NCBI GenBank assembly: GCA_945888325.1
Contig: CAMDAC010000003.1
Coordinates: forward strand, 124,001 to 188,000
Direction: 5' to 3'
Source: Candidatus Sulfopaludibacter sp. SbA3
Lineage (GTDB): Bacteria > Pseudomonadota > Alphaproteobacteria > Caulobacterales > Hyphomonadaceae
DNA: 64,000 nt
Shown: one piece after another, positions 1 through 64,000 of the stretch
Position numbering within the stretch: the first letter of the stretch is position 1
Layout: each line of letters begins with the position of its first letter
Position numbers and translations under genes: made by a program
The notes under the pieces: model-generated
The model's database searches: none
What the model saw: only the letters and a program-made list of their open reading frames with translations
What the model was told of the DNA's origin: nothing

Positions 1-8
1 GGATAAGA

Positions 9-26
9 TAGTTTCATATGTAACTA
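9..26. promoter_or_regulatory. Candidate MarR-family operator palindrome TAGTTTCATATGTAACTA
   Basis: 18-bp dyad with 8 of 9 pairs matching, 38 bp upstream of the MarR-like start codon. Confidence 0.5.
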
Positions 27-63
27 ATATTGCCTCGCCCTGCAAGCGAGTCCAGAGGATCCG

Positions 64-531
64 ATGCCCGAAAAGACCCACCCCGCGCCCCTGCGCCTTG
101 CGACTTTCCTGCCGTTCCGGCTGTCGGTGCTCTCGAACGCCGTCTCGCAGCGGATCGCGGAACTCTATGACCGGGAGTTCGGGCTCTCGATCTGGCAATG
201 GCGCGTGATGGCGGTGACGGCCGATACGCCGGGCATCAGCGCTACCGAGATCGGCCAGCGCACGCAGATGGACAAGGTGGCCGTCAGCCGCGCGGTCGCA
301 GGCCTGATCGAGGTGGGCTACCTCGAGCGGCGTCCGTCCACGGATGATGCGCGGCGGTCAAACCTCGTGCTCACGCCCGCCGGGATCGGCATCTACGAGC
401 TGATCGTGCCGCTGGCTCTCGCGGAGGAAGCGCAGCTGGTCAGCGCCCTGTCCGAGAAGGAACAGACAGAGCTGGCGCGGCTGATGGGCAAGCTTGCAAA
501 GGCGGCCTCGCCGGAGCGGGATTTGTGGTGA
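64..531 (+). CDS. MarR family winged-helix transcriptional regulator
   Basis: 155 aa; MarR-like core (GISATEIGQRTQMDKVAVSRAVAGLIEVGYLERRPSTDDARRSNLVLTPAG); RBS-like AGAGGA upstream. Confidence 0.93.
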   Translation: MPEKTHPAPLRLATFLPFRLSVLSNAVSQRIAELYDREFGLSIWQWRVMAVTADTPGISATEIGQRTQMDKVAVSRAVAGLIEVGYLERRPSTDDARRSNLVLTPAGIGIYELIVPLALAEEAQLVSALSEKEQTELARLMGKLAKAASPERDLW

Positions 532-534
532 GGC

Positions 535-1512
535 CTAACCGGCCCGCCGTCTCCGCTGGCGCAAATTCCGCGAGACCGGGCCGTCCTCTTCCAGCGTGTA
601 GCGCTCGACGAGGCGGGCGATGAAAGCGGAGAGCTGGTCGCGGATTTCGTAGGGCGCTTCCATCGGCAGGAAGTGCGAGGTGCCGCGAATGCCGCGCATC
701 ATCAGCGAGGGATTCTTCTGGATGATCTCGGCACGGACCTTGTCGGAGATCACCGAGTCGCGGCTGGGGCGCAGGATGACGATCGGAATGTTCTTCTTGC
801 GCACCTTGCCGAGCGCGCTCCAGGGCGCGTTGCGCTGGGCGCCGAAGGTGGCCGCTTCCCATTTCGGCGTGCAGAGCAGCTTCCAGCTCTGCTTCTCCGC
901 GTCGGCGGGGCCGGTGTCCGTGCGGTCGAGACCGTCGAGCAGATAGTCGGCCAGAAAGGGTTCGCGCCAGGACTTGAATGTGGCCTTGCCAGAATAGCCG
1001 TCGAGCGCCTCGCGGAAGGAATTGAACTCGCCGCGCCGCTTGCGGGCACGCGCAGCCATGTGGTTGCGCCGGATCAGCCAGTTCACCGGCGGGAAGATAT
1101 GGTTCCAGAAATAGGTCTTGCGCGACATGATCACGGGGTCGGCCAGCACGAGGCCTTTCACGAGGTCCGGACGCTTGCCAGCGACCAGCAGCGCGACGCA
1201 GCCGCCCATCGAATGGCCGCCGAGCACGACGCCCTGCGGCGCTTCGTTCTCGAGGAACTCGATCACATCATCGCGGTACCGGTTCCAGGAGGCGAGCCCG
1301 CCCTTGGCTGGCATCGAAGAGCGGCCATGCCCGCGCAGGTCCAGCGCGGCGACGCGGGCGCGCAGGCCGAGCGGGGCCAGCATCGACTGGTAGGTCATCG
1401 CGTTGAAGCCGGTCGCGTGCAGCCAGACGGCGGCATAGGGCTTGATCGGATCGCCGAACTCGATCCCGGCCATCTGCCCGCCGGATTTCATGTCTTCGCG
1501 GAAACGGCGCAT
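535..1512 (-). CDS. Alpha/beta hydrolase
   Basis: GGHSMGG nucleophile elbow and alpha/beta hydrolase pattern. Confidence 0.9.
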   Translation of the reverse strand: MRRFREDMKSGGQMAGIEFGDPIKPYAAVWLHATGFNAMTYQSMLAPLGLRARVAALDLRGHGRSSMPAKGGLASWNRYRDDVIEFLENEAPQGVVLGGHSMGGCVALLVAGKRPDLVKGLVLADPVIMSRKTYFWNHIFPPVNWLIRRNHMAARARKRRGEFNSFREALDGYSGKATFKSWREPFLADYLLDGLDRTDTGPADAEKQSWKLLCTPKWEAATFGAQRNAPWSALGKVRKKNIPIVILRPSRDSVISDKVRAEIIQKNPSLMMRGIRGTSHFLPMEAPYEIRDQLSAFIARLVERYTLEEDGPVSRNLRQRRRRAG

Positions 1513-2234
1513 CAGGCAGCGGCTCCAAACACCTTGCGGAGAAGGTCGGTCGTGCGTGCCAAGGGATTCTCCCGGATCTTCTTTTCCTCTTCGGCCACAT
1601 AGAAGAAGATGCCGTCAAGCCCGAGCGACACCGCATGCGACGTCAGGTCCGCCTGCACGCTGGAAGTTGTGCCGCCGAGACCGATTCCGGACAGGTAGTT
1701 TTCCATCGCCCTGAACGCCCCGGACTGGGAGAGCGCGGTGCGCACATGCGGCGTGAAGGCGGCGGTCAGCTGCGTCTCGGTCCGCGCACGGAGGAAATCG
1801 GTGGCGGCCGTATCGCCGCCGCGCAGGATGCCGAGCGCGTCCTCGATGGTCATGTTGCGCACAGCGCCGAGGATCAGCGCCCGGGCTTCCGGCACGGCCG
1901 CTTCGGCGGCGCGGTTGAGGCGCAGCTCGACATCATCCAGCGGGCCGCTGGCGCCGATGACAGCGAGATTGCGCTGAACCTCGCGGTAGGTTTTCGGCAG
2001 CGGGATGCGGATGCGCGGGTCGCCGAAATAGCCGTTCTCGCGGCCGAGCTGGCCGGCGACATTCGTGGTGCCGACCACCAGCGCTTCGCGCAGGCCCGCG
2101 TCGATTTCGGCGGTCGTCAGCGCGCCGCCGGGCTGGGTCAGGATTTCGCCAAGGACCGGCCCGTAGGCGCCGGCCGATTCGCACCCCGCCGGAAGTACTG
2201 CAAGAACCAGGGCCGCAAGGATTCCAGGTTTCAT
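1512..2234 (-). CDS. DUF4197 domain-containing lipoprotein-like protein
   Basis: N-terminal lipobox-like signal; family pattern LREALVVGTTNVAGQLG...YFGDPRIRIPLP. Confidence 0.85.
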   Translation of the reverse strand: MKPGILAALVLAVLPAGCESAGAYGPVLGEILTQPGGALTTAEIDAGLREALVVGTTNVAGQLGRENGYFGDPRIRIPLPKTYREVQRNLAVIGASGPLDDVELRLNRAAEAAVPEARALILGAVRNMTIEDALGILRGGDTAATDFLRARTETQLTAAFTPHVRTALSQSGAFRAMENYLSGIGLGGTTSSVQADLTSHAVSLGLDGIFFYVAEEEKKIRENPLARTTDLLRKVFGAAA

Positions 2235-2373
2235 GCTTCAAACTCCCAAGTCCGTCCGGAAACGGTTTACGCGGCACATGCAGACCCTACAGGAGGGATT
2301 CCCGGAAATGAAGGGCGCACACGCCCCCCGGCTGCGTATGTTCGGGTTACCGGGATTTTAGGATCGCCGTATT

Positions 2374-2413
2374 GACCACGTCTGTAGTCCATAATATGAC
2401 CACGCTTGTAGTC
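2374..2413. promoter_or_regulatory. Tandem BlaI/MecI-type operators (GACCACGTCTGTAGTC and GACCACGCTTGTAGTC)
   Basis: Two 16-bp imperfect dyads at 2374-2389 and 2398-2413, 24 bp apart, just upstream of the BlaI-like start at 2429. Confidence 0.65.
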
Positions 2414-2428
2414 GTACACAGGTGGCAG

Positions 2429-2794
2429 ATGACACAGATTTCCGCTTCCGAACTAGAAGTCATGGATGTCCTCTGGGCGCGCCCCGGGTTGGCGGCGAGC
2501 GACGTGCACGATGCGCTCGGCGACGGGCGCGACTGGAACGTGCGCACGGTGAAAACCTTCCTCGCCCGCCTCGTCGAAAAGGGCGCGCTGACCACCGTCG
2601 AGGACGGCAGGCGCTACCTCTATTATCCGGCGATCAAGGAAGACGAATACAAGGCCGCAGCCGCCACGCAGTTCATTGACCGCGTCTTCTCCGGGCGCGC
2701 CGCGCCGCTCGTCGCCCACCTGGCCGACAGCCGCGGCCTGACGCGCGAAGACATTGCCGAACTCGAGAAACTCCTGGGGGAGCTGAAGAAATGA
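2429..2794 (+). CDS. BlaI/MecI/CopY family transcriptional repressor
   Basis: ISASELEVMDVLW...NVRTVKTFLARLVEKGALTTVEDGRRYLYYP; start at 2429 chosen over 2372 because of AGGTGG upstream and the operators. Confidence 0.93.
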   Translation: MTQISASELEVMDVLWARPGLAASDVHDALGDGRDWNVRTVKTFLARLVEKGALTTVEDGRRYLYYPAIKEDEYKAAAATQFIDRVFSGRAAPLVAHLADSRGLTREDIAELEKLLGELKK

Positions 2795-4767
2795 TCCACG
2801 CCATTCTCAACGGGGACTTCTTCCACGCGCTCGAGACGTTGCTGGCGGTGTCGGTCCTGCTCTTGATCGTGCTGATGCTGCGCCGACCGGTGGCGCGCCA
2901 GTTCGGGGCGGGCGTTGTCTACGTTCTATGGGCGATTCCGGTTGTGCGATTTTTCCTGCCGCCGCTGACCACGCCGGTGTCGACGCTGAACCTCAACTTT
3001 GCGCCCGCCGGAGAGGCCGTCGCTGAAATGATGACGCCTCTGGAGGCCGACATCACACTCACGGCCGCGCCGCCTATCGTGACCGGCTGGACGCCGGGAC
3101 CGGAGATGGACGCGGCCGTAGCCGAGCCCAGCACATTGTCGCTGGCAGCTCAGCTGATGCCGGCCCTGCTGATCGCCGCGGTCGCGGCCTGGGTCGCCGG
3201 CGCAGTGTTCCTCGCGGCGCGCAACCTCATCGCCCACTGGCGCTTCATGCAGACGGTCGACCGCGAGGCGATGCCGGTGTCTGCGCCGATGGCTGACCTT
3301 GTCGCCCGGATCGCGGCGGAGACCGGCCTGCGCCGTCCGCCGCGCCTGGTGGCGAGCCTGATCTCCCGCGGTCCGTTCGTGACCGGACTATTCCGCCCCG
3401 TTGTCGTGATGCCGGCCTGGTTCGAGGACGACTACACGCCGATGGAGGCGCGTGCTGCGCTCGCCCATGAACTGATGCATGTGCGGCGCGGCGATCTCTG
3501 GGCCTTGCAGGTATCCGAACTCTTCGTGGCGGCGATGTGGTTCAACCCGCTGGCTTACATTGCCCGGAATGCATTCCGGACCGATCAGGAAGCCGCCTGC
3601 GACGCTGATGTCCTGGCCCGCTGCCAGACCAGTCCGCATGCCTACGGGTCCACCCTGATCAAGGCGGCCCGCCTCCACCTGCCCGAACCGGCGCTTGCGA
3701 CTGGCCGTCTGCCCCTGACCCACGCCCTCAAGGAAAGACTGACCCGCATGACCTACCCCGCCCCCTCGTCCCGCCGCCGCATGATCGGCTTCGGCGCGGC
3801 CCTCCTGTTCGGCGCCTCGACGCTGGCGATCACCGCCTCGGTGGCCGCCGCTGCCGAGCCTGAAAACAAAGACACGCATGAATTCCGCATCGAGACCGAC
3901 GGTCTCCTGATCAGCAACGAAGACACCGGCCGCCAGATCGTCCTGCTCGGCGATCCGATGTCGAAAGTCTTGCCGGTGCCGCCGGAGCCGCCGGAACTGG
4001 CTGAACTTCAGCGCCAGATCGAAATCGATGTGGCCGAACTGACCGGCCCGGAGATCATGGGCCCGATCCTGGAATGGCATGACAGCGACGACTGGAAAGA
4101 GTTCGAAGCCCTCGCCGTCGAAATGGCCGAACTTCACAACGAGACGGTCGAGGAAACCGTCGAGGAAAAAGACGGCAAGCGGGTGGTCACCATCAAGCGG
4201 ACCAGCAATGCCGACATGACCGAGCAGCAGCGCGAGGCGCTGGAAGCCAAGCTGGAGGCCAAGGCCGCCGCGCTCGAAGCGAAGATGGCCGTCCGCGAGA
4301 GCGAGATGGAAGCGCATGAAAGCAAGATGGAAGGCCGGATGATCGTCCTCGAGCAACGCATCGAGGAGAAGTCGGCCGAGATCGAGCGGATCATGGAGGA
4401 ACGTTTCGGCGAAGAGTTCGAAGCCCGCATCGAAGCGCAGGCGGAAGTGATCGAAAACCTGGTCGATGCCTGCGAAGATGCCGAGCTGACACCCGGCGAG
4501 ACCCGCATCCTGGAGCAAGCCGATCCGGACGGCGACGTGTTCCGCCTCGCCTGTGTCGAAGGCAACCGCGACCGGCTGAAGGCCGCCGAAACGCTGGCCG
4601 CCATCGACTCCCATCCCGGCATCACCGCCGCCGAGAAAGCGGCCTTCAACGCCGCCGCCGCCGGTGAGCGCCGCAAGCAGGTGATGGTCATCCGCACCGA
4701 TGTCTCGGAAGCGCCCGAGCCGCCAGAGCCGCCCGCCGCCCCGGAACCGCCGCTCGCAGGCGAATAA
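2791..4767 (+). CDS. BlaR1-like M56 family metallopeptidase with C-terminal coiled coil
   Basis: Multiple TM segments, zinc motif HELMH; ATGA overlap with the blaI-like gene. Confidence 0.9.
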   Translation: MIHAILNGDFFHALETLLAVSVLLLIVLMLRRPVARQFGAGVVYVLWAIPVVRFFLPPLTTPVSTLNLNFAPAGEAVAEMMTPLEADITLTAAPPIVTGWTPGPEMDAAVAEPSTLSLAAQLMPALLIAAVAAWVAGAVFLAARNLIAHWRFMQTVDREAMPVSAPMADLVARIAAETGLRRPPRLVASLISRGPFVTGLFRPVVVMPAWFEDDYTPMEARAALAHELMHVRRGDLWALQVSELFVAAMWFNPLAYIARNAFRTDQEAACDADVLARCQTSPHAYGSTLIKAARLHLPEPALATGRLPLTHALKERLTRMTYPAPSSRRRMIGFGAALLFGASTLAITASVAAAAEPENKDTHEFRIETDGLLISNEDTGRQIVLLGDPMSKVLPVPPEPPELAELQRQIEIDVAELTGPEIMGPILEWHDSDDWKEFEALAVEMAELHNETVEETVEEKDGKRVVTIKRTSNADMTEQQREALEAKLEAKAAALEAKMAVRESEMEAHESKMEGRMIVLEQRIEEKSAEIERIMEERFGEEFEARIEAQAEVIENLVDACEDAELTPGETRILEQADPDGDVFRLACVEGNRDRLKAAETLAAIDSHPGITAAEKAAFNAAAAGERRKQVMVIRTDVSEAPEPPEPPAAPEPPLAGE

Positions 4768-4796
4768 CCAAAGCGCCCGACTCACAGACCCCTCAG

Positions 4797-4827
4797 CCCC
4801 GGCCCGAAAGGCCCGGGGTCTTTTTTT
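4797..4827 (+). terminator. Rho-independent terminator
   Basis: CCCCGGCCC-GAAA-GGCCCGGGG hairpin (8 of 9 pairs) followed by TCTTTTTTT. Confidence 0.9.
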
Positions 4828-4906
4828 GCCTGCCAGCCAGCGCTTTGCGCGCCGCGCCGGACCCGTTAGGGTGCGCGCCTCAGACAAGACCCGGGAGATG
4901 GACGCC

Positions 4907-5332
4907 ATGAAACTTCGTGCCCTTTGCGCTGCGCTGCTCGTGGCCACCTCGCTCGGCGCCTGCGCGACCGCGCCTGAGCCGTGCACCACCGAGTGGATCG
5001 ACTACCGGACGGACAAGGTGCTGAAACGCTTCGCCTACGAAAACCGCGGCCTCGTGTCCGAGCTGCGCAACCTGTTGCGCGCCGATGGCGAGGTTGATCC
5101 GGTGCAGGCGATCCTGCTGGCGGCGAAGGCCGAAGACCTGCGCGACTTCGCCACCAGCTTCGAGCGGATCATCATCCCGGAACTGGAAGCGGCGGTCGGC
5201 CAGTGCGGCAGCAAGCCCGAGTTCATTCCCGCCTTCACCGAGTTCCTGCGCAAGGAAGGCGTCTCGGAAGAAGCGCTCGAATGGGTCGGGCCGATCATGG
5301 CCCTGTCCCAGGTCGCCCGGTCCTATCCGTAA
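4907..5332 (+). CDS. Hypothetical lipoprotein
   Basis: MKLRALCAALLVATSLGAC lipobox; GGGAG SD 9 nt upstream of ATG 4907. Confidence 0.7.
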   Translation: MKLRALCAALLVATSLGACATAPEPCTTEWIDYRTDKVLKRFAYENRGLVSELRNLLRADGEVDPVQAILLAAKAEDLRDFATSFERIIIPELEAAVGQCGSKPEFIPAFTEFLRKEGVSEEALEWVGPIMALSQVARSYP

Positions 5333-5355
5333 CGCGCTGAAGCGAACCCGCTGCA

Positions 5356-6165
5356 ATGAAAACCCTGATTGTCGTTCCGGCCCGCTATGCCTCGACGCGC
5401 CTGCCGGGCAAGCCGCTCGCGAAGATCGCCGGGCGCGCCATGGTGGACCGTGTGGCCGGCCTCGCGCGGCGCGCCGCCGCTCAGCTGGAGCAGGCGGAAC
5501 ATGTCGTCGCCACCGATGACACGCGCATCCTCGAACATTGCCGCGATGCCGGCATTCCCGTGGTGATGACCGATCCTGACCTGCCCTCCGGTTCCGACCG
5601 CGCGCTGGCCGCAGTCGATGGGCTTGGCGCTGCGCCCGAGTTCGTCGTCAACCTGCAGGGCGACGCGCCGTTCACGCCGGCCGCGCATGTCGTCGCCATC
5701 GTCGACGCGCTCGCGACCTCCGGCACGGACGCCTCCACGCCCTACATCCGTCTCAGCTGGGAAGCGCTCGACCGGCTGCGCGCGCACAAGCTTGAGACGC
5801 CGTTCTCCGGCACGACGCTGGTCACCGATCCGTTGGGCCGCGCCATCTGGTTCTCGAAGGTCATCCTGCCCGCCATGCGCAAGGAGAAAGACCTGCGCGG
5901 CATGGGCCCGCTCTCGCCGGTGTGCCAGCATGTCGGTCTCTACGCTTACCGGCTTGAAGCGCTGCGCCGCTACTGCGCGCTGCCGGAGAGCCGGTATGAG
6001 CGCCTGGAAGGCCTTGAGCAGCTACGCCTGATCGAGAACGGCATGAGCGTGCAGGCGGTGGAAGTGCAGCCGGGGCGGATCGCCATCCCGGGCATCGACA
6101 CGGCCGAGGACATTGCCCTCGCCGAACGCCTCGTCGCCGCGCACGGCGACCCGGACGGGAACTGA
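5356..6165 (+). CDS. kdsB: 3-deoxy-manno-octulosonate cytidylyltransferase
   Basis: VVPARYASTRLPGKPLAKIAGRAMVDRV N-terminus and NLQGDAPF motif. Confidence 0.93.
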   Translation: MKTLIVVPARYASTRLPGKPLAKIAGRAMVDRVAGLARRAAAQLEQAEHVVATDDTRILEHCRDAGIPVVMTDPDLPSGSDRALAAVDGLGAAPEFVVNLQGDAPFTPAAHVVAIVDALATSGTDASTPYIRLSWEALDRLRAHKLETPFSGTTLVTDPLGRAIWFSKVILPAMRKEKDLRGMGPLSPVCQHVGLYAYRLEALRRYCALPESRYERLEGLEQLRLIENGMSVQAVEVQPGRIAIPGIDTAEDIALAERLVAAHGDPDGN

Positions 6166-6168
6166 GCG

Positions 6169-6771
6169 ATGGCGCGCCTGTTCGTCGTGCGGCACGGCAA
6201 CACGTTCGATACGGGCGATGTGGTCACCCGCGTCGGCGGGCGCACCGACCTGCCCTTGTCCTCGTCCGGACGCAAACAGGCAGCCGCGCTGGCCGCGCAT
6301 TTCGCGGAAACCCGCTTCGCCGCCGCGCTCGCCTCGCCGCTGGAGCGCACGCGCGCCACGGCGCGCGCGATCCTCGGCACACGGACGGATGCACCCGCCT
6401 TGCTGATCCGCAGCTTCCTGCGCGAGATCGATTATGGCCCGGACGAGAACCAGCCGGAGGATACGGTCACCGCCCGCCTGGGCGACGCGGCGCTCAAAGC
6501 CTGGGACGAAAACGGCACGCCGCCGGAAGGCTGGATCGTAGACCCGCCGGCGATCCGCGCGGGGTGGACCGCGCTGCTGAAGGACATCGGCACGCTCGCG
6601 CACGAGGCGAACATTCTCGTCGTCACCAGCAACGGCACCGCGCGCTTCCTGCCGGATGTGGTGGACGCGGCGCCCGACGGGCTGGACCGCAAGCTGAAGA
6701 CTGGCGCCTGGGGCGAGATCGATGTCACGTCCGCTCGCGCCGAGATCAAGGCGTGGAACCAACGCCCCTGA
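6169..6771 (+). CDS. Histidine phosphatase family protein
   Basis: LFVVRHGNTFDTGD RHG motif. Confidence 0.9.
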   Translation: MARLFVVRHGNTFDTGDVVTRVGGRTDLPLSSSGRKQAAALAAHFAETRFAAALASPLERTRATARAILGTRTDAPALLIRSFLREIDYGPDENQPEDTVTARLGDAALKAWDENGTPPEGWIVDPPAIRAGWTALLKDIGTLAHEANILVVTSNGTARFLPDVVDAAPDGLDRKLKTGAWGEIDVTSARAEIKAWNQRP

Positions 6772-6783
6772 TCAGGCTGTGAG

Positions 6784-9192
<2,409 letters not shown>

Positions 9193-9291
9193 ACGTTCCC
9201 CTTCACCGACAGGCAGACCACCGGATCACGGGAGTTTGGGCGGCAAAGATTGCCGCTTGGTTAACCAAATCGCGGGCTTTGTTAACGCCTG

Positions 9292-11895
9292 TCAGGCCCC
9301 GCCGGCGAGCGCCCGGCCGGCAATGTCCATCGCGTTCTCGGACAATCCCGCCTCGACCAGCCGCTTGAGGCACGCTTCCGCCTCTGCCCGCGCCTTGGGC
9401 TCCAGCAGGCGCCATTGCTCGAAGGCCGTGATCAGACGAGCGCCCAAGGCGGGGTTGACCTTGTCGGCGGCGAGGATGGTCGCCTCGACCGCGCGGTAAC
9501 CGGAGCCATCGGGTGCGTGGAAAGCGGCGAGGTTCTGCATCGCGAAGGCGCCGATGACGGAGCGGACCCGGTTGGGATTTTTGAGGTCAAAGGCCGGATG
9601 GGCGATCAGGCGTTTGACGTCTTCGGCGGTGCCTGTGGAGGCCTGGACCGAGAACCACTTGTCCATGACCAGCGGGTTGTTCTTCCACAGCGCTTCGAAA
9701 TGCGAGATCGCCTCGGCCCTCGCCCCGCCCTTGGTGAACATCAGCGCGCGCAGCGTCGAGAGCCGCTCGGTCATGTTGGGCGCGCGCTCATACAGACTGT
9801 AAAGCGCCGGTGCGGCGTCGCGCGAGTCCGAGGCGCTGAGCAAGCCGATGAAGGCCGTGCGCATCGCGCGGATGGACGCCTGCTCCGCGCCCGGATGATA
9901 CGGCGCCGGAGGCGGGGCTTTCAGGGTTTCGGACACCTCACTGGCGAGCTGCTGATAAAGCGCCGTCTTCAGTTTCTTCTGTGCAGCGGCGAGCGCGACC
10001 GGATCCGCCGGTTGCCGCTCGAGGAAGAGTTCGCCGACTTCCGGCAGGCGCGTCAGCAAAGCGGCATAGGCCGGATCGTCCTTGGCACCGCGAACGGCCG
10101 CGGCGATGGCGGCGACCAGTTCGTGGTCCGGATTGGTCTGGCTGCCGTCTGACAGGGCGATGATCTCGTCCTTGATCAGGGTCTGCAGGCCGTCCCATTT
10201 GTTGAACGGGTCGGTCTCGGCCTTGACCAGGGCGAGGCGGTCTTCGCGGGTCAGGTTGCGGTCAATGCGAATGGGCGCGCTGAAGTCCCGGCCCACCGAA
10301 AGGCTGGGTCTCGGGCTTCCGGGTGGGACCTTCAGTTCGAGGGTTTCATTGGCTTTTTCGAGTACATGGAGGAAAGGTTTGGCAGTGTGGCCGCCTTTTC
10401 CGTCGAGCAAGGCGCAGAGCAGCGGGATCGGGAGCGGGTGTTTGACCGGTTGGCCGGGGGTGGGCTTAACCGATTGAGAAAGCTCGACTTTCAGGGTGCC
10501 GGTGGCAGGGTCCCAGGCCTCGGTGACGCGAACTTCGGGGGTGCCGGCCTGGGCGTACCAGCGGCGGAACGCGGAGAGATCGCGCCCGGAAACCGCTTCA
10601 AAGCACGCATAATAGTCCTCGATCGTTACCGCCTGACCATCATGGCGTGCAAAATAAAGGTCCATTCCTTCTCGATATTTATCATTCCCTATCATCCGGC
10701 GCAGCATGCCGATGAGTTCGGAGCCCTTCTCGTAAACCGTCGCCGTATAGAGATTGTCGATCGCGCCATAGGTGTCCGGACGCACGGCGTGGGCGAGCGG
10801 GCCAGCGTCCTCGGCGAACTGGCGGGCGCGCAGCTTGATGACGTCCTTGATGCGCTGCACGGGGCGTGAGCGCATGTCGGCGGAGAAGTTCTGGTCGCGG
10901 AAAACCGTCAGGCCTTCCTTCAGGCAGAGCTGGAACCAGTCACGGCAGGTGATGCGGTTGCCGGTCCAGTTGTGGAAGTATTCGTGGGCGACGATCGATT
11001 CAATGGCTTCGAAATCGAAATCCGTGGCGGTCGACTCGTCAGCCAGGACATAGGCCGAGTTGAAGATGTTGAGGCCCTTGTTCTCCATGGCGCCGAAGTT
11101 GAAGTCGCGCACCGCGACGATGTTGAACACGCCGAGATCATACTCGCGGCCATAGGCCTCCTCGTCCCAGCGCATCGAGCGTTTCAGCGCGTCCATCGCC
11201 CAGGCGGCGCGCGGGGCGTCGCCCTTGTCGACATGGATGCCGAGATCGACGTGTTTGCCGGACATCGTTGTGAAGGTATCGCGCAGCACGTCATAGTCGC
11301 CAGCGCAGAGCGCGAAGAGGTAGGCGGGTTTCTTGTGGGGGTCGATCCATTCGGCGTAGTGGCGCCCGTTGGCCAAGTCGCCCGAGGCGCCCGGGGTGCC
11401 GTTGGACAGGAGGATCGGGAATTCGTCTTTCGAACCGACCATCCGCACGCGGAAGGAAGACATCACATCCGGACGGTCCGGATAGAAGGTGATGCGGCGG
11501 AAGCCTTCGGCCTCGCACTGGGTGCAGAGGCGCCCGCCTGAGAGGTAGAGTCCCGACAGCGCGGTGTTGGCCTCCGGTGAAATCTCGACTTCGGTTTCGA
11601 GCACGAAGGGCTGCTGCGGCGGCGAATGCAGCGTGAGGCCGCGTGCGTCGACCGTGAAGTCTGCCGGATCCACCGGCTTCGCGGCCTCGCCCGCGAGGCC
11701 CACGGCGACATAGTTCAGGTGCAGCGCTTCGCCGTCGAGGCGCATCGCGCCCTGGCCGCGCGGCGTGATCGACAGCGCGGCCTTCACCACGGTCTTCTGC
11801 GCGCCGAGGTCAAAGTCGAGCGTCACATCGGTGATCTCGAAGGGATAGGGCGTGTAGTCCTTGAGTTTCACCGCTACCGGGGTTTCCGTTCGCAT
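9292..11895 (-). CDS. pepN: Aminopeptidase N (M1 family)
   Basis: GAMENKGLNIFN and HEYFHNWTGNRITCRDWFQLCLKEGLTVFRDQ. Confidence 0.97.
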   Translation of the reverse strand: MRTETPVAVKLKDYTPYPFEITDVTLDFDLGAQKTVVKAALSITPRGQGAMRLDGEALHLNYVAVGLAGEAAKPVDPADFTVDARGLTLHSPPQQPFVLETEVEISPEANTALSGLYLSGGRLCTQCEAEGFRRITFYPDRPDVMSSFRVRMVGSKDEFPILLSNGTPGASGDLANGRHYAEWIDPHKKPAYLFALCAGDYDVLRDTFTTMSGKHVDLGIHVDKGDAPRAAWAMDALKRSMRWDEEAYGREYDLGVFNIVAVRDFNFGAMENKGLNIFNSAYVLADESTATDFDFEAIESIVAHEYFHNWTGNRITCRDWFQLCLKEGLTVFRDQNFSADMRSRPVQRIKDVIKLRARQFAEDAGPLAHAVRPDTYGAIDNLYTATVYEKGSELIGMLRRMIGNDKYREGMDLYFARHDGQAVTIEDYYACFEAVSGRDLSAFRRWYAQAGTPEVRVTEAWDPATGTLKVELSQSVKPTPGQPVKHPLPIPLLCALLDGKGGHTAKPFLHVLEKANETLELKVPPGSPRPSLSVGRDFSAPIRIDRNLTREDRLALVKAETDPFNKWDGLQTLIKDEIIALSDGSQTNPDHELVAAIAAAVRGAKDDPAYAALLTRLPEVGELFLERQPADPVALAAAQKKLKTALYQQLASEVSETLKAPPPAPYHPGAEQASIRAMRTAFIGLLSASDSRDAAPALYSLYERAPNMTERLSTLRALMFTKGGARAEAISHFEALWKNNPLVMDKWFSVQASTGTAEDVKRLIAHPAFDLKNPNRVRSVIGAFAMQNLAAFHAPDGSGYRAVEATILAADKVNPALGARLITAFEQWRLLEPKARAEAEACLKRLVEAGLSENAMDIAGRALAGGA

Positions 11896-12014
11896 CGGGG
11901 GCGCTCCTCAAGTCAGATGGATCAGGCTTCAGGGATACAGGAGCGTGCCGGGACCGGCAACGGCGCTTGATGCCGCCCTTGCCGGACAGGTGACGCGCAG
12001 AAAGGGCGCGGTGT

Positions 12015-12338
12015 TCAGTGGCCCTTGCGGCTGGTGAGCTTGCCGTAGGTGCGATCCAGGGCCGTGACCATTTTGCCGAGCGCGCCGACGGTGGCCTGGT
12101 GCACACTGCGGGCGGTGTCTGTGACCTTTACCGGCCCCAGGCCAGTGGGCCTTACCTCGATCACGCATTGCTTGTCGTCACCGGCTTCGCGTCCGGCATT
12201 GTCGTCGGTGACGTGGATTTCGACACGAGTCAGCTTGTCCTCGAAGCGGGAAAGGCGGTCGCGGATGAGCGTTTCGAGCCCGTCCGTCATGGCGGCGCTG
12301 CCTTCGATAGTTTTGCCGGTATTGACCTGAACGATCAT
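12015..12338 (-). CDS. HPF/RaiA family ribosome-associated factor, short form
   Basis: IRDRLSRFEDKLTRVEIHVTDDN...CVIEVRPTGLGPVKVTD pattern. Confidence 0.8.
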   Translation of the reverse strand: MIVQVNTGKTIEGSAAMTDGLETLIRDRLSRFEDKLTRVEIHVTDDNAGREAGDDKQCVIEVRPTGLGPVKVTDTARSVHQATVGALGKMVTALDRTYGKLTSRKGH

Positions 12339-12385
12339 GGCGGCCTCCTGTTTATGGTGGATGTGGGCAGGCGGGCGGACGCCCG

Positions 12386-12607
12386 CTAGCGGACCTTGCG
12401 CGACCGCTCGAGGACGGGGCGTTGGCCTTCGGCGTCGAGGGCGCCGGACGGTGCCTGGCCTTCCTGCGGTTTCGAAGTCATGCCGGCATCCGGTGTGGGC
12501 TCCGGCAACGGATGGTCAGGCGCCGGTGCAGCGGATTTGAGATCCATGGCGTGTTGTGTGGGCGCAACCTGGGCAGCCTGCTTTTTCGGTCGATCTTTTT
12601 TGCTCAT
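12386..12607 (-). CDS. Small low-complexity hypothetical protein
   Basis: MSKKDRPKKQAAQ... start with GGAGAAC SD; Pro/Lys-rich, probably disordered. Confidence 0.55.
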   Translation of the reverse strand: MSKKDRPKKQAAQVAPTQHAMDLKSAAPAPDHPLPEPTPDAGMTSKPQEGQAPSGALDAEGQRPVLERSRKVR

Positions 12608-12767
12608 GTTGTTCTCCGTGTTGGCAAGGCCCACCCGTCTACCAACTCAATGCGTCTCGGCACGGATCGTTCCACTCCGATCTGCGATCTGGTCGCATGG
12701 GTGTGATTGTCACTTGGGGCCGACCGGCCCGTTGTATGCCGCGCCGAGCGCTGGCAAGACTCCGGCG

Positions 12768-13163
12768 ATGAACCCTGCCCTTGTCCCTTACCCGCCGGCG
12801 ATCCGGCGCGCGGCCTTTGTCATCGCGGCGCTGCTGGCGGTGGTAATCGCGTATTTTTCGCTGGTGCCGCCGGGCGAGGCGCCGGCGCCGCAGATTTCCG
12901 ACAAGATCCGGCATTTCGCGGCCTATGCGGGGCTGGCCGTTCCGGTGTCGATGTGGTTCGGGCCGGGACGGATTGCGGCGGTGATGGTCACGGCGGCTTA
13001 CGGGATCGGCCTTGAAATCGCGCAAGGGCTGGCGGGCACGGGGCGGGAAGCCTCCCTCGCCGATGCCGCGGCCAACACGCTGGGTGCGGCGGCCGGGTTC
13101 CTGCTGATCTGGTTTATCGCCCGGACGCGCCGGGCTTTAGCGATCACTCGGCGGCGATCGTGA
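12768..13163 (+). CDS. VanZ family protein
   Basis: Small membrane protein with SDKIRHFAAYAGLAVPVSMW...IGLEIAQGL...ASLADAAANTLGAAAG. Confidence 0.8.
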   Translation: MNPALVPYPPAIRRAAFVIAALLAVVIAYFSLVPPGEAPAPQISDKIRHFAAYAGLAVPVSMWFGPGRIAAVMVTAAYGIGLEIAQGLAGTGREASLADAAANTLGAAAGFLLIWFIARTRRALAITRRRS

Positions 13164-13719
13164 TCTCTTCGTCGAGGCGGTAGACGTCGCGCAGGATCAG
13201 CGCGCAGTGCTGGGCGACCGGCTTGAGATCCAGCGGCAGCTCGTCCGGATTGGCGGACGCAAACTCGGCGATCTTGCGGGCGATGCGCATCAGGTCCGGC
13301 GTATGGACGATCATCCTTGCCTGGTGCTCGACGCGCTGCGGGTCGCGGTCATATTCCGCGCCGCCGACGCGCCAGCCGCCGGTGCCGCCGTCATCGGTGG
13401 CGACCACCGGATAAGTGCCGGGATTGGCGAGGGTTACGCCAAACTCGCTGGGGCGCCATTTGATCAGGCGGCGTTCGACGTTCCAATGCTCGAGCATCAT
13501 GTCTTCGTCGTCGTCGCTGACGCGGTTCTGGTTGTGCACGGCCTGCTCCGAGACCAGCTCGTGGGCATGGAACGGGCGGCCCAGACCGCAGTCATAGGTA
13601 ATGCGCAGCGGCTCGTTCACGTCCTTGACCCAATGGGGCACGACATGCTCGATCACCGCCCAGGTGCCGACCGGCTTCACGAACACGCGCTGCGATTTGT
13701 GGAACAGGGCCTTGGCCAT
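13144..13719 (-). CDS. Conserved hypothetical protein
   Basis: 191-aa ORF, coding-like composition; SD-like GGAGACGCAACC before ATG. Confidence 0.7.
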   Translation of the reverse strand: MAKALFHKSQRVFVKPVGTWAVIEHVVPHWVKDVNEPLRITYDCGLGRPFHAHELVSEQAVHNQNRVSDDDEDMMLEHWNVERRLIKWRPSEFGVTLANPGTYPVVATDDGGTGGWRVGGAEYDRDPQRVEHQARMIVHTPDLMRIARKIAEFASANPDELPLDLKPVAQHCALILRDVYRLDEEITIAAE

Positions 13720-13916
13720 GGTTGCGTCTCCTCATCCAGCCGGGAACGTGCCACAGGATCTTGGGAGTCCGGTGAACAAGACCGGTGAATTTTGAAGCAA
13801 ATGTCGCGGCGCCATTGCCGCTGGGTCACACCTTTCCGCGCGCGTAAAGTGGGCTATTCTCTGGCCATCCGAGATAACAGGTAACGCCCCCGAAGGGCGA
13901 TGGGAGCCAGTGCGCC

Positions 13917-15032
13917 ATGAATTTTGATTTCTCCGAAGACCAGAAATACCTCGCCGGTGAAGCCCGGAAGTTCCTGTCGGCAGCAAGCCCGACCTCGGAA
14001 GTCCGCAAGGTGCTGAACGACGACAAGCTCGCCTACCACGCTGACCTCTGGAAAAAGGTCGTGGAAATGGGCTGGCTCGGCGCCGCCATTCCGGAAGAGC
14101 ATGGCGGGCTGGGCCTCGGCATGCTGGAAATGTGCGTGCTGGCCGAAGAGATGGGCCGCGCGATTGCGCCCGTCCCGTTTGCCTCGACCGCCTATTACCT
14201 GACCGAAGCGGTCAAGCTCGGCGGCACCGAGAAGCAGAAAGCCGCCATCCTGCCGCAGATCGCCGCCGGCTCCGTGATCGGCGCCTATGCCGCCTCCGAG
14301 GGCCCGGGCAATCCGGACGCCGCTTCCTTGCGCACCACATTCGACGGCAAGACGCTGACCGGCGTGAAGATTCCCGTCACCGACGGCGACATCGCGACCC
14401 ATGCGGTCGTGCTGGCCAAGGAAGGCAAGGGTGTCTCGCTGGTGCTCGTGGACCTCTCGGCCAAGGGCGTCACCCGCAAGCCGCTGCAGACAATCGACCC
14501 GACCCGCAGCCATGCCGAACTCCATTTCGATGCGACACCGGCCGAACGCCTCGGCGGCAAGGGCGACGGCGAATCGCTGAACACCCAGCTGCTCGACCGG
14601 GTGGCCGTGCTGCTCGCGTTCGAACAGCTTGGGGGCGCCTCGGTCTGCCTAGAGATGGCGAATGACTATGCCAAGAACCGCTACGCCTTCGGCCGCCCGA
14701 TCGGCGGCAACCAGGCGATCAAGCACAAGCTGGCCGACATGTACGTGAAGAACGAGGTTGCCCGGTCGAACTGCTATTACGGCGCCTGGGCGCTCTCGAC
14801 CGGCGCAGCCGAATTGCCGGAAGCGGCGGCGGCGGCGCGGGTGGCTGCGTCAGAGGCCTACTGGTTTGCGTCGAAGGAAAACATCCAGACGCATGGCGGC
14901 ATGGGCTTCACCTGGGAAGTCGACTGCCACCTCTACTACCGCCGCGCCAAGCTTCTGGCCGTGCAGGCAGGATCGCCGAAGGTCTGGAAAGAGAAACTGG
15001 TGCGCGCGCTCGAGGCGAAGAATGCGGCCTGA
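13917..15032 (+). CDS. Acyl-CoA dehydrogenase
   Basis: Full-length ACAD; AYAASEGPGNPDAASL, RYAFGRPIGGNQAIKHKLADMYV. Confidence 0.95.
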   Translation: MNFDFSEDQKYLAGEARKFLSAASPTSEVRKVLNDDKLAYHADLWKKVVEMGWLGAAIPEEHGGLGLGMLEMCVLAEEMGRAIAPVPFASTAYYLTEAVKLGGTEKQKAAILPQIAAGSVIGAYAASEGPGNPDAASLRTTFDGKTLTGVKIPVTDGDIATHAVVLAKEGKGVSLVLVDLSAKGVTRKPLQTIDPTRSHAELHFDATPAERLGGKGDGESLNTQLLDRVAVLLAFEQLGGASVCLEMANDYAKNRYAFGRPIGGNQAIKHKLADMYVKNEVARSNCYYGAWALSTGAAELPEAAAAARVAASEAYWFASKENIQTHGGMGFTWEVDCHLYYRRAKLLAVQAGSPKVWKEKLVRALEAKNAA

Positions 15033-15053
15033 GGCAAGCGCCCTCAAACATAT

Positions 15054-15081
15054 CGAGCGGCGGGATCTCTCCCGCCGCTCG
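15054..15081. terminator. Perfect 12-bp hairpin between convergent genes, possible bidirectional terminator
   Basis: CGAGCGGCGGGA-TCTC-TCCCGCCGCTCG; no strong T-run. Confidence 0.5.
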
Positions 15082-15093
15082 CAACATGCTGGC

Positions 15094-15627
15094 TTATTCG
15101 CCGGTGTAGGCGACGGCAGCCACAGGCTCCGGAGCCGACCAGGTGACGGAGTCGGACGGCGTGGTTGCGCCGGCGGTGAACACTTTCAGCGTGGCGGTCT
15201 TGTAGGTGATGTCGAAGTTCTCGACGACCGTCGAATTCTCGCCGGTGTAGGTCGAGTAGTTGTTCAGGACGGCGTCGGTGAGCGTCCAGACCTGCTTGTC
15301 GGACGAGCCGTCAGCGGTGATCGTGATGTCCACGGACGAAACCGGGGTTGCGTTGACGACGTGCTTGAGCACTTTCACGGACGCGGTGTCGAACGTGCGG
15401 GTGACATAGATGCCGCCGGCATACAGGGTCGACTTGGCAGGTTCGACCGGCAGGTAGGTGACCGGGTCGTAGACCGGCTGCTGCGACACGCTGAAGGTGA
15501 CGGCAGTCGCGGAAACCTTGTCGGCGCCCAGTTTGAGTTCGACGCCGGCATGCGCCATCCCGGCAATGAGCATGGAGGCGGCCGAGGCTGCGGCGATGCG
15601 GCGGGTATGCGCAAAGATATTCGACAT
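15094..15627 (-). CDS. Secreted Hcp-like (T6SS tube-fold) protein with Sec signal peptide
   Basis: MSNIFAHTRRIAAASAASMLIAGMAHA signal peptide; body shows the Hcp-type pattern VTRTFDTASVKVLKHVVNATPVSSVDITI...LTDAVLNNYSTYTGENSTVVENFDITYKTATLKV. Confidence 0.65.
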   Translation of the reverse strand: MSNIFAHTRRIAAASAASMLIAGMAHAGVELKLGADKVSATAVTFSVSQQPVYDPVTYLPVEPAKSTLYAGGIYVTRTFDTASVKVLKHVVNATPVSSVDITITADGSSDKQVWTLTDAVLNNYSTYTGENSTVVENFDITYKTATLKVFTAGATTPSDSVTWSAPEPVAAVAYTGE

Positions 15628-15780
15628 ATGACGTTGTCCCTTTGTACTGCGCCGCGGGCGGGAGCCCATCGCTCATCACCCCGGCGCACGAAGGGCATTC
15701 GACGCCCCAATTCGGGATGGAATATGGCAACCGCCTGTCAGCAACCGTTCACCGCGAAATATTTTTACCAAACCGTAACC

Positions 15781-15805
15781 GGGCTTGAAATTCCGGTTTC
15801 AACCC
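15781..15805. promoter_or_regulatory. Inverted repeat upstream of an acyl-CoA dehydrogenase gene
   Basis: GGGcTTGAAA-TTCCGG-TTTCAAcCCC. Confidence 0.35.
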
Positions 15806-15833
15806 CTAGCCAGTGAAAGCAACGGAGACCGAG

Positions 15834-17036
15834 ATGGACTTCAACGATACCCCCGCCGAAGCCGCCTTCCGCAAGGAAGCGTATGACTTCCTGTCGAAAC
15901 ACCTCGAGCTGAAAACCGGCTCGCGCCCGCGGGCCGGCTCCGGCGACTCGGCGCTGAAGCGCGCCAAGGACTGGCAGCGCATCAAGGCCGAAAACAAGTT
16001 CGCCCAGATCACCTGGCCGAAGGAATGGGGCGGCCGCGGCGGCACCTCGATGGAATCGGTGATCTGGGGACAGGAAGAGGGCAAGTTCGACGCCCCGACC
16101 GGCCCGTTCGCCATCGGCCTCGGCATGTGCGTGCCGACCGTCATCGCGTTCGGCTCCGACGCGCACAAGGAACGCTATGTCCAGAAAGCCCTGATGGGCG
16201 AAGAGATCTGGTGCCAGCTGTTCTCCGAGCCGTCGGCCGGCTCTGACGTCGCAGGCCTCAAGACCAAGGCGGTCAAGGACGGCGATGAATGGGTGATCAA
16301 CGGCCAGAAGGTCTGGACCTCCGGCGCCCACTATTCCGATTTCGGCATTGTCCTCGTGCGGACGAACCCGAAGGTTCCGAAGCACAAGGGCCTGACGATG
16401 TTCATCGTCAACATGAAGCAGAAGGGCGTTGAAGTGCGCCCGATCCACCAGGCGTCCGGTGGCCGCGAGTTCAACGAGGTGTATTTCACCGATGTGCGTA
16501 TTCCGGACACGGACCGTCTCGGCGGCGTGGGCGATGGCTGGAAAGTCGCGCTCGTCACGCTGATGAACGAGCGTCTCGCCGTGGGCGGCTCGCCGGGTCC
16601 CGACTGGGGCGAGATCATGACCTATGCCAAGGATGCTGGCAGCATTTCCGACCAGGCCTTCCGCGAGAAGCTGGCCGACTGGTATGTCGCAGCCCAGGGC
16701 TACAAGCTGACCAAGTTCCGCACGATGACCGCGCTGTCGCGCGGCCAGACACCGGGACCGGAAAACTCGATCGGCAAGATCATCACCGCCAACCACCTGC
16801 AGGACATCTGCAACTCGGCGATCGAGATGCAGGACCATTTCGGCATCATCACCGAAGCCGAGCGGATGCCGGGCGACGCGATCTTCCAGCAGAGCTTCAT
16901 GTGGGCGCCGGGCCTTCGCATCGCGGGCGGCACGGACGAGATCCTGAAGAACATCATCGCCGAGCGCGTGCTCGGCCTGCCGCAGGATGTCCGCGTCGAC
17001 AAGGACCTTGCGTTTGACGAGATGAAAGCGGGCTGA
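15834..17036 (+). CDS. Acyl-CoA dehydrogenase
   Basis: LFSEPSAGSDVAGLKTKAVKDGDEWVINGQKVWTSGAHYSDFGIVLVRT; LRIAGGTDEILKNIIAERVLGLP. Confidence 0.95.
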   Translation: MDFNDTPAEAAFRKEAYDFLSKHLELKTGSRPRAGSGDSALKRAKDWQRIKAENKFAQITWPKEWGGRGGTSMESVIWGQEEGKFDAPTGPFAIGLGMCVPTVIAFGSDAHKERYVQKALMGEEIWCQLFSEPSAGSDVAGLKTKAVKDGDEWVINGQKVWTSGAHYSDFGIVLVRTNPKVPKHKGLTMFIVNMKQKGVEVRPIHQASGGREFNEVYFTDVRIPDTDRLGGVGDGWKVALVTLMNERLAVGGSPGPDWGEIMTYAKDAGSISDQAFREKLADWYVAAQGYKLTKFRTMTALSRGQTPGPENSIGKIITANHLQDICNSAIEMQDHFGIITEAERMPGDAIFQQSFMWAPGLRIAGGTDEILKNIIAERVLGLPQDVRVDKDLAFDEMKAG

Positions 17037-17065
17037 CGCCTGCCCCTTTGCGGGATCCGAAAGTC

Positions 17066-17095
17066 AGGGCGGCTTGCTTCGCAGGCCGCCCTTTC
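17066..17095 (+). terminator. Intrinsic terminator candidate
   Basis: AGGGCGGCTTGC-TTC-GCAGGCCGCCCT hairpin (12 pairs including one GU) followed by TTCT. Confidence 0.65.
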
Positions 17096-17108
17096 TCATG
17101 ATGGCGGC

Positions 17109-17723
17109 ATGACCGGACCCAATCCCATCTCTCACGGCGCGCACCGGCTGGCCTGCCCGGCCGGCACCGTCCTGTTCCGGCCGGACGATGCCTGTTCGGG
17201 CTTCGTCGTTCTGCAGGAAGGCTCGATCCGCGTCTCGCTGACCAGCGCCGGCGGGCGGGAGATCGTGCTATACCGGGTGCGGCCCGGCGAAATCTGCCTG
17301 CAGACCTTCACCTGCCTCGCCGAAGGACGCACCTATTCTGCCGAGGGCGTTGCAGAGAGCGAACTGACGGGAGAGTTGATCCCGCCCGGCGAATACGAAC
17401 GCCGGATGGCGCAGGATCCGGATTTCCGGCGCGCGGTGTTCACTGCCGTGGCGCACCGGTTTGCCGATTTCGAACATCTCGTCGAATCCCTCGCCTCGGC
17501 CAGCATCGAGGCGCGCCTTGCCGAGGCGCTGCTGGCGCGCGCCGACGCCGCGGGTGAGGTGCACCTGACGCATGACGGGCTCGCCTCGGAGATCGGCTCG
17601 GCCCGGGAAGTGGTCAGCCGCCAGCTGTCCCGGTTCGAGCGGTCCGGCCTCGTGGCGCTGGCCCGCGGGAAGGTGACCCTGCTGGCGCGCGGCGCGCTGG
17701 AACACAAGGCGGCCGGCCAATGA
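17109..17723 (+). CDS. Crp/Fnr family transcriptional regulator
   Basis: Cyclic-nucleotide-binding-like N-domain and HTH LTHDGLASEIGSAREVVSRQLSRFERSGLV. Confidence 0.9.
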   Translation: MTGPNPISHGAHRLACPAGTVLFRPDDACSGFVVLQEGSIRVSLTSAGGREIVLYRVRPGEICLQTFTCLAEGRTYSAEGVAESELTGELIPPGEYERRMAQDPDFRRAVFTAVAHRFADFEHLVESLASASIEARLAEALLARADAAGEVHLTHDGLASEIGSAREVVSRQLSRFERSGLVALARGKVTLLARGALEHKAAGQ

Positions 17724-17736
17724 AGCTTTCAGGCTT

Positions 17737-17751
17737 GGTGACTTAGTCACC
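17737..17751. promoter_or_regulatory. Perfect operator-like palindrome GGTGACTTAGTCACC
   Basis: 7-bp arms around one central base, between the Crp/Fnr and DUF2892 genes. Confidence 0.55.
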
Positions 17752-17805
17752 GACACAGGCCCCGGCGCGGGCCTAACCTGTCTCCACAAGCAAAGGAGAC
17801 TTCCC

Positions 17806-18003
17806 ATGTTCAAGACCAATGAAGGCACAATCGACCGCGCCCTGCGCGTGATGGCCGGTATCGTGCTGATCAGCCTCGTGTTCGTCGGCCCGCAGACGCC
17901 TTTCGGCTGGATCGGCGTCGTGCCGCTGCTGACCGGCCTCGTCGGCTGGTGCCCGGTTTACACCCTGCTCGGGCTCAACACCTGCCCGGTCAAGAAAGGC
18001 TAA
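17806..18003 (+). CDS. DUF2892 small membrane protein
   Basis: MFKTNEGTIDRALRVMAGIVLISLVF...GWIGVVPLLTGLVGWCPVYTLLGLNTCPVKK. Confidence 0.92.
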   Translation: MFKTNEGTIDRALRVMAGIVLISLVFVGPQTPFGWIGVVPLLTGLVGWCPVYTLLGLNTCPVKKG

Positions 18004-18602
18004 GGCGCCGAAGCAGCTGCGACCGCTTCCTTGTCGGTGGTATCGACAATGAAGGCGGCCAGCTCGCTGACGCAGGCCCGGCCCGCATCGGTAAGCGATT
18101 TGGCGCGGGCGGCGTTGGACGTGTCGAGCGCAATCGCCGTCGTCTCCAGCGTCGTCTGCGCCACGACGGCGCGCGTGCGCCCGCGAAGCACGGTGGCATC
18201 GAGACGGCAGCGGGCGGTCTCACCGTAAAGCGTGAATTCAGACAGGCGCCAGGTCACCTCGAACTGGGTCGGCCCGGAAGAGTTCGACGGCAGGGCGGCA
18301 AACTCGCCCTCGCCGCTCAGGGAATCGAGCAGGGCGCCCTGCATCATCTCGGTAGCATTGTCCGTCCACTGAACGCCGCGCACGATGCGCAGCGCGCCGC
18401 TCTCGTCTTCGGCTGCGATGGTGCGTCCTGAAAACAGGCGTGAGGCTTCCGGCTCGCGGATGGTGACGGTCGCGTTGAGGCGGTGCATCGGCTCCATCGG
18501 GCCAATCCGGTAAAATGCGTCCGGCGCCTCCGGCTGGGTGAGGACGTTGACGCAGCCGGCGAGGCTGGCCAGCGCGGCCGACAGGATCAGGGTCCGGATC
18601 AT
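18000..18602 (-). CDS. ABC-type transport auxiliary lipoprotein (PqiC-like)
   Basis: Lipobox LASLAGC; last gene of an mla-type operon. Confidence 0.8.
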   Translation of the reverse strand: MIRTLILSAALASLAGCVNVLTQPEAPDAFYRIGPMEPMHRLNATVTIREPEASRLFSGRTIAAEDESGALRIVRGVQWTDNATEMMQGALLDSLSGEGEFAALPSNSSGPTQFEVTWRLSEFTLYGETARCRLDATVLRGRTRAVVAQTTLETTAIALDTSNAARAKSLTDAGRACVSELAAFIVDTTDKEAVAAASAP

Positions 18603-19555
18603 CGCGTCTTCTCCTCGTACGGCAGCGGTTCACCGACGATGAAGCCCTGCGGGTTGCGTTCAATTTCGCGCACCGTCCGGTCAAGCCGGTTGATCAGTAC
18701 GCGCAGGTCCTGGCTGGCGGCGGTCGTGTTCTCGAAGGTGGCTGCAGCCGGGCCTTCCATAACGGCCGTGGCCGCGGCGACGGCCCGCTGGCTTTCCTTC
18801 AGCGTGCCGGTGGCGGCGGTGGCCACCGAGCGGAAATCACCGACCAGCGTCTTGAGATCGGTCTGCACTTCGGCGAGGCCCGAACCGGTAGACACGCCGA
18901 CGATTTCCCATTCGCGCGAGGCGGCCTCGAAAGCGACCGAGGCCTCCGATACATCCTTCAGCGTTGCCGAGGCCTCGACGATCAGGCCGTCGTCCGAAGC
19001 GAGTTTGGTGGTGATCGTCTCGAGGTTCCGGATCGAGGTGCTCAGCGAGGCGATGTTCTCTTCCGTCAGGATCTTGTTGATCCCGTCGAAGGTCATGTTG
19101 GCGCGGCCGAGGGCCTGCGCGCCGCCGGCGACAATCTGGTCGACCAGCGTGCGTTCGGACTTGATAATCGGCACGGGCTGTCCGGGGCGGCTTTCGAGCG
19201 GCTTGCCGGTGCCGGCTGTCAGCTGCACGAAGGTGATGCCGGTGATGCCAGCGAGCTGGATCGAGGCGGTCGAGTCCTCGCGGATCGGTGTCTCGCGCGA
19301 GACGCGGATGTGCGCGCGCACCTTCGAGGGGTCCGCCTTGTCGATGCGTACCGAGGCCACCTCGCCGACCTTGACGCCGATATAGCGCACGGCCGCGCCT
19401 TCCTCGAGCGAGACCGGCCCTTCGAAGACGATGTCGTAGGACTTGTAGTCGCGCTGGAATTCGGACTGGCCAAGCCAGAGCACGAAGCCAGCGATGACCG
19501 CTGCCGCCACAAGGACGAGCGCGCCAATCAGTGCGTAGTTTGCCCGGGTTTCCAT
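18599..19555 (-). CDS. MlaD family (MCE) protein
   Basis: N-terminal TM; FEGPVSLEEGAAVRYIGVKVGEVASVRID MCE domain. Confidence 0.92.
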   Translation of the reverse strand: METRANYALIGALVLVAAAVIAGFVLWLGQSEFQRDYKSYDIVFEGPVSLEEGAAVRYIGVKVGEVASVRIDKADPSKVRAHIRVSRETPIREDSTASIQLAGITGITFVQLTAGTGKPLESRPGQPVPIIKSERTLVDQIVAGGAQALGRANMTFDGINKILTEENIASLSTSIRNLETITTKLASDDGLIVEASATLKDVSEASVAFEAASREWEIVGVSTGSGLAEVQTDLKTLVGDFRSVATAATGTLKESQRAVAAATAVMEGPAAATFENTTAASQDLRVLINRLDRTVREIERNPQGFIVGEPLPYEEKTR

Positions 19556-19562
19556 GCTTTTT

Positions 19563-20342
19563 CTAAGCCTCTTCTTCTGTCACCGGCGCGGCGGCGCGTC
19601 CGCGCGGCCCGCTGAAATATTCCTGGATCCACGCATGATCGACTTCGCGAAGCTCCGGGATCGTTCCGACGGCCAATACCTTCTTTTCTCCCAGAACCAC
19701 GATCCGGTCGCACGTCGCGTGCAGCGTATCGACATCATGGGTGACGAGAAAGACCGTAAGTCCAAGGGCGCGCTGCAGTGAGCGCACGAGCGTATCGAAG
19801 GCGGCGGCCGTGATCGGGTCGAGACCGGCGGTCGGCTCGTCGAGAAACAGCAGCTCCGGATCGAGCGCCAGCGCGCGCGCCAAAGCCGCGCGCTTGCGCA
19901 TGCCGCCGGAGAGATCGGAGGGGTATTTGTCTCCGGCGCTGGCGGCGAGGCCCGAGAGTCGGATCTTCATATCGGCGAGGTCGTGCATCAGCGGGCGGCT
20001 GAGCTGCGTGTGCTCCTTCATCGGCACCATGACATTCTCGCGCACCGTCAGGTTCGAGAACAGGGCGCCGTCCTGGAACATGATGCCCCAGCGCCGCTCA
20101 ATGGCTGTGCGCTCTTCGCGCGACAGGGTTTCCAGCTGCTCGCCGAACACTTCGATGCTGCCGCTTTCGGGTGGCTTGAGACCGGTGATGGCGCGCAAGA
20201 GGACCGACTTGCCGCAGCCGGATGGGCCGATCACGCCGACCACTTCGCCCTGCGGTATGTCGAGGTTCAGATGCTCGAGCACCACCGAGGACCCGAAGGC
20301 CACCTTGAGGTCCCGTATACGGATGATCGGCGCGGCGCTCAT
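19563..20342 (-). CDS. MlaF-like ABC transporter ATP-binding protein
   Basis: Walker A GPSGCGKS, signature LSGGMRKRAALARALA, Walker B LLFLDEPTAGLDP. Confidence 0.93.
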   Translation of the reverse strand: MSAAPIIRIRDLKVAFGSSVVLEHLNLDIPQGEVVGVIGPSGCGKSVLLRAITGLKPPESGSIEVFGEQLETLSREERTAIERRWGIMFQDGALFSNLTVRENVMVPMKEHTQLSRPLMHDLADMKIRLSGLAASAGDKYPSDLSGGMRKRAALARALALDPELLFLDEPTAGLDPITAAAFDTLVRSLQRALGLTVFLVTHDVDTLHATCDRIVVLGEKKVLAVGTIPELREVDHAWIQEYFSGPRGRAAAPVTEEEA

Positions 20343-21463
20343 ATGCCGAGCTCCATGTAGAAGATCGCGAACATCGCATCGAGCACGATGATCGCGAAGA
20401 TCGCCTGCACGACCGAGGTCGTCGTGCGGTGGCCGAGCGACTGGACGCTGCCGCCGGTGAGCAGGCCCTGGCGGCACGCAATCAGGGCAACGACGAGGCC
20501 GAAGACAGGGGCCTTCGACATGCCGATCCAGAACTGGTCGAGCGGAACAGAAGTGCGCAGGCGCTCGATGAAGAGGCCCGGATTGATGTCGAGCGAGGTC
20601 CAGCCGACGACGATGCCGCCGGCGATACCGGCGAGCGTGGCGACGAAGGCGAGGATCGGTGTCATCACCACCATGGCCAGCACGCGCGGGGCGACCAGCA
20701 CTTCCATCGGCTTCAGGCCGAGGGTCTGCATCGCGTCGATTTCCTGGCGCATCTTCATGGTGCCGATCTGCGCGGTGAAGGAGGAGTTGGTGCGCCCCGC
20801 GAGCACGATGCCGGTCAGCACCACTCCGAATTCGCGCAGCATGGAGTAGCCGATCAGTTCGACGGTGTAGATCTCGAGATCGAAATCGCTGAGCGTCGTG
20901 GCGCCGATATAGGCGACCACCATGCCGACGAAAAAGGACAGGAAAGCGACGATCGGCATCGCGTTGAGGCCGGCCTCTTCCATGACGGCGACGATCGAGG
21001 TCCAGCGCATTTTCCAGGGCTGGGCGCCGAGCCGGACAATCGTGAATACCGTCTCGCCGAGGAACGCGAGCGTGGCGATGAGTTCGCGCACGAAGGCTTC
21101 CGTGCCGCGGCCGACGCGTTCGAGCATCTCGATGAGGCCGTGCGGCGTCGCTTTGGGTGGTTCGGCGGGATCTGAGACGGCGTGGACCTGCGCGATCAGG
21201 CTGGCGGCGGAGGCATGCTCGCCGATCAGGCGCGGCGGGGTCTCGCCGCCCTCGCGCATCGCCCGGTCGATCAGGAAGGCGCCGGCGGTGTCGATGCGGC
21301 CGAGGCCGGACACATCGATCCCGGCGCCGGAGGGCAAACGCAAGTCGGCAAATTCGCGTTCGACATTATGCAAGGTCGCTACAGTCCAGTCGCCCCGCAG
21401 GCGGAGGACCGTTTCTTCGCCGCTCTTCTCAAGCGCGAAACCGGGGGCGGATGGGCTCATCAT
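20339..21463 (-). CDS. MlaE-like permease with N-terminal STAS domain
   Basis: STAS-like N-terminus (GIDVSGLGRIDTAGAFLIDRA) followed by MlaE permease domain. Confidence 0.9.
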   Translation of the reverse strand: MMSPSAPGFALEKSGEETVLRLRGDWTVATLHNVEREFADLRLPSGAGIDVSGLGRIDTAGAFLIDRAMREGGETPPRLIGEHASAASLIAQVHAVSDPAEPPKATPHGLIEMLERVGRGTEAFVRELIATLAFLGETVFTIVRLGAQPWKMRWTSIVAVMEEAGLNAMPIVAFLSFFVGMVVAYIGATTLSDFDLEIYTVELIGYSMLREFGVVLTGIVLAGRTNSSFTAQIGTMKMRQEIDAMQTLGLKPMEVLVAPRVLAMVVMTPILAFVATLAGIAGGIVVGWTSLDINPGLFIERLRTSVPLDQFWIGMSKAPVFGLVVALIACRQGLLTGGSVQSLGHRTTTSVVQAIFAIIVLDAMFAIFYMELGI

Positions 21464-21550
21464 GTACCGTACGGGCCTGACCTCACTAACAAAACATGCT
21501 TAAGCACAGGGCTGGCCAGTCCAACACAATTCAACCGGTAGGCTTAACCC

Positions 21551-22534
21551 ATGCGCAATCTGCGGCTCGAAATTGCCCATGTTTCCTCGCCTTTGCGCGC
21601 AGCCTTCGCCATCTCGCGAGGCGCCAAGACACAGGCCGAGACCGTGCGCGTGCGGGTCTCGGACAGCCACAACGCGGGGCGGGGCGAGGGCGTTCCCTAT
21701 GCGCGGTACGGCGAAACGGTGGAAAGCGTGATCGCGGCGCTGGAAAGCGTTCGCGGCCAGGTGGAGGCGGGCCTCGACCTCGCGGCGCTGCAACTCGCCC
21801 TGCCCGCCGGCGCCGCGCGGTGCGCGCTGGACTGCGCGCTCTGGGACCTTGAAGCGAAACGTACGGGCCGGCCGGTCTGGCAGCTCGCGGGCCTGCCGGC
21901 GCCGAAACCGGTCGAGACAGCGCTCACGATCAGTCTTGCAGACCCCGCCGCGATGGCCGAAGCAGCCACGCGGGCGCCCGGCCGTTTGCTGAAACTGAAA
22001 CTCGGCGGTCCGGAAGACCTGGACCGGATCAAGGCCGTCCACCTCGCCCGGCCGGACGCGCGCCTGATCCTGGACGCCAATGAAGGCCTCGCGCCGGACG
22101 CCTACCCGGCCATCACCGCTGCGGCCGCGAAGCTGGGCGTGGTGCTGCTCGAGCAGCCCTTTCCCGCCGGCAAGGACGACGCGCTGATCAAGCGGCCCGG
22201 CCCGGTTGCGGTGTGTGCGGACGAAAGCGCGCATACCAGCCGCGACATCCAGACGCTCGCGCGCGCCTATGACGCGGTGAACGTGAAGCTCGACAAGGCG
22301 GGCGGCCTGACCGAAGCGCTCGCCATGGTGCGCGCGGCGCGCCGGTCCGGCATGGGCGTGATGGTCGGCTGCATGGTGGCGGGGTCGCTGTCGATGGCGC
22401 CGGCCGTGCTGCTGGCGGGACTGGCGGACGCGGCGGATGTGGATGGGCCGCTCTGGCTGGAAGCGGACATTGAGGACGGATTGGCGTACACGGACGGGAT
22501 TGTCTCGCCGCCGGGTGCGGCGCTCTGGGGTTAG
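21551..22534 (+). CDS. Enolase-superfamily dipeptide epimerase / N-acetyl-D-Glu racemase DgcA-like
   Basis: LKLKLGG, LILDANEG, VCADESAHT, VNVKLDKAGGLTEAL motifs. Confidence 0.88.
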   Translation: MRNLRLEIAHVSSPLRAAFAISRGAKTQAETVRVRVSDSHNAGRGEGVPYARYGETVESVIAALESVRGQVEAGLDLAALQLALPAGAARCALDCALWDLEAKRTGRPVWQLAGLPAPKPVETALTISLADPAAMAEAATRAPGRLLKLKLGGPEDLDRIKAVHLARPDARLILDANEGLAPDAYPAITAAAAKLGVVLLEQPFPAGKDDALIKRPGPVAVCADESAHTSRDIQTLARAYDAVNVKLDKAGGLTEALAMVRAARRSGMGVMVGCMVAGSLSMAPAVLLAGLADAADVDGPLWLEADIEDGLAYTDGIVSPPGAALWG

Positions 22535-24417
22535 CGGACCGCCGCCTCGTAGGCTTCGCTCGCTTCGAGCCAGACGGCTTCCGCCGCTTCTCTCTCGGCC
22601 ACGAACTTCGCGCGTTCCTTCAGGCGCTGGCGCACCTCGTGCGGCGGGATGTCGGGGCGGGCGACTTCCACATCGAGCGCGGCGATCTTCGCGGCGAGCC
22701 GCTCCATCGTCTTCTCCGCGTCCTGAGCTTTCTTCTTCAGCGGCGCGGCAGCTTCGCGCGCCTGCGAGGCCTTGCGGCGCGCTTCGGCCTTGTCGCCGGT
22801 CTCGTCGGATGCGGCGGCTTTCGCGGGCGAGGTCTTCTCGCGGTCGGTGCTGAGCACCAGCGTGCGGTAATCGTTGAGGTCGCCGTCATAGGACGAGACC
22901 TTGCCATCCTTCACCAGCCAGAGCGCATCGGCGGTGGCTTCGGCAAGATACACATCGTGGGTGATCAGCAGGACGGCGCCGGCAAAGTCGTTGATCGCGT
23001 AGATCAGCGCTTCGCGGCTGTCGATATCAAGGTGCGAGGTCGGCTCGTCGAGGATCAGGATATGCGGCTTTTCCAGAGCGATAAGGCCAAGGATCAGGCG
23101 CACCTTCTCGCCGCCGGACAGGGCTTCGACCTTGGTCTCGACCTTTTCGTGGCTGAAGCCCATCTGGGCGGCGACCGAGCGCTGCTTGGCGGGCGGCGTG
23201 CCTTGCGGCAGCGCGCGCATGACGTGTTCGAGCAGCGTGTCGCCGGCGGTCAACTCGTCCAGCTGGTCCTGCGAGAAATACCCGATACGGACGGCTTTCG
23301 GCATCAGCCGCTTACCCGCCATCAACGGCAGGCGCTCGGCGATGGATTTTACCAGCGTTGTCTTGCCCTGCCCGTTGGTGCCGACAATCGCGATCCGGTC
23401 GTCCGGGTCCAGACGGATATCCACGCCGCTGAGGATGCGCGCATTGGCGCCATAGCCGAGGTCGGCGCCCTTGATCTCCAGCAGCGGCGGCGAGAGTTTC
23501 GACTCCGGCGCCGGGAACAGGAAGGGCGTCGTGCGCTCCGCAATCGGGATCGACACGTCCTGCATCTTCTCGAGCATCTTGACGCGGCTCTGGGCCTGGC
23601 GCGCCTTGGAGGCCTTGGCGCGGAACCGGTCGACGAAGGCCTGCAGGTGCGCGCGCTCGGCGGCCTGCTTGGTACGCTGGCTTTCCAGCTGCGCCAGTTT
23701 CGCCGCGCGCAGGCGCAGCCAGTCGTCATAGCCGCCGGGCGTGATCGACAGCTTGCGGTGTTCCAGCGCCAACGTGTGGGTGACCGAGCGGTTCAGCAGT
23801 TCGCGGTCGTGGCTGACGATCAGCACGGTGTTCGGATATTTACGCAGGTAGCCTTCGAGCCAGGCGGCGCCTTCGAGGTCGAGATAGTTCGACGGCTCGT
23901 CGAGCAGCAACAGGTCCGGCTGCGCGAACAGGGCGCCGGCAATCGCCGCGCGCATCCGCCAGCCGCCGGAGAATTCCCGCGTGGCGCGCGAGAGGTCTGC
24001 GTGCTTGAAGCCGAGGCCCATCAGCACTTCGGCGGCGCGGGCTTCGGCGGACCAGGCGTCGATGTCGAGCAGGCGCGCATGGATCTCGCCGATCCGGTCC
24101 GGATCGGTCGCGGTCTCGGATTCCGTCATCAGCGCGTGGCGTTCGGCGTCGGCCTGCAGCACGACGTCCATGATCGTATCGTCGGAGGGCGCGACTTCCT
24201 GCGCGACCCAGCCGAGGCGGGCGCCGTTCTGCAGCCGGATCGGGCTGTCCTTGCTCGGTTTTGCGATCTCCTCGCGGATCAGGCGCAGCAGGGTCGACTT
24301 GCCCGTTCCGTTGCGCCCGACCATGCCGACTTTCCAGCCGGAGGCGATGCGCGCCGACGCGGCTTCAAACAGCGGGCGCGCTTCCACGCGGTAGTCGAGA
24401 TTGCGGATTTCGAGCAT
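22531..24417 (-). CDS. ABC-F family ATP-binding protein
   Basis: Two ABC domains, LLLDEPSNYLDLEGAAWLE and LILDEPTSHLDIDSREAL, with inter-domain linker. Confidence 0.93.
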   Translation of the reverse strand: MLEIRNLDYRVEARPLFEAASARIASGWKVGMVGRNGTGKSTLLRLIREEIAKPSKDSPIRLQNGARLGWVAQEVAPSDDTIMDVVLQADAERHALMTESETATDPDRIGEIHARLLDIDAWSAEARAAEVLMGLGFKHADLSRATREFSGGWRMRAAIAGALFAQPDLLLLDEPSNYLDLEGAAWLEGYLRKYPNTVLIVSHDRELLNRSVTHTLALEHRKLSITPGGYDDWLRLRAAKLAQLESQRTKQAAERAHLQAFVDRFRAKASKARQAQSRVKMLEKMQDVSIPIAERTTPFLFPAPESKLSPPLLEIKGADLGYGANARILSGVDIRLDPDDRIAIVGTNGQGKTTLVKSIAERLPLMAGKRLMPKAVRIGYFSQDQLDELTAGDTLLEHVMRALPQGTPPAKQRSVAAQMGFSHEKVETKVEALSGGEKVRLILGLIALEKPHILILDEPTSHLDIDSREALIYAINDFAGAVLLITHDVYLAEATADALWLVKDGKVSSYDGDLNDYRTLVLSTDREKTSPAKAAASDETGDKAEARRKASQAREAAAPLKKKAQDAEKTMERLAAKIAALDVEVARPDIPPHEVRQRLKERAKFVAEREAAEAVWLEASEAYEAAVR

Positions 24418-24511
24418 GGGCGTCCCATACCCGCTCGACGCGGAAAAGACACGCTAAAAGCGCTGCAATATTACATCTCGGCCATGCTCCACCCGCGCCC
24501 CATTCCCGCCA

Positions 24512-24526
24512 TGTTGCGCTGCAACA
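24512..24526. promoter_or_regulatory. Palindrome TGTTGCGCTGCAACA upstream of GNAT gene
   Basis: Perfect 6-bp arms, 3-nt centre, 8 bp before ATG 24535. Confidence 0.35.
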
Positions 24527-24534
24527 ATTCTACC

Positions 24535-25170
24535 ATGGATAATCGCAGTTTCCCCATCCATCTGGACAGCGGCGAGGCGGTCCTCGTACGGCCCATCGGG
24601 CGGCACGACGCCGACCGCATGCGCGCCGGAATCGCGGCGCTGTCAGACCATTCGCGCTATCTGCGCTTCTTCAACGGCGGCCAGACGATGCCGGAGCACG
24701 TGATCGAGCGGCTTTGTGACGCCGATGGCTGGAAACACGTCGCGTGGGGCGCGATTGACCTCTCTTCGCCCGGCGAACCCGCCATCGGCGCGGTCCACGC
24801 CACCCGCCGGGGCACCAGCCGCGAGGCGGAACTCGCCCTCGCCGTGCTGGATGACTGGCATGGCAAGGGGTTGGCCCGTCTGCTGCTGACGGGCGTGATC
24901 GCGGATGCGCGCCGCGCCGGCATCACCCACCTGACGGCGGAGACCTTCGCCGAGAACCGCGCGACACGGCAGCTGTTCCGCGGCCTCGGCGGGCTGTCGG
25001 TGCACCGCGACGGGCCGGTGGTCAGCTACCGCTTCGACATCGAGACAGCCGCGCAGAAACTCGATGGCCTGACGCAGAACGCGGCCGGTGACTTGATCCG
25101 TTCAGGATTGAATCAGACGGCCCCGGCGCAAGCCCTCGAGCCGTCTGTTCGCGTGCGCCGTTCCGTCTGA
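24535..25170 (+). CDS. GNAT family N-acetyltransferase
   Basis: VLVRPIGRHDADRMRAGIAALSDHSRYLRFF; alternative ATG at 24484; the upstream extension to 22639 is antisense to the ABC-F gene. Confidence 0.85.
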   Translation: MDNRSFPIHLDSGEAVLVRPIGRHDADRMRAGIAALSDHSRYLRFFNGGQTMPEHVIERLCDADGWKHVAWGAIDLSSPGEPAIGAVHATRRGTSREAELALAVLDDWHGKGLARLLLTGVIADARRAGITHLTAETFAENRATRQLFRGLGGLSVHRDGPVVSYRFDIETAAQKLDGLTQNAAGDLIRSGLNQTAPAQALEPSVRVRRSV

Positions 25171-26283
25171 TCAGGCCGCGCCGTCGAGGATTTCCTTGAA
25201 GCCGCTCGGCGCGTGCGGGCCGATGAACAGCTGCTCGAACGTGCCAATGCCTTCGGAGCCTGTGCCATCCGGGCCCTTGTGCACGGCCTTGACGATTTCC
25301 TGGATATGCAGGTTCTCCGGCATCGCCCAGGGCGTCTTTCCGGGCTCGAAATTCTCGCGGACCACTTTCAGCTGATCGCCCTGGAAGGCGCCGTGGCGCC
25401 AGACCGGGTGGCCATAGCCAATGCCCTTCATCAGGAAGGTGCCGAGCGGCGTGAAGTCCACCGTATGCGGACGGCCTGACGGATCGGTGACCGACAGGGT
25501 CGCCGTCTGCATCCGGCGCGTGCCCTTGGCATAGCGCACGTCCATCACGGGATTGCTGAGGTGGATGCCTTCGCCCTGTTTCGAGCCGTCCATCACCAGC
25601 GAGGCGCGCTGGTTCCAGGGCTCGCCGGCGCCGTCTTCGTTGACGTGGAAGAACATCGAGAGGTTCGGGAAATTGGTCGGCGTCCAGATCCAGTAGAATT
25701 GCGGCGGCACGGCCGGGATGGCGGGCTGCGGATCCGGGGCACCGATCGGGCGCACGCCCCAGCTACGATCGCGCGTACCGGTCCAGCTCGCGGGATCGAC
25801 CTTGATCTCCGTGCCATCGACTTTCAGCGTGCCCGACCAGCGGCCGTTCTGCGTCATCCGCGTCAGGTCCATCATCATGCGCGAGCCGATGCGGCGGGTG
25901 AAGCGCGGCTCCTCGATCGGGAACGCGCGGCCGGTAAACTCGACATCCAGCGCGAGGCCTTCGGTTTCCTTCAGCGTCAGGCGCACCTTCTTGAGCGGCT
26001 CGACAACCGTCACCGAGAGCGGGCCGACGAAGGTGTCCATCCGCTCCATGTTCAGCGGGCGAGACATGAAGACCGACGATTGCTTGCCATCGCGCAGGAT
26101 CGATACCGAGGCGTCGATGATGTTGAGCGCTGGGTAGACGCCCATGGCGGCGGCGAAGAAGGTTTTGCCGTCGGCGCTGTAGCCGTTGAAGAAGAAGCGG
26201 TCGTAGAAATTGCGGTCCGAGCCGGCGAAGGCGACCGGTTCCGGGGTCTGGTGGATCGGATATTCGTCTCCGGCGGTGAGCAT
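25171..26283 (-). CDS. Conserved hypothetical protein, DUF7064/tocopherol-cyclase-like beta-barrel
   Basis: 370 aa; WSGTLKVDGTEIKVDPASWTGTRDRSWGVRPIG. Confidence 0.7.
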   Translation of the reverse strand: MLTAGDEYPIHQTPEPVAFAGSDRNFYDRFFFNGYSADGKTFFAAAMGVYPALNIIDASVSILRDGKQSSVFMSRPLNMERMDTFVGPLSVTVVEPLKKVRLTLKETEGLALDVEFTGRAFPIEEPRFTRRIGSRMMMDLTRMTQNGRWSGTLKVDGTEIKVDPASWTGTRDRSWGVRPIGAPDPQPAIPAVPPQFYWIWTPTNFPNLSMFFHVNEDGAGEPWNQRASLVMDGSKQGEGIHLSNPVMDVRYAKGTRRMQTATLSVTDPSGRPHTVDFTPLGTFLMKGIGYGHPVWRHGAFQGDQLKVVRENFEPGKTPWAMPENLHIQEIVKAVHKGPDGTGSEGIGTFEQLFIGPHAPSGFKEILDGAA

Positions 26284-26385
26284 GGCGGCTTCCTTCCTTG
26301 GCGTGACCTCTTGGCGTATGGGTCCGTCGGGCTAGGTTGGCGCCGCGCCGCAGCACAATCAAGCCGTTCCGCCGGGAGAAGCCGC

Positions 26386-26808
26386 ATGACCAAGTTCACC
26401 GCTGCCGAGGCCAACGCCTTCCTCGACGCCGCCTTCGAGGGCCGGGGGCGGCAGAACCAGGTGATCCTGATGGAGGAAGGCCGCGCGATACTGCGCCTCG
26501 AGGCGGACGTGACCCACCTGCGCCCGGGCGGCTATATCTCCGGCCCGACCCAGATGAGCCTGGCCGACTCGGTGGCCTATATGGCAATCATGACACTGAC
26601 CGGGCTTGAGCCGATGACGGTCACCAGCAATCTCAACATCAACTTCCTGCGCCCGTGCATCGGCCCGGTCGTGCTGGCCGAAGGCAAGGTCATGAAGATC
26701 GGGCAGGCCCTCGCGGTCATTGATGTGGATATCCGCATCGAGGGCGCCGAGAAGCCCGCGAGCCATGCGATCGTCACCTATGCGCTGCCGCGCAAGGCGG
26801 CGACATGA
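26386..26808 (+). CDS. PaaI-type hotdog thioesterase
   Basis: GGYISGPTQMSLADSVAYMAIMTLTGLEPMTVTSNLNINFLRP. Confidence 0.85.
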   Translation: MTKFTAAEANAFLDAAFEGRGRQNQVILMEEGRAILRLEADVTHLRPGGYISGPTQMSLADSVAYMAIMTLTGLEPMTVTSNLNINFLRPCIGPVVLAEGKVMKIGQALAVIDVDIRIEGAEKPASHAIVTYALPRKAAT

Positions 26809-27164
26809 ACCGGCTCGTCCTGGCTGCCGCCGTGCTCGGATTTGCCGGCGTCGGGCTCGGCGCTTTCGGCGCACATGCGCTGGATGCACAGCTCACGGAA
26901 GAATCGCGCGGTTGGTGGGATACGGCGACGCTGTATGTCCTGCCCCATGCCGCCGCCGCCCTCGCCGCCGGCCTCAGCGAACGCGGCGGACGCACGGCGC
27001 TCGGCGGCTGGCTGTTCGTGACCGGCGCAGTGATTTTCGCCGGCAGTCTCTATGCGATGTCACTTGGCGCTCCGCGCTGGTTCGGCGCGATTACGCCGAT
27101 CGGCGGGCTGAGCCTCCTTGCCGGATGGCTCACCCTCGCGCTCAGTGCCCTGAAGAAAAACTAG
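26805..27164 (+). CDS. DUF423 domain-containing membrane protein
   Basis: GFAGVGLGAFGAHAL...FAGSLYAMSLGAPRWFGAITPIGGLSLLAGW. Confidence 0.92.
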   Translation: MNRLVLAAAVLGFAGVGLGAFGAHALDAQLTEESRGWWDTATLYVLPHAAAALAAGLSERGGRTALGGWLFVTGAVIFAGSLYAMSLGAPRWFGAITPIGGLSLLAGWLTLALSALKKN

Positions 27165-27775
27165 GAGCCCGTGGTGCCTTCGCCGACATAGCGGTCGGCC
27201 AGCTTGTCGGCGGTGATGCGCGCGTCATCGATCATCACCGCGAAAGCTTCGATTTCCGACACGATCGGCTGCACGTCCATGTCGGCGCGGACGGCCACAA
27301 GGTCGAGAGCTTCCTGGAAGCCGCGATGCGCCATCTGGGCCCGCACCAGCGCGCGCTCATAGCTCATTACGTCGCCGCGGTTCGAGGCATTCTTGTCGCC
27401 GCTGCGCAGGACCGATTCGGCTTCGGCAGTAACCTCCGCCAGCCCCCGGCGCGCCGACTGGCTGTCGGTAATGATCCGGGCGAGGACGAGTGAAGGCGCC
27501 TTGGTGCTGGCGCCGATACGGGTTGCGTAGAAACCCTGCGCGCCGGCCACTTCGGTTTTGCCGTGCATCAGGGTATCGGCGAGCGAGGCGAGGCCATCAG
27601 CCTCCTCGACCCAGCCGGCCTCGACGACTTCGTCACAATAGGCGTTGGACGCCTGGCGCAATTCGGATTGGCTTTTGGTTAACGAGGCCTCAACCGTCGC
27701 CTCGCCGGGCACAACCGAAACGGTTGCGCATCCCGCAAGAACGCCTAGGGATAGGCACAGAAGAACGCTACGCAT
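27161..27775 (-). CDS. Hypothetical lipoprotein
   Basis: MRSVLLCLSLGVLAGC lipobox start. Confidence 0.7.
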   Translation of the reverse strand: MRSVLLCLSLGVLAGCATVSVVPGEATVEASLTKSQSELRQASNAYCDEVVEAGWVEEADGLASLADTLMHGKTEVAGAQGFYATRIGASTKAPSLVLARIITDSQSARRGLAEVTAEAESVLRSGDKNASNRGDVMSYERALVRAQMAHRGFQEALDLVAVRADMDVQPIVSEIEAFAVMIDDARITADKLADRYVGEGTTGS

Positions 27776-27886
27776 CAATATGCTACCCGCCAGCAGCTTT
27801 GGCCCCACTCATTAAAAACAGTATGGGTGGGATGTACACAAGTCCAGTCATTGTCGAAAATCTAGTCGATTATAAGTGAAGAGCGC

Positions 27887-28876
27887 ATGAACAGACGCCA
27901 GAGCCGCCGTATTCTCTACCACAGGCACGAGCCCTATGCGTCCGGGCGCCTGCGCGTCTCACCGCTGCACGAAATATACTGGGAAGAATCAGGCAATCCG
28001 AAAGGCATACCGGTCGTCGCCCTGCATGGCGGCCCGGGGGGCGGATCGAGTCCGGAAATGCGACGGTTTTTTGACCCCGAGCGTTACCGCATCTTCCTGT
28101 TTGACCAGCGCGGGTGTGGACGCTCGACGCCGCACTCGGAACTGGAGGGCAACACGACCTGGGACCTGGTCGATGACATCGAGGCCCTGCGCAAGCATGC
28201 GGGCGTGTCCAGCTGGCTGGTCTTCGGCGGCTCCTGGGGCTCGACGCTGGCCATCGCCTATGCGGTGACCAATACCAGCCGCGTCCTCGGCCTCGTGCTT
28301 CGCGGCATATTCCTGGTCTCGAAGTCCGAGATCCAGTGGTTCTACCAGGAAGGCGCCAGCCGGCTGTTCCCGGATGCGTTCGACCGCTACGTCGCGCCGA
28401 TTCCGGAAGAAGAGCGCGGCGATCTCGTCACCGCCTTCTACAAGCGCCTGACGGGCACCGATGCGGTGGCCCGGATTGACGCGGCCCGCGCCTGGGCCCG
28501 CTGGGAGGGCCAGACGCTCTCGATCAAGGGCCCGGTGACCACGCCGCCGCGTTTCAACGAGGACGACTTCGTCGACGCCTTCGCGCGGATCGAGTGCCAC
28601 TATTTCATCAATGACGGCTTCTTCGACACCGACAACTGGCTGCTCGAACAGGCGAAGCTGAAACTGCAGGCAACGCCCGGCGTGATCGTGCACGGGCGTT
28701 ATGATGTGGTGACGCCGCTATCGACAGCCTGGGAACTCTCCAAGGCCTGGCCGAAAGCCGAGCTGCACATCGTGCCCGACGCCGGCCACTCGTCGATGGA
28801 ACCCGGCATCATCGACCGCCTTGTTCAGGCCACGGACGATTTCGCGGATCAGCTGGCGGTCAGGTCGCGCGCTTAG
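27887..28876 (+). CDS. pip: Prolyl aminopeptidase
   Basis: VVALHGGPGGGSSPEMRRFFDPERYRIFLFDQRGCGRSTPH; GGSWGSTLAIAYA. Confidence 0.95.
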   Translation: MNRRQSRRILYHRHEPYASGRLRVSPLHEIYWEESGNPKGIPVVALHGGPGGGSSPEMRRFFDPERYRIFLFDQRGCGRSTPHSELEGNTTWDLVDDIEALRKHAGVSSWLVFGGSWGSTLAIAYAVTNTSRVLGLVLRGIFLVSKSEIQWFYQEGASRLFPDAFDRYVAPIPEEERGDLVTAFYKRLTGTDAVARIDAARAWARWEGQTLSIKGPVTTPPRFNEDDFVDAFARIECHYFINDGFFDTDNWLLEQAKLKLQATPGVIVHGRYDVVTPLSTAWELSKAWPKAELHIVPDAGHSSMEPGIIDRLVQATDDFADQLAVRSRA

Positions 28877-28956
28877 AGGGCCTGATCAAAAGGTCGCGTT
28901 TGGGCCCAGCCGCCCTATGGATTGGCGCTCGCTGCTGTTGCGTATCGCTTCACCAA

Positions 28957-29640
28957 CTAGCTGAAGGCGCTTTCGCGGCCTTCATTTGCCAGCTGGTGGA
29001 CGCGGGCGGCCAACGCGCCCCGCATTTGCGCCTTCACGGCGCGGAACCCGGGTTGTGCCGCAAGCTCGAGGGCCCGGTTGTTTGCGAGCGCCGTCACGCG
29101 GTCCGGATCCGTCGTTTCATCGAAGACGCCATGACGCATAAAGTCTGCTGCTGACACGATGCGCGACGAGAGCGTCAACTGCCGGAGCAGTGTCGCCGGC
29201 AGTTCGCTCTGTACGATGTGCGCCGGCCCATCGGGAAACGCGATGCCGGCTTTCGCCTCCAACAGGCCAAACTTAGCCTGCTCCGCATTCGTTGCGACGC
29301 GGTAGTCGCAACACAGCGCAAGCACCAAACCGCCGCCCAGAGCATGACCCGGAATTGAGGCGACCACAGGGGCGGGTATGCGCAACAAATTTGCGGTCAT
29401 GCGGGTTATCGCCCGCGCCATCTGAATACGCTGGGCGCGGTCATACCCCATGAACTGCTTTGCATCGACCCCTGCGGAGAACACGCCTTCAGAGCCTTCG
29501 AGAACAAGCGGCAAATCCGGAGGGTGATTTTCGAACAATGCGCTGAGCCGCTCAACGGCGTCGAGGTCCAACGTGTTCATGGGGTCACGGCGCAGCGTTA
29601 CCGTTCGCACGCCATCTTCCGTGTCTTCCAACATTGCCAC
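28957..29640 (-). CDS. Enoyl-CoA hydratase/isomerase family protein
   Basis: Crotonase fold; SIPGHALGGGLVLALCCDYRVA. Confidence 0.9.
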   Translation of the reverse strand: MAMLEDTEDGVRTVTLRRDPMNTLDLDAVERLSALFENHPPDLPLVLEGSEGVFSAGVDAKQFMGYDRAQRIQMARAITRMTANLLRIPAPVVASIPGHALGGGLVLALCCDYRVATNAEQAKFGLLEAKAGIAFPDGPAHIVQSELPATLLRQLTLSSRIVSAADFMRHGVFDETTDPDRVTALANNRALELAAQPGFRAVKAQMRGALAARVHQLANEGRESAFS

Positions 29641-29820
29641 CGCCCATGCTTGCTCGGGTTGGTTTGAGCGGTCTTGTGCCGCTGCAACTATTTCTACGCG
29701 GCAAACGCCCTGTGATCATCCATCGAATGGGATTTTAGGAACTGCGTGTCGCCATCGCAATCCTGACTTCTTGATCAGAAATTGCCTGGCCGCATCCGGG
29801 ACAGTCAAGCAGCCCGGAGG

Positions 29821-31647
29821 TCAGGCCTCCGCGCGGAACTCGACGCCCTCGAACTTGCCCGACGTGCGCCAGCCTTCGATGTAATTGAAGAACGCCACGG
29901 CGCCCGCCGGATAGCCGACGAAGTAGCGCGCCTGCGGACCGGGATCGCGGCCTTCGTTGTTGTAATAGCCGGGCGTGCAGTCGGGCGAGCCGATCATCAG
30001 GCCCATACCGGACAGCAGCAGGTCCACCCAATCGTCCTCGGCCTGTTTGCTGACCTCAACTTCCTTTGCGCTCGTTGCCTCGGCGTGGCTGACAATCAGG
30101 GAGATCGTCCGCGCAGAGTCGACGAGGTTGTGCGGGTAGTTGGAGATCAGGTTCGCCGCCTGCGTCGCCTGGACGAGGAAGGCGTTCGGGAAATTGTGGA
30201 CGTGCATGCCGTGCTTGGTGCGCATGCCGTCGGCCCAGTATTGCGAGAGCGTGACGCCGCCGCGGCCCTTGGGATCAAAGCCGGTGCGCCGTTCCAGCGG
30301 CGTGCCCACTTCGAAGCCCGAGGCGTAGACGATGCAGTCCACCTCGTACTCCACGCCGTTCACGACGACGCCTTTTTCAGTGATGCGCTCCACACCCTTG
30401 CCATCGGTATCGATCAGGTGGGCCGCGGGTTCGTTGAACGCCTGCAGGTACTGGTCGTGGAAGCAGGGCCGCTTGCAGAGCTGGCGATACCAGGCCTTCA
30501 GCTTCTCAGCGGTTTCGGCGTCCCTGACGACCGCTTCGGCGCGCTGGCGGATCTCTTCCATCTTCTCATGGTCGGCGTCCTCATAGGCGGCCAGCATGCC
30601 CATCGGGTTGCGCTGGTCGGCCGGCAATTGGAGGATGCGGTTGCGGATGCGCTTGGCAAGATCGGTCCAGCCATCCTGCACCAGGTCCTCCGGCGCCATC
30701 CCGATACCCGCCTGGTTCTGCGTGAAGTTCTCCAGCCAGCGTTGCTGCCAGCCGGGTGTCGCGATCGAGGAAAACCATTCCGGATCAATCGGACGGTTGT
30801 CGCGCACATCGATGGACGACGGCGTGCGCTGGAAAACGTAGAGCGCCTTGGCGGCGCGCGCGAGATGCGGGACGACCTGAACAGCCGTGGCGCCGGTGCC
30901 GATGATCGCGACGCGCTTGTCCTTCAGCTTGTCCAGCGGCGCACCGTTGGGATCGCCGCCGGTATAGTCATAGTCCCAGCGGCTGGTGTGGAAGGCGTGG
31001 CCCTTGAAGTCCTTGATGCCGGGAATGCCGGGCAGCTTGGGCGTATTCAGCGGGCCGGTGCCGAGGCCGATGTATTTTGCGGTGAAGTTGTCGCCCCGGT
31101 TCGTGCGGATGACCCAGACGCTGCGCGCCTCGTCCCAGGAAAGGTCCTCGATGACAGTGTGGAAGAGGGCGTTCTCGTAGAGTCCATAGTGCTGCCCGAT
31201 GCGCTGGCACTGCTGCAGGATTTCCGGCGCGTGCGCATACTTCTCGCTCGGCATGTGGCCGGTCTCTTCGAGCAGCGGCATGTAGATCATTGAGGCGGTA
31301 TCGCACTGCGCGCCGGGATAGCGGTTCCAGTACCAGGTGCCGCCGAAGTCTCCGCCTTTCTCGATGATGCGGACGTCGTTGATCCCGGCTTCCTTCAGGC
31401 GGGCGCCGGTCACCAGGCCTGCAAAACCGCCGCCGACGAAGGCAAAGGTGACGTGGTCGGTCTTCGGCGCGCGCGGGGTGACCGGCGTATAGGGGTCTTC
31501 AAGGTATTCGTCGAACAAGCCGGCGATCCGGGTATACTGATCATTGCCGTCGCTGCGCAGCCGCTTGTCGCGTTCGGCGCGATAGCGCTCGCGGATCGCG
31601 TCCTTGTCGATGGGCTTGCGTTGGATCTGCGCCGCGTCATCCGCCAT
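29821..31647 (-). CDS. Flavin-containing monooxygenase (Baeyer-Villiger type)
   Basis: GGGFAGLVTGARLKEAG, GGTWYWNRYPGAQCD, FKGHAFHTSRWDYDY BVMO fingerprint. Confidence 0.94.
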   Translation of the reverse strand: MADDAAQIQRKPIDKDAIRERYRAERDKRLRSDGNDQYTRIAGLFDEYLEDPYTPVTPRAPKTDHVTFAFVGGGFAGLVTGARLKEAGINDVRIIEKGGDFGGTWYWNRYPGAQCDTASMIYMPLLEETGHMPSEKYAHAPEILQQCQRIGQHYGLYENALFHTVIEDLSWDEARSVWVIRTNRGDNFTAKYIGLGTGPLNTPKLPGIPGIKDFKGHAFHTSRWDYDYTGGDPNGAPLDKLKDKRVAIIGTGATAVQVVPHLARAAKALYVFQRTPSSIDVRDNRPIDPEWFSSIATPGWQQRWLENFTQNQAGIGMAPEDLVQDGWTDLAKRIRNRILQLPADQRNPMGMLAAYEDADHEKMEEIRQRAEAVVRDAETAEKLKAWYRQLCKRPCFHDQYLQAFNEPAAHLIDTDGKGVERITEKGVVVNGVEYEVDCIVYASGFEVGTPLERRTGFDPKGRGGVTLSQYWADGMRTKHGMHVHNFPNAFLVQATQAANLISNYPHNLVDSARTISLIVSHAEATSAKEVEVSKQAEDDWVDLLLSGMGLMIGSPDCTPGYYNNEGRDPGPQARYFVGYPAGAVAFFNYIEGWRTSGKFEGVEFRAEA

Positions 31648-31805
31648 GGTGGTACCTCTCCCGTTGGTCCTGCGCCTTGCTCGGCGGCCAGCCGGAAAGA
31701 TAGCCTATCCGGACTGCCTGCCTAGCCGTGACCCAAGGGCGCCGGACCCGGAAAAATGAGGCTGGCAGCGCCCCGCTCTATTGGCGGCCGCGCGTCCGAA
31801 GGCCG

Positions 31806-33152
31806 TCAGCCGGGCAGCAGTCCGGCGCTTGAAGCCGCCGAAATCAGACCGAAGACGAGGATCAGCGCGATCAGCGGCGGCGCAACCCAGCGCATCATGA
31901 AGCGCCAGACGTTCATCACGCGCCCGTCACCCAGTTCGCTGACCAGCATCTCGCGCGACAGCGCCCAGCCCGCAAACACCGCGATCAAAAGCCCGCCCAG
32001 CGGCAGCATCAGCGAGCCCGTGACGAATTCCATGAAAGCAATGTACTCGGTCGAGAACACATAGCCCGCGCCGATCATGAACACCGCGAACCCGATGCCG
32101 ACCGCCGCCCCGGCGCGCGTCACGCCCTGCTTCTCCTCAAGCCAGGAGACCGCCACTTCCATCAGCGAGATCGACGAGGTGAAGGCCGCGAACAGGGCGA
32201 GCGTGAAGAACAGGCCGCCGATCATCTCCCCGCCGGGCATCTGGCCGAAGGCGATGGGCAAGGTGACGAAGAACAATTCCGGCCCCTGCGCCGGCGACAG
32301 GCCCGCGGCGAACACGATCGGGAACACGGCAAACGCCGCCACCAGCGCGACCAGCGTGTTGGACAGCGCAATCGTCACCGAGACGTTAGGGATGTCGGTA
32401 TCGCGCGGCAGGTAGGCGCCGTAAGTCATCATCAGGCCCAGCCCGACGCCGACCGAGAAGAACGCCTGCCCCATCGCCGCCAGCACCGTGGCCAGTCCCG
32501 TCTGCGAGAAATCCGGCTTCAGGATGAAGCTCGCCGCCGCGGCAGCGTCGCCTTCCACCAGGGCAAAGCCGACCATACCGAGCAGCATCACGAAGAACAG
32601 CGGCATCAGGATCAGGTTCACCCGTTCCAGGCCGCTCTTCACGCCGCGCGCCACAACCACGATATGCGCCAGGATGAACAGCGCGAGCAGCACCAGCACC
32701 CTTGGACGGTCCTCGATCGTCGCTTCAAAGTTGTCGCGCGATCCCGCCGCGTCGATCCCTTCAAACGCGCCGGACACGGCTTGCGGAATGTAGCTCAGCA
32801 CCCAGCTCGAGATTACGGCATAGAAGGTCAGGATGAAGAACGAGGCGACTGTACCGATCCAGGCGACGAGGCCCCAGTATTTCGACCGGCTTTCCGCCCG
32901 CGCCAGGGAGTGCGCGCCCTCGACCGCCGACATGCCGGATTTGCGGCCCATCGCATACTCCGCCATCAGCAAGGGAAGGCAGAGGAAGGCGACGCACGCG
33001 ATATAGATGATGATGAAGGCGCTGCCGCCATACTCACCGGCAAGATACGGAAAGCGCCAGAAATTGCCGAGACCGACCGTGGAGCCGACGGCGGCCAGAA
33101 TGAACCCGATGCGCGAGCTCCATTCTTCAGTCTTCCGGCCAATCTGTGCCAT
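31806..33152 (-). CDS. Sodium-dependent transporter (NSS family)
   Basis: GFILAAVGSTVGLGNFWRFPYLAGEYGGSAF. Confidence 0.95.
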   Translation of the reverse strand: MAQIGRKTEEWSSRIGFILAAVGSTVGLGNFWRFPYLAGEYGGSAFIIIYIACVAFLCLPLLMAEYAMGRKSGMSAVEGAHSLARAESRSKYWGLVAWIGTVASFFILTFYAVISSWVLSYIPQAVSGAFEGIDAAGSRDNFEATIEDRPRVLVLLALFILAHIVVVARGVKSGLERVNLILMPLFFVMLLGMVGFALVEGDAAAAASFILKPDFSQTGLATVLAAMGQAFFSVGVGLGLMMTYGAYLPRDTDIPNVSVTIALSNTLVALVAAFAVFPIVFAAGLSPAQGPELFFVTLPIAFGQMPGGEMIGGLFFTLALFAAFTSSISLMEVAVSWLEEKQGVTRAGAAVGIGFAVFMIGAGYVFSTEYIAFMEFVTGSLMLPLGGLLIAVFAGWALSREMLVSELGDGRVMNVWRFMMRWVAPPLIALILVFGLISAASSAGLLPG

Positions 33153-33232
33153 GAATCATGCTCCCCGGGGCATTGTTTCGCGGGACCCTAGTCAGAAAGA
33201 GGCAAAGATCAACGTAGATTGACGTTTCCGGA

Positions 33233-34465
33233 CTAGAACAGTCCTCGCGAGGAAAGTTTCTCGTCCTGGTGCAGGTGGGCCGACAGGATCAACCCGAAAC
33301 AGGCCATCACGGTGATCAACGCGGTGCCGCCATACGAGATCAGCGGCAGCGGCATGCCCAGCACCGGCAGCAGGCCCAGCACCATGCCGCTGTTGAAGAT
33401 CGCGAAGAAGGCAATCGTCGAGGTCGCGCCGATCGTGGCGAGGCGGCCAAACCAGCTCTTGTTGCGCGCCGCCACCCGGAACGACCAGACGAACAGGAAA
33501 GCGAACACCGCGAGCAGGCCAACCGCGCCAATGAATCCGAATTCCTCGGCGATGATCGTCAGGATGAAGTCGGTCTGCTGCTCGGGCACGTATTCCTGCT
33601 GGGACTGGATGCCCTGCAGGTATCCCCGTCCGCTGAACCCGCCGGCGCCGATGGCGATCTTCGCCTGTTCGATCTGGTAGCTTTCGCCGAGCCCGTTGGT
33701 TGCCTCGCCGGTGATCCCGGCGATCAGCGTATCGACGCGCTCGCGCTGGTAAGGCTCCAGCACGAAGGTATAGATGGCGGGAACCGACAGCAGGCCGATG
33801 CCGATGGCGGCCGCGACCCAGCGCATGGCGATACCGGCAAAGAAGATGATCATCGCGCCCGAGGCGGCCAGCGCCAGGGCGGTCGACAGGTTCGGCTGCT
33901 TGAACACCAGCGCCGCCGGGACCAGCATGATCAGCAGAGCGCCGCCATGCACCAGCAAGGGCGGGCTCTGGCCATTGGTCGGCATCATGCGCTGATAGTA
34001 GCTGGCGAGCGCCATCGTCACGGCGAGCTTTGCCGGCTCGGACGGCTGCAGGATGATCGGCCCGACCTTCAGCCAGCGCGCCGCGCCGCCGCCCATCACG
34101 CCGAAGAAATCGACCATCACGAGCAGCACGATCACCACGGCATAGGCCGGCCAGGCAAAGCGCGCCCAGATGCCGAGCGGCAGCAGCGCGAGGCAGATCA
34201 TCAGCACAAAGCCGACGCCAAGACGCGTGATCTGGTCACGCCAGAGGTCGGCTTCGTCCGGCGACGGCGCCTGCGCGACGGGGTCCCAGCCGACCGAGAA
34301 CAGCATCGCCACGCCGGTCAGACCGACGCCGACGATCAGCAGGATGATGCTCCACGGCAGGCGCGCAATGGCGCCAAACGGGCCGAAATTCGCAAAGTGC
34401 AGCGCGCGCGCCGTCGGGGTGCGCGCTTCGCCGCGGGTATAGCCGGTAAAGCCTTCGCGGCTCAT
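33233..34465 (-). CDS. rodA: Rod shape-determining protein RodA
   Basis: SEDS family; AIGAGGFSGRGYLQGIQSQQEYVPEQQTDFI. Confidence 0.96.
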   Translation of the reverse strand: MSREGFTGYTRGEARTPTARALHFANFGPFGAIARLPWSIILLIVGVGLTGVAMLFSVGWDPVAQAPSPDEADLWRDQITRLGVGFVLMICLALLPLGIWARFAWPAYAVVIVLLVMVDFFGVMGGGAARWLKVGPIILQPSEPAKLAVTMALASYYQRMMPTNGQSPPLLVHGGALLIMLVPAALVFKQPNLSTALALAASGAMIIFFAGIAMRWVAAAIGIGLLSVPAIYTFVLEPYQRERVDTLIAGITGEATNGLGESYQIEQAKIAIGAGGFSGRGYLQGIQSQQEYVPEQQTDFILTIIAEEFGFIGAVGLLAVFAFLFVWSFRVAARNKSWFGRLATIGATSTIAFFAIFNSGMVLGLLPVLGMPLPLISYGGTALITVMACFGLILSAHLHQDEKLSSRGLF

Positions 34466-36408
34466 ACAGGATCTCCGTCCGGCTTTCCGTCCGTAGACGG
34501 TGTGACGGACGCGCGTTTGGCATAAACAGGCGTGCGCCCGCTATCCATCTTGATCGCGGCGGCGAGAATGTCCCGGCCTACAGGCGCTGCGGTGCGCGAG
34601 CCGCCCTCGCCATGCTCGACGATGACCGAGACGGCATAGCGCGGATTGTCGGTCGGCGCGTAGGCGACGAACAGGGCGTGGTCACGCAGTTCGCGCGCAA
34701 TCGACGCGCCGCCGCGAATGCCCTTTGCCCGCTCCTCAGCCGAAATCCGGCGGACCTGCGCAGTGCCGGTCTTGCCCGCAAGGCGCGGGCCGCCGAGGCC
34801 GAGATCGCCGGAGCGGTAGCCTGTACCGCCGGGCTCCGACGTCACACCGTACATGCCGGCCTTCTGGATTTCCATGATGGCGGGGTCGAGCGGCGCGTCC
34901 AGCATCTTGTCTTCGTCCGAGGGCGGACCGAATCCGATCAGCTTGGGCTTCAGCGGCGCACCGGTGGCGGCGATCCGCGCGGTCATCAGCGCCAGCTGCA
35001 GCGGCGTCACGCCAAGCTGTCCCTGCCCGATCCCGAAGTTCAGCGTCTCGCCTTCGAACCAGGGCTCGCCCCGCGCTTTCAGTTTCCAGGCGGGATCGGG
35101 CACCAGGCCACTGCGTCCACCGGTCATGCCGAGCACGAAGGTTTCGCCGAATCCGAACTTGTGCGCCACTTCGGCAATCTTGCTGACCCCAGTGCGCCGC
35201 GCGATCTCGTAGAAATACACGTCACAGGAATGCTTGATCCCGTTGTGCATGTTCATCGTGCCGTGGCCGCCTTTTTTCCAGCAGTGCCAGGTGCGGTTGC
35301 CGAAGCGGTATGAGCCGCCGCAGCGGACGGTGTCGGTGGTCTTGACCACCCCCGCCTCAAGCGCGGCAGTGGCGACCACCATCTTGAACGTAGAGCCCGG
35401 CGGGTAGACGCCGCCATGCGCGCGCGGATAGAGCGGCGCCATCGGGTTGTCGCGCAGTTCGGCATAGTCCTTGCCGGATATTCCGTTCACGAACGAGTTC
35501 GGATCAAAGGCCGGGGTCGAGACCATCGCCAGCACGTCGCCGGAGGCCACATCCATCAGCACGGCAGCGCCGCTTTCGCCCTCGAACCGTTCGATCGCCA
35601 CCCGTTGCAGCTCGGCATCGATGGTGACGAACAGGTCCTTGCCCGCCACGGCGGCGTTTGTGGGGTCCTGCTCCAGCTCCTGCATCGGGCGGCCATGCGC
35701 GTTGGTCACGACGCGGCGGCGCCCGGGGCGGCCTCGCAACCAGTCCTCGGCAAACCGCTCCATGCCCTGCCGGCCCACACGGATGTCCGGGTGGCGGAAC
35801 AATTCCTCGAATGTCTTCAGTTCGTCCGGCGAGCGGCCTTCGGCCAGCCGCGTCAGGTCGTCGGCGCTGGCGCGCGCGACATAGCCGAGTACGTGCGCAA
35901 AATCCCGTCCGCGCGGATAGGACCGCGTCGAGGCCATCTGCACATCGACGCCGTCCATCTCCACGGCGCGCACGCGCAGGCGCGCAAACTCCTCATAGCT
36001 CAGTTCCTGCACCACGGTGACCGGCACGAAACTCGCGCGGCGGATCCGGTTGGTCTGGATTTCCTCGAGCACGCGTTTGACGCGCGATTCCGGAAGGTCG
36101 ATGAACTTCGAGAGTTGCAGGAGTGTCGCTTCCGGATCGTCCAGCCGCTCGGGCACCACCGAAACGCGGCCAGCCTGGCGCTGCGACGCGAGCGGACGGC
36201 CGAAACGGTCAAGGATCTGCCCGCGCTCCGGCGGCGCCAGCACCAGGCGGATATGGTTCTCGTCGGCGAGCTTGCGATAATGCTCGGCCTCGAAGAATTG
36301 CAGCTGCGACAGGCGTCCTACCAGTGTGGCAAACACCGCGCCGCCAGCACCCATGGCCAGCAGCAGGCGGCGGTCAAAGTCTGCCTCCGGACTATTCTTG
36401 CGCGCCAT
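34462..36408 (-). CDS. mrdA: Penicillin-binding protein 2
   Basis: PGSTFKMV active site; PBP2 N-terminal and transpeptidase regions. Confidence 0.96.
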   Translation of the reverse strand: MARKNSPEADFDRRLLLAMGAGGAVFATLVGRLSQLQFFEAEHYRKLADENHIRLVLAPPERGQILDRFGRPLASQRQAGRVSVVPERLDDPEATLLQLSKFIDLPESRVKRVLEEIQTNRIRRASFVPVTVVQELSYEEFARLRVRAVEMDGVDVQMASTRSYPRGRDFAHVLGYVARASADDLTRLAEGRSPDELKTFEELFRHPDIRVGRQGMERFAEDWLRGRPGRRRVVTNAHGRPMQELEQDPTNAAVAGKDLFVTIDAELQRVAIERFEGESGAAVLMDVASGDVLAMVSTPAFDPNSFVNGISGKDYAELRDNPMAPLYPRAHGGVYPPGSTFKMVVATAALEAGVVKTTDTVRCGGSYRFGNRTWHCWKKGGHGTMNMHNGIKHSCDVYFYEIARRTGVSKIAEVAHKFGFGETFVLGMTGGRSGLVPDPAWKLKARGEPWFEGETLNFGIGQGQLGVTPLQLALMTARIAATGAPLKPKLIGFGPPSDEDKMLDAPLDPAIMEIQKAGMYGVTSEPGGTGYRSGDLGLGGPRLAGKTGTAQVRRISAEERAKGIRGGASIARELRDHALFVAYAPTDNPRYAVSVIVEHGEGGSRTAAPVGRDILAAAIKMDSGRTPVYAKRASVTPSTDGKPDGDPV

Positions 36409-36956
36409 CAGCTGCCCCCCGGCGATTCGCCCGGGCGCCGGCCGAGATCAAACATCCCGTTGCCGAACGCGTAGATGAGGCCCGTCGTGATGAAGCTGGT
36501 CATCAAGGGCCAGGCACGGACCAGATGGTCAGAGGTGATGCTGGCAAAGCCCCAGACCAGCAGGAACGCGACCACCAGCAGCACGGCGGGGCCGACGACC
36601 GCGACCAGCGTGTCGCGCATGCCGTCCGTCTGGTCGGCGATGCCGGCGCTGAGGCCGTAGACGAGCAGGTTGATCATCGCAAAGCAGCCAAGTGGCGCGT
36701 TCGAGATGACGTCCTGCATCAGACCGAACATCACCAGCAGCAGCATCGGGCGCAGCGACAGGCCGGCCCGGCCCCAGCCGATGGCGCCCCAGAGCGCGGC
36801 AAAGGGCCAGGCGAGCGGAATGCCGAAGAAGGCTTTCGGCGTCATGCCCAGCACGCCGACAATCGCAATGATCGCAGCGCCGAAGATGAGACGCGGGCTC
36901 GGGCCGGACTGGCTCCAGAGGGTGCGCTTCTTGCGGTTGGCGGACGCGCTGGCCAT
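36408..36956 (-). CDS. mreD: Rod shape-determining protein MreD
   Basis: Multi-TM protein in mreBCD context. Confidence 0.88.
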   Translation of the reverse strand: MASASANRKKRTLWSQSGPSPRLIFGAAIIAIVGVLGMTPKAFFGIPLAWPFAALWGAIGWGRAGLSLRPMLLLVMFGLMQDVISNAPLGCFAMINLLVYGLSAGIADQTDGMRDTLVAVVGPAVLLVVAFLLVWGFASITSDHLVRAWPLMTSFITTGLIYAFGNGMFDLGRRPGESPGGS

Positions 36957-36959
36957 AGC

Positions 36960-37943
36960 CTATTCGCCTCCCTGTACCGGCGTTTCCGGCAGGCGGATCA
37001 CCGGCGGGTCGGTTTCCGGTGTCACCACCGCCGCTGTAACGGGCTCGGTCACCACCGGCCGGGCCGGCGCCGGTCGCGCGGCGGGTGCGGGCTTCGCCGT
37101 CTCCACCGGGGGAACAACAATTTCCGGCACCTCAGACTCGGGCAAGGGTTCGACAATCTCGGGCGGCGCAATCATCCTGACATAGCCGCTGGCATGATCG
37201 CGCATCGCCAGTTTGACCAGCCATTCGGAGCCCTGCTTCGTCACCGTGCCGGCCACCAGGCCGCGCGGGAACGCGCCGCCTTCACCGGAGCTGAGCACGC
37301 GCTCGCCTTCAATGAAATCAGACGCTTCCGGCAGGTCCTTCAGAACGCCGCGGTCGCGGTCCTTGCCCTGCATGATGGCGCGCACGCCGCTGACTTCGCC
37401 GAGCACCGGCAACTGGCTCTGGTAGTTGGAGACCAGCAGGATGCGCGACGACCGGTCGCCGAGCTGGATGACGCGCCCGACCAGGCCGCCCTCGTTCAGC
37501 GCGACCGCGCCGGGCACGACGCCTTGCAGGCTGCCGGCATTGGCGAGCACTGTCTGGGCGAACGGGCCGTCCACCACGGTGGTGACGCGGGCGGTCACGC
37601 CTTTCTCGGGCGGCTCACCCATCAGGTTGAGAATGTTCTCGTAAGCTTCCATCCGCTCCGCCATCGAAATGGCCGCGGCCTTGTAGCGCGCGAGATCGCG
37701 CACTTCGTTTTCAAGTTCCTTGATGCGGTGTTCGCGGCCGGCCTGCCCGCTGATCTGCGCCCAGAGGCTCGTATCGGCCGGCGCGCCGATGCGGTCGCTG
37801 ATCGTGGTGCGGGCGGGCACGAAGAAATTGCTGATCTGCGGCGCCGACTGCGCCACGATCAGCGCCAGCGCACCAAAGATCAGGATGCCCAGCGTGACCC
37901 GCCGTGCGCCTGATTTCTGACTGGAACGGCCGGAACGTGCCAT
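36960..37943 (-). CDS. mreC: Rod shape-determining protein MreC
   Basis: TM plus coiled coil, TTVVDGPFAQTVLANAGSLQGVVPGAVALNEGGLVGRV. Confidence 0.94.
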   Translation of the reverse strand: MARSGRSSQKSGARRVTLGILIFGALALIVAQSAPQISNFFVPARTTISDRIGAPADTSLWAQISGQAGREHRIKELENEVRDLARYKAAAISMAERMEAYENILNLMGEPPEKGVTARVTTVVDGPFAQTVLANAGSLQGVVPGAVALNEGGLVGRVIQLGDRSSRILLVSNYQSQLPVLGEVSGVRAIMQGKDRDRGVLKDLPEASDFIEGERVLSSGEGGAFPRGLVAGTVTKQGSEWLVKLAMRDHASGYVRMIAPPEIVEPLPESEVPEIVVPPVETAKPAPAARPAPARPVVTEPVTAAVVTPETDPPVIRLPETPVQGGE

Positions 37944-37971
37944 GCCTCAGGCTCCCTGCAATGCCCGTGAA

Positions 37972-39135
<1,164 letters not shown>

Positions 39136-39142
39136 TTAAATG

Positions 39143-39344
39143 GAACGTTTCGTTCAATCTCGCGGAATCCCCTACCGCATCGGCGCATCACGCCCAGGAC
39201 GCCTGTCTCCACAGGGCATTGATGGAACGAATCGTTCCGATTTAGTTAACAGAATAGGGGTCGACGTTAACGCTTTGGGACCCGGCGTTCACACCGTCGG
39301 GCCGGCCTGAGTCGCAAGGTGAGCGCGAAATGAACGGGTCGTTC
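39143..39344. promoter_or_regulatory. Three GAACG-N3-CGTTC palindromes upstream of mreB
   Basis: 39143-39155 GAACGTTTCGTTC; 39225-39237 GAACGAATCGTTC; 39332-39344 GAACGGGTCGTTC. Confidence 0.55.
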
Positions 39345-39498
39345 GGATTTGGTTGAGGCGGACGCGCCTAGTCTTTACCTGCAACGCCGGGCCAGACATG
39401 CCGCTGCACCTCCGCCTCCCCGGAGCTGGCGCCGGACCGGCCACCCTCCCCCCCTCAGGCGGGTCCGTAGTTTCCCGGCGTTGCAATCTTCCCGGCGG

Positions 39499-41835
39499 TC
39501 AGGCGGCGGTGACGAAGGTCGCGATGACCTTCTTGCGGCCCGTCTTGTCGAAATCGACCGTCAGCTTGTTGCCTTCGCTGAAGGCGACCTTGCCGTAGCC
39601 GAACTTGTCATGGAACACGCGCGCGCCCGCCGGGAACGAGTCCGGACCGGACGCGGTGGCGTTCAGGCCGGAGGCCTCGCGCGGCGGGGCGCCGGAGGGC
39701 CGCGTGGCATTCTCCTTGAGGCGTTTCCAGCCGGGGCTTTCATAGTTCGAGCGCTCGCCAAGGTCCTCGACCGTGCCGACAAAGGCCGATTCCGCCCCCG
39801 GTATACCGGAGTAACCGGTTTCCGAGACCGCATCGACATGCTCATGCGGCAACTCGTCGATAAACCGGCTCGGCATCACCGATTGCCAGCGGCCGTAGAT
39901 CTGGCGGTTGGCGACGAAGGAAATGTAGCAGCGCGCGCGTGCCCGGGTGATCCCGACATAGGCAAGGCGCCGCTCCTCCTCGAGGCCGCGCATCCCGCTC
40001 TCGTCGAGCGACCGCCGCGAGGGGAACACTTCTTCTTCCCAGCCAGGCAGGAACACGACCGGCCATTCAAGACCCTTGGCCCCGTGCAGCGTCAGGATCT
40101 GGACCTGGTCATCGCTGCCCGCGCCGGAGGCAGCGTCCATCACCAGTTCGACGTGCTCGAGGAAACCCGCGAGGGAATCAAACTCGCCCATGGCGCGGAC
40201 GAGTTCCTTGAGGTTGTCGAGCCGGCCCTGCGCCTGCGGGCTGCGGTCCTTCTGCAGCATGTCGGTATAGCCGGACTCCTCGAGGATCATCTCGGCGAGC
40301 TCGGTATGCGGCATGCCGCCGTTCAGCTTGTCGCGCCACATATTGATCTGGTCGATGAACACGGTCAGCCCGCGCTTCGCCCCGCCTTTGATCTCGTCGG
40401 TCTGCAGCACCATGGGCGTCAGCGTATAGAGACTGCGCCCGTCGGCCCGCGCATAGGATTGCAGCTTGGCGAGGGTCGTGTCCCCCACCCCGCGCTTCGG
40501 CTCGTTGACCACCCGCTCGAAGGCGAGGTCATCGTCCGGCGAGCGCACGAGGCGCAGGTAGGCCATGGCATCGCGGATCTCGGCGCGCTCGAAGAAGCGC
40601 GGGCCGCCGATCACCCGGTACGGGATGCCGAGCAGGATGAACCGCTCCTCGAACGACCGCATCTGCCAGGACGCGCGCACCAGCACGGCGCACTGGTCAT
40701 GCCTCCCGCCGCCGCGCACCCAGGCCTCGATATCGTCCGCGATCAGACGGCTCTCCGCCTCGCCATCCCAGAGACCGCGCACCTTCACCTTCGGCGCATC
40801 GATGTCGCTGGCCGCCGCACTGTCATCGCCGACGAACAGCGTCTTGCCAAGGCGTCCCTTGTTGTGGGCGATCACCGAGGAAGCGGCTGCAAGTATATGT
40901 TTTGTCGAGCGATAATTGCGCTCGAGCCTGACCACTTTGGCGCCCGGAAAGTCGTTCTCGAAGCGCAGGATATTGTCCACTTCGGCGCCGCGCCAGCCAT
41001 AGATCGACTGGTCGTCATCGCCCACGCAGCAGATGTTCTTCGAGCCCTGCGCGAGCAGGCGCAGCCAGAGATACTGCGCGACGTTCGTGTCCTGATACTC
41101 GTCGACCAGGATGTAGCGGAACTTCGAATGAAAATCCCGAAGCAGATCAGGGTTCTGCTGGAAGATCGTGATGTTGTGGATCAGCAGGTCGCCGAAGTCA
41201 CAGGCGTTCAGAACCTTCAGCCGTGCCTGGTAGATCTCGTAGCACTTGATGCCCTTGCCGTTGCCGAACAGCTCCGTCTCGTCGCCCGGCACCCTGTCGG
41301 GCGTCAGCGCGCGGTTCTTCCAGCCATCGATCAGGCCGGCGAGGTTGCGCGGGGTCCAGCGCTTGGGGTCGAGGTTCTCGGCCTGGACGATCTGCTTGCA
41401 CAGGCGCACCTGGTCATCGGTGTCGAGGATCGTGAAGGTCGACTTGAGGCCGACCAGTTCGGCATGCCGCCGCAGGATCTGCGCCGAGATCGAGTGGAAG
41501 GTGCCGAGCCAGCGCAGGCCCTCGCCCGCCTCGCCGAGCAGGGCGAGCGCCCGCTCGCGCATCTCCCGCGCCGCCTTGTTGGTGAAGGTCACCGTCAGTG
41601 TCTGCGAGGGGTAAGCCAGCCGCGTCGCCACGATATGGGCGAGGCGCGCCGTCAGCACCCGCGTCTTGCCGGTGCCTGCGCCCGCCAGCACCAACAGCGG
41701 GCCTTCGGTGTACAGCACGGCTTCGCGCTGTTCGGGGTTCAGCCCCTTCAGATAGGCCGCGCCCTCCGCCACCGGCTGGGGCGGACGCGCAGAGGCCATC
41801 TGGCTGATCGGGAGACGATTCGGATTGGAACTCAT
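39499..41835 (-). CDS. UvrD/PcrA-family ATP-dependent helicase
   Basis: LNPEQREAVLYTEGPLLVLAGAGTGKTRVLTARLAHI; VDEYQDTN; GDDDQSIYGWRGA; LTLHGAKGLEWPVVFLPGWEEEVFPS. Confidence 0.96.
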   Translation of the reverse strand: MSSNPNRLPISQMASARPPQPVAEGAAYLKGLNPEQREAVLYTEGPLLVLAGAGTGKTRVLTARLAHIVATRLAYPSQTLTVTFTNKAAREMRERALALLGEAGEGLRWLGTFHSISAQILRRHAELVGLKSTFTILDTDDQVRLCKQIVQAENLDPKRWTPRNLAGLIDGWKNRALTPDRVPGDETELFGNGKGIKCYEIYQARLKVLNACDFGDLLIHNITIFQQNPDLLRDFHSKFRYILVDEYQDTNVAQYLWLRLLAQGSKNICCVGDDDQSIYGWRGAEVDNILRFENDFPGAKVVRLERNYRSTKHILAAASSVIAHNKGRLGKTLFVGDDSAAASDIDAPKVKVRGLWDGEAESRLIADDIEAWVRGGGRHDQCAVLVRASWQMRSFEERFILLGIPYRVIGGPRFFERAEIRDAMAYLRLVRSPDDDLAFERVVNEPKRGVGDTTLAKLQSYARADGRSLYTLTPMVLQTDEIKGGAKRGLTVFIDQINMWRDKLNGGMPHTELAEMILEESGYTDMLQKDRSPQAQGRLDNLKELVRAMGEFDSLAGFLEHVELVMDAASGAGSDDQVQILTLHGAKGLEWPVVFLPGWEEEVFPSRRSLDESGMRGLEEERRLAYVGITRARARCYISFVANRQIYGRWQSVMPSRFIDELPHEHVDAVSETGYSGIPGAESAFVGTVEDLGERSNYESPGWKRLKENATRPSGAPPREASGLNATASGPDSFPAGARVFHDKFGYGKVAFSEGNKLTVDFDKTGRKKVIATFVTAA

Positions 41836-41842
41836 CGGGAAC
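41828..41842 (-). promoter_or_regulatory. LexA-like box GTTC-CCGATGA-GTTC across the helicase start codon
   Basis: GAAC-N7-GAAC on the + strand. Confidence 0.4.
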
Positions 41843-41934
41843 GTATAGCAGCCGCCTGCGGGGCGCGTTACCCCCTACCTGCTTGGAACCGGCAAGGTCC
41901 TCCGGCATATTGGCCGCTCGGCCGGGAGGACGCC

Positions 41935-42501
41935 ATGAAGGCCCGCGCGATACGGCGACCAGATGAAACGGATCAAGGAGGCCTGCGCGAAAGCATGACC
42001 GAGAAACTCAATCCCGTCGCCCGCGTGCCCGAGCTCGAACTCACCCCTTTCGAACACGGCACCGCCTACCGGTCCGCCGATGCCGGCATCGCCGAGCGCA
42101 TCGGCCTGACGCAGCTGGGCGCCGTCTACAGCGAAGTGCCGCCCGGAAAATCCGGCTGCGCCTTCCACGTGCATCACGTGGAGGAGGAAATGTTCGTCAT
42201 CCTCGAAGGCGAAGGCGTCTACCGGTTCGGTCCAGACAGCTACCCCGTCAAGGCAGGCGACGTGCTCGGCGCGCCGCGCGGCGGTCCGGAATATGCGCAC
42301 AAGCTGACGAACACCGGCACGGGGCCGCTGAAATATCTCAGCATCTCGACGCAGGCCGACACCGAAATCTGCGAGTATCCCGACAGCGGAACATTCCAGG
42401 CCAGCACCCGCAAGTCCGGCGCCAGGAACAGCCACTTCAAGTTCGCCGGCCGCGTGGAAAGCCGCGTGGACTATTGGGACGGAGAAGAGTCCGCCGACTG
42501 A
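41935..42501 (+). CDS. Cupin domain-containing protein
   Basis: SGCAFHVHHVEEEMFVILEGEGVYRFGPDSYPVKAGDVLGAPRG; GGAGG SD 5 nt before ATG 41935; alternative start 41995. Confidence 0.88.
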   Translation: MKARAIRRPDETDQGGLRESMTEKLNPVARVPELELTPFEHGTAYRSADAGIAERIGLTQLGAVYSEVPPGKSGCAFHVHHVEEEMFVILEGEGVYRFGPDSYPVKAGDVLGAPRGGPEYAHKLTNTGTGPLKYLSISTQADTEICEYPDSGTFQASTRKSGARNSHFKFAGRVESRVDYWDGEESAD

Positions 42502-42504
42502 CGC

Positions 42505-43044
42505 CTACTTCTTGTTGAACGCGATCGTGACCTGTCCGATCTCGATGCCATAACGGGTGACATAGGCGCGGTTGATCAGCACGCCGTCCTGCATCAGGAA
42601 CATCCAGTCATTGAAGCCGACATTCCACACACTGTCGCCGACCTTCAGGTCGACCTTGTATTTCCAGTTGAACGCATTGCCGCTCACCTGCCCCACCGCC
42701 GGCACCGGCACATCGCCCGCCGTGCCGCGGTACTGGCCATTGCCGAGAATGTCGATTTCCCAGACGCGCGTGTCACGCTCACCGTCATCATAGACGAACT
42801 TCTCGGTCAGCGTCAGGCGGTTGCCCTCCACCTCGCCGGTGATGTCCACCTTGAACTGGCGGCGCACCTTGCCGAACCGGTCCTCGAACAGGCCGTAGGC
42901 CGTCGTCTCGCCTTCGAAATACTCCTCCAGCACCAGCTGGCGCGGCGCGGCCTCGAACTGCTCGAGCGTGCTGCTGGACGCGCAGCCAGTTGCGGCCGTA
43001 GTGGCGATAAGCGCGGCCGCGGCGGCGATAGAGGATTTGTTCAT
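42505..43044 (-). CDS. DUF3833 family lipoprotein
   Basis: YFEGETTAYGLFEDRFGKVRRQFKVDITGEVEGNRLTLTEKFVYDDGERDTRVW. Confidence 0.9.
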   Translation of the reverse strand: MNKSSIAAAAALIATTAATGCASSSTLEQFEAAPRQLVLEEYFEGETTAYGLFEDRFGKVRRQFKVDITGEVEGNRLTLTEKFVYDDGERDTRVWEIDILGNGQYRGTAGDVPVPAVGQVSGNAFNWKYKVDLKVGDSVWNVGFNDWMFLMQDGVLINRAYVTRYGIEIGQVTIAFNKK

Positions 43045-43120
43045 GAGTTAGGATCCGGTCTGCAGTCACACCCAAGGCATGATACGCAGGCCGGACCCGA
43101 ACGGATGCAAATGAACGGCG

Positions 43121-44227
43121 CTAGTAAAGCGTCGCGAGCGCCTTGCCGTCATAGTCGCGCAGGTCAGCGAAGCGGCCTTCTTTCACCTTCTTCGCCCATT
43201 CCGGGTCCTGAAGGACGGCGCGGCCGACGGCGACGAGGTCGAACTCGCCCTTGTCGAGGCGCGCTTCGAGGTCATCCAGCGAGCGCTGCGGGGCGCCTTC
43301 CCCGGCGAAGGATTTCTCGAAGTCGCCATTCAGGCCGACCGAGCCGACGGTGATCGTCGGCAGGCCCGTCAGCTTCTTCGCCCAGCCGGCGCCGTTGAGG
43401 CCGTTCGGCCCGTCGATCTCCGGGAATTCCGGCTCCCAGTAGCGGCGCTGCGAGACGTGCAGGCAGTCGACGCCCGCGTCCACGAACACCTTCAGGAAGG
43501 CTTCCAGCTCCTGCGGCGTCGGCGCGAGGCGTGCGGTATAGTCCTGCTGCTTCCATTGCGAATAGCGCAGGATGATCGGGAAATCCGGGCCGACTTTCTT
43601 GCGGATCTCGCGGATGATGTCGCCGCCAAAGCTGGCGCGCTCTGTCAGGCCGCCGCCATAGCGGTCGGAGCGCTTGTTCATCGCGTCCCAGAAGAACTGG
43701 TCGATCAGGTAGCCGTGTGCGCCGTGGATCTCCAGCGTGTCGAAGCCGAGGCGTTTGGCGTCGGCCGCGGCGTCGGCATAGGCGAGCACCATGTCGTCCA
43801 CCTCGGCGGTGGTCGGCTCGGGCAGCACCTGCTTGCCGGTATGGGTCAGGCCCGAGGGGCTGTCGGTCGGCGCGTCGGGATTGGGGCCCGTGCCCTGCTT
43901 GCGCACCATGCCCTGGTGCCAGATCTGCGGGGCGATCGCGCCGCCCTCGGCATGCACCTTCTCGACCACCCGGCCCCAGCCCTTCAGGGCATCGTCCTTG
44001 TAGAAGTTCGGCACATTCGGATCATTCGACGAGCCGCCCCGGCGCACGGTCGTGCCCTCGGTGACCAGCAGGCCGACATCGGCGGCGGCCCGGCGGGCAT
44101 AATAATCGGCCACATCCTCCCCCGGCACGCCGCCCGGCGAGCGCGAGCGGGTCATCGGCGCCATCACGACGCGGTTGCGAAGTTCGAGTTTGCCGAGCTT
44201 GAAGGGGGTGAACAGGGTGCGCGTCAT
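43121..44227 (-). CDS. NADH:flavin oxidoreductase (Old Yellow Enzyme family)
   Basis: LFTPFKLGKLELRNRVVMAPMTRSRS; EIHGAHGYLIDQFFWDAMNKRSDRYGG. Confidence 0.95.
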   Translation of the reverse strand: MTRTLFTPFKLGKLELRNRVVMAPMTRSRSPGGVPGEDVADYYARRAAADVGLLVTEGTTVRRGGSSNDPNVPNFYKDDALKGWGRVVEKVHAEGGAIAPQIWHQGMVRKQGTGPNPDAPTDSPSGLTHTGKQVLPEPTTAEVDDMVLAYADAAADAKRLGFDTLEIHGAHGYLIDQFFWDAMNKRSDRYGGGLTERASFGGDIIREIRKKVGPDFPIILRYSQWKQQDYTARLAPTPQELEAFLKVFVDAGVDCLHVSQRRYWEPEFPEIDGPNGLNGAGWAKKLTGLPTITVGSVGLNGDFEKSFAGEGAPQRSLDDLEARLDKGEFDLVAVGRAVLQDPEWAKKVKEGRFADLRDYDGKALATLY

Positions 44228-44342
44228 CGGGGTGTCCTTTTGGAAGCTGGCCGTGAAGTGGGACGCGGCGCGGACTTCGTCAACCATTGACGCCGCGCGG
44301 GAGTGTCGGCACGTCTAATCAGACGCTTCAGTGGGGGTAAAC

Positions 44343-45356
44343 ATGACGCGCTTTCTGGCTCCGGCTTTGGTCCTGGCCGGCTTTCTCGCGGCCTGCGCTA
44401 CGCCGGGCTATGACTATACCGCCCGGGCCGCGCCGAATTTCCCGGAAGCCCTCAATTACACCGACGTGTCGGCCGGCCGGTTCGATGGCCCTGCCGGCGA
44501 CATTGCCGGGCGCGAGTTTGACGCCCTGATCCGGTCTGCCGAGCTGGAAGGCCGCCCCTGGTTCGTGGTGCTCGAGGCCGACCAGCCGCAGGGCGTTTAT
44601 GAAGGCGGCGTGGCGGTGACCAGCTACCGCGGCGAGATCCGCCTCGAGTCGGAGCGCCGCTGCGCCGAGTATGACGGCCCATTCGACTGCGAACGCGAGA
44701 AGATCGTCGAGATGGAGTGCACCAAGGAAATCGTCGATGTGCAGGTCACGGCCAGCCTGATCGACCTGGCGGCGCGGCGCACCGTGTTCACCTCCGCCCA
44801 GGGCGGCACGACCGAGCGGGAAGACTGCTATGATGTCGCCGAATATCCGTATACGAACCAATCAACGGGCACGATCGGCTCGACCATCTTTGAAACCTAC
44901 GGCAATTATGAAGCGCCCTATGGCATGATCGCGGACGCCGTACCCGCCGCCGTCGCCCAGTTCCGGTTCGACATCGCGCCCTACATGGCCACCTTCCGCG
45001 CCGAGATCGTCACCAAGCCGCTGGTTGGCGAGGAAGCCGGGGACGCGCGCTTCGCCGCCGCCGTGAGCGCCACAAAGCGCGGCGAATTCATCGGCGCGTG
45101 TGCGCAATGGGTGGAGCTGGCAGAGGCCTATCCGAACGCGCCGGGCATCCAGCACAACGCGGGCGCCTGCGCCGAAGCGCGGGGCGACCTTGCGACCGCG
45201 CACTCACAATACGCGCATGCCGCGGAACTCGCGAAGCAGATCCCGCTGCTGAAGGACAAGGACGCAAAGCCGATCTTCGATGCGCTGACGCGGGTCAATC
45301 AGGGGCGCTACGAAAACACGCTGATCGACCAGGCGAAGGATACCGGCGGCAGCTGA
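44343..45356 (+). CDS. Hypothetical lipoprotein with TPR-like C-terminus
   Basis: MTRFLAPALVLAGFLAAC lipobox; C-terminal helical repeats. Confidence 0.75.
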   Translation: MTRFLAPALVLAGFLAACATPGYDYTARAAPNFPEALNYTDVSAGRFDGPAGDIAGREFDALIRSAELEGRPWFVVLEADQPQGVYEGGVAVTSYRGEIRLESERRCAEYDGPFDCEREKIVEMECTKEIVDVQVTASLIDLAARRTVFTSAQGGTTEREDCYDVAEYPYTNQSTGTIGSTIFETYGNYEAPYGMIADAVPAAVAQFRFDIAPYMATFRAEIVTKPLVGEEAGDARFAAAVSATKRGEFIGACAQWVELAEAYPNAPGIQHNAGACAEARGDLATAHSQYAHAAELAKQIPLLKDKDAKPIFDALTRVNQGRYENTLIDQAKDTGGS

Positions 45357-45366
45357 AAACCGGGGC

Positions 45367-45492
45367 TCAGCCCTGGAACACACCGATGAGGGGAAGGCCG
45401 GCGGCGCTGGCTTCAGCGGCGATGCCCCAGAGGATGCCGGCCGCAAAGGCCACGGCGCTGAACACGGTTTTGTGGAAAATGTTCTTCGCCAA
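45367..45492 (-). CDS. 41-aa small hydrophobic protein, TTG start (absent from ORF track)
   Basis: Translation (M)AKNIFHKTVFSAVAFAAGILWGIAAEASAAGLPLIGVFQG; GGGAG 8 nt before TTG; TTGACA (-35-like) at 45551-45556. Confidence 0.5.
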   Translation of the reverse strand: MAKNIFHKTVFSAVAFAAGILWGIAAEASAAGLPLIGVFQG

Positions 45493-45563
45493 GTTCCGCA
45501 CTCCCACGCTGACACAACTCAGCCGATGACGTGCAAAGCGGGGGCCGTCTTGTCAACGCTTTT

Positions 45564-45770
45564 TTAACCGTCTTTTGGATCGTGTTTTGATTCTGGCATC
45601 TCGCGGCGATGGCCTTCGGTCAGCTTCGCCTGCTTTTCGGCCTTTGCGGCCTCCAGTTTCTTCTCGGCTTTCGTGCGGCCAAACTTCGCGCGGTTTTCTT
45701 TCGCGCGCTGCTCGGCATCTGCTTTTTCCTTCGCCTTGCGGGCCTTGTTGAGATTGATGGGCGTGGTCAT
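45564..45770 (-). CDS. DUF4169 family protein
   Basis: MTTPINLNKARKAKEKADAEQRAKENRAKFGRTKAEK. Confidence 0.88.
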   Translation of the reverse strand: MTTPINLNKARKAKEKADAEQRAKENRAKFGRTKAEKKLEAAKAEKQAKLTEGHRREMPESKHDPKDG

Positions 45771-46357
45771 GCCGCCGCGATCCGCGCGTCGAGCCTCGCC
45801 TTCACGTCCGGCCATTCGCGGTCGAGGATGGAGAAGAAGACGGTGTTGCGCTGGAAGCCATTGCCGACGATCTTGTGGTTGCGCAGGATGCCTTCCTGCA
45901 CGGCGCCAAGTTTCAGCACGGCGGTGCGCGAGCGCATGTTGCGCTCGTCCACCTGGTACTGCACACGCCGGGCGCCCCACTCTTCAAAGAGGTGTCCCAT
46001 CAGCAGGCGCTTGCACGAGGGATTCACCACCGTGCCCTGCGCCTCGGGCGCATAGCAGGTCATGCCGACCTCGACCGTCTTGTTGGTCTCGCTGGGATCC
46101 AGCCAGCTGGTGATGCCAAGGAACGCGCCGTCGGACGGCCGTGTCACGAGAAACGGGATCATCGTGCCGTCAATCGTCCGCTTGCGGATCACCTCGACCC
46201 ACTCGGTGACCCAGTCGCCCGGCGCCCAATGGGACCAGAGCCTGAAAATCTCCGGCGCCCGCTCGTTCAGCGCGTAAAGTTCCGGCGCGTCCGTCGCCTC
46301 GTCGTAGGGGCGAAGGCGCACGTGCGCGTTCTCCAGGATGAGCGGGGCGAGCGTCAT
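45767..46357 (-). CDS. GNAT family N-acetyltransferase (RimJ/RimL-like)
   Basis: ARRVQYQVDERNMRSRTAVLKLGAVQEGILRNHKIV. Confidence 0.9.
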   Translation of the reverse strand: MTLAPLILENAHVRLRPYDEATDAPELYALNERAPEIFRLWSHWAPGDWVTEWVEVIRKRTIDGTMIPFLVTRPSDGAFLGITSWLDPSETNKTVEVGMTCYAPEAQGTVVNPSCKRLLMGHLFEEWGARRVQYQVDERNMRSRTAVLKLGAVQEGILRNHKIVGNGFQRNTVFFSILDREWPDVKARLDARIAAA

Positions 46358-46363
46358 GGCGGC

Positions 46364-46660
46364 TCAGTCCTTGTTGGCGTCGCGCCATTGCTCCATCGCC
46401 AGCGAGATGGCGAAGGTTTCGCGGTATTTCGGACTGGAGGCCGGACGCGGCGGCTTCTGCGAGGTCAGCGCCATGATCTCGGCCAGCTTGTTGTGCGCCG
46501 CGCCCGCCTGCCCCGCGCCGATATAGGCGTGCAGCTCGACCAGCGCCGAGGACATCGGGTCATGCGCGCGGATGACGAAATAGGGCTCGTCCTCGGCCAG
46601 TTTCGGCAGGACATCGAACTGGGACGGATTGGCTTTCGAGCCGACGGGGGGCTTGGACAT
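46364..46660 (-). CDS. Conserved hypothetical protein
   Basis: 98 aa, coding-like composition, co-directional with neighbours. Confidence 0.65.
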   Translation of the reverse strand: MSKPPVGSKANPSQFDVLPKLAEDEPYFVIRAHDPMSSALVELHAYIGAGQAGAAHNKLAEIMALTSQKPPRPASSPKYRETFAISLAMEQWRDANKD

Positions 46661-46738
46661 GGTGTTGGGTCTTTCTGAACGGGAGGTGATTCTCTGCCGC
46701 CACTCTATCCACCCGCCGGGCCAGCGTCAGCAAGACTG

Positions 46739-47035
46739 TCAGATGCCGAAGAAAAGCCGGTTGATGGCATTGGCGATGGGATCCTCGTAATCGGCGAGGG
46801 TCCGCACGACGGGGCCGAGGTCCTTGCGCTGCACGGCTGCCAGCTGCTGCACGGCGACAAGATGGTCCTCGCCGTCCAGGTTCACTTTTGGCGTCACGCC
46901 TTCCAGTTCCAGCAGTTCGCTGGCCGGAAACAACGGCGCGACCAGAACGCTCGCGCCCGTGTCCAGACCGGGATACTGCAGCACGACGACTTTCTGCTTC
47001 GCGCCCTTGAGCGTGTGTACCGTCAGGGCCTGCAT
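46739..47035 (-). CDS. ccdB: CcdB-type toxin
   Basis: GASVLVAPLFPASELLELEGVTPKVNLDGEDHLVAVQQLAAVQRKDLG...ANAINRLFFGI. Confidence 0.9.
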   Translation of the reverse strand: MQALTVHTLKGAKQKVVVLQYPGLDTGASVLVAPLFPASELLELEGVTPKVNLDGEDHLVAVQQLAAVQRKDLGPVVRTLADYEDPIANAINRLFFGI

Positions 47036-47038
47036 CGG

Positions 47039-47263
47039 TCAGAACAATCTGAGGCGATCAGACCAGAGCCCCGCTTCCTCAATCCGCTTGTTCCAGGCCG
47101 CAATCGCTTCCCGGTTATGCTCGGACCAGATCCGCATTTCCTCGGCGCGGGTCCTGAATCGGATCGCCTCCTCCGCCACGGCGGAAAGGTTCACCCCGGC
47201 GGCCTTCGCCCGTGCGACCAGCGCCTCATCGAGCGTCAGGTTGACGCGAACTTTCGAGGCCAT
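47039..47263 (-). CDS. ccdA: CcdA-type antitoxin
   Basis: RHH-like KVRVNLTLDEALVARAKAAGVNLSAVAEEAI plus CcdB-binding tail NREAIAAWNKRIEEAGLWSDRLRLF. Confidence 0.92.
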   Translation of the reverse strand: MASKVRVNLTLDEALVARAKAAGVNLSAVAEEAIRFRTRAEEMRIWSEHNREAIAAWNKRIEEAGLWSDRLRLF

Positions 47264-47283
47264 GGGCGGCTCCTGTAGACGAA

Positions 47284-47310
47284 ATGATGCGCATATATAA
47301 TCCGCATCAT
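47284..47310 (-). promoter_or_regulatory. Candidate ccdAB operator/promoter inverted repeat
   Basis: ATGATGCG-CATATATAATC-CGCATCAT: perfect 8-bp arms around an AT-rich -10-like core, 20 bp upstream of ccdA. Confidence 0.6.
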
Positions 47311-47328
47311 CCCTGCGCACAACGCCGG

Positions 47329-47634
47329 CTAGTTGCCCTGCGCCGGCATCCCGTAGCGCTCGACCTTCACGACTTCGCCGGTGACACCGTCAATCTCGAT
47401 CTCGATCACCACCCCGTCGGCATCGGCGCCCTCGAACTTCCACACGCCCCGGCGCGCCTTCACTTCGCGCACCGTGGCGAGGCCTCTCGCCTTGGCGATT
47501 TCCAGCGCCTGCGTCTCGGTCACTTCAAATTCCGCGACTGAGCGCTCGTCATCGCCCTTGCCGGCGAGGGCGGGGCCGGTGCCCGCGAGCATCAGCAGGG
47601 CGGCGAGCAGCGTGCTTCTGAGCAGTTCGGTCAT
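47329..47634 (-). CDS. PepSY domain-containing protein
   Basis: Signal peptide; VTETQALEIAKARGLATVREVKARRGVWKFEGADADGVVIEIEIDGVTGEVVKVE. Confidence 0.88.
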   Translation of the reverse strand: MTELLRSTLLAALLMLAGTGPALAGKGDDERSVAEFEVTETQALEIAKARGLATVREVKARRGVWKFEGADADGVVIEIEIDGVTGEVVKVERYGMPAQGN

Positions 47635-47705
47635 GGCATGTCCTCCAATGATGTGGCCGGGCAGACATAAGGTCGCCCGGCCACGGTTTTTAGGGGCGCC
47701 CCGTC

Positions 47706-49220
47706 TCAAAGCGACGGCGCCGGTCCGCCTCCCCCACCCGGCGGTTTGCTGCCCAGCAGGGGATGCGGGTCATAGAGCCCCTGAAATGCCGGATCGAGCA
47801 GGTAGTCGAGCCGCCGCGCCGTGATGCCTCGCCGGCCGGAGACCTGCAGCGCAAGGCTGGAGCGATCCATCTGCCGCAGTCCCTCCTCGGAGAAATCCCC
47901 GAGCACGCGGGAGAGCTCCGACGCCGACAACAGGTTCGGCACGCCGAACGCCTGGATCGCGGCAGTGTTGTTGAGCACCGTCGACCATTCCCCCGGCAGC
48001 ATCCGCTCAATCTGCGCGAGGTCCTGGAAGAAGGCCCAGACGCGCATGCCGTAGGAGCGTGCCAGCGTGTAGACCATCGGCAGCAGGCCGAAGTCCCCCA
48101 GCTGCGCGCACTCATCGATGGCGAACAGCGTGCGGTGTTTCGGCAGGTTGCCCTCCCGCGACAGCACCGCCGACATCAGCGCCGCCGTCCACAGCCGGAA
48201 CAGGGGCGCGTGGCTGGCGAGCTTGGTCGGCGGCACGACCAGGTAGATCGTCATCGGATCTCCCCGGCGGACGGCCGCGAGATCGATGGTCGAGGTCTTC
48301 ACCGTGCGCTGCGCCGCTTCCGAGGCGATCACCGAGAAATAGCTGCAGGCCGTGGCATGAATGCCGGAACGCGTGACGTCCGTGGTCTGAAGATAGTTCG
48401 AGATTTCCTCATACGCGAAGGATGGCAGTTTCTTGCCGCAGGTATCGAGCAGCACAGCCAGGTTGTACGTGCTGTCATCGCGCTTCAGCATCCGGCGCAC
48501 TTCGATCAGGTTGCGGTCCTGCGGCTCGCGCGTTGCGGCAATCGCCGCGATCACGCCGGCCGACAGGTCATGCCCGCGGATATCCCAGAACGGGTCCTTG
48601 GAGATCTTGCCGCCGCCGGACAGCTGCTTGGCGATGTCCATCGACAGGGCGGAGGACTCGACGCCCGGAATGGCAAACGCATCCATCGGGTTGAGACTGT
48701 CGGTTTCCGGCGAGATTACCCCGAACGGATCGATGACATGCACCGTCTGGCCCATTTCTCGGCGGCGGCGCGCCGTGATCTGGCAGGCCTCACCCTTCGG
48801 ATCGATCACGATGACCGGGCCTTCATAGGTCAGCAGGTTCGGGATCAGCGCCCCCCGGCCCTTGCCGGCGCCGGTGGGCGCGATGGTGATCATGTGGCCC
48901 TCGCCTTCCAGCCAGAGCGGATTTCCCGACTGCACCACAGGCACCGGCCCCTCGCGGAAGCCGACCTGCTGGCGCGTCTCGTCAATCTGCCAGCCGAGCA
49001 GCAACCGGTCGCCCGCGCCGAGCGCGGGATTGTCCGCAGGCGGAAGGATCGGCGGATTGTTGGGCGGCTGCTTTTTTGCCCCGCGCCTCTTTGTGCGCGT
49101 GGCCGCCTTCGCGTCTGGTTTGGCATCGGCCTTCGCCGGCCCATTGTGGTTTGGTGTGTTGGCCCCTGCCCCCTCGGCTTCCCAGCCCCGCGGAGTTTCA
49201 GATGACCCGGACATTTTCAT
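47706..49220 (-). CDS. VirD4/TraG-type conjugative coupling ATPase, no evident TM segment
   Basis: Walker A APTGAGKGRG, LPKHRTLFAIDECAQLGDF, YGMRVWAFFQDLAQIERMLPGEWSTVLNN. Confidence 0.9.
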   Translation of the reverse strand: MKMSGSSETPRGWEAEGAGANTPNHNGPAKADAKPDAKAATRTKRRGAKKQPPNNPPILPPADNPALGAGDRLLLGWQIDETRQQVGFREGPVPVVQSGNPLWLEGEGHMITIAPTGAGKGRGALIPNLLTYEGPVIVIDPKGEACQITARRRREMGQTVHVIDPFGVISPETDSLNPMDAFAIPGVESSALSMDIAKQLSGGGKISKDPFWDIRGHDLSAGVIAAIAATREPQDRNLIEVRRMLKRDDSTYNLAVLLDTCGKKLPSFAYEEISNYLQTTDVTRSGIHATACSYFSVIASEAAQRTVKTSTIDLAAVRRGDPMTIYLVVPPTKLASHAPLFRLWTAALMSAVLSREGNLPKHRTLFAIDECAQLGDFGLLPMVYTLARSYGMRVWAFFQDLAQIERMLPGEWSTVLNNTAAIQAFGVPNLLSASELSRVLGDFSEEGLRQMDRSSLALQVSGRRGITARRLDYLLDPAFQGLYDPHPLLGSKPPGGGGGPAPSL

Positions 49221-49573
49221 TCCCTCACGGAGGACGACAACCGCCCTCCTTGACCAGGAGGCTCATTCAACAGACGTTGAAAGTCAATAATGATTTTTAT
49301 GGGAAATCGCACAGAGCAGCTATGCAAGCCATTTCGTCCCTATACGGACGATCCCTGTTTACCCAGCATTCGCTGCAGGATCAATCCCGACGGGCAGGCT
49401 GAACGGCCGCACAAAACTTTTTCATTGATTTCTGCGTTGGAATTAAGGCATGCAGGCGCGCATGGATTTCGCCTGCGCGCAATGCAAAACCCACGTCGAG
49501 ACATTCCGCATCAAGCAAAGTCCACAGTCTGCACAACGAACCTCGGGCACCGGAGCAGAGGTCCGCACAAAGA

Positions 49574-50353
49574 CTAAAGCCCGTCCTCTTCTTTCATGAT
49601 GTCCCAGAGATATTTCTCCGGAAACATCAGGAAATCGCGCGTCAGTTTCACATGCTCCAGCGAGTCCCACTCGCGCCGCATGGGCCCCTCGCCCGTCATC
49701 TCGTAGATCCAGGCATCGGGATAGGCGAGCAGCATCGGCGAGTGCGTCGCGATCACGAACTGGCTGCCCGCCTTCACCAGTTCGTGCAGGCGCCGTAGGA
49801 AGCGGATCAACCGGTGCGGCGACAGAGCCGCCTCTGGCTCGTCGAGCACATAGAAGCCGTTGCCAAACAATCGGTGCTCGACCAGCGCGAGGAAACTCTC
49901 GCCGTGCGACTGGTGATGCAGCGACAAGCCGCCGTAAGCATCCCGGATTCTGGGTCCGCCCATCGGATCTTCATCCAGCCGGTCGATGTTGGTCGCAACG
50001 TTGAAATAGCTTTCCGCGCGCAGGAAGTAGCCGTCCCTCGGGCGCCGGATGGCGCGGACCAGGCGCAGGAACTCATGCAGGCTGGAATAGGACCGTGAAG
50101 TCTCGAAACTCTGATTGCGACTGCCGCCTTCGGCGTTGAACCCCGCAGCGATGGCGATAGCCTCGACCAAAGTTGACTTGCCGCTACCATTCTCACCGAC
50201 GAGGAACGTGACCCTGGGATGCAGGTCCAATGTCTCCCATCCGGCGACAGCCGGCAGGCTGAATGGGTAATCGCCAGCGTCCCAGCCAGCGCCGCGCTGC
50301 TGTCTGACCTGCATGATGAACCCGTCAAAATCGATCGCCCGCCGTTCAGCCAT
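49574..50353 (-). CDS. AAA family ATPase (AAA_21-like)
   Basis: RVTFLVGENGSGKSTLVEAIAIAAGFNAEGGSRNQSFETSRSYSSLH; FYVLDEPEAALSPHR; FVIATHSPMLLAYPDAWI. Confidence 0.9.
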   Translation of the reverse strand: MAERRAIDFDGFIMQVRQQRGAGWDAGDYPFSLPAVAGWETLDLHPRVTFLVGENGSGKSTLVEAIAIAAGFNAEGGSRNQSFETSRSYSSLHEFLRLVRAIRRPRDGYFLRAESYFNVATNIDRLDEDPMGGPRIRDAYGGLSLHHQSHGESFLALVEHRLFGNGFYVLDEPEAALSPHRLIRFLRRLHELVKAGSQFVIATHSPMLLAYPDAWIYEMTGEGPMRREWDSLEHVKLTRDFLMFPEKYLWDIMKEEDGL

Positions 50354-50427
50354 GCAGGTTGCCTCCGTTCCGGCCCAAGGTTGCAAACCTCGGGCCAGTC
50401 CGCAAGGCTGGATCAGCTGGGCGAAAC

Positions 50428-51831
50428 TCAGGCCGGGTCGGGCCCGATCATTTTCTCCGGCCGAACGATGGCGTCGAAGTCGGCTTCGGAGATGCCGAGC
50501 GCGAGGGCTTCGACTTTCAGCGTCGTGCCGTTCTTGTGCGCGTTCTTGGCAACCTTCGCGGCGAGGTCGTAGCCGTACTTTTCCTTCAACGGCGTCACAA
50601 GCATCAGCGAGTTCTCGAGCGCGCGCTGGATATTGTCGAGCCGCGGCTCGATGCCCACCACGCAATTGTCCGTGAACGACACCGACGCATCGGCGAGCAG
50701 CTGCACCGATTGCAGGAAATTGTACGCCATCATCGGATTGAACACGTTGAGTTCGAAATGGCCCTGCGAGCCGGCAAACGCGATCGCCGCATTGTTGCCG
50801 AGGATATGCGCGCAGACCTGGGTCATCGCTTCGCACTGAGTGGGGTTCACCTTGCCCGGCATGATCGATGAGCCCGGCTCGTTCTCCGGCAGTGCCAGCT
50901 CGCCAAGTCCGGAACGTGGACCCGAGCCGAGGAAGCGGATGTCGTTGGCAATCTTGAAACAGCTCATCGCCACCGTGGTGATCGCGCCGTGCGTGAACAC
51001 CATCGCGTCATGCGCCGCGAGCGCCTCGAACTTGTTCGGGGCGGAGGTAAACTTGAGTCCCGTGATCTGCGCGATCTTGTCGGCCACCAGTTCGGCAAAG
51101 CCCGCCGGCGAGGCGAGCCCCGTGCCGACAGCGGTGCCGCCCTGCGCCAGTTCCATCAGCGCCGGCAGCGTCAGCTCGATCCGCTTGATGCCGTTCTCGA
51201 TCTGCTTTGCGTAGCCAGAGAATTCCTGACCCAGCGTGACCGGAGTCGCGTCCTGCGTATGCGTGCGGCCAATCTTGATGATCGACTTCCAGGCCTGCGC
51301 CTTGTCGTTCAGCGCATTGTGCAGCGTCTGCAGCGCCGGCAGCAGCTTGTGCACGACCTCTTCGGCGCAGGCGATGTGCATCGCGGTCGGGAACGTGTCG
51401 TTCGACGACTGGCTCATGTTGACATGGTCGTTCGGATGGACCGGCTTTTTCGAGCCCATCTCGCCGCCGAGCATCTCGATGGCGCGGTTGGAGATCACCT
51501 CGTTGGCGTTCATGTTCGACTGCGTGCCCGAGCCCGTCTGCCAGACGACCAGCGGGAAATGCGCGTTCAGCTTGCCTTCGATCACTTCGTCGGACGCCTG
51601 GATGATCACCTTACCCAGCGCCGGATCGAGCTTGCCGAGCGCCATGTTGGTCTCGGCCGCCGCCTTCTTGACGATCCCGAGCGCGCGCACGACCGGGGCG
51701 GGCTGGCGCTCCCAGCCGATCTTGAAATTCCCCAGCGAACGCTGCGCCTGCGCGCCCCAGTACTTGTCCGCCTCGACCTCAATGGGGCCGAACGTATCGG
51801 TTTCGGTGCGGGTGGGGGTCTTGGCGGCCAT
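50428..51831 (-). CDS. fumC: Class II fumarate hydratase
   Basis: [48 protein letters not shown]. Confidence 0.97.
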
Positions 51832-51967
51832 GGAGGGCTCCTGAGGCTGGGGTCTATGTGCCCGCGCGGTCTAGCGAGGCCGGCCCGGCGCTTCAAGGGC
51901 GGAGGGGCTCGACAGGACGGACGGTCTCCGCGCAATCTGACCCGAGACACCAGCAGGGAGGCTGAAG

Positions 51968-52624
51968 ATGCAGGGAATGATAGAGGTGGGCAGTCTGACA
52001 CGCGATCTCGCCGCCAGCGTTTCGATGGCGGTGGAAGACGAGCTGGACTGGGAACACCTGCCGCACGTGCACCGGACCACCTTCCGGGCGGCGTCCCTGA
52101 TCCATGCCGACCGCGATGGTTGGGCGGCCGAGGTGGAACTGGTCGACGGCACCCCCATGCAAATGCAGGTAAAAGTCGATCCCGACCGCCGGGGTTATAC
52201 CAATGCGACCTTTGCTGGCGGCGCCGAGAACGGGCGGGCTGTGGTGCGATTCGAGGAAACGGGCACCGAAAGCTGCCGGATCAATCTGCGCTTCTTCATT
52301 CCCGAAGGCTCCAGCTTCCCGGTCGAGGCGGCAGGCGCATTCTACCGCGACCTTTTCAGCCGGATACTGGACGAGGACGAACCCAAGATGATCCACCGCG
52401 CCGCCGCCCTCAAGGCGGGCCCTGCCGGCCGCAAGGCGCGCAGGTCAGCGGCGATGGCCGACGGCGCGCGCGTCCAGGTTCCCCTTCTCTGCCCGCATCA
52501 GGGACTGCCGCTGAATTGCGAACCGGATGAAAGCGGATTGATGACTTGCCCCTGGCATGGATACAAGTTTGACGCCCGCACGGGCGCCTGCGTCCAAGGC
52601 AAGGCACGCGGCTGGACGGACTAA
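51968..52624 (+). CDS. SRPBCC-like protein with C-terminal Rieske [2Fe-2S] domain
   Basis: N-terminal DELDWEHLPHVHRTTF...LFSRILDEDEPKMIHR; C-terminal CPHQGLPLNCEPDESGLMTCPWHGYKFDARTG. Confidence 0.8.
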   Translation: MQGMIEVGSLTRDLAASVSMAVEDELDWEHLPHVHRTTFRAASLIHADRDGWAAEVELVDGTPMQMQVKVDPDRRGYTNATFAGGAENGRAVVRFEETGTESCRINLRFFIPEGSSFPVEAAGAFYRDLFSRILDEDEPKMIHRAAALKAGPAGRKARRSAAMADGARVQVPLLCPHQGLPLNCEPDESGLMTCPWHGYKFDARTGACVQGKARGWTD

Positions 52625-52637
52625 CCTGGAGACCTGC

Positions 52638-53144
52638 ATGGCTCGCCTACCTGTCGGCTTGATCGCCGTCTGCCTTGCGGCCTGCACGTCCGCGCCCGAG
52701 CATGCGCCGCTGGCCGAGAAGGCTGTGCCGGACTTCTGCAAGGTCGCGTACGAGGCGGGCCCAAGCTATACGCAGGCCGATGCGTCGGAGCGGTTTGCCG
52801 CGCGCAACGCGGCCCTGCCCGAAGGCGCAACGGTGGCGTCGCTGACATCCATTCGCCGGACAGGCCCGCAATATCCGCTCTGCGCGCTGAGCTACGATCT
52901 CGAAGGGCATTGCGACATGGTGTTTGACGTGCTGCCGGACGGAACAACGGCGAATATCCTGCCCGTCTGCACGAGCCGGGTGTTCGAGCGCGATGCGGTC
53001 CAGGCCGTTCGTGGCTGGACCTTTGAGCCGCCGGGCGAGGGACTGCGGCCGGCAATCTTGAACCGGCTGATGTTCACGCTGGGCGACTCAGACGCCGCCC
53101 CTGGCCCGCTGCCTGTCGCCGAGCCTGGCCCGGTCACCGAATGA
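52638..53144 (+). CDS. TonB C-terminal-like lipoprotein
   Basis: Lipobox GLIAVCLAAC; GHCDMVFDVLPDGTTANILPVCTSRVFERDAVQAVRGWTFEPP. Confidence 0.75.
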   Translation: MARLPVGLIAVCLAACTSAPEHAPLAEKAVPDFCKVAYEAGPSYTQADASERFAARNAALPEGATVASLTSIRRTGPQYPLCALSYDLEGHCDMVFDVLPDGTTANILPVCTSRVFERDAVQAVRGWTFEPPGEGLRPAILNRLMFTLGDSDAAPGPLPVAEPGPVTE

Positions 53145-53515
53145 CCGAGACCGCCGCGATCGCCTGGGTCCAATCCGGAAAGGTCCGTGCCCGGATCACG
53201 GAGAGCGGCGCGTTGGAAGTGGCGTGCACCGGCCTCACCACGCAGACGAAGTATTACAAGACGCTGCTGAAGGAGTTCTTCCGCAAGGACTTCCCGCGCC
53301 TGCGGCCCGGGTACGGCGACTATAGCGTCCACATCGTGATGGAGCATCTCGGCGAGGCGCCGTGGATGGACCTCGACAACCTCGCCAAGGCCCTGCTGGA
53401 TTCCCTGAGCGGCAATGTCTTCGAGGATGACCGCCAGGTCGCGCGGCTGCTGGTCGAGCGGCGTGAGGGCGAACGGGACGGCATCTGGCTGCTGGCGGAG
53501 GCGATGGAGGCGTAG
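53141..53515 (+). CDS. RusA-family Holliday junction resolvase-like protein
   Basis: MDLDNLAKALLDSLSGNVFEDDRQVARLLVER retains the D/D/K/D catalytic pattern. Confidence 0.8.
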   Translation: MTETAAIAWVQSGKVRARITESGALEVACTGLTTQTKYYKTLLKEFFRKDFPRLRPGYGDYSVHIVMEHLGEAPWMDLDNLAKALLDSLSGNVFEDDRQVARLLVERREGERDGIWLLAEAMEA

Positions 53516-53551
53516 ATCCTCGGGCTATCAATCCGCCACACAATGCCCGCT

Positions 53552-53597
53552 CATCCTGAGCGAAGCATGCCCCTGCGGAGGCAAGGGTCGAAGGATG
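53552..53597. repeat. REP-like palindromic intergenic element
   Basis: CATCCTGAGCGAAGCATGCCCCTGCGGAGGCAAGGGTCGAAGGATG; inverted CATCCT/AGGATG ends. Confidence 0.5.
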
Positions 53598-53730
53598 GGC
53601 CAAACAAAACTGTCGCTGGCAGCTCCTTGTGCAACCCTTCCCGCCCCTCGCCGCGAACAAATCTCCCTACGGATCAATCCGCTGAAAATTTCCGCGCGGA
53701 AACTTGCGCCACACCCCTCCGCCCACGGAC

Positions 53731-54960
53731 TCAGCCCTCCACCACCAGTTTTTCCAAACCCCGGAAAAACGGAAGCGTTCGCCAGACAAGGTCCTGCTCC
53801 GGCAGGCGCAGGTTCGGGTAACGGGCGAGGAGCTTGAGGAAGGCATGCCGCGCCTCGATCCGCGCGAGCGGAGCACCGATGCAGATGTGCGGGCCGCCGC
53901 CGAAGGCGATATGGCTGGGGCGCTTCTTCGTGATGTCGAAGGCCTGCGGAGCCTCGAACACGTCAGGATCGCGGTTGGCGGCGGCGAGCGACATGAAGAC
54001 CGGCTGGCTCTTCTGCATCGGGCAGCCGGCAACGGTGCGGTCCTTCTCGACGATGCGGGAGGTGACCTGCACCGGCGCCTCGTAGCGCAGCACTTCCTCG
54101 ACCGCCTGCGCCGCGAGATCCGGATTGGCGCGCAGGGCTGCGGCCTGCTCGGGGTGCGTGAGCAGGAGCCAGATGCCGTTGCCGATGAGATCGGTGGTCG
54201 TCAAATTGCCGCCCACCAGCAGGGCCTGAAGGTTGAGGCAGACTTCATCGTCCTGGATCTTCGCCTCGCCGCTGGCCTGCAGCTGCACCATGTCGGTGAC
54301 GAGATCATCCTTCGGCGCCTTGCGACGGGCCTGCATCAGCTCGGCAAAGTAGGCGTCGAGCGCGGTGCCGCCGGACAGCATGCGGGCATTCTCTTCCGGC
54401 GTACGGACAGGATTGAGGCCGAGGATCACGTCTTCCGACCACTGACGGAAATTCGCGAGCATGGCTTCATCAACGCCGAGGATGCGGGCGATGACGAGGA
54501 CCGGGACCGGTACGGCGACCTGTTCCATCAGGTCGAAGGCGCCGGTCGCCGGGGCAGCGTCGATCACCTTATCGACCATCGCCTCGATCTCGGGGCGCAT
54601 CTTGTTGATGCGGGCATAGAAGGCTTTCGCCAGAGGCTGGCGGATGCGGGCATGGTCCGGATCATCGAGGAAGAGGATGCTGGTGCGCCGGTCTCTTTCC
54701 GGATCGACGAGGCGCGCGGTGATGGACTCCGGGTCGGCATTCAGCGGATGGCGCACAAAACTGCGGTCGTTGACCGTGTCGCGGATGTCCTTGTAGCGGC
54801 TGAGCACCCAGACCTTTGCGCCCTCGTCGCGCATCACCGGGCAGCCGGCCTGCAGCGACTGCAACAGCGGATGCGGGTTATCGCGGGCGACGGGATTGAA
54901 CGCAGAGAGTTCGAGGACGGATTGCGGGACGCTGGGCAGCGGTTTCGGATCATCAGCCAT
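53731..54960 (-). CDS. Cytochrome P450
   Basis: IAFGGGPHICIGAPLARIEARHAFLKLLARYPNLRL heme loop. Confidence 0.96.
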   Translation of the reverse strand: MADDPKPLPSVPQSVLELSAFNPVARDNPHPLLQSLQAGCPVMRDEGAKVWVLSRYKDIRDTVNDRSFVRHPLNADPESITARLVDPERDRRTSILFLDDPDHARIRQPLAKAFYARINKMRPEIEAMVDKVIDAAPATGAFDLMEQVAVPVPVLVIARILGVDEAMLANFRQWSEDVILGLNPVRTPEENARMLSGGTALDAYFAELMQARRKAPKDDLVTDMVQLQASGEAKIQDDEVCLNLQALLVGGNLTTTDLIGNGIWLLLTHPEQAAALRANPDLAAQAVEEVLRYEAPVQVTSRIVEKDRTVAGCPMQKSQPVFMSLAAANRDPDVFEAPQAFDITKKRPSHIAFGGGPHICIGAPLARIEARHAFLKLLARYPNLRLPEQDLVWRTLPFFRGLEKLVVEG

Positions 54961-55039
54961 GTTGTCTCCTCCCGGGAGCGTTTTTGTTATGGCACCCGTA
55001 TAGCCGATTTTTCGGTCTGTGGCGCCCCGTCTTGCAAGG

Positions 55040-55624
55040 TCAATTCGCGATGGGATCGCCCGAGGCGGCCATGGGACAGTGAGTCAGGAGGCTGGCAGAG
55101 AGGTCCGGCGGCAGGTCCGGCGCGGCGAAGCAGGCTTCGATCTTCTGTTGCAGATAGGCGCGCTGGGCCGCGGCATCGCCGACCAGCCGGAACTCGTGCC
55201 GGTCGAGAACCCAGCCGGAATTCCAGTACTGGAACCGCGCCATATCGGCGAGCGGCAGGGCCGCGTCCGCCTGCACCTCGAACGCGGTGTAGGCCGAGGA
55301 GTAGCTCGCTTCGCAGGCCTCATCCCTTGAGCGGCCGGCATTGATATCGTCCACGATTCGGCGCGTGCTGTAGTCACTGGCATACCGGGCACAGTCGACC
55401 ATGTCAGCGAAGCGGGCCTTCGCCTCGAGCGTGGCGTTCGCGGCCGCGAGGATGTCGGCGCGCTGCTGGATGGCTGCCTTGGCCCATTCCGCTTGCGTGT
55501 TGGGACGCCCGCCAGGGCCTTCGGCCGGACGCGTGACAATGACCGGCGGTTCGCTGGCCGGCTCCGGCGGAGCGGCGCAGGCGGCCATCAAGACCGCGAG
55601 CGGCAAGGCAGCGAGACGAACCAT
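55040..55624 (-). CDS. Hypothetical lipoprotein
   Basis: MVRLAALPLAVLMAACAAPPEPA lipobox start. Confidence 0.7.
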   Translation of the reverse strand: MVRLAALPLAVLMAACAAPPEPASEPPVIVTRPAEGPGGRPNTQAEWAKAAIQQRADILAAANATLEAKARFADMVDCARYASDYSTRRIVDDINAGRSRDEACEASYSSAYTAFEVQADAALPLADMARFQYWNSGWVLDRHEFRLVGDAAAQRAYLQQKIEACFAAPDLPPDLSASLLTHCPMAASGDPIAN

Positions 55625-55635
55625 GCGGCGGCGCT

Positions 55636-56088
55636 TCACAGCTTCTTGTACAGCATCGGAATGGCCGTCGCGGTGGCGCGGGCGACGAGGGCGCCTTCGC
55701 CGTCGAAACAGTCGGCTTCCATGAAGGCAGCGGACTTGCCGAGCTTCAGGATGCGGGCGGTCACGCTGGCGGGGCCGGGCATCAGGCGTTTGAGGTAGCT
55801 GGTTTTCATTTCCAGCGTCGGCGCGGTCATCGTGACGTTGGAGGCGATGATGACAGCGGTGCTCATCGCCTCGTCCATCATCGCGGAGATGAAGCCGCCC
55901 TGCACCGCGCCGGTGGGGTTGGCGAACATCTGCGGCACATCGAACTCCATGCGCACCCATTGCTCATCCTGCGAAAGCGCGGCGAGGCGCATGCCGAGCG
56001 TATCGGAACAGGGCGGGCGTTTCTTCGAGTTCTGGAAGCGGGCCAGCATGTCGGCGTCGGACACGCGGGGCTTTGTCTCCTCGGTCAA
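55636..56088 (-). CDS. PaaI family thioesterase
   Basis: PTGAVQGGFISAMMDEAMSTAVII hotdog motif. Confidence 0.9.
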   Translation of the reverse strand: MTEETKPRVSDADMLARFQNSKKRPPCSDTLGMRLAALSQDEQWVRMEFDVPQMFANPTGAVQGGFISAMMDEAMSTAVIIASNVTMTAPTLEMKTSYLKRLMPGPASVTARILKLGKSAAFMEADCFDGEGALVARATATAIPMLYKKL

Positions 56089-56100
56089 AACCGGGGCGCC

Positions 56101-56559
56101 TTACTTGCGGCGGTAGGCGTCAAGGTTGACGACCGTTTCGGCTGCCGGCTTGGGCGCTTCCTCGACCGCTTCCTTCGCGGGGGCAATCACGCCGGCATCG
56201 CGGCCACGGGTTTCGAAGGTGAGGCCGAAGTTCACCGACGGGTCGACGAAACGGGTGATCGCGGCGAGCGGGATCGACAGGTGCTGCGGCACGCCGGAGA
56301 ATTTCAGCACGATCTCGAAATGGCCTTCGTGGACTTCAAGGTCCCAGTACTGGTGCTGCACGACGATGGTCATCTCTTCAGGGAAGCGCTGGACCAGATG
56401 GTCGGCAATCTTCACGCCGGGGGCGCGGGTGCGGAAGGAAATGTAGAAGTGATGGTCACCGGGAACGCCGCCATTCGTTTTCGCGCGGCGCAGGGCCTCG
56501 CGCACAACGCCGCGCATGGCGGCCTGGGTGAGCGCTTCGTATCCGATGTAATCCGTCAT
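56101..56559 (-). CDS. sspB: SspB family ClpXP adaptor
   Basis: GDHHFYISFRTRAPGVKIADHLVQRFPEEMTIVVQHQYWDLEVHEGHFEIVLKFSGVPQHLSIP. Confidence 0.93.
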   Translation of the reverse strand: MTDYIGYEALTQAAMRGVVREALRRAKTNGGVPGDHHFYISFRTRAPGVKIADHLVQRFPEEMTIVVQHQYWDLEVHEGHFEIVLKFSGVPQHLSIPLAAITRFVDPSVNFGLTFETRGRDAGVIAPAKEAVEEAPKPAAETVVNLDAYRRK

Positions 56560-56719
56560 CTTGGCGCGCTCTTCCCGGTGTTGATTGGTTATCGAATTGT
56601 AAATTACGCAGACCCTTTGAACCCCGCAACGGCCTTAGCGCAACACGCGAGCATTTATTTTCTTCTCGCGCCGCGCCGGGCGGCTTAGGCTGGTGGCCTG
56701 AACCGCAAGGAGCGCCGCC

Positions 56720-57958
56720 ATGAAGATGCCGCAGCAAGGCCGGGACTGGGACGAACTGCGCGCCGAGATGATCGCGCGCGGCGGCGGGGACGTGGACTGG
56801 CGCGGCGGGAAGACGGCCGTCTACGTGTTTAACGCAGGCGAGGACGTTCACCATGTCCAGCACGAGGCTTACGGGATGTTCATGGCCGAGAACGGCCTCG
56901 GCCCCCTCGCCTTCCCGTCGCTGGCGCAGATGGAGAAGGAAGTGATCGGGATGGCGCTCGGCCTGCTGCACGCCCCGGAAGGCGCGGCAGGGGCGATGAC
57001 ATCCGGCGGCACCGATTCGATCACCATGGCGATGAAGACCGCGCGGGATTTCGCACGCGCGAACGACAAGCCGCTGACGGACCACAACATTGTCCTGCCC
57101 CGCTCGGCGCACCTCGCCTTTGACAAGGCGGCGCACCTGATGGACATCGCGGTGCGCCGCGTACCGCTGAAGGGCGATGGCAGCTATGAGGCCGACGCGG
57201 GCGCGATGGCCGAGGCGGTGGACGCCTCGACGATCATGATGGTCGGCTCGGCGCCGAACTTTCCGCACGGCATCATCGACCCTATCGCGGCGCTGGGCGA
57301 AGTGGCAGCGGCGAAGGGTGTGTGGCTGCATGTGGATGCGTGCGTCGGCGGATACTTCGCGCCGTTTGCGCGGATGAACGGGGTGCCCGTGCCGGATTTC
57401 GATTTCGCGGTGCCGGCGGTGCACTCGATGAGCGCGGACCTGCACAAGTATGGCTATTGTGCCAAGGGAGCCTCGACGGTGCTGTTCCGTTCGGAAGCCC
57501 TCTACAAGCACATGCCTTTCTCGATGCGTGACTGGAGCGGCGCGCCGATGAAGACGCCGACGCTGGCGGGCACGCGACCGGGCGGCGCGATCTCGGCGGC
57601 CTGGGCCGTGATGAACATGTTGGGCGTGGAGGGCTACCGCGAGAAGCAGCGCCTCGTTTGTGCGACGCGCGAGAAGATCGAGGCGGGGGCAAAGGCGCTC
57701 GGCTTCGAAGTGCTCGGCCGGCCGCTGCTGGGGCTGATCGCATTCCGGCATCCGGAAGCAGAGACGCTGGCGCTCTACGCCGCCATGCGGGCACGCGGCT
57801 GGTTCACCTCATTCACCGCAGAGCCCGCCAGCCTGCACCTAATGCTGTCCCCGAAACATGCGGAAGTGGCAGACGCCTACCTGAGCGACCTTGCGGCTGC
57901 GCTGGCGGACGTGAAGGCGGGCGTGAAGGCGGAGAAGGTTGAGGCGCGGTATAGTTGA
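56720..57958 (+). CDS. PLP-dependent decarboxylase, sphingosine-1-phosphate lyase-like
   Basis: GAMTSGGTDSITMAMKTARD; ADLHKYGYCAKGASTVLFRSEALYKH. Confidence 0.85.
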   Translation: MKMPQQGRDWDELRAEMIARGGGDVDWRGGKTAVYVFNAGEDVHHVQHEAYGMFMAENGLGPLAFPSLAQMEKEVIGMALGLLHAPEGAAGAMTSGGTDSITMAMKTARDFARANDKPLTDHNIVLPRSAHLAFDKAAHLMDIAVRRVPLKGDGSYEADAGAMAEAVDASTIMMVGSAPNFPHGIIDPIAALGEVAAAKGVWLHVDACVGGYFAPFARMNGVPVPDFDFAVPAVHSMSADLHKYGYCAKGASTVLFRSEALYKHMPFSMRDWSGAPMKTPTLAGTRPGGAISAAWAVMNMLGVEGYREKQRLVCATREKIEAGAKALGFEVLGRPLLGLIAFRHPEAETLALYAAMRARGWFTSFTAEPASLHLMLSPKHAEVADAYLSDLAAALADVKAGVKAEKVEARYS

Positions 57959-57970
57959 GGCGGGTGAACG

Positions 57971-59188
57971 TCAGGTGCGGATCAGCCCTGATATCGGCCG
58001 GACACCTGTTCCATCCGGAAAGACGGTCCGGCCAAGCGTGTCGCGGTCGAGGCCCCAATGGTCTCGCAGCACCGCCATGAAGACCGACCGGATGTCATTT
58101 GCCGGGGCAAGGTCGCGGCCCTCGAAAAGCGCTTTGGGCGCCAGTCCCGGCCAGTCGCCGCCGAATTTTCCGCCGGAGACTGCGCCGCCCAGCAGGAAGG
58201 CAGCGCTGCCCGTGCCATGATCGGTGCCGCCGGTTCCGTTTTCGGCGACCGTACGTCCAAACTCCGTGACCACGGCCACCACCGTATTGGGCCAATGCGC
58301 GCCGAGCCCGTCCCTGAGGGCGCGCATGGCGGCGTCCAATCCGGCGAGGCGCAGCGCAAGCTGGCCGTTGGCGGCGCCCTGGTTGGCGTGGGTATCCCAG
58401 CCATCGAACGACAGCACAGCGGCGGCGGGGCCGCCTTCGGCGGACATGAGCCGCGCCGCCGCCTCCGCCAGACCTTTATAGGCGCCGGGTCCGTTGCGCC
58501 GGCCCTTGCCGTCCATACCGTCCATGCCAGAGGCGCTGGCGATCGCATTCGTTTCGATGGCCGAGGCGAGCGCTGGGCCCAGCAAGGCATCGCCCGCGTA
58601 GAGGTCCATCAAGCGGCTGAGTGTGTCCTCGCTGGCAGAAGGCGCGAAGGAAGGCGCCCAGCTGGTCGCCGAGGCCGATCCGCGCAGCACAAGCGGCAGC
58701 GATCCCGAGATGGCCACCGCTTCACGTTTCAATTCCGGCGGCAGGGCGGTCAGCGCGCGGCCGAGCCAGCCATCGCTTGCTCCGAAGACTTCCGCAGCGC
58801 CGGTTTCCAGCACGTCCTGGGCGTCAAAGTGCGAGCGCTCCCGGTACGGTGACGCGCAGGCGGGAACGATGGCGAGTTCGCCGCTTGTCCACTGCGCGTA
58901 GAGAAAGGCGAGGTCCGGATGCAGGCCAAATCCCTCCGTAAGCGGAAGAACGCCGCCGGCTTCGCCCGGGGGCGACAGCGCGAGCTTGCCGCGCGCGGCC
59001 CGGTAGTGCGCATCGCCATAGGGCGCGACGGCGGCCAGCCCGTCCAGCGCCCCGCGCAGGATGACGAGGACGAACTTGCGGTCACCAGCCTGCCGGGAAA
59101 GGGTCAGGGCGCCTGCGGAACCCGCCAGGAACAAGGCGCCGCCCGCCATCAGCGCCGCGCGCCGCGTCATCAGAGGAAGGGTCATCAC
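57971..59188 (-). CDS. DUF1501 domain-containing protein with Tat-type signal
   Basis: MTRRAALMAGGALFLAG; AVVTEFGRTVAENGTGGTDHGTGSAAFLLGG. Confidence 0.92.
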   Translation of the reverse strand: MMTLPLMTRRAALMAGGALFLAGSAGALTLSRQAGDRKFVLVILRGALDGLAAVAPYGDAHYRAARGKLALSPPGEAGGVLPLTEGFGLHPDLAFLYAQWTSGELAIVPACASPYRERSHFDAQDVLETGAAEVFGASDGWLGRALTALPPELKREAVAISGSLPLVLRGSASATSWAPSFAPSASEDTLSRLMDLYAGDALLGPALASAIETNAIASASGMDGMDGKGRRNGPGAYKGLAEAAARLMSAEGGPAAAVLSFDGWDTHANQGAANGQLALRLAGLDAAMRALRDGLGAHWPNTVVAVVTEFGRTVAENGTGGTDHGTGSAAFLLGGAVSGGKFGGDWPGLAPKALFEGRDLAPANDIRSVFMAVLRDHWGLDRDTLGRTVFPDGTGVRPISGLIRT

Positions 59189-59195
59189 GGTTCTC

Positions 59196-60593
59196 CTAGC
59201 GGCGCTGGAATTCGGGGCTCATCAGGGCAAGTGTCAGCCCTTGCGAGGCGCTCTCGGCACGGGCGATGCTCTGGGCCGTCGCTGCGGACAGGGCGGGGCC
59301 GAGCGCCGCGCGCGCGAGACTTTCAGGGCGGACCTTGGTGCCCAGCCGGTCGGCGAGGCCCTGCGCCCACTCGACGCGCTTGATCACCGCGTCTGGCCCC
59401 GCCCAGCTGGCCGCATCGTCCGGCCAGCCCTCTGGCGATGGCGCCTGCCAGGGCACCTGCCCGAGCAGGCCGTAAGCCGCCGTGATGGCCTTGCGCTCGA
59501 TCTTGGGCAGGCCCGTGAATCGCAGGGCGGACAGGAAGAACTCATTGGGAGATTTGAACTTCTGCGCCTCGGGATTCCAGGCCTCGTCGAGCGAGATCAA
59601 GGTCTCGTGCAGCGCCGGCAGGCGGCCACCGCTGGTGCGGAAACTTTTCGCCAGCGCCTCGACGGCAGAAGCCGGCGGCGTGTCCGATATGAAATGGCGG
59701 GCCAGTTTCGTGGCAACGCGTTGCGCCGTGGACGGATGATTGGCGAGGTCGCGAAGGATGGCTTCGCCCTGCCCTTCGTCGTCCGCACTGTAGCGTTTTT
59801 CCATCACCGTCCGGGTACCCGGTTCGTGGAAGCGGTCCACGAAGATGAAGTCGCCCGGGTCTGCACCGGGGACAAGCAACTTGGTGCGCCCGCCTGCCAG
59901 TGACCACCCGGTCAGCGCCTTGGCGAACTCGGTGACGTCCGCCTGGGTGTAGCCGCCTTGCGCGCCGAGGGTTTGCAGCTCGAGGATTTCGCGGGCGAGG
60001 TTTTCGTTGAGGCCCTTGTCGCGGCGCTTGCCCGCTTTCGAGTTCGGTCCCATCGACTGGGCCTGATCGAGATAGAGCAGCATGCCGGGATGCCGGGTCG
60101 AGGCGACCAGCAGGTCCGCAAAGGTGCCGGTCATGCCGGCCCGGATCACCTCGCGCTCGAACACCCCGGCAAAGGGAATGGTGACCGCCTTGTTCGCAGA
60201 GACCGTGAAATGGTTCGACCAGAACAGGACAAGGCGCTCCGCGAACCCGGCCTCGGTCGTCAGCCCGTGCAGGGTACGCGCCTCGATTTCGGCGATCAGG
60301 ATTTCGCGCAATTCTTTGAGCGGCTTGAGGATGGCCTCCTCTTGCGCCTCCGGGCTCATCTTGCCCGCTTTGCCGTCCGTCTTTGTCTTCAGGTCTTCGA
60401 GATAGCTGCCGAGCGCTTCGGCGGCGCTGCGGGTCGTCGGCAGCCCGCCTGAAGGCAGCGTGAAGCTCGACGCGCGCGTCAATTGCTGCGCCAGCCAGGC
60501 TTTTGGATCGGTGGTTGCCGCCTCCGGTTCATCCGGCCGGGCACCCAGCCCGAAGCGGTTGACAGCGATCGACGCGGCAAGAGTCCGAGGCAT
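59196..60593 (-). CDS. DUF1800 domain-containing protein
   Basis: FAERLVLFWSNHFTVSA; NENLAREILELQTLGAQGGYTQADVTEFAKALTGWS. Confidence 0.93.
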   Translation of the reverse strand: MPRTLAASIAVNRFGLGARPDEPEAATTDPKAWLAQQLTRASSFTLPSGGLPTTRSAAEALGSYLEDLKTKTDGKAGKMSPEAQEEAILKPLKELREILIAEIEARTLHGLTTEAGFAERLVLFWSNHFTVSANKAVTIPFAGVFEREVIRAGMTGTFADLLVASTRHPGMLLYLDQAQSMGPNSKAGKRRDKGLNENLAREILELQTLGAQGGYTQADVTEFAKALTGWSLAGGRTKLLVPGADPGDFIFVDRFHEPGTRTVMEKRYSADDEGQGEAILRDLANHPSTAQRVATKLARHFISDTPPASAVEALAKSFRTSGGRLPALHETLISLDEAWNPEAQKFKSPNEFFLSALRFTGLPKIERKAITAAYGLLGQVPWQAPSPEGWPDDAASWAGPDAVIKRVEWAQGLADRLGTKVRPESLARAALGPALSAATAQSIARAESASQGLTLALMSPEFQRR

Positions 60594-60693
60594 GTTGGGC
60601 TCGCTCAGTTTTGAGGTTTAACGCGGGCCGAGCGAATATCCGTTGCGTGGAGCGAAATAAAAAGGGGTGATAGCTGCTGGCGGAGGCGGCGCG

Positions 60694-61218
60694 TCACGTC
60701 GGCACATAGGTCAGCCGGATCACGCTCTCCCCGATCCGGTCGGTGCCGGTAAGGCGCAGCGGTGGGCGGGGGCCGGGGAACATGGGGGTGCCGGTGCCGA
60801 GGACCACGGGGTGAAGGTAGATCTGGTATTCGTCGATCAGGGGCGTGAGGCTGTAGGCAATCTGCGGGCCGGTGATGGAGATTTCGCCTTCGATGTCAGC
60901 CTTCAGCCGGCGGAGTTCGGCCTCGACGTTGTCTGAAATCAGCGTGGCGTTCGGGCCGACGGCATTGAGCGTGCGGGAGACGACGTATTTCGGCTGGGCA
61001 CGCCAGGCTTCGGCGTATTCGCGCTCGGCGTCGTCCCAGCCGGGCTGGTCTTCGTCCCAGTAAACCATGATCTCGTACATGCGGCGGCCATAGACGCTGG
61101 CGGTCTCGCGGCGGACCTGGCCGATGAAATGGCGGAACAGGACGGGGTCCGGCGCGAAGCGGTCGTGGTCGACATAGCCGTCGAGGGACATGTTGAGGCC
61201 GAAGGCGAGTTTGGCCAT
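60694..61218 (-). CDS. Dihydrofolate reductase family protein (RibD C-terminal-like)
   Basis: LAFGLNMSLDGYVDHD...EISITGPQIAYSLTPLIDEYQIYLHPVVLGTGTPMF. Confidence 0.9.
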   Translation of the reverse strand: MAKLAFGLNMSLDGYVDHDRFAPDPVLFRHFIGQVRRETASVYGRRMYEIMVYWDEDQPGWDDAEREYAEAWRAQPKYVVSRTLNAVGPNATLISDNVEAELRRLKADIEGEISITGPQIAYSLTPLIDEYQIYLHPVVLGTGTPMFPGPRPPLRLTGTDRIGESVIRLTYVPT

Positions 61219-61380
61219 GGCGGGGTCTCCGGTTGCGGCGCGGGCAGACTGGCGCGCGAGGCGGGGTCGCGAAAGGGCGATCCGACCTTCCGGCCCGGCG
61301 CACGCCGGAAATCTGTTCGCCTACGGAGCGATATTTTCCGGCCTTCGCGGGCCGCGAACATGAACGAAGCTGAACCGGGC

Positions 61381-61395
61381 GTTCAAAGCGCGTTC
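61381..61395 (+). promoter_or_regulatory. GTTC-N7-GTTC direct repeat upstream of curlin operon
   Basis: GTTCAAAGCGCGTTC, 76 bp before the curlin start. Confidence 0.3.
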
Positions 61396-61471
61396 AGTGC
61401 GGGCGCGTCATTCCTGTGCGGGATCGAGCGACACTTCAACCGGGCTCGAGATGAAACCAGGAGTCTGAAAC

Positions 61472-61975
61472 ATGAAACGTCTTCTCTCTACTGCCGCCGC
61501 TGCCCTGATGGTCTTCAGCCTCGGCACCGCACATGCGGATCGCAACCGGGTACGCGTGGACCAGTCGGGCTACAGCAACGGCGCCGCCGCCGCCCAGCAA
61601 GGCGACCGCAACGGCACCGTCATCGTGCAGGGTGGCCGCGGCCAGTATGCGCGCGGCGTCCAGTCCGGCTATAACAACTTCCTGCGCATGGACCAGTACG
61701 GCACGCGCAACAGCGTCACGACGGGTCAGATCGGCGAGAACAACTTTGCCGTCACCGGCCAGGAAGGCCGCAACCTGCGTGCCGACACGCTGCAGACCGG
61801 CTATGGCAACGTCTCCGGCATCGCCCAGATCGGCACCAACAATACGGCCGTGGCAGACCAGGACGGCGTGAACAACACGTCGGGCATCATCCAGGTCGGC
61901 AATGGCCAGGATGTGATGGTGCGTCAGCGCGGCGAAGGCAACATCTCCGTGGTCGTGCAGAGTGGCTACAACTGA
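61472..61975 (+). CDS. Curlin repeat (CsgA/CsgB-like) protein
   Basis: Signal peptide; repeated Q-x-G-x-x-N motifs (QQGDRN, DQYGTRN, GQIGENN, LQTGYGN, AQIGTNN, DQDGVNN). Confidence 0.88.
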   Translation: MKRLLSTAAAALMVFSLGTAHADRNRVRVDQSGYSNGAAAAQQGDRNGTVIVQGGRGQYARGVQSGYNNFLRMDQYGTRNSVTTGQIGENNFAVTGQEGRNLRADTLQTGYGNVSGIAQIGTNNTAVADQDGVNNTSGIIQVGNGQDVMVRQRGEGNISVVVQSGYN

Positions 61976-62034
61976 CGCCTCGCGCGGGGAGGCCGCCGCG
62001 CCTCCCCGCAACGCCCGCCCAAGGAGACACGCGG

Positions 62035-62436
62035 ATGAAAATCCCATTGATTGCGGCTACGCTCGCGCTGGTCACGGCCTGCGCCGCGCCGGCCCCTGCC
62101 CCGACCTACGCCCTGTTGCCACCGGACGAAGCGCTGGCTGCGACTGCACCGGCCGCGTCAGCTGACTGCTGGATCCGCGAGACCCGGACGGCCAATGGTC
62201 TGCGCCTCAAAGCCATCGTGCAGTCGGACTACGCCGTACGCGGATCATATGACTTCACCGTGACGTCGCAGGGCCCGGGCGGCTCTTCTGACGTGACGCA
62301 AGGCGGCGAGGTCGACCTGGCGGACGGCGAGAGCGCCACCGTCGGCTCGGCGGAATTTTCCGGCGGGCGCTACCGCGCCTTTCTGACACTGAGCGATGCG
62401 GGCGGCGAACTTTGCTCCGCTGAACAGCTTTCCTAG
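62035..62436 (+). CDS. CsgH-like curli assembly protein
   Basis: Signal/lipobox; CWIRETRTANGLRLKAIVQSDYAVRGSYDFTVTSQGPGGSSDVTQGGEVDLADGE; between two curlin genes. Confidence 0.7.
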   Translation: MKIPLIAATLALVTACAAPAPAPTYALLPPDEALAATAPAASADCWIRETRTANGLRLKAIVQSDYAVRGSYDFTVTSQGPGGSSDVTQGGEVDLADGESATVGSAEFSGGRYRAFLTLSDAGGELCSAEQLS

Positions 62437-62445
62437 GAGACCTCA

Positions 62446-62958
62446 ATGAACCGTTCCCGCAAGATGATGCTCGCCAGCCTGGCGCTCGCGGTCTGCGCGA
62501 TGCCGCTTGCCGCCCACGCCGATCAGGGGCGCGGATACCCGAGGCAATACCTGGGCGACCGGCTGCGCGAGCAAAGCGTGGCTGCGCCGGCGCCTGCGCC
62601 AAACCGGGTCTCCGTCGCGCAGCAAGGCAGCGGCAACGGCGCCGGCGTGCTGCAGACAGGTACCGGAAACACCGCCGGCATCCTTCAGTTCGGCCAGGGC
62701 AATACCGGCGTGATCACGCAGGACGGCTCAAACAATACGGCGTGCCTCATCCAGGCGGGACGCAATCTCAACCGGTCCCTCCAGCAGGTCGGCGACAATC
62801 AGAGTGATGGTCTGCTGCAGACCCGCTGGGGCTCCGAAGTGGTACCGGTGCAGCTTTGCTCAGCCGATACGACACGGCGGGATCTGAGGGCCTATGCGAC
62901 GCCAAATCCGCGAGCGGATGTGCGCACGCGGACGCGGCCGATGGCCCAGCGGCAATAG
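62446..62958 (+). CDS. Curlin repeat protein, second copy
   Basis: AQQGSGN, LQTGTGN, LQFGQGN, TQDGSNN repeats; Arg-rich C-terminus. Confidence 0.85.
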   Translation: MNRSRKMMLASLALAVCAMPLAAHADQGRGYPRQYLGDRLREQSVAAPAPAPNRVSVAQQGSGNGAGVLQTGTGNTAGILQFGQGNTGVITQDGSNNTACLIQAGRNLNRSLQQVGDNQSDGLLQTRWGSEVVPVQLCSADTTRRDLRAYATPNPRADVRTRTRPMAQRQ

Positions 62959-62971
62959 TCACCGGAGCCGG

Positions 62972-64000
62972 CTAGTCTGCCGCGCACCGCCCGCCGGTGA
63001 CCTGTTCGACCACGGACGGATCGCCATCGGTTTGGGCCGGCGTGATACCCAGCGCGCACGCGATCATGCCGTAGACATTGACGTTTTCGAAGGGGGCGGC
63101 GGTTTCGCCTTGCGGGAAGATCGGACCGGCAGCCACGAACGTGGCCGCCATCGAGGGATCGAGATTGTCATAGCCGTGGTTGCCGGGGATCGGAGCGCGC
63201 CAGCCGCCGACATTCGTGCTGCGCAACAGCCAGCCGGGATCGGCAACGGCGAAGAGGTCCGGCCCGCGCGTGGGGTGGTCGAGATGGTAGTGGCCGGGCA
63301 TCGCGCCGCGCCGGTAGACGCGGATGTGTTCGGATGCGGCGGAGAGGCCGTTGTAGGCGGCTTCGAGCGCCGGGCCTTGGCCGTAAATCTGCAAGGACGG
63401 ATGGCCTGAGCCGCCATAGGGGCCCACAAACTGGGTGACGACGAGCTGGTCGAGATCGATATACTCGCCGACATCGAGCACCTGTTCGGGCGGCGTGTAG
63501 GCCATGCCGTGATCCGACACGACCATGATCGTCGTCGAGTCGGTAAGGCCTCGCGCTCCCAGGCCAGCGATGAGCTGGCCGACGAAGGCGTCGACTTCTG
63601 CGACGGCGGCTTTTGCTTCGGCCGAATTGGGACCGGTATAGTGGGTGACAGTGTCGACGCGGTCGAAATAGACGGCGGCGAAGCGGGGGCGGTCGGCGTC
63701 CGGCACATCATACCAGGCGAGCACTTCGTCAATGCGTTCCTGATAAGGCTTCTCGTGCTGGTAGGGTGTCCAGATGGACGGGCGGATGCCTTCATGAGGC
63801 ACTTCCGAGCCAAGCCAGAACATGATCGCGCTTTTTAGGCCCTGCTTCTCTGCAGTCACCCAGATCGGCTCGCCCTGCCACCAGCGTTCTTCCTGCGGGC
63901 CAGTGGTGGGCTGGAAGTACTCCTTTGCTTCGGCGTCATATGGATTGTTGGCAACCATTCCGTGGTTTTCGGGATAGAGGCCGGTGGCGAGGGAATAGAA
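62972..64000 (-). CDS. Alkaline phosphatase / nucleotide pyrophosphatase family protein (5' end beyond window)
   Basis: DSTTIMVVSDHGMAYTP metal site; reading frame continues upstream as FYSLATGLYPENHGMVANNPYD to the window edge. Confidence 0.88.
   Translation of the reverse strand, partial: FYSLATGLYPENHGMVANNPYDAEAKEYFQPTTGPQEERWWQGEPIWVTAEKQGLKSAIMFWLGSEVPHEGIRPSIWTPYQHEKPYQERIDEVLAWYDVPDADRPRFAAVYFDRVDTVTHYTGPNSAEAKAAVAEVDAFVGQLIAGLGARGLTDSTTIMVVSDHGMAYTPPEQVLDVGEYIDLDQLVVTQFVGPYGGSGHPSLQIYGQGPALEAAYNGLSAASEHIRVYRRGAMPGHYHLDHPTRGPDLFAVADPGWLLRSTNVGGWRAPIPGNHGYDNLDPSMAATFVAAGPIFPQGETAAPFENVNVYGMIACALGITPAQTDGDPSVVEQVTGGRCAAD

Follow-up and report, generated by a model that had tools for sequence, protein, structure and literature searches.

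Hcp, the TssD protein of type VI secretion systems (T6SS), belongs to the same general tube fold class as the tail tube proteins of phages and eCIS (Phage_T4_gp19, gpV). In the Hcps of E. coli, removing the first variable loop made no difference, partial deletion of the L2,3 loop abolished secretion, and mutation of L2,3 reportedly abolishes tube stacking (PMC5874247). PEP-CTERM-tagged Hcp genes were excluded, with no function given, from a survey of Hcps (PMC8262886), and in the secretome of a granule-forming enrichment, T6SS_HCP-domain and Phage_T4_gp19-domain proteins were grouped among short beta-rich proteins (PMC12019908). We found no description in the open-access literature of Hcps with signal peptides in Hyphomonadaceae that lack a T6SS, and no relevant report that combines Hcp, CsgG and a signal peptide; Hyphomonas and Hcp occur together there only in incidental mention. 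Here we describe an hcp-like gene in a 64,000-nucleotide stretch of DNA (the window) whose product most likely belongs to the Hcp fold family and works outside any T6SS.

The hcp-like gene and its signal peptide

The hcp-like gene (Table 1) is a real gene. Its minus-strand reading frame has a GC3 of 0.86, and its dN/dS values against eight relatives, 0.13-0.34, indicate purifying selection; in most of these comparisons the signal peptide is constrained at least as strongly as the mature part. An overlapping plus-strand reading frame (14758-15816) was rejected as an antisense artefact, with both GC3 and dN/dS favouring the minus-strand gene. Just 3' of the stop codon, before the convergent acyl-CoA dehydrogenase gene, lies a terminator-like hairpin, of a kind for which the scan background is about 1.0 comparable sites by chance per shuffled region of equal size.

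Table 1. Features of the window around the hcp-like gene, and neighbouring gene pairs in relatives
Feature	Coordinates	Strand	Remarks
191-aa protein gene, cluster c3	13144..13719	minus	synteny anchor; homologue adjoins Hcp gene in genus g5
Acyl-CoA dehydrogenase gene 1	13917..15032	plus	PF00441/PF02771; flanks hcp-like gene
Terminator-like hairpin	15054..15081	minus	12-pair stem, fold z -4.6
Gene for putative Sec-exported Hcp-fold protein	15094..15627	minus	177 aa + stop, ATG at 15627
Mature Hcp-like beta domain, 150 aa	15097..15546	minus	AF2 + Foldseek PDB
Proline-rich stretch, mature residues 21-41	15424..15486	minus	conserved; position of Hcp L2,3 loop
Sec signal peptide, residues 1-27	15547..15627	minus	predicted cleavage AHA/G; sequence + rule-based score
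Acyl-CoA dehydrogenase gene 2	15813..17036	plus	PF02770/PF00441; other flank of hcp-like gene
Exported Hcp + CsgG-domain gene, family f33	L088:5816-7428; L051, L131, L132, L133
Exported Hcp + D-Ala-D-Ala dipeptidase gene, genus g3	L073:7113-8281; L074:6589-7896; L079:7258-8492

The encoded protein begins with MSNIFAHTRRIAAASAASMLIAGMAHA, followed by GVELK after the predicted cleavage site. This N-terminus consists of an n-region with RR, a hydrophobic h-region and the motif AHA/G, with cleavage predicted after residue 27. The protein contains no cysteine, which excludes a lipoprotein.

Signal peptides were called with one rule-based score for all Hcps, allowing equal freedom of start site in both groups compared. 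The score was positive for 28 of the 29 scored Hcp proteins of the bacterial family to which the source genome belongs, the sole exception being truncated at a contig end; a further protein (L026) falls outside the scored set and has a signal peptide visible by eye. Among the Hcps of TssC-positive genomes, 2 of 59 were called, probably as miscalls through unlikely upstream GTG starts. The exported Hcps of the family include full-length proteins that match PF05638 with E-values as low as 1e-31, and a set of full-length exported Hcps (c9) matches T6SS Hcps with a profile probability of 100. It is thus the Hcp fold itself that is exported, beyond the diverged member found in the window.

Hcp likeness and predicted fold

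The window protein scores 28.8 bits with PF05638 (T6SS_HCP; cut-off 23.5), over profile positions 50-127 of 129, and this is its only Pfam match. It has no match at E<=1 to TIGR03344, the curated TssD subfamily of NCBIfam, for which the best exported relative tested scored 57.0 against a cut-off of 58.9. Profile-profile comparison (hhalign) with 55 Hcps from T6SS-bearing genomes gave a probability of 96.2 over 110 columns, in which YVTRTFDTASVKVLKHVV...VDITI...LTDAVLNNYS...VENFDITYKTATLKV is aligned to the second half of Hcp. The segment that joins strands 1 and 2 of canonical Hcp (L1,2; GESxDxxHxxE) is missing. The proline-rich stretch, which has 9 invariant columns (alignment A1), is aligned by hhalign to the loop region of the T6SS Hcps.

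The AF2 model of the mature protein (pLDDT 73, pTM 0.70) comprises strands and a helix at residues 56-64, and was built from an alignment of 11 sequences (the window protein and relatives), a small set that limits its quality. It is weakest at residues 21-50 and in the C-terminal tail, with a pLDDT of about 50-60 in the proline-rich stretch at the position of L2,3. Foldseek comparison of this model with the PDB gave 61 matches with E<=0.001, of which the best was 3v4h (E 9.5e-6), and the best 50 of the 61 are almost all Hcps, from Yersinia, Salmonella, Burkholderia, Acinetobacter and others. TM-scores to PDB Hcps are about 0.5-0.66, for a model of moderate quality. The few matches to other proteins, among them a GspE entry (4ksr) and a VirB4 entry with Hcp1 in its title (7o42), may be constructs with Hcp fused. 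A phmmer search with the window protein against PDB sequences gave nothing useful; within the PDB, the likeness is seen in fold comparison alone.

The first-pass annotation had proposed both a Sec signal and a likeness to Hcp, and had named a fold other than the Hcp beta-barrel as the outcome that would speak against it. The Sec signal is upheld by agreement between sequence features and rule-based scoring, and by the positive scores across the bacterial family. The Hcp likeness is borne out by a PF05638 score above cut-off and PDB matches almost only to Hcp, and the predicted fold is Hcp-like.

We consider it quite probable that the window gene encodes a T6SS-independent, Sec-exported Hcp-fold protein of the cell envelope. 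Sec would export the unfolded protein to the periplasm, where signal peptidase I would cut after residue 27 and the mature protein would fold into the Hcp barrel. A homo-oligomer, either a hexameric ring or a short stack, would probably then form, a step whose chances we put at about even, and the assembled protein would serve as a structural or scaffold part of the envelope or surface. Counting against this reading are the long branch of the protein in the tree described below, the loss of L1,2, the partial profile match, the moderate AF2 model, the rule-based nature of the signal peptide call and the Hyphomonas gene neighbourhood described below.

A sub-case of this reading, to which we give somewhat less than an even chance, is that the exported protein has inherited the Hcp fold alone and has lost ring formation, being a monomeric beta-barrel binding protein of the periplasm or surface. 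It would fit a fast-evolving branch from which L1,2 has been lost, with a profile match confined to positions 50-127 of 129 and an interface loop modelled with low confidence. The L2,3-like stretch is nevertheless retained and highly conserved, and the same bacterial family has full-length exported Hcps with the canonical C-terminal strand.

Genomic context and history

The nearest relatives of the window protein are found in Hyphomonas, where the hcp-like gene lies inside the pair of acyl-CoA dehydrogenase genes and antiparallel to both. This junction was read at 30 Hyphomonas loci. The hcp-like gene is present in 17, and in 12 the dehydrogenase genes lie end to end, ~10-20 bases apart; at one locus (L119, genome G389) an unrelated open reading frame of ~135 aa (RMQPRINLGRIFTVAPAIVASCAATVPLSELAATPNLYEGKRV..., 2616-3005) lies between them, which may mark the junction as a hotspot for insertions. 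The hcp-like gene is an accessory gene: some members of the genus lack it and have a cleanly closed site instead. Another genus of the same bacterial family (g7) carries the gene at the identical place (L087), and its presence is therefore probably ancestral; presence and absence within Hyphomonas imply at least two or three changes. Neither Pfam nor NCBIfam gave a match for the 191-aa protein encoded nearby.

In genus g5, homologues of the same two genes, the 191-aa gene and an aminopeptidase N gene, lie beside an exported Hcp gene, their relative orientation unchanged. The exported Hcps of g5 group with the window clade at an SH-aLRT of 100, in a tree built from a short alignment with long branches, and the window branch itself is long and fast-evolving. 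In this tree the T6SS Hcps include among them the exported Hcps of another alphaproteobacterial family (f33), which would suggest a second origin. Near-identical Hyphomonas-like Hcp genes also occur in entries titled Acidobacteria or Sulfopaludibacter (L002, L003, L006), bins that look misnamed or contaminated.

Other neighbours accompany the exported Hcps of relatives. A CsgG-domain gene directly follows the exported Hcp gene in four f33 genomes; the CsgG domain defines an outer-membrane channel family. The exported Hcp gene adjoins a D-Ala-D-Ala dipeptidase (Peptidase_M15) gene in three g3 genomes, and in g5 a second exported Hcp lies beside a response regulator and further genes (L075:4080-7503, L077, L080), which we take to be a CtrA-like regulator and fliI/fliJ-like genes. 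The CsgG, dipeptidase and CtrA/fli-like neighbours point to the cell envelope, without defining a function, and the CsgG and dipeptidase genes offer concrete candidate partners of exported Hcps. Because four f33 loci pair the exported Hcp with a CsgG-domain gene, the exported Hcp of some relatives may pass through an outer-membrane channel. Shortened exported Hcps were also seen in f33 between short-chain dehydrogenase and MAPEG-family genes (L089:6488-8630, L092:6543-8741).

The Hyphomonas locus has no CsgG, dipeptidase or CtrA/fli-like adjacency and no conserved functional partner, its neighbours being the opposite-strand acyl-CoA dehydrogenases. Exopolysaccharide genes are likewise absent next to the hcp-like gene, which tells against an extracellular or matrix protein that acts outside the cell, in the manner of the exported tube-fold proteins of biofilm secretomes; the window protein also lacks a PEP-CTERM or other sorting tail. 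We regard such a matrix role as unlikely, even with the precedents of Hcp-domain proteins among the short beta-rich proteins of a granule secretome (PMC12019908) and of PEP-CTERM-tagged Hcp genes (PMC8262886).

Search for a T6SS and comparison with known systems

The source assembly comprises 3.28 Mb and is 99.94% complete. Family searches of this genome found no TssB, TssC or TssK, and the phage/eCIS sheath (Phage_sheath_1) is absent from it, with control genomes positive. TssC was found in none of 101 genomes of the bacterial family, 34 of which have an Hcp-family gene. As a positive control, the TssC search detected 52 of 289 genomes of the class and 104 of 398 of the phylum. Among Hcp-positive genomes, TssC was also present in 31 of 37 in the class sample and 102 of 113 in the phylum sample, against 0 of 34 in the family. 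An Hcp-family gene with no TssC match was also seen in phylum-sample genomes G549, G578, G615, G669, G690, G717, G755, G542 and G683.

The first-pass annotation had seen no T6SS genes and had suggested that an Hcp-fold protein is exported and acts independently of T6SS, a suggestion that a complete T6SS using the uncleaved protein as its ordinary Hcp would have contradicted. The surface or periplasmic ring or tube that it gave as an example would have to be built by a protein that lacks the loop between strands 1 and 2 and whose L2,3-like region, important for tube stacking, is modelled with low confidence. The absence of TssB, TssC and TssK now extends beyond the window to the source genome, in which no T6SS was found, and the suggested role agrees with the lack of these proteins and of a sheath, as well as with the same pattern across the bacterial family. 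Support is good both for the export signal and for independence from T6SS. We rejected the idea that the gene is what remains of a lost T6SS, since the core genes searched for are absent and the gene is under purifying selection. More broadly, an orphan Hcp left by a lost T6SS, or a part of some other contractile machine (eCIS, phage tail), is highly improbable despite the Hcp homology and the unlinked hcp genes of some T6SS genomes, since it is already contradicted by the absence of TssB, TssC, TssK and a phage-type sheath from the source genome (and of TssC from all 101 family genomes) and by a dN/dS well below 1, and the signal peptide would remove the protein from cytoplasmic assembly.

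The occurrence of exported Hcps across a bacterial family in which TssC was not found suggests that the tube fold has taken on a different role, in the cell envelope. An Hcp domain alone would be annotated as "type VI secretion system", and T6SS calls based on Hcp in this family would therefore be wrong. Exported Hcps that are family-wide and have no machine also offer a natural way to ask if the tube fold can assemble and work outside the cytoplasm. A bolder proposal, and one we hold to be rather doubtful, is that the T6SS tube fold was recruited, possibly repeatedly, to form rings or tubes in the envelope after Sec export. Such a periplasmic or surface Hcp assembly would in some lineages dock on an outer-membrane channel of CsgG type, making a T6SS-independent conduit or surface tube.

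The envelope protein that we favour can be set against four known groups. Phage and eCIS tail tubes belong to the same general fold class; the source genome has no sheath gene, and PHROGs gave only weak matches to the window protein. T6SS Hcp/TssD (PF05638, TIGR03344), which is cytoplasmic and has no cleavable signal peptide, is alike in domain family and predicted fold, but the window protein carries a Sec signal peptide and is without L1,2 or a TIGR03344 match, and no tss genes were found in its genome. The PEP-CTERM-tagged proteins similarly have an Hcp domain and are evidently exported; the C-terminus of the window protein, PEPVAAVAYTGE, differs from theirs in having no hydrophobic helix or basic end. 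Finally, the exported Hcps of f33 (L051/L088, L131, L132, L133), one of whose genomes (G320) lacks TssC, differ from the window protein in their full-length domain (E about 1e-35), their neighbourhood and possibly a separate origin, but like it they combine a signal peptide with an Hcp domain.
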